Source: a virus. From it: DNA of 33,078 bases. Below the pieces are notes generated by a model. That model saw only the letters and a list, made by a program, of their open reading frames with translations, did no database searches and was not told where the DNA came from. A program made the position numbers and the translations under genes. Positions within the stretch are counted from its first letter, which is position 1. Each line of letters starts with the position of its first letter. Positions 1 to 33,078 of this stretch are shown here, one piece after another. The stretch covers positions 1 through 33,078 of the IMG/VR virus record IMGVR_UViG_3300042090_002088, one strand, 5' to 3'.

Positions 1-638
1 CCGCCGCCGGATTCCGCGAAGGCTAGCAAAAACGTGATGAACGTATCCGTACCAGACCCGCCCAGCGTGAAGGTCGCCGCTGTGTTGCCGGTTGCCGTCA
101 CGCGCTTGTCCTCTACTCGACCACCATAATTGCTAGGTACAAATCGGTTCGTGAACCCTGTACCGGCAGCTCCTGCGGTGTCGTTCTGGGGATTCCACAT
201 CTGCCCATAGATCAATGCTGGCTGCGTCGTTACGTTGAAGTTCGTGGAAGTCAGAATGTCAGTGCCGGTGCCGGGACTGGTTTGCGTATTGCTGACTGAC
301 CCGAGTAGGGCGCCAGTAGTTGCAATGCCCGAATACTCCGTGATCGTCGTGACGATAGTCCCCGGAGGACCGCCGTTATAAGTACACGTCGCCGAAGTGA
401 TACCGGCCTCGCAGTTCTGGAGGTAGTAGTACGTGACATAAGATGAGACTATCGCCTGCGTAGCAATCGCCTGCGTCCAGTTGACCGAATTATTATCCTG
501 TACCTGAGTTAGAAGCGGATTGCCGGCACCAGAACTGGTGAACGACGCTAGCACCAGCAAATTCCCCGCACTGGGGGATACCGATATCGTCGCTGAGTTA
601 GCGGAATTCTGGACTGATTGTACCCATGCGTATGCCAT
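1..638 (-). CDS. Tail-fibre-like virion protein, cut by the left window edge
   Basis: An ATG at 638 opens a frame that stays open for 212 codons to position 1, so the C-terminus lies outside the window. It follows the stop of the previous gene after a single base (TAACATG), which argues for this start and for coupling. The protein is rich in Thr, Ser, Gly, Asn and Val with alternating hydrophobic residues. It includes a stretch GNLLVLASF, a later ITEYSGIATTG segment and two cysteines (NCEAG and ATCTY) that could pair. This is the look of an all-beta, adhesin-like or carbohydrate-binding domain, as found in phage tail fibres and secreted surface proteins. No signal peptide is visible, unlike the two upstream genes. 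I do not recognise a named family. The role in receptor binding is inferred from composition and from the tail-fibre neighbours. Confidence 0.7.
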   Translation of the reverse strand, partial: MAYAWVQSVQNSANSATISVSPSAGNLLVLASFTSSGAGNPLLTQVQDNNSVNWTQAIATQAIVSSYVTYYYLQNCEAGITSATCTYNGGPPGTIVTTITEYSGIATTGALLGSVSNTQTSPGTGTDILTSTNFNVTTQPALIYGQMWNPQNDTAGAAGTGFTNRFVPSNYGGRVEDKRVTATGNTAATFTLGGSGTDTFITFLLAFAESGG

Positions 639-639
639 G

Positions 640-2061
640 TTAGTTCGCCGTTAGCAGGTTGGCGGCATTGACGCCGCAGTCTGTGCCGTCATTCGCGGCG
701 TTCTTTCCAGCCGATCCACCGACAAGCGCCCACCCGGCGGCGCTATGTCCGCCGCCAGAAGATCCGCCCACGAAAGATATTGCTCCCGTAACGCCATGTG
801 CTTCATTTGGTGGATTGGCGGCGGCAAACGCTGAGAGCGTATACGTGGTGTGATTATTCAAGTAGCGCGCTAGCGAATCCGTGGCCGTGTAGTCGAACGT
901 GCAGCCGCCTAGGCCAGTCGTGTACTGGCCGACGTCGTGTCCGCTGCCCGCCGGGGTGCCGTTGATGGCGGCGCCGGCAATGACGGTGTTGGTGAACGTA
1001 TTGTTCGTGGACGTCAGGTCGCCGTTGGCCGTGAAGCTGCCGTAGAACGTGTTGTGATTGAAAGTCGCATAACTGGCGGTCGCGCCGGGGCCGCCGCCGC
1101 CGTTCAGATTCAGCTGCACCGAGCTGCCAGAGTTTACGCCGTCGCCAATGAATACGTTGTTCTGATAGGCGACGTGATCGCGCTGACCACCGAGCCCGAG
1201 TGTGCCCGTGAGATCGATGATGCAATTCTTGATCGTGCCACCGGGGTTGATCTGCGGGTTGTGCTTGAAGTAGATCGGGCGCGCGCTGCCCACGACAAGC
1301 GCTCCGATGACGGTGATGGGTGCCGTCGAGTTGTCGAAAAACAGGCATGCCTGATTGTTGGCTTTAACGGGTCCCGTCCAGCTTCCGCGCACGATCTCGA
1401 TGAGTCCGGTGTTGTTCACGTCCCACTGGATGATGCCGCTGTTGTCGGTGTTGCCGAGCGAGTCGTTGCGCGTTCCGGTGATGTCGATGAACCGGATGTT
1501 TGAGCACGGCCCGACCGGGCTGTTGGGTCCGTTGCCGAGCCTGAACCCGGTGTCCGCAGAGTTAAGGCTGAACCCCTTGAAGTACCAATACGCCATGTTG
1601 ATCATGATCCGGCCGCTGTACCCAGACCCGCCGTAGGTGCCCGCAGTCAGATTATTGATCGTCGCCGTTTCCCACGTGCCAGCGGTCCAGTTTCCTCCGG
1701 TCGGGTAGCACGACACGATGATCGGATTGCCGGCCGTGCCGCTGTTCATCGCGACGACGCCCATGTCGGGCCACGGTGCGACTACGCTGCCCTGACGCAC
1801 CCAGAGCGCCTGCCCGGCGGTCAGTGTCGCGAGACGCGCAGCAGTGATGTTGTTCCACGGGCTCGCGAACGTGCCGCTGCCGTCACTCCCGGCCGTCGTG
1901 TCGAGATACAGATCTCCGGCCTGCGGTGCGCGGATAGCATACGGATCAACGCCGCCGGAGCTGGCGCCGGCGCCGCGCCCGTGCCTTGCGAGGGCGTCGA
2001 ACGGCATGCCGGAGGCAAGCGCCGCGCTGATCGTGGCCTGCAAAAAGTCCCTGCGCTTCAC
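640..2061 (-). CDS. Beta-helix tailspike-like protein with Tat-like N-terminus
   Basis: A 473-residue protein starting at GTG 2061, one base after the TGA of the previous gene. The frame is open further upstream, but that part overlaps the previous gene and reads as arginine-rich shadow. The N-terminus MKRRDFLQATISAALASG has a twin-arginine motif (RRDFL) followed by a moderately hydrophobic stretch, like a Tat signal. The body has irregular repeats rich in Asn, Gly and Ser with short strands (NPIIVSCYP, YWYFKGFSL, NIRFIDITG, IIQWDVNNTGLIEIV, NNVFIGDG, FNHNTFYGSF), the usual sign of a right-handed parallel beta-helix as in tailspikes and pectate-lyase folds. Such proteins often bind or cleave surface polysaccharide, but I cannot identify catalytic residues. 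The position in the tail-fibre cluster supports a receptor-binding role. Fold 0.7, Tat signal 0.5. Confidence 0.7.
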   Translation of the reverse strand: MKRRDFLQATISAALASGMPFDALARHGRGAGASSGGVDPYAIRAPQAGDLYLDTTAGSDGSGTFASPWNNITAARLATLTAGQALWVRQGSVVAPWPDMGVVAMNSGTAGNPIIVSCYPTGGNWTAGTWETATINNLTAGTYGGSGYSGRIMINMAYWYFKGFSLNSADTGFRLGNGPNSPVGPCSNIRFIDITGTRNDSLGNTDNSGIIQWDVNNTGLIEIVRGSWTGPVKANNQACLFFDNSTAPITVIGALVVGSARPIYFKHNPQINPGGTIKNCIIDLTGTLGLGGQRDHVAYQNNVFIGDGVNSGSSVQLNLNGGGGPGATASYATFNHNTFYGSFTANGDLTSTNNTFTNTVIAGAAINGTPAGSGHDVGQYTTGLGGCTFDYTATDSLARYLNNHTTYTLSAFAAANPPNEAHGVTGAISFVGGSSGGGHSAAGWALVGGSAGKNAANDGTDCGVNAANLLTAN

Positions 2062-2062
2062 G

Positions 2063-3958
2063 TCAGAACCCCGCCGCCGTGGCGACGTAGTTCCACTTCG
2101 ACGTCGCGCTGTTGTAGATGAACAGGAAGTAATCGTACTTGCTGCTGCCCGTCGTCGCCGTGGGGAGCGCAACTGTGCCGCCTGTGTACGCGCTACCCCA
2201 TGAAAACGTCTGCACGTTCGTCGAGCTGATGCGCAACGTCCACTTCTGGCCGTCGACAGGAGTGCCGGTCGGATTGTTGGCGGTTAGCGTGCCCGCGGTC
2301 TGCGTGTTGGCCTGCTCGCTGATGTCGGCGTTGCCGATGTTCGGCGTAAACGATGTCGCATTGGTCAACGTTTCGGTGCGCGGCGCGACAAAGCCGGTAG
2401 CGTTGCCGATATTCGGCGTCGTCAGCGTTGGCGACGTCGCGAAGACAGCATTCCCGCTACCCGTCGCGCCGGCCGCCGTGACGCCGCCAATCGAGATGCT
2501 CGTGCCGAAGGTCTGCAGGGCCGACCACGTCTGCGCGTAATTCGTTTCGGCCAAGGTGCCAGTATTGGCAGGCAGGCTAGCCGTCACGGATCCTAGGGCG
2601 CCCGTCACGGGTTGCACGGTCACCGTGCCGCTCGTCGCGTTACCCAAGGACACGCTACCCGCCGTGCCACTCGCGCCCAGCGACAGCGCACCCGCGGCGA
2701 TCGTTGCGTTCGGCGCGTTGGACACGGCATTCGTGCTCGTCGCGTAGTACGGCAAGTGGCCGCTTGTGCCCGCGTTGACCGTACCGCTGCCCGCCGGCGT
2801 GACCGCTGTGCACGCGGACACCTGATAGTTCGTGCCGTCGCTCGTGATCGTGCACCCCGCATTCGTGGCGACCGCAATGCTCGTGCCGCCGTTCAGCGTG
2901 CTCGGCGAATTCGCCGTGATCGTTGCCGTGCCGGCGCCGATGTCCTGTACGTCCAGCGAGAAGCCGAGACCAAATCCGGTCGTCGACGTATTGGGCAGCG
3001 TGACAGCGATGGCGCTCGCATTGCTGAAGGTAACGAGCTTGGAATTATCGCTGCTGACGAATGTATACGTCGTTCCGGTCTGCGCGTTGATGTTGGAGAT
3101 GAAGGCCAGCGACCCGCTCGCGATGCTCAGGCCGGCGCCGAGGCCAATATTGCCCAGCGAACTGCCGTTGACGTACAGCAGGTAATTACTCGTGCCGCCC
3201 GAGATGCCAGTCGAGCCGACAATCAGGTTGCCAACGCTTGGCGTCGCCCACGTGCCGTTACCGGACCAGAAGGTGGACGCCGATGCTCCCGTGCCGCTGT
3301 TCAAATTGCCAACGGGTAGATTCCCGGTAATGCATGTTGCCAGCGAACACCCGGTAGCGTTGGCGAGTCCAATGGATGCCGGCGTTCCCGTGGCATTCGT
3401 GAGAACAAGCGATGCCGGAGTGCCCGTGGCATTCGTGAGGACGAGCGCGCTCGGCGTGCCGAGTGCGGGCGTCGTAAATGTCGGCGACGTCGTAAGCGCT
3501 ACGTTGCCCGATCCGCTCGTCGGCAGGTTGCCGAGGATGCCAGAGGAGTTGTAGAGCACGTAGCCGTTATTGCCGGCGCTGATCGTCGACGTGCCCACCG
3601 TGAGATTGCCGCCGCCACTTCCCGTACCGCACGGATTGCCGCTGTCCGACAGCGACGTCGCCGACGCCCACTGCACGCAGTGCCCAGTCGTGATGCCGCC
3701 GGTGAACACCGGGATGCTCGCGCCGGCCAGCGAAGCCGCCCCAGTGCCGCCGTACGCGGGCGCGAGCACACCGCTCGTGAAGCCGAGGTACGTCTCCAGA
3801 TTGATCATCTGCGTGCGGTACGTCACCGTGCCGGTGTCGTAGAGCGTGTACCCCGTGCTCAGCACGGTGCTCGTCGTCGGCAACTGGTTGACGACGACCT
3901 GCGCGCTGGCCTGCGCAGCGAACAGGACGGCGAGCAGCAATGCGCGGATGAATTTCAT
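2063..3958 (-). CDS. Tail-fibre-like repetitive protein with Sec signal peptide
   Basis: A 631-residue protein. The start is ATG 3958, preceded at good distance by GGAG (TTTGGAGTCCCAAC). The N-terminus [19 protein letters not shown] is a textbook Sec signal peptide: short basic n-region, leucine-rich core and an A-S-A cleavage site before QVVVNQLP. The mature part is low-complexity and all-beta in style, with repeats such as [20 protein letters not shown] near residues 190-230 and further NATG or GTPxS units. This is typical of phage tail-fibre shafts. The C-terminus ([10 protein letters not shown], then [11 protein letters not shown] and [11 protein letters not shown]) looks like a compact beta domain. 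The gene is probably co-transcribed with the next two fibre genes. A secretion signal on a virion protein is unusual, since phage fibres normally fold in the cytoplasm. The alternative is a secreted phage-encoded surface protein. Confidence 0.75.
3375..3446 (-). repeat. Two tandem 36-bp repeats inside the fibre gene
   Basis: Two near-identical 36-base units (3375-3410 and 3411-3446) encode the repeated peptide ATGTPAS(L/I)VLTN. A decayed third unit follows to about 3480. Such in-frame repeats in fibre genes can expand or shrink by recombination and so change fibre length. Confidence 0.8.
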
Positions 3959-4008
3959 GTTGGGACTCCAAAAACACTCGGTGAGGGTAGCGCGTGCCCG
4001 GCACGCTC

Positions 4009-4941
4009 TCAAGTACTCGGCTGGATGATGACACCGGAATCCGTCTCGATGGGCACACCGGAGTCCGTCGTGAGGTTCTGCGACACGATGGTCGCGCTCG
4101 TCTCGATGTCGACGCCGGCGTCCGTGGTGATCTGCTGGCCGCTGTCGGTGAGCAGGAACTGGCCGTACGTCGGCGGCACGGGCGTCGGCGCGGCCGTCGC
4201 GAACAGCTCGGCGACCTCGGGCACGGCGGCCGCGCTGCGCGGCACGCCGACGTTCGCCGTGCGCACGACCGTAGTGGGCAGCAACAGCCCGTTAGCGGCG
4301 ATCGGCGTCGCCGCGGTGTACGTGAAGAGCATCGCGGTGACCTGCGTCACCGTGAAGATGCCGTCGGCAAGCCGGTCGCCGGATCCCATGACGCCGACCT
4401 GCGAGCCCGTCGCCAGCCCCTTGGGCGTGACGCCGAACGTCATGGACACCGTCTTGCTGCCGTTTGACGACAGCGAGATCGGCGTGAGCGCGGCGCCCCA
4501 CGTGAGGCCGGCGACGAGCGGCGCCTGCCCGATGATCTGCCTGCCCGTTGGCCTGCCGATGGATTGCCGCGCGAGGGCTATGCCGGCGTCCGTGACGATC
4601 GTGTTCGGCGACGACACGGGCAGCCCGGTCGCGGGATCCGTGCTGCCGCCCTGCAGCAGGGCAAAGTAGTCGTTGGCCGCGGCGTCGAAGTCCTGCACGC
4701 GCGCGTTGACGATGGGCAGCGGATCGGGCGGCACGATGATGCTGCGCACGTTCTCCTGCGGCGTGTCGAGGCAGTCCTTGCACACCAAGATCTTGATGTT
4801 GAGGAGCGCGGCGCCGCGCCACTCGTACTGCCACTGCAGGTCGACAAAGTTGTAGCGGAACCCGCAACGATCGCAGATGGCGTGTGCCTGCGGACGACTC
4901 GCGGACGTCCGCGCGCGCCCCGCTTGTGAGGCGTACGACAT
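4009..4941 (-). CDS. Conserved phage structural protein with zinc-knuckle N-terminus
   Basis: A 310-residue protein starting at ATG 4941, two bases after the stop of the previous gene. Further upstream the same frame only overlaps that gene. Residues about 20-55 carry two CxxC pairs (AICDRCGF and LVCKDCLD) around an aromatic stretch, [12 protein letters not shown], followed by [17 protein letters not shown] recognise this arrangement as common in tailed-phage genomes near the neck and tail genes, without an established function. The C-terminal part has repeats built on TDSG/TDAG followed by a short hydrophobic strand ([18 protein letters not shown] and [13 protein letters not shown]), which suggests a short beta-solenoid or fibre-like tip. 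A likely role is a neck, tail or fibre-adaptor protein. The first 50 bases downstream of its stop (3959-4008) hold only the ribosome site of the next gene. Confidence 0.7.
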
Positions 4942-4943
4942 GG

Positions 4944-5633
4944 CTACGGCCTGAAGTACTGGCCGATCATCGGCGAAATGTAAACCTGCGACGTTTCTAT
5001 GTTCTGCGACGCGGCGTCGTTGTACGCGTCGGCGGCGAGCGCCTTGAGGCCCTCGGCCTTGTCGGGCGCCCAGATCGTCGCGACGCGCCACGCGAGTTCC
5101 AGCGTGAAGGCGTCGAGGAAGTAAATAGGCATCTCGACAGTCGCGGCGTCGGTGAGCACGGCGTCCTGAATCTGGCGCACGCGGTAGTAGTTGAAGCTCA
5201 CCTCGTTGCCGTCGGGCACCGGCCACAGCGTCACGGTGGGCGCGAGGAGGCGGTCAAACCAGTACGTCGTCGGAAAGCCCTGCTGGGCGATATTCGGGTA
5301 GCTCGCGTACTCCGTGCGCGAGATCGGCAGGATGAGGCGATTCGTTGCCCCGCTGCCCGTACCCTGCACGACGTAGGCGTCGAGCATGACGATCGTGTTG
5401 GACGGCACGCCGTACGTGGCCTGTCCCTGCACTAGCGGGACAACCTGCAGATCAACCGCCCACAGGTTTACGCCCTTTGAACTCCAACGCGACTGCAGCA
5501 GGTTGGCGGCCAGCCTGAGCGTCGACATGTGCTCTTGCGTGATGGCGGTATTGCGAATACCGACCATGTTGAACACATAGAGAGCCAGCTCGCCGAGCGA
5601 CGGGTTGAAGTTGTAGGTCGCCGACGTCGTCAT
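4944..5633 (-). CDS. Head-completion / DNA-stabilisation-like neck protein
   Basis: A 229-residue protein; ATG 5633 has a strong AGGAG site 8 bases upstream. The N-terminus (NPSLGELALYVFNMVGI) is followed by a helical stretch with TLRLAANLLQSRWSSKGVNLWAVD, then VPLVQGQATYGVP. This order (aligned helices, then W-S-x-G-x-x-L-W, then an L-x-x-G-x-x-x-Y strand) is what I know from P22 gp4-like packaged-DNA-stabilisation proteins and podoviral tubular-tail proteins. These bind under the portal and close the head after packaging. The middle holds TVTLWPVPDG and FNYYRVRQI strands, and the end is helical. The position between the capsid genes and the tail-fibre genes fits. The family call rests on pattern recognition only. 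Confidence 0.6.
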   Translation of the reverse strand: MTTSATYNFNPSLGELALYVFNMVGIRNTAITQEHMSTLRLAANLLQSRWSSKGVNLWAVDLQVVPLVQGQATYGVPSNTIVMLDAYVVQGTGSGATNRLILPISRTEYASYPNIAQQGFPTTYWFDRLLAPTVTLWPVPDGNEVSFNYYRVRQIQDAVLTDAATVEMPIYFLDAFTLELAWRVATIWAPDKAEGLKALAADAYNDAASQNIETSQVYISPMIGQYFRP

Positions 5634-5663
5634 CGCTGGGGCTCCTAAAGTGGCGCCGCCGCC

Positions 5664-6530
5664 TTAATACGGCACGGCCCCCTGCTGGGCAACGGTCATC
5701 GCCACGCTGCCCGCACCGGCCGTCGTGATGACGCGGGCGAAGCGCGGGGCCTGCGCGAACTGCGACTTGATGTTAGTCGACGCGGCCTGCGTGGTCGCGT
5801 CGCTCGACGCCAGCCACACCATGGCGGCAGGCGCGACGGGATTCGTGGGATCGCTGGGATCCTGATCGGTCTGCTGCAGGCTGTACGTGATCGTACCGTT
5901 GACGGCGAACGTCAGCGATACGGGGCCGGGCGCGAAGTCGTCGAGGCGCACCCACGGCGAGCTGCCGAAGCCCGCCGTGCCCACGCTCACCGTGCCCGTC
6001 GTCGCCGCGCTGATTACGACCTGCGTGACCGTGGCGTAACTGAGCACGGAATTCACGGTCGCCGTGCTGGCGAGCGTGACGGTCTCCGAGATCGGGTTGC
6101 CCGCCCAGTCTGTGCCGTACACCGTCGCCGTCTTGCCGGCGTCCGTCGACGACGTCGTGAACGTGATCTGCTGGGCGACGCCGATCTTGGCGACGGCGCC
6201 CAAGTACATGGTCTCCGAGGCCACGACAGCACCGACCGTCGACCACCACGAGTTCGCGACTGGCCCCGGACCCCAGAGAACGGCATTAGCGGGCACGCCG
6301 AGGCCGCTGAGCGCGAGCGGACTCAGCGAACCCACGCTAACCGCGCCCTGCGTGTTACCCGTCACGGAGAGCAGCCCCGTGGCGGCCAGCGATGCCGTGC
6401 CGATCCATTGCGCTGCGGCCAGCGTGCCGTTGATGGCGAGCTGGCCGGCGCCCGGCGCGGTCTGCGCAAGCGCTACGGCGGTCGCGACGGCAGCGCTGAA
6501 CGGGCCGGCGGTGACTGTGACTGGGCGCAT
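5664..6530 (-). CDS. Unknown beta-rich virion protein
   Basis: A 288-residue protein; ATG 6530 is preceded by AGGAG with a spacing of 6 bases. The sequence is rich in Ala, Thr, Val, Ser and Gly, with repeated short strands and few charged residues. The first 30 residues (MRPVTVTAGPFSAAVATAV) are weakly hydrophobic but lack a clear signal-peptide cleavage site. The C-terminal half (WVRLDDFAPGPVSLTFAVNG, then YSLQQTDQDP, then ARVITTAGAGSVAMTV) looks like a jelly-roll or immunoglobulin-type domain found in phage tail, neck or decoration proteins. A rho-independent terminator (6546-6571) ends just upstream of its ribosome site, so expression probably depends on read-through. I do not recognise a named family. 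Confidence 0.65.
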   Translation of the reverse strand: MRPVTVTAGPFSAAVATAVALAQTAPGAGQLAINGTLAAAQWIGTASLAATGLLSVTGNTQGAVSVGSLSPLALSGLGVPANAVLWGPGPVANSWWSTVGAVVASETMYLGAVAKIGVAQQITFTTSSTDAGKTATVYGTDWAGNPISETVTLASTATVNSVLSYATVTQVVISAATTGTVSVGTAGFGSSPWVRLDDFAPGPVSLTFAVNGTITYSLQQTDQDPSDPTNPVAPAAMVWLASSDATTQAASTNIKSQFAQAPRFARVITTAGAGSVAMTVAQQGAVPY

Positions 6531-6545
6531 TCCGATCTCCTAAGG

Positions 6546-6571
6546 AAAAACGGGGCCGCTAGGGCCCCGTT
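6546..6571 (-). terminator. Rho-independent terminator
   Basis: On the minus strand a 9-base-pair stem AACGGGGCC / GGCCCCGTT with a 5-base loop is followed at once by a run of five T. It lies after the 115-residue gene and before the 288-residue gene. Its T run is almost adjacent to the ribosome site of the latter. Confidence 0.85.
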
Positions 6572-6596
6572 CTAGCCGGTGTGAAGGCAGCCGCCC

Positions 6597-6944
6597 TCAC
6601 TCCATCTCGATGCCGCGACCCTTGGGCGGCGTACCGCGCTTGGCCGTCGTGAACGGGCTCGTCTCGCACGCGGCCTGCGCGCGGCCGCCCGACTTGCGCG
6701 GCTTGCGGCCCGCGTTCGCAGCGCCCGCCGAGCCGGCGACAGCGCCGCCAGCGCGCCGCTTGGCGCGACCACCGCGCTTGCGGTCGTCGTAGTCGCCCTC
6801 GGCCTTCTCCTCGGCTTCCTTGATGTTCTTGTCGTCGCCGGGCCCCGTGCGCGACGGGTTGTCCTTGCCGTCGCGGCGCAGATCCTCTTCAGCCTCGTTG
6901 ACGCCACCGGTCTCCCGGTGCTTGCGACCCTTGTGACCCTTCAT
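6597..6944 (-). CDS. Small highly charged phage protein
   Basis: A 115-residue protein; ATG 6944 follows an AGGAGT site by 6 bases. It is strongly charged and probably disordered. The first half is rich in Lys, Arg, Glu and Asp (MKGHKGRKHRETGG, EAEEKAEGDYDDRKRGGRA). The second half is rich in Gly, Ala and Arg with SGGRAQAACE near the end. Similar Lys/Gly/Arg-rich proteins with GGR elements are common in the structural operons of environmental phages. They are possibly nucleic-acid-binding or internal head proteins, but the function is not established. The terminator at 6546 follows its stop. Confidence 0.65.
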   Translation of the reverse strand: MKGHKGRKHRETGGVNEAEEDLRRDGKDNPSRTGPGDDKNIKEAEEKAEGDYDDRKRGGRAKRRAGGAVAGSAGAANAGRKPRKSGGRAQAACETSPFTTAKRGTPPKGRGIEME

Positions 6945-6977
6945 GTCAGTACTCCTGTCGAGTGGTAGTCACGCCGC

Positions 6978-7520
6978 TTACGAGGCGTTGTTGATGCCCT
7001 GCACATAGAACACGCTGAGCGTGCCGATGCCCGCGCCGTTCGCAGACGACACGATGCCGACTTGGACATCGGTGTTGCCGACGTTGTCCCACAGCGCGAT
7101 CGTCGGTCCCGTCGACGGCAGCAGCGTCGTGCTGAGCTGGCCGAGCGCGGTCCACGAACCCACCGCGGCGCCCGTGATCGCCGTGCCCGTCGAGAACTGC
7201 ACGCCGAACGTGCCCGTGCCGATCGTCGTCACCATCATGTAGATGTCGGTGATCTGGCTCTGCGCGGGCAGCACGATGGGGTTGCCACCGTACTGGATCG
7301 CCGTGCCCTGCGTGACGCCAGCCGACGTCTGCACCATGTTGGCGTAGCCCGAGTTGGCGACGCCGAGCTGCGTCTCGCCGACGGCGGCGAGCACACCACT
7401 GCCGTCGCCGTGCACGATGTTGCCGGCGAGCAAGGGGCCCGTGAAGTACGCGCCCGGGAAGATCGGGCTGCCGTTGGCCTGCACGCCCGCAGCGTTGAGT
7501 ACGCCACCATTGATTTCCAT
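6978..7520 (-). CDS. Unknown beta-rich virion protein
   Basis: A 180-residue protein; ATG 7520 has an AGGAG site 6 bases upstream. The composition is Gly, Ala, Thr, Val, Ser and Ile rich with almost no charged residues (NGGVLNAAGVQANGSPIFPG at the start, SVFYVQGINNAS at the end). This points to a beta-sandwich virion protein, for example a head-decoration or tail protein. No family is recognised. The gene is separated from the upstream endonuclease gene by only 8 bases. Confidence 0.6.
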   Translation of the reverse strand: MEINGGVLNAAGVQANGSPIFPGAYFTGPLLAGNIVHGDGSGVLAAVGETQLGVANSGYANMVQTSAGVTQGTAIQYGGNPIVLPAQSQITDIYMMVTTIGTGTFGVQFSTGTAITGAAVGSWTALGQLSTTLLPSTGPTIALWDNVGNTDVQVGIVSSANGAGIGTLSVFYVQGINNAS

Positions 7521-7528
7521 GTCAGCTC

Positions 7529-8170
7529 CTAAGTGCCTGCGTGTCGCTCCACGTAGTCCGCGGCCTTGCGCAGCACTACGGGGTCGTCACCGAGTTTACC
7601 GAGTCCCGTGTTGCACGCAACACATAGTAGCCCGCGAACCCTGCCGCTCTCGTGGTCGTGGTCGACCGCCAGAGCCTTGACCTTGCCGTTGCGCGTCTCG
7701 CATTCCGGCTTCCCGCAAATCGCGCACAGACCGCGCTGTGCTTCAACCATCTCGGCGTAGCGCGCGGCCGTGATGCCGAATCTGCGCTCGCGTTCCTTGG
7801 CGCTCAGCTCCTTCCGACGTACCTCGCGATACGCCCGCTGGTAAGAGGCCCGGCCCTGCCGCGTGGCATGATCATGTCGAGCATCTACCGCAAACCATTC
7901 GACCAAATTCTCGATTCGACAATCATCAACATCACCGTTCAAAAACTTCAAACGGTGCGGCATAACACCGTGAACCCAAAGCCAAGCCAGTCTACTGGCC
8001 TGATAGATGCGACGCCGAACCTTGATGATTCGATGTCCCGCCGCTCCCGGCGTCCCAGCTCTACTGCCTGTCTTGATTCCTTTCCCTCCGCCGATCCACG
8101 TGAAGTGGCCGGTTTGTGGGTCGTAATCCAAGCAGCGCTTCAAGTCCTCAAGATCGATTTCGTCCGCCAT
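7529..8170 (-). CDS. Endonuclease VII-like HNH nuclease with extra N-terminal HNH-type domain
   Basis: A 213-residue protein from ATG 8170. Residues about 145-213 match the recombination endonuclease VII fold: zinc ligands C149 and C152, then DHDH (residues 170-173), then G-L-L-C-x-x-C-N (C183, C186, N187) and a C-terminal LRKAADYV helix. Residues about 10-90 look like an HNH_3-type homing-nuclease domain (LDYDPQTGHFTWIGG, YQASRLAWLWVHG, LNGDVDDCRIENL). There the expected catalytic Asp-His is replaced by Lys-Phe (residues 75-76) and the usual DNR reads DCR, so this half is probably inactive and kept for DNA binding. The gene sits alone between the major capsid gene and a virion gene, as free-standing homing endonucleases do. 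Its middle is visibly less GC-rich than its neighbours, a sign of transfer. The ribosome site lies in a hairpin (8171-8202). Confidence 0.8.
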   Translation of the reverse strand: MADEIDLEDLKRCLDYDPQTGHFTWIGGGKGIKTGSRAGTPGAAGHRIIKVRRRIYQASRLAWLWVHGVMPHRLKFLNGDVDDCRIENLVEWFAVDARHDHATRQGRASYQRAYREVRRKELSAKERERRFGITAARYAEMVEAQRGLCAICGKPECETRNGKVKALAVDHDHESGRVRGLLCVACNTGLGKLGDDPVVLRKAADYVERHAGT

Positions 8171-8202
8171 GATCCGGGCTCCTTTTTAGGTGAGCCCTGA
8201 TC
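8171..8202 (-). promoter_or_regulatory. Hairpin hiding the ribosome site of the endonuclease gene
   Basis: In the minus-strand RNA, GATCAGGGCTC (8202-8192) pairs with GAGCCCGGATC (8181-8171) over 10 of 11 positions, with one A-G mismatch and a 10-base loop. The AAGGAG ribosome site (8184-8179) is half in the loop and half in the stem, and the stem ends directly at the ATG. No T run follows, so this is not a normal terminator. It should lower translation, as 5' hairpins do for several T4 homing endonuclease genes. Confidence 0.65.
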
Positions 8203-8214
8203 ATAACACATTCC

Positions 8215-9129
8215 TTACGACGTCGGGAAGGATCCCCAGATGGATCTCCAGTTATAGTACCCGAAACTATACCTTTCATACCCCTTCACGAGTAAGTTGT
8301 CAGTGACGAAGTCGACCTGCATGTCGGTTTCGAACTTGATGCGCTCCATGTACGACAGGCCGTCGATGTTCGTCAGCAGGAACCACGCGAACTGCGACGT
8401 CAGGAAGTCGTTGACCATGTAGCCCTCGGGCAGTCCGCCCGCGGTGGTCAGGATCGCGTTGACGTCGTTGTCCGCGGTGCCGGCGCGCAGCTCGGTCTTC
8501 GTCAGCCGGATGGCGACGGGTTCCAGCTGCGGGGGCACGACGAGCTTGCGGGCGCGCGCGAACACCTTCAGGCCGGCCTGATCCTTGAAGTTCACGCGCA
8601 CGGCGATCATGCCGTTGAGCAGCGTGGCCTCGTTGAGGTCGACCGCAGTCGTCGGGATGTTCGCGACGGTGCCGCCGTCGATCGGATGGTTGCTCGCGCA
8701 CAGCGCGACGCCGTCGGCGCCAACCGCCGAGTTGTACGTCGTCGCCGTGTTCAGGATGTTCGCGCCGTAGATCTCCTTGGCCTGCTGGAAGCTCTCGATG
8801 AGGCCGAGGTTCGACGGGTGGAACTGCGTCTTGTAGAGGTTGTCGTCGATCGCCTTGCGCGTGATCGCGTAGCCCAGAGCGATTTCGAGGTGCTCCTGCG
8901 CGTACACGTAGCGCTCGCCGGCGCCGTTGTCGAACTGCGTCTGGCCGCCCTCGGTCTTGAGCTGGGCGAGACCGAGGTACCGCATTTCTGCGGTGCGCTC
9001 CAGCGCGAGCTTGGAGTCGTGTTTCGTGAAGATCTTGTCGTACTGCGACGGGATCATCTCGTACTTGCCCTCGACCCCGCGCAGGCCCGGCAGGAGGAGG
9101 TCCTTGATTGCCGAAAGATTGACAGCCAT
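8215..9129 (-). CDS. Major capsid protein
   Basis: A 304-residue protein; ATG 9129 is preceded by AGGAGT at 7 bases. It would form the icosahedral shell. The order of segments matches capsid proteins of the HK97-fold type seen in many environmental phages: an N-terminal helix, MRYLGLAQLKTEGG near residue 50, YVYAQEHLEIALGYAITRKA near residues 75-95, the ALCASNHPIDGG stretch near residue 143, FARARKLVVPPQLEP near residue 190, GLPEGYMVNDFL, and the end segment YSFGYYNWRSIWGS. The gene lies directly after a probable decoration protein and downstream of a scaffold candidate, which is the usual order. A promoter-like site and structured leader precede this gene pair. The protein has no long N-terminal delta domain, consistent with a separate scaffold. 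Confidence 0.85.
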   Translation of the reverse strand: MAVNLSAIKDLLLPGLRGVEGKYEMIPSQYDKIFTKHDSKLALERTAEMRYLGLAQLKTEGGQTQFDNGAGERYVYAQEHLEIALGYAITRKAIDDNLYKTQFHPSNLGLIESFQQAKEIYGANILNTATTYNSAVGADGVALCASNHPIDGGTVANIPTTAVDLNEATLLNGMIAVRVNFKDQAGLKVFARARKLVVPPQLEPVAIRLTKTELRAGTADNDVNAILTTAGGLPEGYMVNDFLTSQFAWFLLTNIDGLSYMERIKFETDMQVDFVTDNLLVKGYERYSFGYYNWRSIWGSFPTS

Positions 9130-9144
9130 GGTTGCCTACTCCTG

Positions 9145-9759
9145 TTAGATCGTCGCCGTCAGAGACTTGGTCTCGACGTTGTTGAAGGCCACGGTACCGA
9201 TGGCGTACGCGCCCTGCGTGGTGCCGTTGGCACCCGGCGGCCACGTGAGCAGGCCGGTGAGGCGGAACGCAAGGGTCGCCGTGACGGCGCCCGAGCTGGT
9301 CACGACGTACGCGCCGCTCAGGCCGTTCGCCGCCGTGCCCGTGCCCGAGTTGTACGCGTAGTTCGCACCGATGCCGGCCTGCGAGAACCCCGTGTACGTG
9401 GCGAACGCCGTGGCGTCCGACTGCACGCTGAACTGCGCGAGGGGATCGTTGACGACGTACGCCGTCGCGAAGTTCGACGACGCGACGTCGCTGCCCGGCC
9501 AGTAGTTGCCCCACAGCGTGCGCTTCTGCGAAACGCTCGGGTACTTGCAGCCGTAGAAGATGCCGGCGAGGATCTGCGTGGTTGACTGCGTGGTCTGCGC
9601 GATCGGCGCCACGGTGCCGTCGGCCTGACGGACCACGGGGTCGCCGTAGTACGTCGCGGCGGCGTTGTAGTCCATCGCCATTTCCAGCTGCTCGTAGGTC
9701 GGCGAGCTGCCGGTGCCCTGAGCCTGCCGGAACCCGAACGGGGTATTGGTATTCGCCAT
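9145..9759 (-). CDS. Probable capsid decoration or minor head protein
   Basis: A 204-residue protein; ATG 9759 is preceded by GGAGAG. The N-terminus MANTNTPFGFRQAQGTGSS, then YYGDPVVRQADGTVAPI and LAGIFYGCKYPS, is a pattern I know from genes next to the major capsid gene in many phages. There it is usually labelled structural or hypothetical. The chain is beta-rich and neutral, compatible with a head-decoration protein that stabilises the shell. It is the first gene after the terminator/promoter/leader block at 9813-9926 and sits 15 bases upstream of the capsid gene, so both should be strongly co-expressed late. Confidence 0.65.
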   Translation of the reverse strand: MANTNTPFGFRQAQGTGSSPTYEQLEMAMDYNAAATYYGDPVVRQADGTVAPIAQTTQSTTQILAGIFYGCKYPSVSQKRTLWGNYWPGSDVASSNFATAYVVNDPLAQFSVQSDATAFATYTGFSQAGIGANYAYNSGTGTAANGLSGAYVVTSSGAVTATLAFRLTGLLTWPPGANGTTQGAYAIGTVAFNNVETKSLTATI

Positions 9760-9812
9760 GACGTCTCTCCGTGGCGGAGGTCGTCATCGCGCGCCGGGGC
9801 GACTTGGACCGG

Positions 9813-9843
9813 GGTGTGTTCTTCTGCCCCACACCGGGTGGGG
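9813..9843 (-). promoter_or_regulatory. Two mutually exclusive hairpins in the capsid leader
   Basis: In the minus-strand RNA, CCCCAC (9843-9838) can pair with GTGGGG (9832-9827). Alternatively GGTGTG (9835-9830) can pair with CACACC (9818-9813). The two stems use the same middle bases, so only one can form at a time. They lie near the predicted 5' end of the capsid-module transcript, about 55-85 bases before the first start codon. Confidence 0.4.
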
Positions 9844-9852
9844 CGCGCGAGG

Positions 9853-9882
9853 ATCATGCCGACGCCGCGCGCCCGGAGTCAA
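9853..9882 (-). promoter_or_regulatory. Sigma-70-like promoter for the capsid pair
   Basis: The minus strand reads TTGACT (9882-9877), 18 bases, then CATGAT (9858-9853), matching 5 of 6 and 4 of 6 consensus bases. It follows the strong terminator at 9901-9926 and precedes the decoration and capsid genes, where an independent promoter is needed. The predicted start is near 9846. Confidence 0.5.
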
Positions 9883-9900
9883 CATCGCGTTTTTATAGGC

Positions 9901-9926
9901 AAAAAAATCCCCCGACTAGCGGGGGA
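9901..9926 (-). terminator. Rho-independent terminator
   Basis: On the minus strand a perfect 7-base-pair stem TCCCCCG / CGGGGGA with loop CTAGT is followed directly by seven T. It closes the transcription unit of the upstream head-assembly genes and separates it from the capsid pair. Confidence 0.9.
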
Positions 9927-9971
9927 CAAGAGAGCGGCGGTTGGGGGATGGGATGCCGCTCTGGGGTGCTG

Positions 9972-10610
9972 TCACTTCGCCGGGATCGGGATGGCTTCAA
10001 ATTGGCGCGCGACCTTGGCGAGCGGGTTGCCCTTGTTGTCGCGCGCGAACTGGCCCTGCGGCGCCGCGCTCAACTGCTCTTCCTTGCCGCGTACCTGCGC
10101 GCTCGCCTTCTTGGCCTCGATGGCTTTCGCGCGCTCCGTGATCGACTGCGGGCGCTCCATGAGCACCATGCCCTTGCGCTCGATGGTCGCCGACGTCGTG
10201 TTGTGCGGCATCATGTGCGGATGCCGGGCCGCGGGCACCGCAGTCCAGCCCGTGCGCGCCACCGCGACTTCGTATGCCGGGTCTTCCTTGTTGAGCAGTA
10301 GGCGGCGCTTCCACTCATAGCTCCATCCTTCGGGGATGTCCGCGGGATCGATGAAGAACTCATCGGTGCCCTCGTCCATGTCGCCCATGTGCCCCAAGAT
10401 CTCCGCGGCACGCGCATCGGCGGCCTCGCGCGGCGACAGACCACGCGGATCGCCGCGCATGTCGCCGCGCGGATCGCCGCGCGTGTCGGCTGGCGGCGGC
10501 GGCGGAGCAGCAGCTGCGGCTTCCGCGGCCTCGACGGCCTGTACGGCGGCGAGCAGCTTGTTGCGCTTTGGGCGCACCCGACTGATCTTCGGCTTGATGT
10601 CTTCAGCCAT
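9972..10610 (-). CDS. Conserved phage protein upstream of the capsid genes
   Basis: A 212-residue protein; ATG 10610 has AGGAG 7 bases upstream, inside the end of the previous gene. The N-terminal third is basic, then Ala/Pro-rich, with three tandem RGD-type tetrapeptides. The recognisable core is IPEGWSYEWKRRLLLNKEDP near residue 90, followed by VARTGWTAVPAARHPHMMP and KGMVLMERPQ, then a charged helix. I know this core from many tailed phages just upstream of the capsid gene. Its function is not established; a role in head assembly is inferred from position only. The terminator 9901-9926 follows. Confidence 0.7.
   Translation of the reverse strand: MAEDIKPKISRVRPKRNKLLAAVQAVEAAEAAAAAPPPPPADTRGDPRGDMRGDPRGLSPREAADARAAEILGHMGDMDEGTDEFFIDPADIPEGWSYEWKRRLLLNKEDPAYEVAVARTGWTAVPAARHPHMMPHNTTSATIERKGMVLMERPQSITERAKAIEAKKASAQVRGKEEQLSAAPQGQFARDNKGNPLAKVARQFEAIPIPAK
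10445..10492 (-). repeat. Four 12-bp tandem repeats encoding RGD tetrapeptides
   Basis: Consecutive 12-base units (10445-10456, 10457-10468, 10469-10480 and a decayed unit to 10492) encode the repeated RGDP, RGDM and RGDP tetrapeptides in the N-terminal linker of the gene. It is a short in-frame minisatellite, probably disordered in the protein. Confidence 0.75.
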
Positions 10611-10620
10611 CGGCGTGCTC

Positions 10621-11529
10621 CTAGTTGAGGCGGCCCTGCTTCTGCAGGTCCATCTTGTTTCTCGCGTACTCCTCGTCGGTGAGCCCGCTGGCCTTCGCGG
10701 CCTCGCGTTCCGCCGACGTGAGGCGCACGACCGTCGGTCGGCTCCCCGTGCCCGTACCGCTGCGCGTTACCGGCGCGGCAGGCGGCTGCGCGCCGCGGCC
10801 GCCCGTGGCCTCAGCGGCCGCGGTGAGCGGCTTCTCGCCGGGCAGTTCGCCGTCGACGGGCGCCTTGGCGACCGCCGCGCCAACGCCGAGCACCTTCTCG
10901 ACTTCGGCGAAGTACTCGTCGCTGTCAGGTTTGAAGTCACGGGACACCGTGAGGTTGTGCGCGGCGACCATCTGCGCGTACTTCTTGGGATCGCTGGTGA
11001 ACTCGGGATGCGCGCGCACCCAGTCGGCGCTGCGCGGCGTCAGCTGCTTGGCGAGCGCCTCGACGGGATCGGCGGGGCGCACGGGGGCGACGGCGGCCTT
11101 GGGCTTCGGCGCGGCCTCAAGGGATGCCTTGCCCTGCTCCAGCTGCACACGATGGTTCTCGTTGCGCGCAATTTGCGTCTGGATCTCGGCGACCTGTTCC
11201 CAGTCGCCGGCCGCCGCGGCCGCCGCGTAGTTCGCCTTCAGGGTCTCCGCGTTGGCCGTCACGGTGTCGAGAGCACCCGTGATCTGCGCGAGCTGCGAGT
11301 CCATGGTCTCGCCGCGTGCCGCGGCTTCGCGGGCCGCGCTCTCGTTGGCGCGCGTCTCCGCGGCCACACGGGCCTCGCGCTCGGCCGCGAGTTCGCGCTG
11401 CAGCTTGGCGATGCCCTCGTCGGGCGTGACGACTGCGGGATTCTCGGCGGCCGCAGCAGGAGCGGCGCCGTCCTCGGCGACCACGACGACGACGTCGGCA
11501 ACCTTCTCGTCCCTCTCTGGATCCGGCAT
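10621..11529 (-). CDS. Probable capsid scaffolding protein
   Basis: A 302-residue protein; ATG 11529 follows AGGAG by about 7 bases. After an acidic, Ala-rich N-terminus, residues about 38-145 form a long Ala/Glu/Arg heptad-like coiled coil (KLQRELAAEREARVAAETRA and on to QIARNENHRVQLEQGKAS). Then comes a Pro/Ala linker and a more globular segment containing WVRAHPEFTSDPKKYAQMVA. The basic C-terminus ends in LTDEEYARNKMDLQKQGRLN, a helical tail of the kind that contacts the capsid protein in known scaffolds. The order after the portal and before the capsid gene is where scaffolding genes sit. There is no sequence motif that proves the role. Confidence 0.6.
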   Translation of the reverse strand: MPDPERDEKVADVVVVVAEDGAAPAAAAENPAVVTPDEGIAKLQRELAAEREARVAAETRANESAAREAAARGETMDSQLAQITGALDTVTANAETLKANYAAAAAAGDWEQVAEIQTQIARNENHRVQLEQGKASLEAAPKPKAAVAPVRPADPVEALAKQLTPRSADWVRAHPEFTSDPKKYAQMVAAHNLTVSRDFKPDSDEYFAEVEKVLGVGAAVAKAPVDGELPGEKPLTAAAEATGGRGAQPPAAPVTRSGTGTGSRPTVVRLTSAEREAAKASGLTDEEYARNKMDLQKQGRLN

Positions 11530-11539
11530 TGTTCAGCTC

Positions 11540-11932
11540 CTAGTAGACGGTATCGGGGTGCTCGGTGCGTCCGCGCACGAGATTGTCGTCAATCACGCGA
11601 CACATGACTTTGTTGACGGTGATCGGCCACGCATCGGTCGGCCTGAAGATCACCCAATCGCCGACGGCGAGCTTGCGCTTTACGCCGCGAAACCACTTTC
11701 CAGACGGGTCCTCGCCGGCATCGTTGCCCATGGCGATGATGAGGCCGACCTTGGATTGGTGCTGGTCTTCCTCGGCGAACTGCACGGCGATGCCGCCCGC
11801 CGTGTACTCGGGGCGCGTGTAGACGGCGATGAGAATCTGGTTGTTGAAGATCTCGACGCCGCTTAAATCGCCGAGGCGGTCCAGCAGGGCTGCGCGCGGC
11901 TCGACGTCGTGACGCATGGCAACGTGCGGCAT
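11540..11932 (-). CDS. GroES-like co-chaperonin
   Basis: A 130-residue protein; ATG 11932 lies three bases after the stop of the previous gene. The sequence follows the GroES beta-barrel plan: NNQILIAVYTRPEYTAGGIAV (first strand and mobile-loop region with T-x-G-G-I), then SKVGLIIAMGND (the G-x-V strand), LAVGDWVIFRPTD (the V-G-D-x-V strand) and CRVIDDNLVRG at the end (the I-x-D-x-x-I strand). An extra 25-residue N-terminal segment is present. Phage GroES homologues such as T4 gp31 assist the host GroEL in folding the capsid protein, and the position between portal and capsid genes fits. The similarity is judged by eye; the fold could be tested by structure prediction. Confidence 0.6.
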   Translation of the reverse strand: MPHVAMRHDVEPRAALLDRLGDLSGVEIFNNQILIAVYTRPEYTAGGIAVQFAEEDQHQSKVGLIIAMGNDAGEDPSGKWFRGVKRKLAVGDWVIFRPTDAWPITVNKVMCRVIDDNLVRGRTEHPDTVY

Positions 11933-11935
11933 CTC

Positions 11936-12151
11936 TCAGGTTCCTTTTTGCGGGTTTTGGACTTCGCGCTCGGCGGCCGGCATGAAGTCGGCGAGCACTT
12001 GCTGGTAGGCGTAGAGGCGCCCCACTTTTTCCTTGTAGGCGTCCAGCAAATTGATGGCGACGCCGAGTTCCAGTGCCTCGCGCTCGCGATCCGCGGCTTC
12101 CTTGATGCGCGCAGCCAGCTCGCGCGCGAATGCCGTACTGAAGCTGTCCAT
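11936..12151 (-). CDS. Small helical phage protein
   Basis: A 71-residue protein from ATG 12151, preceded by GGGGA. It is almost entirely helical, with charged heptads (FARELAARIKEAADREREAL, then LLDAYKEKVGRLYAYQQVL). Proteins of this size and style between portal and capsid genes are common in environmental phages, without a known function. It is closely coupled to the GroES-like gene (3-base gap). Confidence 0.65.
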   Translation of the reverse strand: MDSFSTAFARELAARIKEAADREREALELGVAINLLDAYKEKVGRLYAYQQVLADFMPAAEREVQNPQKGT

Positions 12152-12171
12152 CCGGTCCCCATAATGACCAA

Positions 12172-12197
12172 GGGCGCCCCGGTTACCCGAGGCGCCC
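12172..12197 (-). terminator. Strong hairpin, possible terminator or attenuator
   Basis: An 11-base-pair stem, GGGCGCCTCGG with CCGGGGCGCCC (one T-G pair), around a GTAA tetraloop in the minus-strand RNA. It lies between the 476-residue gene and the small helical gene. Only TTGG follows, so it lacks a proper T run. It may be a weak terminator or a block to RNA decay. Confidence 0.5.
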
Positions 12198-12230
12198 CTA
12201 GTATGCCAACAGAAGGGCGGTTACGCCACT

Positions 12231-13661
12231 TTAGGCCGTACGCGCCTTGTCGCCGTACTCCTTGGCCTTCTGGAGGCGCCCCAAGCCGCCGCCGCTGGCG
12301 TGCGTCATGGCGGGCGCGTGGCTACCCGGTCCCTGCGCGGTCTTGCGGTCGAAACCGAGGCCGTGCGCGACGCGGCCACCGGTCTTGCGCGCCATGGGCG
12401 GCGCGCCGGGCGGGAGGACTCCCTGCGGGGGCATGGGCGGCGGCATGCCCTGATGCAGCCCCGCGGCGCCCGGAGGACCCGGAGGCGCCCCCGGCGCGCC
12501 GCCCGGCACGGGGACGGGCACCGGTGTCGGCTTTGGCGCGCCGATGATGATGTTGATGTTCGTCTTGCCCTTCGCGCGGCCGCCGGTGGCGCGCGCCTCG
12601 CGACCGCCTGTCGGCCGCGTGCCGTCGAGGTCACTGATGTTGATGGCGCCGCCGCGCTTCTTCTGCGCCGGCGGATCGCCGCCTGCCATGCGCGTGATGC
12701 GCGCCTGACGCGCCGCGGCGCCGACGCCCTCGTTGGGCTGCTCGGGGTTGTGCTGGCCGACGTGCACGCCCTGCTTACGCGCCGCCGTGTCGGTGATCGC
12801 CGCGCCGCCGATGGCGTGGCGGCCGCGCAGCACGCTGTGAATGCGCGCGGCCTCGCGGGCGCCAATGCGACGCCCGCTGCGATTGCTCGCCGTGATCGCC
12901 TTGTTGACGGCGACCTCCGAATAGCCGGGCGTGTGGCCGCCGGGCGCCTGCGTCGACGTCTTGTTGGCTGTCTCGCTGTTGTGCGGGCTGCCGTAGTCGT
13001 CCTCGGGCGGCGCGTTCGTCGTGCCGCCCGCCGCGCGCTCGCGCCGCGTGCCGCCGCCGTCGGTGTCGGCGTCGTAGACCGGCCGCTTGGCGCTCGGGCC
13101 ACCCGCGGCGCCGCCGCCGGCCTTCGCGCGTCGCGCCTTGTCGGCGGCGGCCTTCGCGTACATCTTGGCCTGCGTGTCGTGCGAGTTCAGCGGGTCGACG
13201 CCGACGCGCTGCGCGCTCTTCATGGCGCGCTTCACCATGGGCACGTCGACGGGACCGCCGCTGTACTTCTTCGGCTTGCCGCCGTCCTTGAAGCCGCCGA
13301 CGTGCTTGCTGCCCACGCGCTCGCGATTGATCTCGCGGACGTCGCGGTTCTCCAGCTTGTCGACGACGCCGCCGTCGGCATACGCGGGCTTCTTCGCGCG
13401 GCTCTCCGCGCCGAAGCCGCCCTTGGCGCGCTGCGCCTTGTCGGCGCGCGGCAGCGTGGCGTGGCCCTCGTTGGCGAACACCTTGCCGCCGCGCCGATAC
13501 TGGCGCCGACTGACCGGACGCAGCCCGGTCTTCACGTCGGCGTCGAGGGCGTCGGGCGGCTCGTACCCGCTGGCGTCCACGCGGATCTTGGGATCCGTGC
13601 GCACGAGGCGCGAGATCTTGGATTTCATCGCGCTGCGCGCGGCTTTAGAGGCCTCAGACAT
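12231..13661 (-). CDS. Basic Gly/Pro-rich phage protein, probably disordered
   Basis: A 476-residue protein; ATG 13661 follows GGAGAA. It is dominated by Lys, Arg, Gly, Ala and Pro and is probably largely unfolded. Regions in order: a basic N-terminus (SKISRLVRTDPKIRV); Gly-Gly-Lys segments (RRGGKVFANEG, VGGFKDGGKPKKYSGG); a more structured stretch containing YSEVAVNKAITASNRSG; the segment ATGGRAKGKTNINIIIGAP; a Pro-rich run (PGGAPGAPPGPPG); and a C-terminus with ASGGGLGRLQKAKEYG. I know the TNINIIIG plus poly-Pro plus GRLxKxxxYG combination from other environmental podovirus-like genomes next to the portal, with no function assigned. It may be an internal head protein that touches DNA (inference). 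The 108 bases before its start hold no clear promoter. Confidence 0.7.
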   Translation of the reverse strand: MSEASKAARSAMKSKISRLVRTDPKIRVDASGYEPPDALDADVKTGLRPVSRRQYRRGGKVFANEGHATLPRADKAQRAKGGFGAESRAKKPAYADGGVVDKLENRDVREINRERVGSKHVGGFKDGGKPKKYSGGPVDVPMVKRAMKSAQRVGVDPLNSHDTQAKMYAKAAADKARRAKAGGGAAGGPSAKRPVYDADTDGGGTRRERAAGGTTNAPPEDDYGSPHNSETANKTSTQAPGGHTPGYSEVAVNKAITASNRSGRRIGAREAARIHSVLRGRHAIGGAAITDTAARKQGVHVGQHNPEQPNEGVGAAARQARITRMAGGDPPAQKKRGGAINISDLDGTRPTGGREARATGGRAKGKTNINIIIGAPKPTPVPVPVPGGAPGAPPGPPGAAGLHQGMPPPMPPQGVLPPGAPPMARKTGGRVAHGLGFDRKTAQGPGSHAPAMTHASGGGLGRLQKAKEYGDKARTA

Positions 13662-13769
13662 GGTGTTCTCCGCTGAGAAGCGATGGCGCCGCGCGCCGTT
13701 ATCCGCGCCCAGCGTGCCGCAGACCCCCGGGTTTCGCAACACGAACCCGTATTCGGTTGATTCCGCCGC

Positions 13770-15554
13770 CTAGAGGACGCCCACGCGCTTGGCGAGAGCG
13801 ATGGCGTCCTCGACGGCGGCGACCGGCTTGCGCGCGGCCGGCGCGGCGTCGGGGCCCTCGCGATGCAGGATGTGCGCCTGCGCGCGGTCGTCCTGCTCGG
13901 GGAACGCCATGGAGTCGTTGGGGTCGTCCTCGCTGACATCGTCGACGGCGCCGCCCGACGCGCGCCGCTTGCGGAACGCCATGGGCTGCGGAGCGACGTA
14001 CGCGCGGCCGCGCGCGGCTTCCTGCTCGTGCGGCGGATCGATCTCGTACTCGCCGCCGTGCGCCTGCGCGTGGGCGACGTGGGCGTCGCTCACGTGATGC
14101 GTGAACTGCGAGTCGTGCAGCGCGCCGCTCGTCGACGTCGTCGGCGTCGTCATGAGGATGGCGCCCGCATTCTTGCCGTTGCGCGTCTGGAAGCGCTGCG
14201 CGGGCAGGAAGTCGTCGTCCTTGAAACGCGAGTCCGTGGGGATCATGTGCGGACTGCCGTCGTCGTTGTGGCCGACCTGCACGAGGCGCGGATGCAGGAT
14301 GTGCTGCTTCTGGTAATCGTAGCGCCGGCCATTCAGCGTGACGTGCCCGTAATGCGCGAGATCGGGCGTCGTCGGCACGTGGCGGCCGTCCGCGGTGACG
14401 CCGACGTGCGCCTCTGGCGCCTCGCCGGGCGCCACGGGACGCGGTGCGCTCCAGTACTTGGCGTGGCCGATGGCGGCCTGCATGCGGGCGTCGAGCGGCG
14501 AGCCGCGATGCACGTCGGTGACGAGGTACGAATTCTTCGGCGGCGTCTTGTGGCCGCGCTCGTTGACGAAGTCCTTGCCGTGCGTGTTCGCCGCGAGCAC
14601 GGTGTTCTGCACGCGCTGCGAGTCGCGGCTCACGTTCTCCGCGATCTCAGCGCCACGCTTGACCTTGGGGCCGACGTTGGAATGCGTGACGTAGTAGCCG
14701 TTCTCGGGGTCGTGCAGCTCACCGGTCTTGCCGTACGAGTTCGCGACGATCGGCGGCAAGCCGATGGCGGCGCGCTGTCGATTGAGGCCGGCGATGACGT
14801 GACGCGACGACCTGTCGGTCTCGTCGACGACGTTCGGTCGGAACAGCGTGCGCTTGTTCTTGCGATCGGCTTGCGCGGCAACCTTGCGCAGGCTGCCGGT
14901 GTGCGCGAGGATCCAGTCGCGTGTCATCGCGGGATCCGCCTTGGCCTGCTCATGGCAGGCGCGACGCACGGCGGCGTTCACGTACTGCGACTCCGCGTTG
15001 GGCGCGAAGCACGTGCCCTTGCTGGTGTCGACGACGCCCGACGCGCTCACGCCGCCCGAGCACCCCGTCGTCTGGCCGGGGCACGTGTTGAGGATGTGGT
15101 GGCGCTCGTGGTCGCCGTACCCCGAGGTGTACAGCGCGTGGCCGGCGACGCCCTTCGACGCGAAGGCGACGTACGAGCGCCCGCGGTCGTCGTGCTCGTG
15201 ATGCACGGTGTCGAGCTTCTCGCTCTTGTCGAGCGTGCCCGCGCCCTTGCTGATGTGCTGGGCGGCGCGCAGGCGCTCCGTAGCAACAGCCTCGTCGGCG
15301 AGCTGCGCGCCGAGCGGCTTGGCGAAGTGCTCCTTGAGCACGCCGGCGTGCACATCGGCGATCTGCGCTACGTTCAGCGGATCGCGTGGCTCGGCGCCGT
15401 ACACGGCGGCGCGCGCCGCGTTGATCTCGCGCATGCCGGCCGCGCGTGCCGTGCCCTCCCACATGTGCCGGGGCACGACGATGCCCTTGACGCCGCCCGG
15501 GCCGGGAGCGCGAAAGAGGATGCGCTTGGGATTCGCCGTGTTCTCGTAGCTCAT
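13770..15554 (-). CDS. Large unknown phage protein with His/Cys-rich core
   Basis: A protein of about 594 residues from ATG 15554. A GTG four codons earlier overlaps the previous stop and is an alternative. The recognisable core spans residues about 130-400 and is rich in His, Cys and Gly: GHALYTSGYGDHERHHILN, CPGQTTGCSGG, KGTCFAPNAESQYVNAA, RRACHEQAK, then PPIVANSYGKTGELHDPENG, PPKNSYLVTDVHRGSP and AKYWSAPRP. The C-terminal part contains YDYQKQHILHPRLVQVG, ILMTTPTTSTSG and GEYEIDPPHEQEAARG. The CP-x-x-x-x-GC element followed by more cysteines faintly recalls the mycobacteriophage gp88 family, but I am not confident. The clustered His and Cys suggest metal binding, possibly an enzyme domain of the polyvalent type. 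The gene follows the polyvalent-protein gene at once and is likely delivered or assembled with it. Confidence 0.65.
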   Translation of the reverse strand: MSYENTANPKRILFRAPGPGGVKGIVVPRHMWEGTARAAGMREINAARAAVYGAEPRDPLNVAQIADVHAGVLKEHFAKPLGAQLADEAVATERLRAAQHISKGAGTLDKSEKLDTVHHEHDDRGRSYVAFASKGVAGHALYTSGYGDHERHHILNTCPGQTTGCSGGVSASGVVDTSKGTCFAPNAESQYVNAAVRRACHEQAKADPAMTRDWILAHTGSLRKVAAQADRKNKRTLFRPNVVDETDRSSRHVIAGLNRQRAAIGLPPIVANSYGKTGELHDPENGYYVTHSNVGPKVKRGAEIAENVSRDSQRVQNTVLAANTHGKDFVNERGHKTPPKNSYLVTDVHRGSPLDARMQAAIGHAKYWSAPRPVAPGEAPEAHVGVTADGRHVPTTPDLAHYGHVTLNGRRYDYQKQHILHPRLVQVGHNDDGSPHMIPTDSRFKDDDFLPAQRFQTRNGKNAGAILMTTPTTSTSGALHDSQFTHHVSDAHVAHAQAHGGEYEIDPPHEQEAARGRAYVAPQPMAFRKRRASGGAVDDVSEDDPNDSMAFPEQDDRAQAHILHREGPDAAPAARKPVAAVEDAIALAKRVGVL

Positions 15555-15562
15555 CGCAGGAC

Positions 15563-18079
15563 TCACGCGACGCTGAGCGCGTGCTTGACGATGTCGTCGT
15601 GCTTGGCCGGCGCCTTCGTGTCGCCGCGCTGCAGCCAGTTTTTGAAGGCCTCCATGCTCATCGACTGCATGCCGCCCATGCGCGCCGAGCCTTTGCCGTC
15701 GCTGAACGCCTTGACGTAAGTGCTGACAGCCTCAGCTTCGCTCTTGAATCCCAGAAAAATTTTATGCTCGTCAAAAGCCTTGGTTTTGGCGTCGCGCTGG
15801 TTGACGACGAAGACGTGCGTGCTCTCCGGGTGCGGGCCGATGTAGCAGTCGACGTGGTCGCCGTCCGCGCCTTCAGTGCGGCGGATGTACCCGTAGTCGG
15901 CGGGCAGCGTGCACCGCCAGCGCTTGCCGCCGGCGTCGCGCCCCGCGCGCACGCTGCCCTTCCGGTTTTCGATGCTCACGTCGAGTCCGTGGAAATTCAC
16001 GTGCGCCTTCCTGTAGTTGCCCGCGGCCTTCTGCGCCTCGGTGGGGTTGTGGTTGACGGCGCCGCCGAGCGCTCTGCAGATGGAGAGGCCGCGCTCGACT
16101 GCGCCTCCATCACGAAAAGCCTTGAATCCTCGCTTCACGATAGACTCGCGCATGCGCGGCGTGATTTCGAGCGCGGGGAAGCCGTTGACGTGCTTGTCCT
16201 TCGATTTGAGCGTCGTCAGCTTGGCGCCGGGGTCGTGTTCTTGGGCGAGGGCGAGCAAGCGCTTCGGCAAGATGTTGTTGTAGTAGCCGATCATGCCGCG
16301 ACCGCCGATCGACAGGTCGTCGCCCCTGAGGGAGCGGAATCCAGTCGTATTGCCGATAATCGGGCCGTGCTCTTCCTGCTGCAAAAGACGATCAGCCACT
16401 TCCTTGCCCACATGAGAGGCAAGCTGCTCTTTGCCGATCGTGCTGCCAAAAACGCGATGACCACTACCCTTGGCGTATGCCTCAAGATAGACATTCGGGT
16501 TGTGCTCGCCATATGAATGCAAGCGCAGTTCGCTCAGACGCTTGCTGAGCTTGTAGCGCTCGGCGTGATTCTCGCCGGGCGTCCACGCCAAGTGCGTGTG
16601 ACCGCCCTCGGCGGCCTCGCGGAGCGCGCGCTTCAGGCCGAGGTCCGTCCACTTCTGCGTATTGTCGATGTACGGGCCTTCGGCGATGTTGCTTTTGACA
16701 GGCGTCTCTCTCAGGCGCGTCTCAATATCGCGCGCGCGGTCCAGCATGCCTTGAGCTTCGCCAATGCCAGCCATATCGGTGGCGGCGCCGCGCATTTGAT
16801 TGGCGAGTCGCCGGAACTCGCGCGCCTGCGCCGTCAGGGTCTCGCGCTCATCCGCACCCAGTGCGCCCTCCTGAGGCCCCTCGTCGCGCTTCTGCTGGCC
16901 CCAGTCGGACTGCAGCTCATCGAGGAGCAGGGCTTTCTTTGCAGCAGGGCCCGACGGCGGCGCCTTCCTGCGCGCCTCGACCTCTTCCATTACGGCGTTA
17001 CGCGCCTTGATGCGCCGCAGATTCGGCGTGTTGCTGGTCTCCGGTGTCTCGCCGGGCTTGATGTCGAATGGCGCCGTGACCGTTTTTTCATCCTGCGTCC
17101 AGTCGGGAACGATCTTGCCCATGTGCGCGGCAAAATCCTGCGCGCCCTGATAATCGAGACCGCGTTGCACGGCGCGCCCACTCGGCGCGTGCGAGACAAC
17201 GATGTCACGCTTGCCTTTTTCAAAAGAAGGATGCGCGACGAGACCGGGAACACTCGTCTTCCACGCCTTACCCGTGCGCATTTCACCGCTCCGGTGCGCG
17301 TATTGAAATTCAGTATTGAACTTCGCCCGCGGTTTCGCACGCACGGGCTCGTAGCGGTCGCTGAGCCGGAGGTGAGCGACGACGTTCGGATGTCCGGGCC
17401 AGTGACTGCTCTGGTAGAGGTTGGTCGTCGGCATGCCGGCTTCGTGGACGCCGCGTAGCTGCGCCTGAATCGCGCGGTGCTCGGTGTCCTCTTCGTCGTT
17501 CATGTGGCGCTGCAAGAGGTAACCATTATCGCGGTTCACTCCGGTGCGCTCGGCGACGCGGTCACGCAAATTCTGAAGGCGCGCGAGCAGGGCGGAGCGC
17601 TTCAACTGATCGGCGCTCGGCTGCGGCTTGGGCGGCTCGTACTGCAACAGGGATTCGCGATAGTTAGTGCCGCCCGGCGTCGAGTAATCTTTGAAGCGCG
17701 TGCTCTGCGCGTCGTCGTCGAGCAGAGACTCCTGCATATTGGGCGCGTTCTGCTCAAAGTGTTGGGCGAGGTCTTCCTTGGTGATCTTGTCTGTCGGCGC
17801 CCAGCGCTGGGCGACGCCCGACCACTTGAGTTCGTCGGGCTTCACGCCCTTCAGGCTGGCGATCATCTGCTGCGCGGTGCCCGACTTCTGCGGGAGCGCA
17901 CGCGCCGCCTCGGCGGCCGCCGAGTACAGGCCGAGGTTGTTGAGCGCGCGCGGCGCCACGGGCTCGGCTGGCATCATGTCGGCGGCGCCTCCGTCGGCGA
18001 ACTGCGGGCGCACGCCCACCGCGCCGGCGACTGACTTCGCCGTCATCATCGCCTTGCGGATGACCTTGGCGGCGTCCAC
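15563..18079 (-). CDS. Large polyvalent protein with inorganic-pyrophosphatase-like domain
   Basis: An 838-residue protein from GTG 18079, two bases after the portal stop. The frame runs further upstream, but there it only overlaps the portal. Residues about 384-610 hold a segment I know from phage polyvalent proteins: LLLDELQSDWGQ, then WTDLGLKRALREAAEGG, HLAWTPGENHAERYKLS and GYYNNILPKRLLAL. Residues about 689-817 match the phage inorganic-pyrophosphatase-like domain: NYRKAHVNFHGLDVSIEN, RWRCTLPADYGYIRRTEGAD, GDHVDCYIGPH, VFVVNQRD, AFDEHKIFLGF and the final SMEAFKNWLQRG. The acidic D-G-D-x-V-D and D-E-H-K clusters are candidate metal ligands. Polyvalent proteins are thought to enter the host with the DNA and act early. 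The place right after the portal fits an injected virion protein. Enzymatic activity is inferred. Confidence 0.75.
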   Translation of the reverse strand: MDAAKVIRKAMMTAKSVAGAVGVRPQFADGGAADMMPAEPVAPRALNNLGLYSAAAEAARALPQKSGTAQQMIASLKGVKPDELKWSGVAQRWAPTDKITKEDLAQHFEQNAPNMQESLLDDDAQSTRFKDYSTPGGTNYRESLLQYEPPKPQPSADQLKRSALLARLQNLRDRVAERTGVNRDNGYLLQRHMNDEEDTEHRAIQAQLRGVHEAGMPTTNLYQSSHWPGHPNVVAHLRLSDRYEPVRAKPRAKFNTEFQYAHRSGEMRTGKAWKTSVPGLVAHPSFEKGKRDIVVSHAPSGRAVQRGLDYQGAQDFAAHMGKIVPDWTQDEKTVTAPFDIKPGETPETSNTPNLRRIKARNAVMEEVEARRKAPPSGPAAKKALLLDELQSDWGQQKRDEGPQEGALGADERETLTAQAREFRRLANQMRGAATDMAGIGEAQGMLDRARDIETRLRETPVKSNIAEGPYIDNTQKWTDLGLKRALREAAEGGHTHLAWTPGENHAERYKLSKRLSELRLHSYGEHNPNVYLEAYAKGSGHRVFGSTIGKEQLASHVGKEVADRLLQQEEHGPIIGNTTGFRSLRGDDLSIGGRGMIGYYNNILPKRLLALAQEHDPGAKLTTLKSKDKHVNGFPALEITPRMRESIVKRGFKAFRDGGAVERGLSICRALGGAVNHNPTEAQKAAGNYRKAHVNFHGLDVSIENRKGSVRAGRDAGGKRWRCTLPADYGYIRRTEGADGDHVDCYIGPHPESTHVFVVNQRDAKTKAFDEHKIFLGFKSEAEAVSTYVKAFSDGKGSARMGGMQSMSMEAFKNWLQRGDTKAPAKHDDIVKHALSVA

Positions 18080-18081
18080 GA

Positions 18082-20478
18082 CTAGTCCTTCTTGGCGGCC
18101 GGCTTCTTCTTCGGCGTCACTGTGCCTGCCTTCTTCTTGGCGGGCTTCACGGCCTTGTCGGTCTTGTCGGCGTTGCCGGGGTGCAGGAGGATGTCCTTGG
18201 CGAGGCCGAGCACGGCGAGGTGCTCCTTGCTGCTGCGGTCGGCGGCGCGATTCGTCGCCTCGTCCTCGCGCTCGTGGAGGTCGATGGCGAGCGCCTTGCG
18301 GCGTGTCTCGGCGTCCATGGCGCGCGTCGACGAGTCCTGAACCTTGGCGTGCGCTTCGGCGATCTGCAGGTGCTTCTCTTCTTCCGTGGGCAGGTCGGGG
18401 CCCGCGGCGCCCAAGCCGGGCTTCGGCGCGAACGCGCCGGCACCGATCTTCGCGCGCACCTCGGCGGCGCGCGACTGCGCGGTGATCATCTGCGCATCGG
18501 CGGTCTTCGTCTTGTTGGCGATCTCGGCCTGCTTCTCCTGCAGCTCGGGGGGCGGCGCGCTCATCGCCTGCGGGGGCACGAAGAACTGCTGCGGGTTCGA
18601 CCATCCGATGGCCTGCAGGGCCGCCGTGTCGATGGCGACGGGGTCGTACATCGACGGGTTGGCCTGCTGGAGCTGCTTGAGCGCCATGATCTTCATGATG
18701 CGCTGGCTGCTCGACGCCGTGTTCGGGTCGGCCTGCGGGCTCAGCTCGACGTCGGCGAGCGCCGCCGTGAACGTCGCCTCGTCCCACTCGGTATTCGACC
18801 GCGTGCCGCTCTGCCAGAATGCCTGCGGGTTCTCGCGGAAGCACTCGACGAGCAGCTTGAATTCCTCGGCCTGCGCGGCGTGCATGCGCTTGTGCACGGC
18901 GTTCAGCACCTTGACGGCCTGCTCGATGTTGGCGAGCGTCGTGCCCACCGGGGCGTCGGCGCGGCCCTCACCGACCTGCTGCTCACTGGTGCCGCCGATG
19001 CGCATGCCCGTCGTCGCCATGTTGTCGGCGAGCTGGGCGAGCGCGGCGCTCGGCTCCTTGTACGGCAGGTTCATGATGGCGTCGCCGATCTTCATGCCGC
19101 CCGTCTTGATCTGCGCGCCGCCGCCCGGCGGCACGCGGAACACGTTGGTGTTCTGGCGGCCGCCCTGATCGCTAATGAGAAATCCGGGGAAGCACGCGTA
19201 CATGCCGGCGTCGAGGAGTTCGCGCCACGCCGCCGTGATGGCGTTCGTCGTATTGCCCAAGATGTGCAGGAGACCGATGTCGTAGAAGCCCAAGCCGGGG
19301 ACGAACGTGTACTTGACGAAGCGCGTGATCTCCACGGGGAGATCCTTGTCGTGGCGCGGCTTCTTGAAGTTGCGGACGATCGACAGGATCTTCTGCGAGC
19401 TGACGTCGATGGTCACGCGGTACGGAATTTCGAGGCCCGACGGCGAGCCGCCGACCTTGTGCTCGAAATCCTTGATGTCGAGTTCGCAGTAGCACTCGTA
19501 GATCTCGCGATCGCGATCGTCGGGGCGCGCCGCCGTCGGCTTGACGCCCTGCTGGGCGGCCTCGGCGTCGCGCAAGGGGTCCTGCTTGGGGTCGAGGGGC
19601 GTCGACAGGTCGACGTCGACGTACACGTCGAGGATCTGCAGGCGCTTCACCGTCGACGACCGCATGAGCACGCGGTGCGTCTTGCGCTTGGCGTTGGCGA
19701 GGTCCGTGGCGGCCTGATTGACGATCAAGTCGTCGGCGTCGATGCTCTCCGACACCGGGCGACCGCGCAGCGGGCAGTTGTAGACCTTCTTGAAGCTCGT
19801 GCCGCCAAAACCGAGCATCAAAAGCATGCGATCGGTGTCCGGGTAGTACTCCTTGGCGACGTTGGTGAGGTAGTGGTTGAGGTCGCGCTCCAGCGCGTTC
19901 GCCATCTGGTCCTCTTTCAGCTCCGCGTTGTTGTTGTCGTTGCGGATTTTGACGGGACCGTCGGTCGGCAGCATCTCGCTGCGCGCGTTCGCCTGAAAAC
20001 GGAGCACGCTTTCGAGCAACAGGGGGTGCCTGACCTTCGACATGCCCTCGACGGGCGCGCCATCCGCGGCGCCCTGCACGCCGGGGATGTCGACTTTGAT
20101 GCCGAGGAGCGCAATGCCGTGCGTGCGCGCCTCAATCCAGTCGCGGCGCGACTCGATGTCGGCGGCGATGCCCTGCAGGAGGTCGCCGCTGATGCGCGAC
20201 AGCTCCATGGCGTCGATTTGGCCGACCAAATTAGCGAACCACGCCGTATTTTTCGGCTTTTCCGCGCTTTTTTCGACGGGTTGGCCGTCCAGACTGATGG
20301 TCACCGAGCCGTCGCCGTGCTCGATCTTCACGACGTTGCCGCCGGCGTCAAATTCCGGCGTGTCGGCGCCCTCGTCGGCGGCCTCCACGCGAATTTCGGC
20401 GCCGCCGAGGTCACCGGTCTCGCTGATGCCGACGCCGGGCTGCCGCAGGACGTCGATTTTGTCGGGTACGAGTGGCAT
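18082..20478 (-). CDS. Portal protein
   Basis: A 798-residue protein; ATG 20478 follows the previous stop by one base. Length and order resemble P22-like long portals. Residues about 75-115 (WFANLVGQIDAMELSRISGD, then IESRRDWIEAR) form the N-terminal helices. A large wing follows (LPTDGPVKIRNDNNNAELKE, YYPDTDRMLLMLGFGGTSFKK, CPLRGRPVSESIDADDLIVN). The stem/crown part contains FVPGLGFYDIGLLHILGNTTNAITAAWRELLDAG in two continuous pieces, and QQVGEGRADAPVGTTLANIEQ. A long helical region and a lysine-rich tail (KPAKKKAG, PKKKPAAKKD) end it. The portal forms the dodecameric DNA channel and docks the terminase. It lies one small gene downstream of TerL, as usual. The basic tail is an oddity, perhaps contacting DNA inside the head. 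Confidence 0.88.
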   Translation of the reverse strand: MPLVPDKIDVLRQPGVGISETGDLGGAEIRVEAADEGADTPEFDAGGNVVKIEHGDGSVTISLDGQPVEKSAEKPKNTAWFANLVGQIDAMELSRISGDLLQGIAADIESRRDWIEARTHGIALLGIKVDIPGVQGAADGAPVEGMSKVRHPLLLESVLRFQANARSEMLPTDGPVKIRNDNNNAELKEDQMANALERDLNHYLTNVAKEYYPDTDRMLLMLGFGGTSFKKVYNCPLRGRPVSESIDADDLIVNQAATDLANAKRKTHRVLMRSSTVKRLQILDVYVDVDLSTPLDPKQDPLRDAEAAQQGVKPTAARPDDRDREIYECYCELDIKDFEHKVGGSPSGLEIPYRVTIDVSSQKILSIVRNFKKPRHDKDLPVEITRFVKYTFVPGLGFYDIGLLHILGNTTNAITAAWRELLDAGMYACFPGFLISDQGGRQNTNVFRVPPGGGAQIKTGGMKIGDAIMNLPYKEPSAALAQLADNMATTGMRIGGTSEQQVGEGRADAPVGTTLANIEQAVKVLNAVHKRMHAAQAEEFKLLVECFRENPQAFWQSGTRSNTEWDEATFTAALADVELSPQADPNTASSSQRIMKIMALKQLQQANPSMYDPVAIDTAALQAIGWSNPQQFFVPPQAMSAPPPELQEKQAEIANKTKTADAQMITAQSRAAEVRAKIGAGAFAPKPGLGAAGPDLPTEEEKHLQIAEAHAKVQDSSTRAMDAETRRKALAIDLHEREDEATNRAADRSSKEHLAVLGLAKDILLHPGNADKTDKAVKPAKKKAGTVTPKKKPAAKKD

Positions 20479-20479
20479 T

Positions 20480-20740
20480 TCAGTGCGCCCTCAGGCGGTC
20501 TTCACGCCTCTGCTTCTGCGTTTCGACGAACCAGCGGATGCCGGCCTTCGCGGCGTCGTCTTCGATGGCCGCCTTGATGTTGTAGAACAGGGTTTCGTCG
20601 TACGGCGGCTGCCCCCAGACCTTGACGCGCCACACGCCGGGCTTGCCGTAGGGGTCGACGATGGCGTTGCAGAGCACGGCGTCGCCGGGCAGCAGGCGCA
20701 TGCGCTGCAAAACGGGTGCGGTCAGGATGATGCGGCTCAC
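20480..20740 (-). CDS. Small phage protein between TerL and portal
   Basis: An 86-residue protein; GTG 20740 follows a strong GAGGAG inside the terminase 3' end. Its TGA is one base before the portal ATG. The sequence begins with hydrophobic strands (IILTAPVLQRM, PGDAVLCNAIVD) and continues with YGKPGVWRVKVWGQPP and a basic helical end. No family is recognised. Tight packing between TerL and portal suggests co-translation and a head or packaging role. Confidence 0.65.
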   Translation of the reverse strand: MSRIILTAPVLQRMRLLPGDAVLCNAIVDPYGKPGVWRVKVWGQPPYDETLFYNIKAAIEDDAAKAGIRWFVETQKQRREDRLRAH

Positions 20741-20749
20741 CGGAACTCC

Positions 20750-23380
20750 TCACGTCCCCGGGTACAGCGGTATCTGCTGGCCTCCCGGGTAGATCTTCTG
20801 GCCCTCGATCTCACGAATGCGCTCCTCGCCGCGCGTCAGCAGGCCGATGTCGCGGAGGTGACGAAGCCCGGCGCTCACGCAGTCCACGTACTCGTCGTGC
20901 TTGCCGCGCGGGAACTGCCCGACCTGCGTGATCACCGCCTCGGCCCACGGCCGGTCTGGCGCGTACACCATGCCCTCCGCGAAGAGATGCTGGACACTGT
21001 AGAGACGCGACGTCTTGTCCTGACTCTTCGGGTCGGCCAACTGTACAGCGAAGAGTTCGTCGGCGTACAGCCGCCTGATCTCCTGCGCCACGCTGATTCC
21101 AGACGCTTTGTTCTCGATACGCAAGCGGTCGAGCTTGAAATCCTTGGCCGTCTTGGCGACCTTGGTGACCAGATCATGCAGTTCCAGCCTCTCTGTCCAC
21201 GCGTACATCAGCATGACCTTCGGCGAGCCGTCGGCCTCCACGCGGCTCGCGAACACGGGGCGCCCCGTGGCGTCGAGGATGCGCGTCGCCTGATTGACGC
21301 TGTCGCCGGTGAACACGCCGAGCACGATCATGCCGCTCGGGTCGTTCATCGTGTCCTCGGTGTACGCGGTGTCCACGATGCCCAAGACGAAGTCGACCAT
21401 GGGGAACTGCGGTTCCGTCCAGTTGATCCACCACTGGCGCTTGATGATGCCGCCGCCCGCGGGCTCGGGGCGCTGCTGGAGCTGGCCGGCGGCGCCGAAG
21501 GGGCCGAGCGCGTTCTCCAGCGCCTTCACGCTGGCCTCGTCGAAGCGCTCGGGCCACAGCAGCTCGCCCTCTTCGGTGCGCGGATCCTGCCAGCCGATCG
21601 TCGTCACGAAGCTGCGGTTCTTCTCCAAGCGCATGGGCAGGCAGAGATGCGTCCACTCGCCCTTGTTCTTTTCGAGGATGTGCCCGCTGAGGTCGTCTTC
21701 GGCGAGGCGCTGCTGGATGATGATGTAGATGCCGGCCTTCGGATTGCTGAGGCGCGTCGAAATCGTCGTGTCCCACCACTCGATGGTCGTCGCGATCGTC
21801 GCCTCGCTGAACGCTTCGTTGGCCGCGTTGGGGTCGTCGATGACTATGCAGTTGTGGGCAAGAATTCCGTCAGCAAAGAAGTTGCTGCAGCCTGCCACTT
21901 GGATGTCATAGACGCTGACCGCAGACACGCCATCGCACTCAACTGAGGCGACAGCGTCAAGCGACCATGATGGTGCAGTTTGTGACAACGCATGCACAAC
22001 GTGATCAGGTTCTCCGGCCGATTGTCGCGCGTGTTCTCGTTGATGTGGTGCGCCTGCAGGGCTGAACGCTTGCCGCCATAGCGATGCTTCGTTACCCAGC
22101 CCGGCGAAGCGCATGCCACGCACTGGCTCTTGTCGCGCTCCAGTACCAGCGCCCGCATACGACAAAACTGGGCCGAATAGCGGCCCAAAGTTTTGAATTT
22201 CGGGTTGCGCGATCCGCGCATATGCTTGGAGTGCGCGTCGCCCGCGCACGCCGAGCTGCAGTAAACCGTCCAGCCATGAAAGGATTTTGCGCACTCCGGG
22301 CACGTACGTGTCTTGCGGCGCGCGGCGCGCGCGCTGGCCTTGCAGGCCGGCGAACAATACCGCGAGTGGCGCGCCGTCTTCGGCGTTCCGCAAACCTCGC
22401 AGGGTTTCGCATTCTTGACGGCGTGATGCCGCGAGCAACACGTCTTCGAACAATACGCGTCCCGGCTGCCTTGCTTCAGAGCCTTGCGGGCCTCGTAGAG
22501 GCGCTTGGCAATCGGCTTGCCACACCGATCGCATGTCAGATGCAGTACCAGCCCCGAGCCGATCTTCGACAACGAGCGCGTCGCCCCTCCCCAAGCGATC
22601 AGCACGGACATATCCGCGCCCCGGCGAGAAGATCGGATGGTCTCCAGTACAGACGAAGGAATGTCCCGAAAGCGAACGCACGCGGTAGGTTTCACGCGAC
22701 ACCATGCGGCGGCCAGCGACTACCGAAGATATTACCACCTTACCCAGTCCGTGATCAAACCCGTAGACAGCGTCTCCGGGCAGTAGATCCTCGATTGGCC
22801 GCTGGCCGCACGGTGTGCTGACGAGCGTGCCGGCGGCAAAGCAGTTGCCGCCCTCGCCGGTGCCCGTGCCGCCGATCGACGTGATGAGGCGCTCGCCGTG
22901 CTTGTCGTTGCCGAAGCGCCGCTTGGTGTTCTGGTCGCTATTCAGTTGGAACCTGTGACCCCAGCGCGCTTGGTACCACGGCGACTCGATGAGCCGCCGG
23001 CACTTCACGCTGTCCCTGAGGCTCAGCGACTCCGCGTAGCTCGCGTGGAGGAACGGCGTGCCCGGCCCGCACGTCGGCGACCAGCGCTCCTCGGGCTGCG
23101 CCCACGTCCACGCTGGCAAGGCGACGCCGGCGATCGACGACTTCCCCATGCGCGGCGGCAGGTTGATGATGAGCCGCTTGATCTCGCCGTCGATCGCGGC
23201 CTCAAGGTGCTCGGCGATGACCTCGATGGGCCAGCCGTCACACCACTCGCTGGGATCGATGTAGCGCCACGCCGACCTCAGGAAGACGTAGAGGCTGTCC
23301 TCGCAGTCGGCGGCGTCGAGTGCGAGGAGCTGCGCGTCGACATCGATGCGGCGACCGCCAACGGTGACGACGCGCGCCAC
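20750..23380 (-). CDS. Terminase large subunit interrupted by an intein
   Basis: The DNA-packaging motor ATPase and headful or cos nuclease. From GTG 23380 the frame encodes 876 residues; about 545 remain after splicing out the 331-residue intein (residues 180-510). The start sits two bases after the previous stop; earlier in-frame codons overlap that gene. N-extein: LIINLPPRMGKS (Walker A variant, residues about 70-81) and RRFGNDKHGERLITSIGGTG. C-extein: CIVIDDPNAANEAF (Walker B) follows the splice point directly, then IYIIIQQRLAEDDLSGH. The nuclease domain has IVDTAYTED, IENKASGISVAQE and KHDEYVDCVSAG with the expected acidic residues. Gene order TerS to TerL to portal is standard. Without splicing the ATPase would be split before its catalytic motif, so phage growth should depend on splicing. 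Confidence 0.93.
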   Translation of the reverse strand: MARVVTVGGRRIDVDAQLLALDAADCEDSLYVFLRSAWRYIDPSEWCDGWPIEVIAEHLEAAIDGEIKRLIINLPPRMGKSSIAGVALPAWTWAQPEERWSPTCGPGTPFLHASYAESLSLRDSVKCRRLIESPWYQARWGHRFQLNSDQNTKRRFGNDKHGERLITSIGGTGTGEGGNCFAAGTLVSTPCGQRPIEDLLPGDAVYGFDHGLGKVVISSVVAGRRMVSRETYRVRSLSGHSFVCTGDHPIFSPGRGYVRADRLGRGDALVVEDRLGAGTASDMRSVWQADCQAPLRGPQGSEARQPGRVLFEDVLLAASRRQECETLRGLRNAEDGAPLAVLFAGLQGQRARRAPQDTYVPGVRKILSWLDGLLQLGVRGRRALQAYARIAQPEIQNFGPLFGPVLSYAGAGTGARQEPVRGMRFAGLGNEASLWRQAFSPAGAPHQREHARQSAGEPDHVVHALSQTAPSWSLDAVASVECDGVSAVSVYDIQVAGCSNFFADGILAHNCIVIDDPNAANEAFSEATIATTIEWWDTTISTRLSNPKAGIYIIIQQRLAEDDLSGHILEKNKGEWTHLCLPMRLEKNRSFVTTIGWQDPRTEEGELLWPERFDEASVKALENALGPFGAAGQLQQRPEPAGGGIIKRQWWINWTEPQFPMVDFVLGIVDTAYTEDTMNDPSGMIVLGVFTGDSVNQATRILDATGRPVFASRVEADGSPKVMLMYAWTERLELHDLVTKVAKTAKDFKLDRLRIENKASGISVAQEIRRLYADELFAVQLADPKSQDKTSRLYSVQHLFAEGMVYAPDRPWAEAVITQVGQFPRGKHDEYVDCVSAGLRHLRDIGLLTRGEERIREIEGQKIYPGGQQIPLYPGT
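21844..22611 (-). CDS. HNH endonuclease nested in the TerL intein in the +1 frame
   Basis: The frame is shifted by one base relative to TerL and stays open from at least 22695 to the TAG at 21846-21844. Protein features (about 255 residues from ATG 22611): a CDRCGKPI / YCSKTC knuckle, a CEVCGTPK / YCSPAC knuckle, a CPECAKSF / YCSSAC knuckle, then a classical HNH core with C-V-A-C, LQAHHINENTRDNRPENLITL and C-M-R-C-H. The domain spans about 22533-21964, exactly the gap between the two Hint halves. The last 39 codons overlap the C-terminal Hint coding sequence and look non-specific. The start is uncertain: ATG 22611 lacks a ribosome site, while a TTG at 22572 follows GGGGAGGGG at 22592-22584. 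The function would be cleavage of intein-less terminase genes (homing). That the conserved motifs survive in this frame shows it is or recently was translated. Confidence 0.85.
   Translation of the reverse strand: MSVLIAWGGATRSLSKIGSGLVLHLTCDRCGKPIAKRLYEARKALKQGSRDAYCSKTCCSRHHAVKNAKPCEVCGTPKTARHSRYCSPACKASARAARRKTRTCPECAKSFHGWTVYCSSACAGDAHSKHMRGSRNPKFKTLGRYSAQFCRMRALVLERDKSQCVACASPGWVTKHRYGGKRSALQAHHINENTRDNRPENLITLCMRCHKLHHHGRLTLSPQLSAMACLRSASMTSKWQAAATSLLTEFLPTTA
21851..22843 (-). other. Intein (Hint splicing domain) inside TerL
   Basis: A 331-codon in-frame insertion. It begins with Cys1 in block A (CFAAGTLVSTPCGQRPIEDL), has block B with the T-x-x-H motif (FVCTGDHPIFSPGRGYVRA, T66 and H69), and ends with block F/G (VYDIQVAGCSNFF, then ILAHN). 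The next residue is an extein Cys (+1). All residues needed for standard splicing (Cys1, the block-B Thr/His, the penultimate His, the terminal Asn, Cys+1) are present. The two Hint parts occupy about 22843-22559 and 21964-21851. The 198 codons between them read in this frame as an unrecognisable Arg/Ala/Gly/Leu-rich linker, because those bases encode an HNH nuclease in another frame. The insertion point, directly before Walker B of the ATPase, is a typical conserved-site choice for inteins. Confidence 0.92.
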
Positions 23381-23382
23381 AC

Positions 23383-23730
23383 TCAGACCGCCGCAGCGGC
23401 GTCCGCGCCGGCGTTGGCCGCCACGGGATCGCCGACGTTGCCCGGCGTGCTGGCCGCGTCGAGCTTCGCCATGGCCTCGTCGAGCTTCGCGGCCTGCCCC
23501 TTCTGGTAGGGCATCCACTCCGCCCACGTCCCGCTGAAATTCGCGGGGATCGTCTCGCCGGGCTGCACGAGGCGCACGGCGCTCGCGCGGTAGGGCACGC
23601 CGTTCTGGTCGAAGCCGGCGACATTGATGCCGCGCTCGTGCACGGCGCACACGATGCCGGCGAGCGTGTTGGGGTTGCCCGACAGGTGGACGTGGACGAT
23701 GCGGCCGACACTGGGTTCAATCTTGGACAC
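23383..23730 (-). CDS. Small conserved phage protein upstream of TerL
   Basis: A 115-residue protein; GTG 23730 follows AAGGAG by 7 bases. The first 70 residues suggest a small beta-barrel (VGRIVHVHLSGNP, LAGIVCAVHERGINVAGFD, ASAVRLVQPGE). Then comes GTWAEWMPYQKGQAAKLDEA and an Ala/Gly tail. The combination of a short barrel with E-W-M-P-Y-Q is one I know from phages near the terminase genes, without a function. Its start overlaps the preceding 59-residue gene by 14 bases. Confidence 0.7.
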   Translation of the reverse strand: MSKIEPSVGRIVHVHLSGNPNTLAGIVCAVHERGINVAGFDQNGVPYRASAVRLVQPGETIPANFSGTWAEWMPYQKGQAAKLDEAMAKLDAASTPGNVGDPVAANAGADAAAAV

Positions 23731-23896
23731 GATGATCTCCTTGCGGGCACAACTTGCGCGCCCAGTAATTGCAGTACGCGTCGACGCCGAACCGCGCGGG
23801 CAATTCGTCGCAAACGATCGTGTATTCGGCGGCGACGCGCACGTGCTCTGGCACGTAGAGGAACGGCGGCGGACCCCACGTGAATTCAGCGGTCAC
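23717..23896 (-). CDS. Small cysteine-containing phage protein, 59 residues
   Basis: A short frame starting at GTG 23896 that overlaps the stop of the previous gene as GTGA. It ends at a TGA at 23719-23717, inside the start region of the next gene. It encodes MTAEFTWGPPPFLYVPEHV, then a middle part and DAYCNYWARKLCPQGDHRV, with three cysteines. Tight overlaps on both sides and non-shadow amino-acid use support it as real. Function unknown. Confidence 0.6.
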   Translation of the reverse strand: MTAEFTWGPPPFLYVPEHVRVAAEYTIVCDELPARFGVDAYCNYWARKLCPQGDHRVQD

Positions 23897-24078
23897 GCGA
23901 CCCCCGCGACGGGATCCGCACCCAATGGCGCGGGATCCTGCGTGACGACCGCGCCGTCGGCGGCCACATTGGCGATCACCGTGGTGTCCGCGGCGACGGG
24001 CACCGTGGTGTCGGCGGCGACGTCGAGGATCACGGTGTCCGTCGCGACGGGCACGGCATCGGTGACGACAGCAGTCAT
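23893..24078 (-). CDS. Small Val/Ala/Thr/Asp repeat protein
   Basis: A 61-residue product; ATG 24078 overlaps the TerS stop as ATGA. The sequence is a low-complexity chain of VAADTTV-type units (ILDVAADTTVPVAADTTVIA) with no basic residues at all. It could form short strands or be unstructured. Only the coupling on both sides and the absence of another gene in the space support translation. No family is recognised. Confidence 0.5.
   Translation of the reverse strand: MTAVVTDAVPVATDTVILDVAADTTVPVAADTTVIANVAADGAVVTQDPAPLGADPVAGVA
23977..24024 (-). repeat. Two tandem 24-bp repeats
   Basis: Units 23977-24000 and 24001-24024 differ at three positions. A decayed copy follows at about 24031-24055. 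They encode the VAADTTV repeats of the small gene. Confidence 0.7.
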
Positions 24079-24833
24079 TCGAAGCCCGACGTCTGGTTCT
24101 CGCCGGCGGGATCGTCGACGCCGCGCGTCTCGCCGGCCGCGTCGCCGGGCCAGTCGTCGGCGGTCAGCGCGGCGCGGTCGACGTCGGCCTCGCGCTCCAG
24201 TGCGGCGACATGCTCGGCGTCGTTGTCCGGCGTATCGTCAACGAGACCAGAATCGCCGTCTTGGTCTACAACGCGATCCTCGTCGCCTACGTCGCCGGCC
24301 GCCGCGAGGAGAATCTCGCGGAGGGCGTCACGCTGATCACTGCTGAGCCGGCGCGGATCGAGGGTGAGATTCGCGCTAGCCACAGCGACCGGTGCGCCAT
24401 TCTTGCCCGTGAGTTCCACGCGTCGCGGGGCCTCGCGAAACTTGTCGCTGCGCTTGTTGAGCCAGTACTGTGCAGCACCGGCGGCACTCGGAGCGTTACT
24501 GCAGGCGATGCGGTAGAGGTTTGCGGCCACATTGGCATTGGCGATCTCCTCGCCGTGGTCGAGTTCGTAGCGGTAGTGCTTCTGCAGCGTCATCGCCGTG
24601 ATGCCCATGAGGCCGGCGATCTTGTGCTGGCTGAGGCCGGCGGCGACCCAGTGCTGGACGAGGCGGCGCTGCGTAGGCGTGACGACGTGGCCGATGGGGC
24701 CCGGCTTGCCGCGGGACGGCGGCGGCGGCTTCGGCGCGGCCAGTTCGATGGCGTTCACGCGGCCCGCGGGGCGGCGGCCGCGCGGCAGGGCGACGTGCTC
24801 AGCGGGCTCGGCGGCGTCGGGAACGAGGGCCAT
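24075..24833 (-). CDS. Terminase small subunit
   Basis: A 252-residue protein from ATG 24833, preceded by GGAG. It recognises the phage DNA and feeds it to TerL. After a Pro-rich basic lead, residues about 50-85 form a helix-turn-helix (TPTQRRLVQHWVAAGLSQHK, then IAGLMGITAMTLQKHYRYEL). Next come the oligomerising helices (EEIANANVAANLYRIA) and the YWLNKRSDKFREAP segment, which I recognise as the usual end of this TerS type. The C-terminal third is acidic, an interaction tail. It is followed by overlapping small genes and TerL, the standard packaging order. The 55 bases before it hold a perfect TACCGGTA palindrome and a weak TTGCGG/TATGCT promoter-like pair, which I do not score. Confidence 0.85.
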   Translation of the reverse strand: MALVPDAAEPAEHVALPRGRRPAGRVNAIELAAPKPPPPSRGKPGPIGHVVTPTQRRLVQHWVAAGLSQHKIAGLMGITAMTLQKHYRYELDHGEEIANANVAANLYRIACSNAPSAAGAAQYWLNKRSDKFREAPRRVELTGKNGAPVAVASANLTLDPRRLSSDQRDALREILLAAAGDVGDEDRVVDQDGDSGLVDDTPDNDAEHVAALEREADVDRAALTADDWPGDAAGETRGVDDPAGENQTSGFE

Positions 24834-24888
24834 CAGGGCTCCGTGTCTGTACGCCGTCGAGCATACCGGTAAATGGGCGCGCCGCAAG

Positions 24889-25350
24889 TCAGGCCGGCGG
24901 CCGGGGGATGTGGCGCCACGCCGTGCCACTGCGGATCCCCGCAATGATGCTATGCGCGACGCCGAAGTTCCGGGCGAGCGCGCGGTTGCTGAGCGGCGAC
25001 ACGAGGATGCCGGCAACGTCGGCGTCCGTGAGCTTGGCATTGCCATTGTGCTCGCCCGAGGTCAGGGCACGCCCCTTGGCGATAGCATCAGCCCGGTTGT
25101 CGGCGTGCGTGCCGAGGAAGAGATGCGATTCCGCGTTCACGCAAATCCGCACATCGCAGCGGTGGCACACCAGCAAGCCCTCGGGGATAGGGCCGTGCCG
25201 CAATTCCCAAGCGAGGCGGTGCACGCGGTGGTCGCGCCCGGCTATGCGCAACACGCCGTAGCCGTCGCGATCGGTTTTGCCAGTCCACAGTCGGCACCCG
25301 CGCTCATCCGCAGGCGCGACGCGGGCGAACAGTCTTTGGTTGGTATCCAC
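24889..25350 (-). CDS. HNH homing-type endonuclease with C-terminal helix-turn-helix
   Basis: About 153 residues from GTG 25350. The frame is open further upstream, but that part looks non-coding. The N-terminal HNH_3-type domain contains GCRLWTGKTDRDGYGVLRI, HRVHRLAWELRHGPIPEG, then LVCHRCDVRICVNAESHLF and GTHADNRADA, which supply the C-H and N-x-x-H-L elements of this family. Residues about 105-147 (NAKLTDADVAGILVSPLSNR, ALARNFGVAHSIIAGI, then W-R-H-I) form a DNA-binding helix-turn-helix as found in intron- and phage-borne HNH enzymes. It lies just upstream of TerS. Such free-standing nucleases next to terminase genes spread as homing elements or assist packaging; I cannot tell which. No good ribosome site precedes the GTG. 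Confidence 0.75.
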   Translation of the reverse strand: MDTNQRLFARVAPADERGCRLWTGKTDRDGYGVLRIAGRDHRVHRLAWELRHGPIPEGLLVCHRCDVRICVNAESHLFLGTHADNRADAIAKGRALTSGEHNGNAKLTDADVAGILVSPLSNRALARNFGVAHSIIAGIRSGTAWRHIPRPPA

Positions 25351-25391
25351 CAGACCACTATAGCGAAATTGGGTGAATATAGCCAGACCAC
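25350..25391 (-). promoter_or_regulatory. Paired 9-bp direct repeats at the HNH start
   Basis: CCAGACCAC occurs at 25350-25358 and 25383-25391, 33 bases apart (about three helical turns), each next to TATAG (plus strand). The interval is AT-richer than its surroundings. It overlaps the start of the HNH gene and looks like an operator with an embedded promoter. Confidence 0.4.
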
Positions 25392-25520
25392 CATTAGGGA
25401 TCTTGGCGCATATCGTCGGTCCAGAAGACCCCGGGCCCAGCGTGGGTCCCTCGCCAGCGCGGCGGGGTGGCCGGCAGTGATTAATGGTACGGCCGCGGTG
25501 CGTTTTCCCTAGTCGCCAGC

Positions 25521-25536
25521 TGGCACGCTGCTTGCA
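25521..25536 (+). promoter_or_regulatory. Sigma-54-like promoter site 1
   Basis: The plus strand reads CTGGCACG, CTGC, TTGCA: a full match to the -24/-12 consensus YTGGCACG-N4-TTGCW with the correct spacing. It points against all surrounding genes. Confidence 0.5.
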
Positions 25537-25769
25537 TGGCGCGGATCGTGCCAGCCGGCCAGCTGGGCGCGCGCGACGCGCTCGACGGCGCCCGGGCGGC
25601 CGCCGCGCGCCGGCTGTCATAACGTACTTCGCATAATCATCAGTAAGTTAAATGAGGCGCGTCTAATGCAAGCCTGTAATCAATGACTTGCTAGCACGCA
25701 AATAATCTCGCGCGATTATGCGCATAAACGCGGCGCGCGTGCATGCCGAGAGCCCGGCGCGAGCCCGAC

Positions 25770-25786
25770 TTGGCACGCGAGTTGCA
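25770..25786 (+). promoter_or_regulatory. Sigma-54-like promoter site 2
   Basis: The plus strand reads TTGGCACG, CGAG, TTGCA, again a full -24/-12 match, 250 bases downstream of the first site and in the same direction. Confidence 0.5.
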
Positions 25787-26046
25787 CTGCACGCCGCATG
25801 CCAGACGGCGCCCGGCGAGCTGGCCGGCGAACTTAATGTTGGCGCGCCCGCCAGCTGGTCAATAAGCCAAACGCAATCAAGCACTTGCTCGCAACCGCGC
25901 CGCGCCACGCGTGTACCAGCGCGCTATCACGCAAGCCCGGCGCGCCGAGCTTGGCGTGCATCGCGTGGCCTGAGTGCGGCACCGACGGCCTCCGACTTGA
26001 TCGCGCAATCAGGTAATGGCGCCCGTTGTGGTGAGCTAGTGCAGCG

Positions 26047-26658
26047 CTACTCAAAGCCTGCCGAGGCATTTGCTGCTTGGGCAGCGACTGCTTGGGCAGG
26101 CGCAGCCTCAGGCTTGCCGAACACGTCGTCCAAGTCGACGTGCGGGAAGTCCGCCGTCGACGCCGCGGGCACGGGATCCTCGACGGCGCGCCGTATCGCC
26201 TCGATGTGCGCGCCGAACCTGCGCTTGGCCGCGCGTATCGCCGGATACTCGGCGATCAGCCGGGCAACCTCGTCGAGCCCCCAGACCTCGCGCTTGAAGC
26301 CGTCCAGCGGGAAGCGCGCCGCATCGGCGTCGCTGCGCACGAACGTCAGGATGACGTCGTCGTCGACGACGACCTCCCACGCGTCCGGCCGGGCCTGTGC
26401 GCCGGCCGCTGTAGCGGCTTTGTCCAGTACATCGTATGCATACCGCATCCGTTGGCACTCCGCTGCCAGCTGGGAAGCGCTTCCCGCTGCGATGGCCTCG
26501 TTGAGTCGCACGCGTTGCCTGTCGAACTTGGCGCGCAGCTCGGCGCTCACCAACAGCCTGAGGCGGCCCGCGCCCCACTTGCGCTCCGCCGCGATCGCCG
26601 CCTGATCGACGCCGTCGACGTCGCCCTGACTCGTCACCCACTGCTGCGTCGTGATCAC
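26047..26658 (-). CDS. Unknown phage protein, 203 residues
   Basis: GTG 26658 overlaps the previous stop as GTGA and has AGGAG about 10 bases upstream. The protein is helical and charged: AIAAERKWGAGRLRLLVSAE, KFDRQRVRLNEAIA and AAECQRMRYAYDVLDKAA. Then come a strand-rich middle (AWEVVVDDDVILTFVRSDAD, GLDEVARLIAEYP) and a Pro/Ala-rich tail. No family is recognised. As the last gene before the 700-base control region, it closes the early block. Confidence 0.65.
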   Translation of the reverse strand: MITTQQWVTSQGDVDGVDQAAIAAERKWGAGRLRLLVSAELRAKFDRQRVRLNEAIAAGSASQLAAECQRMRYAYDVLDKAATAAGAQARPDAWEVVVDDDVILTFVRSDADAARFPLDGFKREVWGLDEVARLIAEYPAIRAAKRRFGAHIEAIRRAVEDPVPAASTADFPHVDLDDVFGKPEAAPAQAVAAQAANASAGFE

Positions 26659-27032
26659 TTTCGCTGCACTCCTGTGTGCGCCTCAAAGACCTTGTCGATC
26701 GCCCACTCGATGACGCCGGCGTGCGCGGCGCGCAGCGCGGCGGCGTCACGACTGCGGTTGTCCGCCCACGTCGTCGTGCTCACGCCGACGTGATACACGT
26801 TCTTGGCGGCCGGCCGGAGGTCGAAGACCTTGCAGCTCACCCACGGCGGCCGCGACCAGCCGGCGACGGCGACGAGCAGCCAGCGGCCGTCCGCGGTGCG
26901 CGCGACCTCGCGCTCGTCAGGCCGTCGCACCACCACGCGCTTGCCCACGCGCCGGATGAGCACGCCCGGCGGTGGCCGTGGTCCGCACGCCATCCGGCGC
27001 CGAGCCTCGCGGTCTGCCTTTGAATCGCCCAC
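26655..27032 (-). CDS. Unknown arginine-rich phage protein, 125 residues
   Basis: The start GTG 27032 is chosen because GGAGGAGG lies 6 bases upstream; the frame extends further but without this signal. The N-terminal half is very basic (SKADREARRRMACG, LIRRVGKRVVVRRPDEREVA) and would bind nucleic acid. The second half (WLLVAVAGWSRPPWVSCKVF, AKNVYHVGVSTTTWADN) looks like a small folded domain ending in a helix. No family is recognised. Confidence 0.65.
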   Translation of the reverse strand: MGDSKADREARRRMACGPRPPPGVLIRRVGKRVVVRRPDEREVARTADGRWLLVAVAGWSRPPWVSCKVFDLRPAAKNVYHVGVSTTTWADNRSRDAAALRAAHAGVIEWAIDKVFEAHTGVQRK

Positions 27033-27033
27033 G

Positions 27034-27174
27034 TCAACCTCCTCCGCGCGCAGCGTGGCGAGCCGAGCCCGCGAGGGCGAGGTCGACTCGCGCAGCGCGG
27101 GCACGCGGCGGTTTTCCGCGCCGCCGTATACCACTACCTAACGGTAGTGTATGTTTTCCGCCGAAGTGAACCAC
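27034..27174 (-). CDS. Possible 46-residue basic peptide
   Basis: GTG 27174 is preceded by GGCGGAGG at a spacing of 6. The frame ends at a TGA two bases before the next gene. The product starts MVHFGGKHTLPLGSGIRRRG and becomes Arg/Ala-rich. The good ribosome site is the main support. The palindrome at 27132-27149 lies inside, so this may instead be leader sequence. Confidence 0.3.
   Translation of the reverse strand: MVHFGGKHTLPLGSGIRRRGKPPRARAARVDLALAGSARHAARGGG
27132..27149. promoter_or_regulatory. Operator-like palindrome
   Basis: CACTACC-TAAC-GGTAGTG, a perfect 7-base inverted repeat with outer ATA/TAT also matching across one bulge. It stands in an otherwise irregular stretch about 100 bases upstream of the 125-residue gene. 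The size suits a dimeric repressor. Confidence 0.4.
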
Positions 27175-27221
27175 CGCTAACCTCCGCCTTTTTTACGTTC
27201 GCATTCAAAGAGTTGCGCGCC

Positions 27222-27267
27222 GAACCCCCGCCAACACCCGCCAACACCTGTGCTCCGGCGGGGGTTC
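27222..27267. repeat. Perfect 11-bp inverted repeat with tandem loop repeats
   Basis: GAACCCCCGCC (27222-27232) is matched by GGCGGGGGTTC (27257-27267). The loop contains CGCCAACACC twice in tandem. A further copy of GGCGGGGGTT lies at 27313-27322 over the stop of the primase-helicase gene. It could be a terminator-type structure or a protein-binding array. The stretch 27175-27320 otherwise holds a TATGAT element (27288-27283, minus) and no gene. Confidence 0.55.
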
Positions 27268-27320
27268 ACCATTACGTTGTAAATCATAGACTTGCAGACC
27301 GAACCCACGCCCGGCGGGGG

Positions 27321-29477
27321 TTAGCCGAAACCCTCGGTGTCGTCGCTCGCCGGGCGCCTGAGCACGCGAATCCCGGTCTTCTTCGTCTTGGCGTCGTAGA
27401 CCTCGACGCCGATCGTGCCGGCCTTGGAGAGGCGCTCCAGCAGGGCTTCGGCGACGCCGCGCGACATGCCGTACGCCATGCAGTTGACGACGCTGTACCG
27501 CCCCTCGACGCGCATGCGCGGGCTATTGGTCCACGGCCGCTGCTCGCCCCACGCCGCTTCGATGGCGGCGAGCACGGCGTTGATCGTGGCGCGCGTCGGC
27601 CACCCGTGGGCGGCGTCGGGCACGGCGTCGGGGACGGCGTCCAGCTGGCAGGCGACCAGCGACTGCGTGCCCTTGGCGTCCCCGGTGGGCGTCACGCGCA
27701 GCTCGTAGCCCAGCCGCCAGCCGTCGGCGGCCGCCTTGATCTTGGCGGCGTACAGCACGCCGGTCTGCGTGTCGTCGGTCTTCTCGACGGCCAACAGGAA
27801 GTCGCCGGCGCCGCTGAACACCGTAGAGCCCCTTAGGCTGCCCTCCTTGCTCGTGTGGTGGACGCCGACCACGGCGGCGGCGTAGCGCTCCCTGAGGGCG
27901 TCGCAGACGCCGATGAACACCGTCATGTCCTTCTGCAGGTTCTCGTCGGCGCCGGGCAGCACGCGGCTCACCGTGTCGACGACGACCATGACGGGCGCCC
28001 GGCCGGCGCGCGCAACGACGCCGTCGATCGTCGCCACGAGCTTCTCGCCGTCCGCGGCGCTCATGAAGTTCACGGCGTCCGCAATGAGGTAGAAGTGCTC
28101 GTCGATCAACGACTTGGCGTTCGCCGTCTGCCACGCCTGCATACGGAACTTCATGTCCGCCGTGCCCTCGCTCGACACGTAGACGACGGGCCCCGCGTGG
28201 CGTATAGGGCGGCCGAACCACTCGGCGATCCCGCAGGCCACCCTGAGGCTCATGTCGAGGGCGACGAACGACTTGCCCGCGCCCGGCTTCCCGTAGACAA
28301 ACCCCATGCCCTTTTCGATGACCAGCCCGTCGACGAGCCACTTGGGGTCGGGCAGCGCGTAGATCTCCGCCGGGCTCAGCGCCGCGTAGACCGCCTGAGA
28401 GGCCGCAGGCGCCGCTGCGAAGCCATCGATGACCTCACCTGTCTCCGCGTCGAAGGCCGGCAGGGCGGCTCCCGTAGGCTGCTGTAGCCCTTGTTGCGGT
28501 CTCTGTTGGGGCACGGCTGCCGCTTGCGCGACTTCGGCGTCCCATTTGCTAACTGCATACTGCCAGCGCTGCGTAAAGGCTGTGATGCCCCGTCCCTCGC
28601 GCTCCAAGAGCACGTGGGCGGGCACGCCGGGCTCCGCGATCCGCGAGCGCACGTGGGCCACGTAGTTGGCGAAGGCCGCGCGCATGGCCTCCCTGAGGGC
28701 GTCCGGCGACGGCAGGACGGGGCTCTGCCGGTAGAGGTCGACGACGCGCGCCCACACCATTTGGGCCATATAGCCTTCGCGTCCGTCCATCAGATCGCCG
28801 GCGATGCTGCGCTGGTAGTCGGGGTCCGCCGTGTGCTCGGCCTGCGTCCCGCTGGCGCCCGCTACGCCCCGGCTCCCCCTTGGCAGGGCATCGATGGCCG
28901 CTATCAGCCACGCGGGCGCCACGGCGATCGGCGTCGTCCACGGCTCGTAGTCGGCGAGCCATTCATAGCGCTGCCCGCTTGCGTGCAGGCTGGGCGGCAG
29001 CACGGCGAAGCCGCCCTCGCCCCTGACGTCGACGCCCATCGGCGACTTGATCGTCGGCGCCCGCCACAGCGCGACGCCCGCGGAGTCCGTGGGCGCCCTG
29101 AAGAGGAGCTGCAGACCGCCGCCGCCCGTGCGCTGCGTCGGCGTGTCCAGCTCGCGGCCGTCGTTGTGCGCGGCGAGCAATCCCTGCCACCACTTCGCGG
29201 CATCGACGTGCCGGTCGACGTCGAGGTCGAGTACAAATACGGATGCGCTGCACTGCCCCGTGATGATACCGACGTTGCCCTGATAGCCGGCGGGGAACCA
29301 CGCGTCGAAGTCCTCGTCGACGGCGATCTCCGCGGTCAGCGGCTTCCAGTCGATCGCCGGTCGTTTCCATTGGTCGGCCTGCATCGGCAGCAGGCTGGGT
29401 ACCGCTTGCAGGCCGAGCGCGCGGTAGAGTCGCGCGTATTCGCCGGGGCCGCTCCAGTCGGGATCGAAGTCGATCAC
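27321..29477 (-). CDS. Primase-polymerase / RecA-type helicase fusion
   Basis: A 718-residue replication protein. The start GTG 29477 overlaps the previous stop as GTGA. Residues about 40-195 form a bifunctional primase-polymerase domain: GNVGIITGQCSASVFVLDLD with the catalytic D-x-D at 84-86, TPTQRTGGGGLQLLF, GVDVRGEGGFAVLPPS and GQRYEW. Residues about 375-570 form a RepA/AAA_25-type ATPase: FVYGKPGAGKS (Walker A, 393-403), VVYVSSEG, VMVVVDTVSR (Walker B, 496-505) and GVHHTSKEGSLRGS. The C-terminal 120 residues may be a winged helix (SRGVAEALLERLSKAGTIGV). It would unwind DNA and synthesise primers at the fork, making phage replication partly host-independent. I see no separate DNA polymerase in the window. 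Confidence 0.88.
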   Translation of the reverse strand: MIDFDPDWSGPGEYARLYRALGLQAVPSLLPMQADQWKRPAIDWKPLTAEIAVDEDFDAWFPAGYQGNVGIITGQCSASVFVLDLDVDRHVDAAKWWQGLLAAHNDGRELDTPTQRTGGGGLQLLFRAPTDSAGVALWRAPTIKSPMGVDVRGEGGFAVLPPSLHASGQRYEWLADYEPWTTPIAVAPAWLIAAIDALPRGSRGVAGASGTQAEHTADPDYQRSIAGDLMDGREGYMAQMVWARVVDLYRQSPVLPSPDALREAMRAAFANYVAHVRSRIAEPGVPAHVLLEREGRGITAFTQRWQYAVSKWDAEVAQAAAVPQQRPQQGLQQPTGAALPAFDAETGEVIDGFAAAPAASQAVYAALSPAEIYALPDPKWLVDGLVIEKGMGFVYGKPGAGKSFVALDMSLRVACGIAEWFGRPIRHAGPVVYVSSEGTADMKFRMQAWQTANAKSLIDEHFYLIADAVNFMSAADGEKLVATIDGVVARAGRAPVMVVVDTVSRVLPGADENLQKDMTVFIGVCDALRERYAAAVVGVHHTSKEGSLRGSTVFSGAGDFLLAVEKTDDTQTGVLYAAKIKAAADGWRLGYELRVTPTGDAKGTQSLVACQLDAVPDAVPDAAHGWPTRATINAVLAAIEAAWGEQRPWTNSPRMRVEGRYSVVNCMAYGMSRGVAEALLERLSKAGTIGVEVYDAKTKKTGIRVLRRPASDDTEGFG

Positions 29478-29656
29478 GGCGCCGAGCTGCCGTAGATGGC
29501 GAGAAAATCCCTGCAAAGGGGAAGGCGTACGTAGGCGTGCTCCAGAACCATGGCGTCAATCAGGGCATTGTTGAAGTCTCTGCGATAGACGCGTTGCAGG
29601 CGTCGCTCCGAGTACCACGCGATGCGCGCCGCACTCCACGATTTCTTGTTGCTCAT
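29474..29656 (-). CDS. Small basic helical protein, 60 residues
   Basis: ATG 29656 with a GGGGA site. The stop overlaps the start of the primase-helicase as GTGA, so the two are coupled. The sequence SAARIAWYSERRLQRVYRRD, then FNNALIDAMVLEH, is helical, basic and aromatic. It may be a DNA-binding or primase-helicase partner by position. No family is recognised. Confidence 0.65.
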   Translation of the reverse strand: MSNKKSWSAARIAWYSERRLQRVYRRDFNNALIDAMVLEHAYVRLPLCRDFLAIYGSSAP

Positions 29657-29677
29657 GCGATCCCCTGAGACGACGAA

Positions 29678-29698
29678 GCCGGTGCGCGAGCCACCGGC
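29678..29698 (-). terminator. Hairpin, possible weak terminator
   Basis: A perfect 7-base-pair stem GCCGGTG / CACCGGC with a 7-base loop, followed on the minus strand by TTCGTCGTCT. It lies between the 135-residue and 60-residue genes. The poor T run makes it an attenuator at best. Confidence 0.4.
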
Positions 29699-29727
29699 CG
29701 TCGAGCTTACCTAAGTAACTGATGGCG

Positions 29728-30135
29728 TCAAGTCGTGCCGTCACCGTTGGCTGCTGGTGTCATGCGCACGGCGCGCTGCGTGGCGAGCTTGTCGAAGAGC
29801 ACGTCGACGGCTAGCACCGCCCACTCGGCCATCTCGGCGACCGTGCCCCTCGCGTTGGGGTTGGCGAGCATGGCGGCGACGAAGTCCTTGGCGACGTCGA
29901 CGCGCGCCAGTCGCATGTCGGCGACCGCCGCGTGATCGCGGACGGCGTTCTCCGCGCGCGCGCTCTCGTTCCACTCGACCTCGTGCTCGTGGACGACGGG
30001 CTCGACGATCTCGCGGCGCTCGGCATTGCCGAAGCCCAGCGCCTGCGCCGTCAGCAGGTCGATGCGCGCAAAGGCGTCGCGCGTCGCCGCGTCCTGCTCT
30101 GCGATGGCGAGCAGCGCGTAGTTCGGCGTCGTCAT
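29728..30135 (-). CDS. Unknown phage protein, 135 residues
   Basis: ATG 30135 overlaps the previous stop as ATGA and has GGAGAA at 6 bases. The protein is acidic and helical (YALLAIAEQDAATRDAFARI, REIVEPVVHEHEVEWNES, DFVAAMLANPNARGTVAEMA, EWAVLAVDVLFDKLA). There is no signal peptide and no known motif. It is part of the coupled small-gene series upstream of the primase-helicase. Confidence 0.6.
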   Translation of the reverse strand: MTTPNYALLAIAEQDAATRDAFARIDLLTAQALGFGNAERREIVEPVVHEHEVEWNESARAENAVRDHAAVADMRLARVDVAKDFVAAMLANPNARGTVAEMAEWAVLAVDVLFDKLATQRAVRMTPAANGDGTT

Positions 30136-30377
30136 GTCTGCTTCTCCGATTGAATTGATGCGAATCCGAACATGCCGTGTTCCCCCGTATCGATGTCGTC
30201 CCACGTCTCCACGTCGCCGCAGTCGAGCGCTGACTTGGGAACGAGCAGCTTCACGCGCCCCTCGGGCGTCACGAGCACGCGTACAATGGCGCCGTTGACG
30301 TTGATGCGCGCGAAGTGAATGGGCTGCTCACCGGGCGCCTCGAAATCGCGAGGCCAGAGTCGCGGCGCGGCGCTCAC
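30132..30377 (-). CDS. Unknown small phage protein, 81 residues
   Basis: GTG 30377 overlaps the previous stop as GTGA. The product is beta-rich (PIHFARINVNGAIVRVLVTP, EGRVKLLVPKSALD) with an acidic end (DVETWDDIDTGEHG). The frame is open upstream only in shadow of the previous gene. No family is recognised. Confidence 0.6.
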   Translation of the reverse strand: MSAAPRLWPRDFEAPGEQPIHFARINVNGAIVRVLVTPEGRVKLLVPKSALDCGDVETWDDIDTGEHGMFGFASIQSEKQT

Positions 30378-30658
30378 AGCGGCGCACCCGCGGCCTCGGC
30401 GGCCAGCACCTCGGCGCCGAGCAGGCACCGGCGGGCGAGCCGGACGACCTTCTCCTTGTCGTCCATCTCGGCGGGATTGAAGTGCTTGGCGAACAGCAGG
30501 CCCGCGTACAGCTGGGTCTTCGTCAGACCTGTGTACATGCGCCCGCCCGCCGTCATCAGGGGGAAGCACGCCGCATCGAGCGCTGCGTTGAACGCCTCCG
30601 CGGCCATGCTGATGCCCTGCACGGGGCGCCCCTCGGTATCGACTATCTGGTCTCTCAC
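30374..30658 (-). CDS. Unknown phage protein, 94 residues
   Basis: GTG 30658 follows AAGGAG at 9 bases. The helical protein contains DTEGRPVQGISMAAEAFNAA, ACFPLMTAGGRMYTGLTKTQ and LFAKHFNPAEMDDKEKVVRL, with an Ala-rich end. I know the MTxGGRMYTGLTK pattern vaguely from other phage early genes but cannot name it. It opens a coupled trio with the next two genes. Confidence 0.6.
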   Translation of the reverse strand: MRDQIVDTEGRPVQGISMAAEAFNAALDAACFPLMTAGGRMYTGLTKTQLYAGLLFAKHFNPAEMDDKEKVVRLARRCLLGAEVLAAEAAGAPL

Positions 30659-30670
30659 GTCACGTCTCCT

Positions 30671-30760
30671 TTATCGGGCAAAGAACATCAATAGCATGCC
30701 GATTAGCCACAGCAGGATGCCGGCAATCGCAATCAGCGCGCCTAAATCAAGTTGCGTCAT
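30671..30760 (-). CDS. 29-residue single-pass membrane peptide
   Basis: ATG 30760 overlaps the stop of the RuvC-like gene as ATGA. The peptide MTQLDLGALIAIAGILLWLI, then GMLLMFFAR, is one hydrophobic segment of about 20 residues with a basic C-terminal residue, so N-out or N-in insertion is possible. A G-rich stretch precedes the start. Size and coupling suggest a real small membrane protein, perhaps a pinholin-like or host-membrane effector, but there is no evidence for the exact role. Confidence 0.55.
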   Translation of the reverse strand: MTQLDLGALIAIAGILLWLIGMLLMFFAR

Positions 30761-31272
30761 GACCGCCCCCCCGAGAGCGAGTGATTTCGCGCTCCCGCGG
30801 CGGCGATGAGCGCGGCGTCCGCGCGGCCGTCGTCCTTCTTGCGCGCGAACACGTGCGCGTCGCCGGGCCACAGCTCTGCAGCGCGCAGGCGCGCGCCATC
30901 CTTGCCATCGCGTACCGCCATGGTTTTCTGCCAGCGCTGCGGTGTCACAATGGTGACGGGGATCTTGAGGGCGGCGAGCACGCCCTCGACTATACCTGCG
31001 CTCCTGCCGAAGCTGAACACCGACGACACGCCTTGGCCGGGCATGGCGCCGACGCGCTCCACGTAGGCCACGCAGTCGGCATCCGTGGCCTTGAAGTTGG
31101 CGAAGACGTCGGCGAGCTGCGCGGCGCTCACCTCGCGCTTTGTCTTGCCGTTGCGCACGACCTCGACGACGGGCATGTCGACGACGAAGAGCGTCGGCGG
31201 TCCCGCGGTGCCGCGATAGTGGAGCGCGCACACGGCGCCCGACAGGCCGGGGTCGACGCCGAAGACGATCAT
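30757..31272 (-). CDS. RuvC-like Holliday junction resolvase
   Basis: A 171-residue protein; ATG 31272 overlaps the previous stop as ATGA. The RNase-H-fold motifs of RuvC are visible: MIVFGVDPGLSGAVCAL (first acid D7), CVAYVERVGAMPGQGVSS (E72), FSFGRSAGIVEGVLAAL, PVTIVTPQRWQKTM and the C-terminal KKDDGRADAALIA (D147/D148 and D152). Length and motif spacing match the phage type. It would resolve branched replicative DNA before packaging. The neighbours are early-type small genes. Confidence 0.85.
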   Translation of the reverse strand: MIVFGVDPGLSGAVCALHYRGTAGPPTLFVVDMPVVEVVRNGKTKREVSAAQLADVFANFKATDADCVAYVERVGAMPGQGVSSVFSFGRSAGIVEGVLAALKIPVTIVTPQRWQKTMAVRDGKDGARLRAAELWPGDAHVFARKKDDGRADAALIAAAGARNHSLSGGRS

Positions 31273-31595
31273 TTGACGCGCCCCACGCGAACCACTCTGT
31301 TCGACCCCGCGGCCACGTACTGCCTGTCGGGCAGCAACCAGCGCGCGTACATGACGGCGCTCCGCGCGGATGCCGCACGCGAACACGAGAACGACTGGCC
31401 GACGCGCAGCCGCAGGATGGTGGCGCAGATTTTTTGCGAGGACTGCGGGCCGTCGTTGCGCGGCAGCTGTTTCGGCAGGCCGTTCTCGATCTTGAGTTTG
31501 GCGTCGTCGCCGACATTATTGTCGGTCGTCTCTTGCACGCGCCGAATGGGAGACTCGGGGTTGCACACGCGGCGCCGCTTGGCGGCAGCGTTCAC
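31269..31595 (-). CDS. Unknown basic protein upstream of RuvC, 108 residues
   Basis: GTG 31595 overlaps the previous stop as GTGA; the stop overlaps the resolvase start as ATGA. The N-terminus is basic (NAAAKRRRVCNPESPIRR). The C-terminal part (ATILRLRVGQSFSCSRAASA, then SAVMYARWLLPDRQYVAAGS, NRVVRVGRVK) has the strand-helix-strand look of a small domain I have seen in phage early genes ending in R-V-x-R-V. It may bind nucleic acid. The region upstream in the same frame is shadow. Confidence 0.6.
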   Translation of the reverse strand: MNAAAKRRRVCNPESPIRRVQETTDNNVGDDAKLKIENGLPKQLPRNDGPQSSQKICATILRLRVGQSFSCSRAASARSAVMYARWLLPDRQYVAAGSNRVVRVGRVK

Positions 31596-32137
31596 GCGTC
31601 CACCCCATCGGTAGCCCTGATGACGTCGAGGGCGAAGAACCGGATGGCCTTGGCGGCCGCGCTGTCGGGCTCGCGCGTTGCATACGGTAGGAGTGCGGCG
31701 ACGGCGGCCCTGAGCGCGCGCAGTTCCTCGACGCGCGCGCCGATCTGCGCGGGGCACGCGCGATCGTGGGCGTCCCGCGATTCGCTGACCACCGCGGCGC
31801 ACGCCGGGCACGTGTACGTGTTGCGCATCGCGACGACCGCGGAGAGCAGCTCTGCGGTCTGCAGGCGCTCAATCTCGTCGAGCAGCACCTTGGCGTCGGC
31901 GCCGTTGATCTCAAAGTAGAAGCCGCGCTTGGCATCCTCCCTGAGGTACGCAATGAGTTCGGCAACCGGTGTCGGGACGGGCTCAGGAGCGGTGCCCGCG
32001 TAGGCGACGGCCTCGCCTTCGCCCTTGACTGCGGCGAGCCCGCTGGTCGCCGGCTTCTCGCCGCGCGCGCACTCGCAGGTCTCGCGGTTGCACGTCGCGC
32101 ACTCGCGCGCACCACCCTCGCGTTCGCATTGGTTCAT
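31592..32137 (-). CDS. Cysteine-rich zinc-finger-like phage protein, 181 residues
   Basis: ATG 32137 follows AAAGGAG at 7 bases and overlaps the stop of the 26-residue gene. Two cysteine groups are visible: ECATCNRETCEC near the N-terminus and TCPACAAVVSESRDAHDRAC near residues 108-127 (C-x2-C, then H-x3-C), a plausible zinc finger. Between them lies a helix, VAELIAYLREDAKRG, with LLDEIERLQ; a helical C-terminus follows. A DNA-binding or regulatory role is inferred from the finger only. Confidence 0.65.
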   Translation of the reverse strand: MNQCEREGGARECATCNRETCECARGEKPATSGLAAVKGEGEAVAYAGTAPEPVPTPVAELIAYLREDAKRGFYFEINGADAKVLLDEIERLQTAELLSAVVAMRNTYTCPACAAVVSESRDAHDRACPAQIGARVEELRALRAAVAALLPYATREPDSAAAKAIRFFALDVIRATDGVDA

Positions 32138-32214
32138 GACTTCACTCCTTTAATCAATTTGTCTACGAACAGTTCGCCATTTAAAATGCGGCGCGCGTCT
32201 GGGATGTTAGCCAT
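32134..32214 (-). CDS. Possible 26-residue coupled peptide
   Basis: ATG 32214 lies 8 bases inside the end of the previous gene; the stop overlaps the next start as ATGA. It encodes MANIPDARRILNGELFVDKL, then IKGVKS, an amphipathic helix with ordinary amino-acid use. It fills a gap that would otherwise be empty in a tightly packed series. Function unknown. Confidence 0.45.
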   Translation of the reverse strand: MANIPDARRILNGELFVDKLIKGVKS

Positions 32215-32437
32215 TAGTCGGTCCCTCTTTTTTCATATCAGTTGGGTGCTGCTCTAGTAGAGCGGCGCGCACAATCTGCTCTACGCGCCAGCCATCGTCC
32301 TTGAAATGGAGCGCAGTGCGTAGCGCCTCACGGAGCCGCTCAATCTCCACGACCGCCGCGATGATAGGCGCGGCCTTCCTGCTCGCGAGCCCCTCGGCTT
32401 CTGCTTGTGCGCGGAGTGTCCGTAGCAGATCGCTCAC
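32207..32437 (-). CDS. Small helical protein, 76 residues
   Basis: GTG 32437 overlaps the stop of the HNH gene as GTGA. The product is helical and charged (DLLRTLRAQAEAEGLASRKA, AAVVEIERLREALRTALHFK, then VEQIVRAALLEQH), a likely coiled coil. No family is recognised. Confidence 0.6.
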   Translation of the reverse strand: MSDLLRTLRAQAEAEGLASRKAAPIIAAVVEIERLREALRTALHFKDDGWRVEQIVRAALLEQHPTDMKKEGPTNG

Positions 32438-32865
32438 TTTGTCGGCCCCGCTGGCGTTTGACTGGCAATGCGCCGATGCCGTTCTCTGCTACAGGCTCGG
32501 CACTTCCGCTGGTTCTTAGCTGATATTCTCGTATTCTCCGGGGTGTATTCATGGCCCTGTCGGCAATGCGTTGCCTTGGCATGAATGGCTGGGAACCCAA
32601 CCCCACGTAACAGGTTCTCGCGGTTCGTCACCGGCTCTACGTGCGCGGGGTTCACGCACAATCGGTTCCGACAAATGTGATCCAGAACAAGGCCGTCTGG
32701 GATAGGGCCAACCAGCAATTCGTAGATGACGCGGTGCGCCTGAAAGGCGCGTTTTCCCTTGTGGATGCGCCCGTATCCGCTCCCTGTCGGACTCCCTAGC
32801 CACGTCCAGCAACCGTCAGTGACGGCGATGCGGTCAGCATATTCTGCGGGGATCGCGCTAGTCAT
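32434..32865 (-). CDS. HNH endonuclease
   Basis: A 143-residue protein; ATG 32865 is preceded by AGAGG. A classical phage HNH_3-type nuclease: GCWTWLGSPTGSGYGRI, FQAHRVIYELLVGPIPDG (first His, H44), LVLDHICRNRLCVNPAHVEP (D62-H63 with C65 and C70, N72, H75) and TNRENLLRG. A C-terminal zinc knuckle HCRQGHEYTPENT plus KCRACSRERHRR (C101, H105, C122, C125) is typical of this subgroup. All catalytic residues are intact. Its start overlaps the previous gene by 8 bases, so it is well integrated rather than a fresh insertion. Confidence 0.88.
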   Translation of the reverse strand: MTSAIPAEYADRIAVTDGCWTWLGSPTGSGYGRIHKGKRAFQAHRVIYELLVGPIPDGLVLDHICRNRLCVNPAHVEPVTNRENLLRGVGFPAIHAKATHCRQGHEYTPENTRISAKNQRKCRACSRERHRRIASQTPAGPTK

Positions 32866-33078
32866 GTTTAACCTCTGTGCCGCGCAGGGCCGTATCTAGG
32901 ACGTGCTTCACGTAGTCCCATGACTCAAACGTCGGCTTGCGCTCGTGCATCTCCTTGCGCGCCTCATCCAGCGCCGCCCTCAGCGCGTCGCGCTGGTCGA
33001 TGCACTGTTCCCACATTCGGCCGTTGTCGGCCATTGCAAGGTGCGCGACCTCAAGGGCTCGCTTCGCCTCGGCCAGCT
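32858..33078 (-). CDS. Helical phage protein, N-terminus beyond the right edge
   Basis: The frame is open from the right window edge to a TAG at 32860-32858 (72 codons visible) and overlaps the HNH start by 8 bases. The visible C-terminal part is helical and charged: LAEAKRALEVAHLAMADNGR, CIDQRDALRAALDEARKEMH, then FESWDYVKHVLDTALRG. It ends TEVKHD. Probably a coiled coil. No family can be named from this piece. Confidence 0.65.
   Translation of the reverse strand, partial: LAEAKRALEVAHLAMADNGRMWEQCIDQRDALRAALDEARKEMHERKPTFESWDYVKHVLDTALRGTEVKHD

Follow-up and report, generated by a model that had tools for sequence, protein, structure and literature searches.

A hairpin over the start site of a putative homing endonuclease gene behind a phage capsid gene, with candidate promoters placed inside it

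Known leader hairpins of phage endonuclease genes

In I-TevI, I-TevII, I-TevIII, T4 segB and Aeh1 mobE a hairpin that masks the ribosome binding site is combined with an internal promoter, as described in the available passages of PMC2988022. Those passages have the ribosome binding site of the homing endonuclease gene held in the hairpin on long upstream transcripts, and RNA from the internal promoter is without the 5′ arm because of where that promoter sits. The gene considered here resembles them in the first respect and may do so in the second, its own candidate promoter having a shuffle p of 0.08. The promoters of the five known cases are, according to the same passages, T4 middle or late ones, whereas those found here look sigma70-like, and their operons are mostly early or middle operons of T4-type phages, in contrast to the present position in the slot behind a capsid gene of another family (PHROG 371). 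For the T4 genes e, soc, 49 and I-TevI, the accessible part of PMC3014915 describes long RNAs in which a helix takes in the Shine-Dalgarno (SD) sequence and/or the AUG. The nuclease domain of the protein studied here is named after endonuclease VII, the product of T4 gene 49, and the protein adds an HNH_3 N-terminal part; however, as far as that source extends, 49, soc and e are T4 host genes with late promoters and are not mobile, whereas the present gene is a putative homing endonuclease gene. The seg43 gene of Aeromonas phage 25 has, in the passages of PMC2988022, a very stable hairpin beside the ribosome binding site of a free-standing endonuclease, as here, but that site is outside the stem and the one described below is inside it. 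The titles, abstracts and passages searched, which covered few subscription papers, yielded no such leader hairpin outside T4-type phages. The hairpin-lock design is already known from T4-type phages; the present cases depart from these in phage group, in their slot behind the capsid gene, in having sigma70-like promoters and in how often the design recurs.

The gene and the slot it occupies

The window is the whole stretch of DNA analysed, the 33,078 nucleotides of IMG/VR virus record IMGVR_UViG_3300042090_002088. The part of its structural operon that matters here contains:

7529 to 8170, minus strand: putative free-standing homing endonuclease gene (HNH_3 + Endonuclease_7), 213 aa, ATG start
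8215 to 9129, minus strand: major capsid protein gene (PHROG 371, major head protein), upstream of the endonuclease gene in the same operon
6978 to 7520, minus strand: next gene of the structural operon, adjoining the capsid gene in relatives that lack the endonuclease
9853 to 9882, minus strand: sigma70-like promoter of the capsid transcription unit, TTGACT-18-CATGAT, with both hexamers conserved and the spacer diverged in L082, the closest relative

The endonuclease gene had been described as lying directly after the capsid gene, and the two do adjoin on the minus strand. Its product matches the Pfam profiles Endonuclease_7 (E 4e-27, spanning 3-81 of 82 profile positions) and HNH_3 (E 1.3e-5), the PHROG for endonuclease VII, and in the PDB Hpy99I and T4 endonuclease VII. 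The motifs C..C, DHDH and C..CN are present and are conserved across the family, and the protein is intact, with the metal and catalytic residues of the nuclease domain in place. The gene is present or absent at one and the same slot among close relatives, as is expected of a homing endonuclease, and we regard it as a putative free-standing one. In capsid relatives, fetched by similarity, the slot either holds an endonuclease gene or is unoccupied, with the capsid gene then adjoining the next structural gene. Most members of the fusion family sit in this slot. A capsid gene is upstream in 125 of the 163 full-length members of the HNH_3 plus endonuclease VII fusion family with a called start, a fraction biased upward because retrieval was partly seeded from the capsid slot. 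A scan of the minus strand of the window revealed no terminator between the capsid and endonuclease genes, so read-through RNA is expected. Further upstream, within 9853-9927 of the minus strand and 617-700 of L082, an intrinsic terminator, GTCCCCCGCTAGTCGGGGGATTTTTTT, precedes the promoter of the capsid unit, and both are kept in L082.

The hairpin in the window

Read from the capsid stop, the minus strand is TAAGGAATGTGTT-ATGATCAGGGCTC-ACCTAAAAAG-GAGCCCGGATCAT-G, with the following elements:

8192 to 8204, minus strand: 5′ arm of the hairpin, ATGATCAGGGCTC, from the fold and conserved in L082
8182 to 8191, minus strand: loop, ACCTAAAAAG, 10 nt, from the fold
8169 to 8181, minus strand: 3′ arm, GAGCCCGGATCAT, from the fold, holding half of the SD sequence and the start codon
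8179 to 8184, minus strand: SD sequence AAGGAG, from the sequence, with an opening cost of 9.3 kcal/mol

The preliminary description gave the stem 10 pairs and one mismatch; the hairpin and its single mismatch (A.G) stand, and the stem is slightly longer, with 12 Watson-Crick pairs over arms of 13 positions each. It had also been said to reach the start codon and to cover half of AAGGAG, which it does, as GAG sits in the helix, the A and U of the ATG (8170-8168) are in the core and its G is in a wobble pair. Three weak pairs (G-C, U.G, U.G) could extend it past the ATG. The 44-nt fold has an MFE of −19.5 kcal/mol (z = −4.2, 0 of 200 shuffles as stable), and 17.9 kcal/mol are needed to open the region from SD to start (z about +3.3), more than for any other of the 17 scored minus-strand genes. 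Masking of the SD sequence and start codon in the window is well supported.

Rarity of the hairpin was rejected as evidence because shuffled windows hold similar ones: each shuffled 33-kb window has about 0.8 hairpins of 13 positions with a loop of 3-12 and no more than one mismatch. That number is what a chance hairpin without function has in its favor, and the argument rests on the position and conservation of the hairpin instead. The sole hairpin of this size in the window falls exactly on the start site of the endonuclease gene, and this placement, together with the conservation in L082, the class-wide enrichment and the out-of-sample replication described below, makes chance barely credible.

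An intrinsic terminator was considered at this position and rejected, as the 3′ arm is followed on the minus strand by GGCGGACG, with no U-tract, and the terminator scan finds none there. The covariance models of Rfam 15 gave no match within 8100-8300, even at E ≤ 10.

The closest relative

L082, a 4.2-kb IMG/VR contig, has the same gene order as the window, a capsid protein 97% identical and an endonuclease 69-72% identical. Its endonuclease start region, TAAGATGTAGTATGATTGGGTCTCTTAAAAGGAGCCCCGATCATG, folds into a homologous hairpin over the SD sequence and start codon, with a shorter loop. Loss of the stem where the gene is kept had been named at the outset as evidence against sequestration; L082 keeps both. 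Four stem positions and the loop length differ between the two hairpins, the stem changes including one C-G to U.G, the mismatched pair to G-C and one G-C to a mismatch. This hairpin type is represented by two sequences, the window and L082, with no double compensatory change between them, and covariation from the pair by itself was set aside as uninformative since two sequences cannot prove it. An exact pattern scan for further copies found the contig of L082 only, and a contig search with a narrow query found no close relative.

In the window and L082 the capsid stop is just 7-13 nt before the stem, and the footprint of a ribosome terminating there would reach the weak lowest pairs. Translational coupling, in which the base of the stem is opened by ribosomes that finish at the capsid stop and endonuclease synthesis is thereby tied to capsid translation rather than shut off, has this proximity in its favor; however, such a ribosome would reach the weak extension pairs (8205-8207) only and not the 12-pair core, and for the majority of the class 40-120 nt separate the capsid stop from the hairpin. 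We consider coupling quite unlikely.

Masking across endonuclease insertions

Relatives with and without the gene were compared at the post-capsid slot, beginning with 24 distinct endonuclease insertions and 77 phages that have another gene there. The median cost of opening the region from SD to start is 14.2 kcal/mol for the insertions and 7.3 kcal/mol for the other slot genes (p 5e-7), and the start is masked at a shuffle p ≤ 0.05 in 18/24 against 1/77. As the pattern was first noticed on these 24, two further sets were fetched and scored by fixed automatic rules. After removal of 5′ regions at least 80% alike, this fresh set comprised 42 new capsid-adjacent insertions, of which 28 have masked starts, compared with 3 of 32 family members located elsewhere; the endonuclease insertions are homologous, so full independence of the counted cases cannot be assumed. 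Endonuclease genes in the post-capsid slot are thus masked as a rule, and masking is very rare both in the other genes found there and in family members elsewhere. Together with the −19.5 kcal/mol fold and the conservation in L082, this class-wide pattern supports the original proposal that the hairpin sequesters the ribosome site, which we take to be probably correct.

A GC-rich hairpin a few bases past the capsid stop is common in relatives that lack the endonuclease, and the window hairpin likewise begins about 10 nt past the stop. It could accordingly be an ordinary post-stop hairpin, serving 3′ protection, processing or attenuation, on which the start of the endonuclease gene landed by accident. 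In the relatives without the endonuclease, however, the SD sequence and start are outside the post-stop hairpin, with the single significantly masked case among 77; L205, L200, L199 and L202 have, besides the post-stop hairpin that they retain, another over the SD sequence; and insertions far from the capsid stop also mask theirs. This origin is unlikely.

A significantly masked start is missing in some insertions, namely L064 (by scoring), L200 and L206. L050/L057, L170 and L203 have in the same slot short endonuclease VII genes without HNH_3 and without a hairpin; these start near or overlap the capsid stop and are possibly a coupled alternative. In L147/L148 the family member lies 580 nt past the capsid stop, behind the next gene, and no hairpin masks its start. 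In L266 and L257 a hairpin about 45-95 nt past the capsid stop has 12 plus 5 pairs and a T-run of 7-9 and takes the endonuclease SD sequence into its stem, and so combines a terminator with an SD mask; only these two have both the T-run and the SD sequence in the stem.

Promoters that would start inside the hairpin

The promoter element proposed for the window is:

8200 to 8205, minus strand: candidate −10 hexamer TATGAT (extended TGtTATGAT, 8200-8208), with a predicted start near 8193, in the 5′ arm

The scan pairs it with a poor −35, TTCCCG (8224-8229), at a spacer of 18 (shuffle p = 0.08), in a region restricted by its overlap with capsid codons. TATGAT is also present in L082 (promoter-scan shuffle p = 0.095); it is largely forced by pairing, being for the most part the complement of GATCAT at the start codon. 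A hexamer of the form xATGAT is a plausible −10 here, since the hexamers of the capsid promoter are kept in L082 though the spacer has changed. The evidence for an internal promoter of the window's own is only suggestive. With an RNA start at 8193 the calculated opening cost would fall from 17.9 to 5.7 kcal/mol.

With a simple sigma70 matrix and the best-scoring promoter taken per sequence, the RNA start falls at −37..−18 in 21/24 endonuclease insertions and in 9/77 other slot genes. With such a start, opening becomes cheaper by 5 kcal/mol or more in 16/24 insertions against 0/77 (Fisher 5e-13), a test that is partly circular where a masked start coincides with a promoter at −30..−18, for which reason promoter position was tested separately against other slot genes and shuffles. 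The fresh set repeats both results, with the start at −37..−18 in 34/42 insertions and 13/32 family members elsewhere, and relief of at least 5 kcal/mol in 26/42 and 1/32. With both sets pooled, the start of the best sigma70-like promoter is inside the hairpin in 55/66, and as the RNA starts there, the gene's own transcript would lose the 5′ arm. Individual scores are weak (shuffle p ≤ 0.05 in 10/24). The promoters of class members resemble TTGACA-17-TATAAT, as the following illustrate:

L119: TATAAT-TGGCACTCC..GGAGtctTGCCA
L155: TATAAT-GGCATCTCC..GGAGATG
L206, promoter: TTGACG-17-TATACT
L205, promoter: TTTACA-17-TATAAT
L200, promoter: TTGACA-17-TATATT
L199, promoter: TTGACA-17-TATATG

The preliminary description mentioned, for T4 homing endonucleases, late transcripts starting inside the hairpin; starts at that place are predicted for the class considered here, but from sigma70-like promoters and not from T4 late ones. 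A T4 late promoter (TATAAATA) was rejected as the internal promoter, the window having TATGAT and the class sigma70-like elements.

Covariation in one subfamily

Twelve insertions of one subfamily could be aligned through promoter and hairpin. In 9 of the 12 stem pairs there are changes on both sides, and the covariation is 0.455 against 0.257 ± 0.031 when shuffled (0/500). When the structure is slid it drops to 0.10-0.16, a difference that is tilted toward the true register, as one of the aligned sequences supplied the structure string. L036 and L275 show another compensatory change, from CCGTTGCC/GGCAATGG to CCGTCGCC/GGCGATGG. In the −10 of this subfamily T-12 and A-11 never vary, and 10/12 have T-7.

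The near-perfect dyad overlaps the candidate −10, and I-TevI autorepression at its operator is known (available passages of PMC2988022). The inverted repeat could by analogy act as DNA, as a promoter-overlapping operator bound by the endonuclease or some other repressor. Against this, the arm sequences are wholly different between insertions yet include the SD sequence in most, and the wobbles in the subfamily core match the sense strand, with 12 G.U against 3 A.C, which points to sense-strand RNA rather than a DNA dyad. As the explanation of the repeat an operator is very unlikely, though an operator role could coexist with one in RNA.

Proposed mechanism

We think it probable that the hairpin is a translational lock on a homing endonuclease gene behind the capsid gene, from which the gene's own transcript is free. 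On capsid read-through mRNA the 5′ arm would pair with the end of the SD sequence and the start codon, and the endonuclease would hardly be translated; RNA from its own promoter, whose −10 is in the 5′ arm, would start within the hairpin, be unable to fold it and be translated. The endonuclease would in this way be uncoupled from the strong capsid mRNA and made from its own transcripts only, though the lock may simply keep a DNA-cutting enzyme below capsid levels. The structure, its conservation in L082 and the class-wide enrichment and covariation are observations; that translation is repressed in the cell, that the promoter is active in this phage, and when it would act, are inferred. Both the capsid promoter and the candidate internal one look sigma70-like.

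A broader proposal, which we advance tentatively and with slightly less than even confidence, is that the capsid-slot endonucleases form a lineage with a portable cassette, in which a sigma70-type −10 and start are built into the 5′ arm of the masking hairpin. The gene would yield no product from the abundant capsid mRNA and would be expressed through promoters of host type, possibly early ones, so that the logic of T4, with its timing reversed, would have evolved or been maintained outside T4-type phages. In a phage group other than the T4-type, dozens of insertions into one slot share the design, with replicated statistics and covariation, and this recurrence behind the capsid gene suggests that a mobile gene needs a lock behind a very strongly expressed host gene. 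The insertions also offer testable rules for the expression of such genes and ready natural variants.

Other RNA structures in and near the slot

GC-rich hairpins of variable sequence are present a few bases past the capsid stop in L006, L008, L012, L029 and many others. The SD sequence of the next gene is outside them, and they are possibly attenuators or mRNA-stabilizing hairpins.

A separate conserved RNA element occurs outside the window, in L001 (~5010-5085), L002 (~1247-1325), L354 (~3660-3740) and about 26 more loci, where it directly precedes the SD sequence of whichever gene comes next after the capsid gene or after its endonuclease. Searched against Rfam, it has no match at the gathering score and, at E ≤ 10, only weak ones at chance level. 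Its three helices, CTAGG/CCTAG, a variable one of 9 bp, and CTGCAC/GTGCAG beside GGAG, are in double pseudoknot order, and GACCG..CC.AGCGGAC and AGAC are invariant. Over 19 distinct copies, pairing is kept in 98.4% of cells, with covariation at 0.522 against 0.162 when shuffled (0/500); the element is possibly a new cis-regulatory RNA.

Follow-up and report, generated by a model that had tools for sequence, protein, structure and literature searches.

An intein in a phage terminase gene with a zinc-finger HNH nuclease encoded in its +1 frame

The gene for the large terminase subunit (TerL) in a 33,078-nucleotide stretch of viral DNA (IMG/VR record IMGVR_UViG_3300042090_002088; hereafter the window) carries at its Walker-B site an intein that is very probably a mobile class 1 element made up of two overlapping genes, a self-splicing intein and a separately translated homing endonuclease. 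The evidence comprises the two overlapping frames themselves, conservation of the +1 arrangement among relatives, avoidance of stop codons in the intein frame, selection on the nuclease frame, the predicted folds of both products, sporadic presence at the insertion site and the occurrence of mini-intein derivatives. We propose that frame 0 would yield TerL together with a Hint domain that splices itself out, the long intein linker being filler that need only stay stop-free, and that frame +1 would yield a zinc-finger HNH homing endonuclease as a second protein, translated most likely from GTG 22695 within the Hint-N coding region. This nuclease would cut intein-free TerL alleles, and their repair would copy the intein in.

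The TerL gene and its intein

Unless stated otherwise, features of the TerL locus described here lie on the minus strand. A single frame from 23650 to 20750 (966 aa) is open throughout TerL, the intein and the remaining TerL, and matches TIGR01630 (phage terminase large subunit), Terminase_6C and Intein_splicing; the real TerL start is probably a GTG near 23380. The intein (331 aa, 21851 to 22843) opens with Cys1 (TGC 22843-22841) and its last Asn ends at 21851. It has the motifs of a class 1 intein (Cys/Ser1, block B TxxH, penultimate His-Asn and Cys/Ser/Thr+1) in the conserved residues C1, T66, H69 and H330-N331 and in the adjoining Cys+1 of the C-extein (21848 to 21850), a position held by Ile (or Val) in empty alleles. 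Pfam searches of the intein frame returned Hint_2 (6e-9) and Intein_splicing (7.7e-9), and the TIGR models for intein N- and C-termini match the TerL frame, bearing out the sequence-only reading that TerL is interrupted by an intein with these motifs. The halves of split inteins and fractured genes lie on separate ORFs, and here one open frame runs from TerL-N to TerL-C.

The AlphaFold2 model of the intein frame is confident for the N-terminal Hint half (residues 1-95, 22559 to 22843; pLDDT mostly >90) and the C-terminal Hint half (residues 290-331, 21851 to 21976; pLDDT about 86-95), with residues 96-287 below 50. The linker between the halves (residues 96-289, 21977 to 22558) is open and predicted to be disordered (pLDDT<50), and evolves according to the nuclease frame. 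Foldseek matched this model to intein structures (E down to 5e-7), so the predicted structure has the Hint fold of a class 1 intein, and the TerL intein would be expected to splice itself out.

The nested nuclease gene and its start

In the +1 frame, the stretch from the first start codon, GTG 22695, to a TAG at 21844-21846 is open and gives a zinc-finger HNH nuclease gene (21844 to 22695; 283 aa plus stop) that overlaps the two Hint halves and reaches 7 bases into the C-extein. Pfam matches to this frame are HNH (2.2e-4), HNH_3 (1.3e-4) and HNH_2 (3e-4). The first CxxC lies at 22533, and three zinc pairs are followed by a zinc-HNH catalytic region (R187 to H242, 21970 to 22137). The invariant residues C192, C195, H216, H217, N225, N229, C234, C237, H238 and H242 provide the HNH catalytic motif and zinc ligands of an HNH homing endonuclease. 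In a bifunctional intein the endonuclease is part of the intein polypeptide, but here the HNH lies in +1. The +1 product from GTG 22695 was modelled by AlphaFold2 with a mean pLDDT of 88.6, including a well-modelled N-terminus where it overlaps the Hint domain, though both frames drive conservation in the overlaps and may thereby inflate model confidence there. The best Foldseek matches of the nuclease model are weak ones to McrA HNH domains (E 0.009). An HNH with three zinc knuckles in the +1 frame between the Hint parts of a stop-free intein frame, as first described from the sequence, is thus confirmed by frames and Pfam, and the accompanying proposal that the nuclease is decoupled from the splicing product is supported.

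Where the nuclease begins is indicated by the pattern of divergence along the intein. In 14 families of the window's clade, intein wobble positions before base ~145 mostly differ by 0.56-0.73, apart from a single dip at bases 96-119; by about base 168 the divergence has fallen to 0.14-0.31, and it does not recover before the intein ends. Wobble constraint past base ~150 implies that the +1 frame is read from there through Hint-N, the linker and Hint-C. A start codon occurs at intein base 148 in 15 of 18 clade members, a GTG in the window (22693 to 22695) and mostly an ATG elsewhere, often preceded by AGGA or similar; 500 synonymous shuffles gave 10.0+-1.6 and at most 14, although the conserved column could partly mirror conserved nuclease or intein residues. 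The sequence-only reading had placed initiation at TTG 22572 or ATG 22611; its intein, +1 HNH, decoupling and dual constraint all stand, but these two starts do not, since the dual constraint begins about 80-120 bases earlier and the conserved start is at base 148.

No clear Shine-Dalgarno (SD) sequence was found before the window's own GTG 22695, which makes this start probable rather than proven. Start codons with SD-like sequence were overrepresented between 186 and 126 bases ahead of the first zinc pair (23 versus 14.0+-2.8 in 64 families), a modest signal seen in one of six windows tested, and a test near the first zinc pair gave nothing above synonymous shuffles. A scan for sigma-70 promoters found no site, so an internal promoter is speculative. 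Separate translation of the nuclease would then proceed by internal initiation.

Survey of relatives

A second contig, 99.5% identical over 8.9 kb and differing elsewhere, carries an identical 993-base intein, and homologues at 32-65% nuclease identity share the +1 offset. Among them, two loci at 56-58% nuclease identity (L003 and L004), the annotated TerL of Gordonia phage Clown (gp5) and the AT-richer TerL of Synechococcus phage S-EIVl (43% GC) each leave the intein frame open and encode the nuclease in +1, and the IMG/VR homologues are likewise all +1. Sequencing error, including the paired errors considered at the outset, is excluded by the identical second contig together with the divergent homologues of the same offset. 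The other early suggestion, a lone decayed copy of an element whose homologues keep the nuclease in frame, fails because the matches listed include no in-frame relative and dozens in +1.

All loci fetched by nuclease, intein and phage queries were scanned with HMMs of Hint-N, Hint-C and the nuclease; among the matches listed there were 93 inteins, which grouped at 80% nucleotide identity into 81 clusters. Of these clusters, 74 had the HNH in +1 and one in +2, six gave no match to the nuclease model, and none had the HNH in frame. Such queries might enrich for nested inteins, and a second search was therefore keyed only on the final 30 residues of the intein together with 10 of the extein. Among the matches listed for this search, 46 of 49 full-length inteins had the nuclease in +1, two in +2, one (L381) was broken by a frameshift and none was in frame; there were also seven shortened inteins (117-190 aa) with +1 nuclease remnants and eight short inteins without HNH (two at other sites or doubtful). 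The survey took the best 80 loci per search and covers relatives of the window's intein family rather than all phage inteins, and as the families share ancestry the counts are not independent origins. As judged from sequence, an out-of-frame nuclease is standard in this large, unrecognised family of phage inteins, and is neither an error nor a product of decay. The shortened inteins (L023, L043, L042, L176, L337, L357 and L371) keep their nuclease remnants in the +1 phase and show decay toward mini-inteins through deletions that preserve the host frame. In the broken copy (L381:1551-3972) the Hint-N frame runs into the nuclease frame and then a stop, as in a frameshift-broken intein or a split one.

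Selection on both frames

In the +1 phase each intein-frame stop is made of a nuclease wobble T followed by AA, AG or GA; a silent T-to-C change removes any such stop, so the overlap is evolvable. When the window's nuclease was shuffled synonymously, a mean of 7.4 stops fell in the intein frame and none of 300 shuffles was stop-free, so the openness of the intein frame is beyond chance. Over 70 families no intein-frame stop was observed against about 650 expected from synonymous shuffles. At T/C wobble positions preceding AA, AG or GA, T was used in 0 of 1644 cases in nested copies versus 0.547 of 1046 in free-standing HNH relatives; at other T/C wobble positions the fractions were 0.525 and 0.579, respectively. 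The intein phase was stop-free in 89 of 89 nested copies versus 1 of 65 controls. Within the window alone, C occupies all 25 stop-risky T/C wobble positions (T 0/25), compared with C at 61 and T at 50 of the 111 safe ones (Fisher p 3.6e-6). This synonymous test upholds the dual-frame constraint expected from the first inspection.

In divergent pairs the linker differs by nuclease codon position as 0.25/0.20/0.46, as for a translated nuclease, and the Hint and extein parts diverge by the host frame. Position 1 of linker intein codons, the nuclease wobble, differs by 0.5-0.7, like unconstrained wobble at the intein start, and the intein-frame linker seems free except for stop avoidance. The earlier statement that every nuclease base must keep the terminase frame open therefore holds for stops, but the linker amino acids are otherwise unconstrained. 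Plus-strand ORFs are also present (22084-22821 and 22505-22786), but a nested gene on that strand was set aside because the two minus-strand frames explain the substitution pattern.

Mobility at the TerL site

Within the window's TerL family, 69 loci are empty at the insertion site (TGEGG[SN]/IIVVDDP, the slash marking the point of insertion) and six are occupied, with Cys replacing Ile at +1; homing endonucleases are typically encoded by mobile elements whose sites also occur unoccupied. Between two occupied loci (L029 and L037) wobble differences number 20 in 105 nuclease codons and 192 in 495 TerL codons (p 8e-5), so that the intein is less diverged than its hosts, as would be expected had it been transferred after the hosts diverged. 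No co-conversion gradient was seen around the site in this pair. The mini-inteins and partial remnants are consistent with the usual homing cycle, in which the nested nuclease would cleave the TerL site and drive homing.

Other nested inteins

The layout recurs with other nucleases, hosts and sites. DUF559 nucleases lie in +1 of helicase inteins in Vibrio phage 1.194.O (L008:2763-3542) and at L223:4287-5207, and a +1 ORF without a Pfam match, Vsr-like by eye only, lies in the intein of a radical-SAM protein (L226:4230-5081). The host proteins of these DUF559-type inteins (L008, L223 and L226) are of helicase, SNF2-type and radical-SAM kinds. HNH_3 nucleases occupy the +2 frame of inteins at other sites (L071:3180-3734; L196/L369, at L196:6253-6903; L360:1398-2288), a zinc HNH lies in +1 at another TerL site (L047), and one TerL (L196) holds two nested inteins, one +1 and one +2. 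All of these keep the intein frame stop-free. Given such different nucleases, hosts and sites with open intein frames, nesting arose more than once; most TerL Walker-B copies probably share one origin. Public annotation gives the host gene only and leaves the nested nuclease unannotated in NC_055867 (gp5; L006), KJ410740 (L007) and MG592563 (L008); the phages whose nuclease annotation has missed are Clown, S-EIVl and Vibrio 1.194.O.

In the uvsW region of STP4-a (L229:1814-4540) and PM2 (L230:1814-4546), a helicase is split by intein halves on separate ORFs, and an endonuclease-sized gene lies between the halves and overlaps both. It is possible that this layout is an end stage or a relative of the nested one.

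A candidate operator upstream of the nuclease

The dip in wobble divergence at intein bases 96-119 corresponds to a nucleotide-conserved element, ACTGGGTAAGGTGGTAATATCTTCGGT in the window (22722 to 22748) and ACGGGGTAAGGTGGTAATATCT in relatives, that lies 27-53 bases upstream of the proposed nuclease start and resembles the empty TerL homing site (ACGGGTGAAGGTGG...ATCATC) yet in a different codon phase. A homing-site matrix was built from 49 distinct empty sites and used to scan the whole intein on both strands. Its best match fell at exactly base 95 in 12 of 14 clade members, and against synonymous shuffles this match had p 0.003 each for the window, L163 and L013; column-permuted matrices gave 12 shared positions once in 1000 and never reached the mean score. 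The same element occurs at L163:4096-4118, where it matches a plausible site at 22 of about 23 bases, and at L013:690-712. In other clades a search for a copy of the homing site using each intein's own flanks gave no consistent position, limiting the operator idea to the window's clade. The element is also SD-like, making it a candidate operator or a candidate long-range SD sequence. T4 intron endonucleases bind operators resembling their own homing sites and so repress themselves (PMC2988022). Self-repression of the window's nuclease through this element is a tentative idea, to which we give slightly less than even weight.

Alternative explanations

Ribosomes translating the TerL-Hint frame might instead undergo a programmed +1 frameshift and so make a Hint-N/nuclease fusion. 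This would account for the +1 offset in nearly all TerL Walker-B copies among the matches listed, and the Hint-N coding region does contain an SD-like AAGGTGG. We consider it unlikely: +1 stops shortly before base 148 in many clade members would confine the shift to about bases 124-150, where no conserved slippery site is apparent by eye in the clade alignment, wobble constraint and the conserved start codon coincide at base 148, and other nested inteins are in +2. That the nuclease frame is an unexpressed relic, open by chance or through the intein frame, is very improbable. The seven shortened inteins with mere remnants and the broken L381 fit a relic, but divergent pairs change less at nuclease codon positions 1 and 2 than at position 3, the zinc and HNH residues are invariant, the overlaps are under synonymous constraint and the intein alone needs no second open frame.

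The nuclease might instead act in trans, for example as a packaging-assisting HNH or in phage competition, with homing secondary. HNH proteins do assist terminases in some phages (PMC11855218) and a location in TerL would suit such a role, yet the same +1/+2 layout is found with other nuclease types in helicase and radical-SAM genes, most TerL alleles of the family are without the intein, its distribution is sporadic and mini-inteins arise, which together make this reading distinctly unlikely. Indels of assembly or sequencing that shifted an in-frame nuclease out of frame are refuted by the identical second contig, by dozens of homologues with the same offset and by zero stops over about 200 codons. 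The preferred explanation remains a self-splicing intein overlapping a separately translated homing endonuclease.

Relation to known systems and implications

By the usual description an intein is a bifunctional polypeptide that supplies its nuclease and its splicing domain in equal numbers. Dassa and colleagues are said to have described, in 2009, fractured genes and split inteins whose halves are separated by a free-standing endonuclease gene. As in those, the endonuclease proposed here would be translated separately and lies exactly between the splicing halves; unlike those, the window's host ORF and intein are contiguous and the nuclease is overprinted in +1. In the openly accessible literature that was searched, we found no account of an out-of-frame endonuclease in a true intein, which is not proof of novelty. 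The closest published case is the ShiLan domain (Arsenault, Gosselin, Gogarten 2025, PMC11855218): its insertions in phage methylases hide an out-of-frame HNH, and the authors detected no splicing motifs of inteins and took no position on whether the HNH is translated. Shared features are a zinc-finger HNH in another frame of an open insertion, an open host frame, a disjunct distribution and a proposed internal start. The ShiLan GTG lies 18 bases in and in the other phase (+2), without splicing motifs (PMC11855218), whereas the window has a bona fide, full Hint domain, phase +1, many families, quantified stop avoidance and a mapped overlap.

In-frame LAGLIDADG/HNH inteins, such as those of mycobacteriophage TerL, likewise combine Hint and nuclease at the TerL ATPase site and share the homing life cycle (PMC5050341), but in the window the nuclease would be made outside the intein polypeptide. 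The T4 group I intron endonucleases I-TevI/II/III also have their own genes overlapping essential splicing sequence, with a homing-site-like operator upstream (PMC2988022); the window's operator is a sequence match only, and T4 has an RNA intron and a GIY-YIG nuclease (I-TevI, I-TevII) where the window has a protein intein and an HNH. Beyond the window, these elements may form a class of two-gene inteins that evolved repeatedly with different nucleases (zinc HNH, HNH_3, DUF559) and phases, the window's clade being self-controlled through a hidden copy of its homing site, a wider picture that we offer tentatively and at somewhat under even chances.

Named isolates make the two-gene arrangement testable now, and the +1 overlap is a clean natural test of overlapping-gene evolution. 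The nested layout hints at a link from contiguous inteins to split ones whose halves flank a nuclease gene. With the homing enzyme encoded by its own gene overprinted on the intein, its dose and timing would be separable from those of the essential packaging protein.
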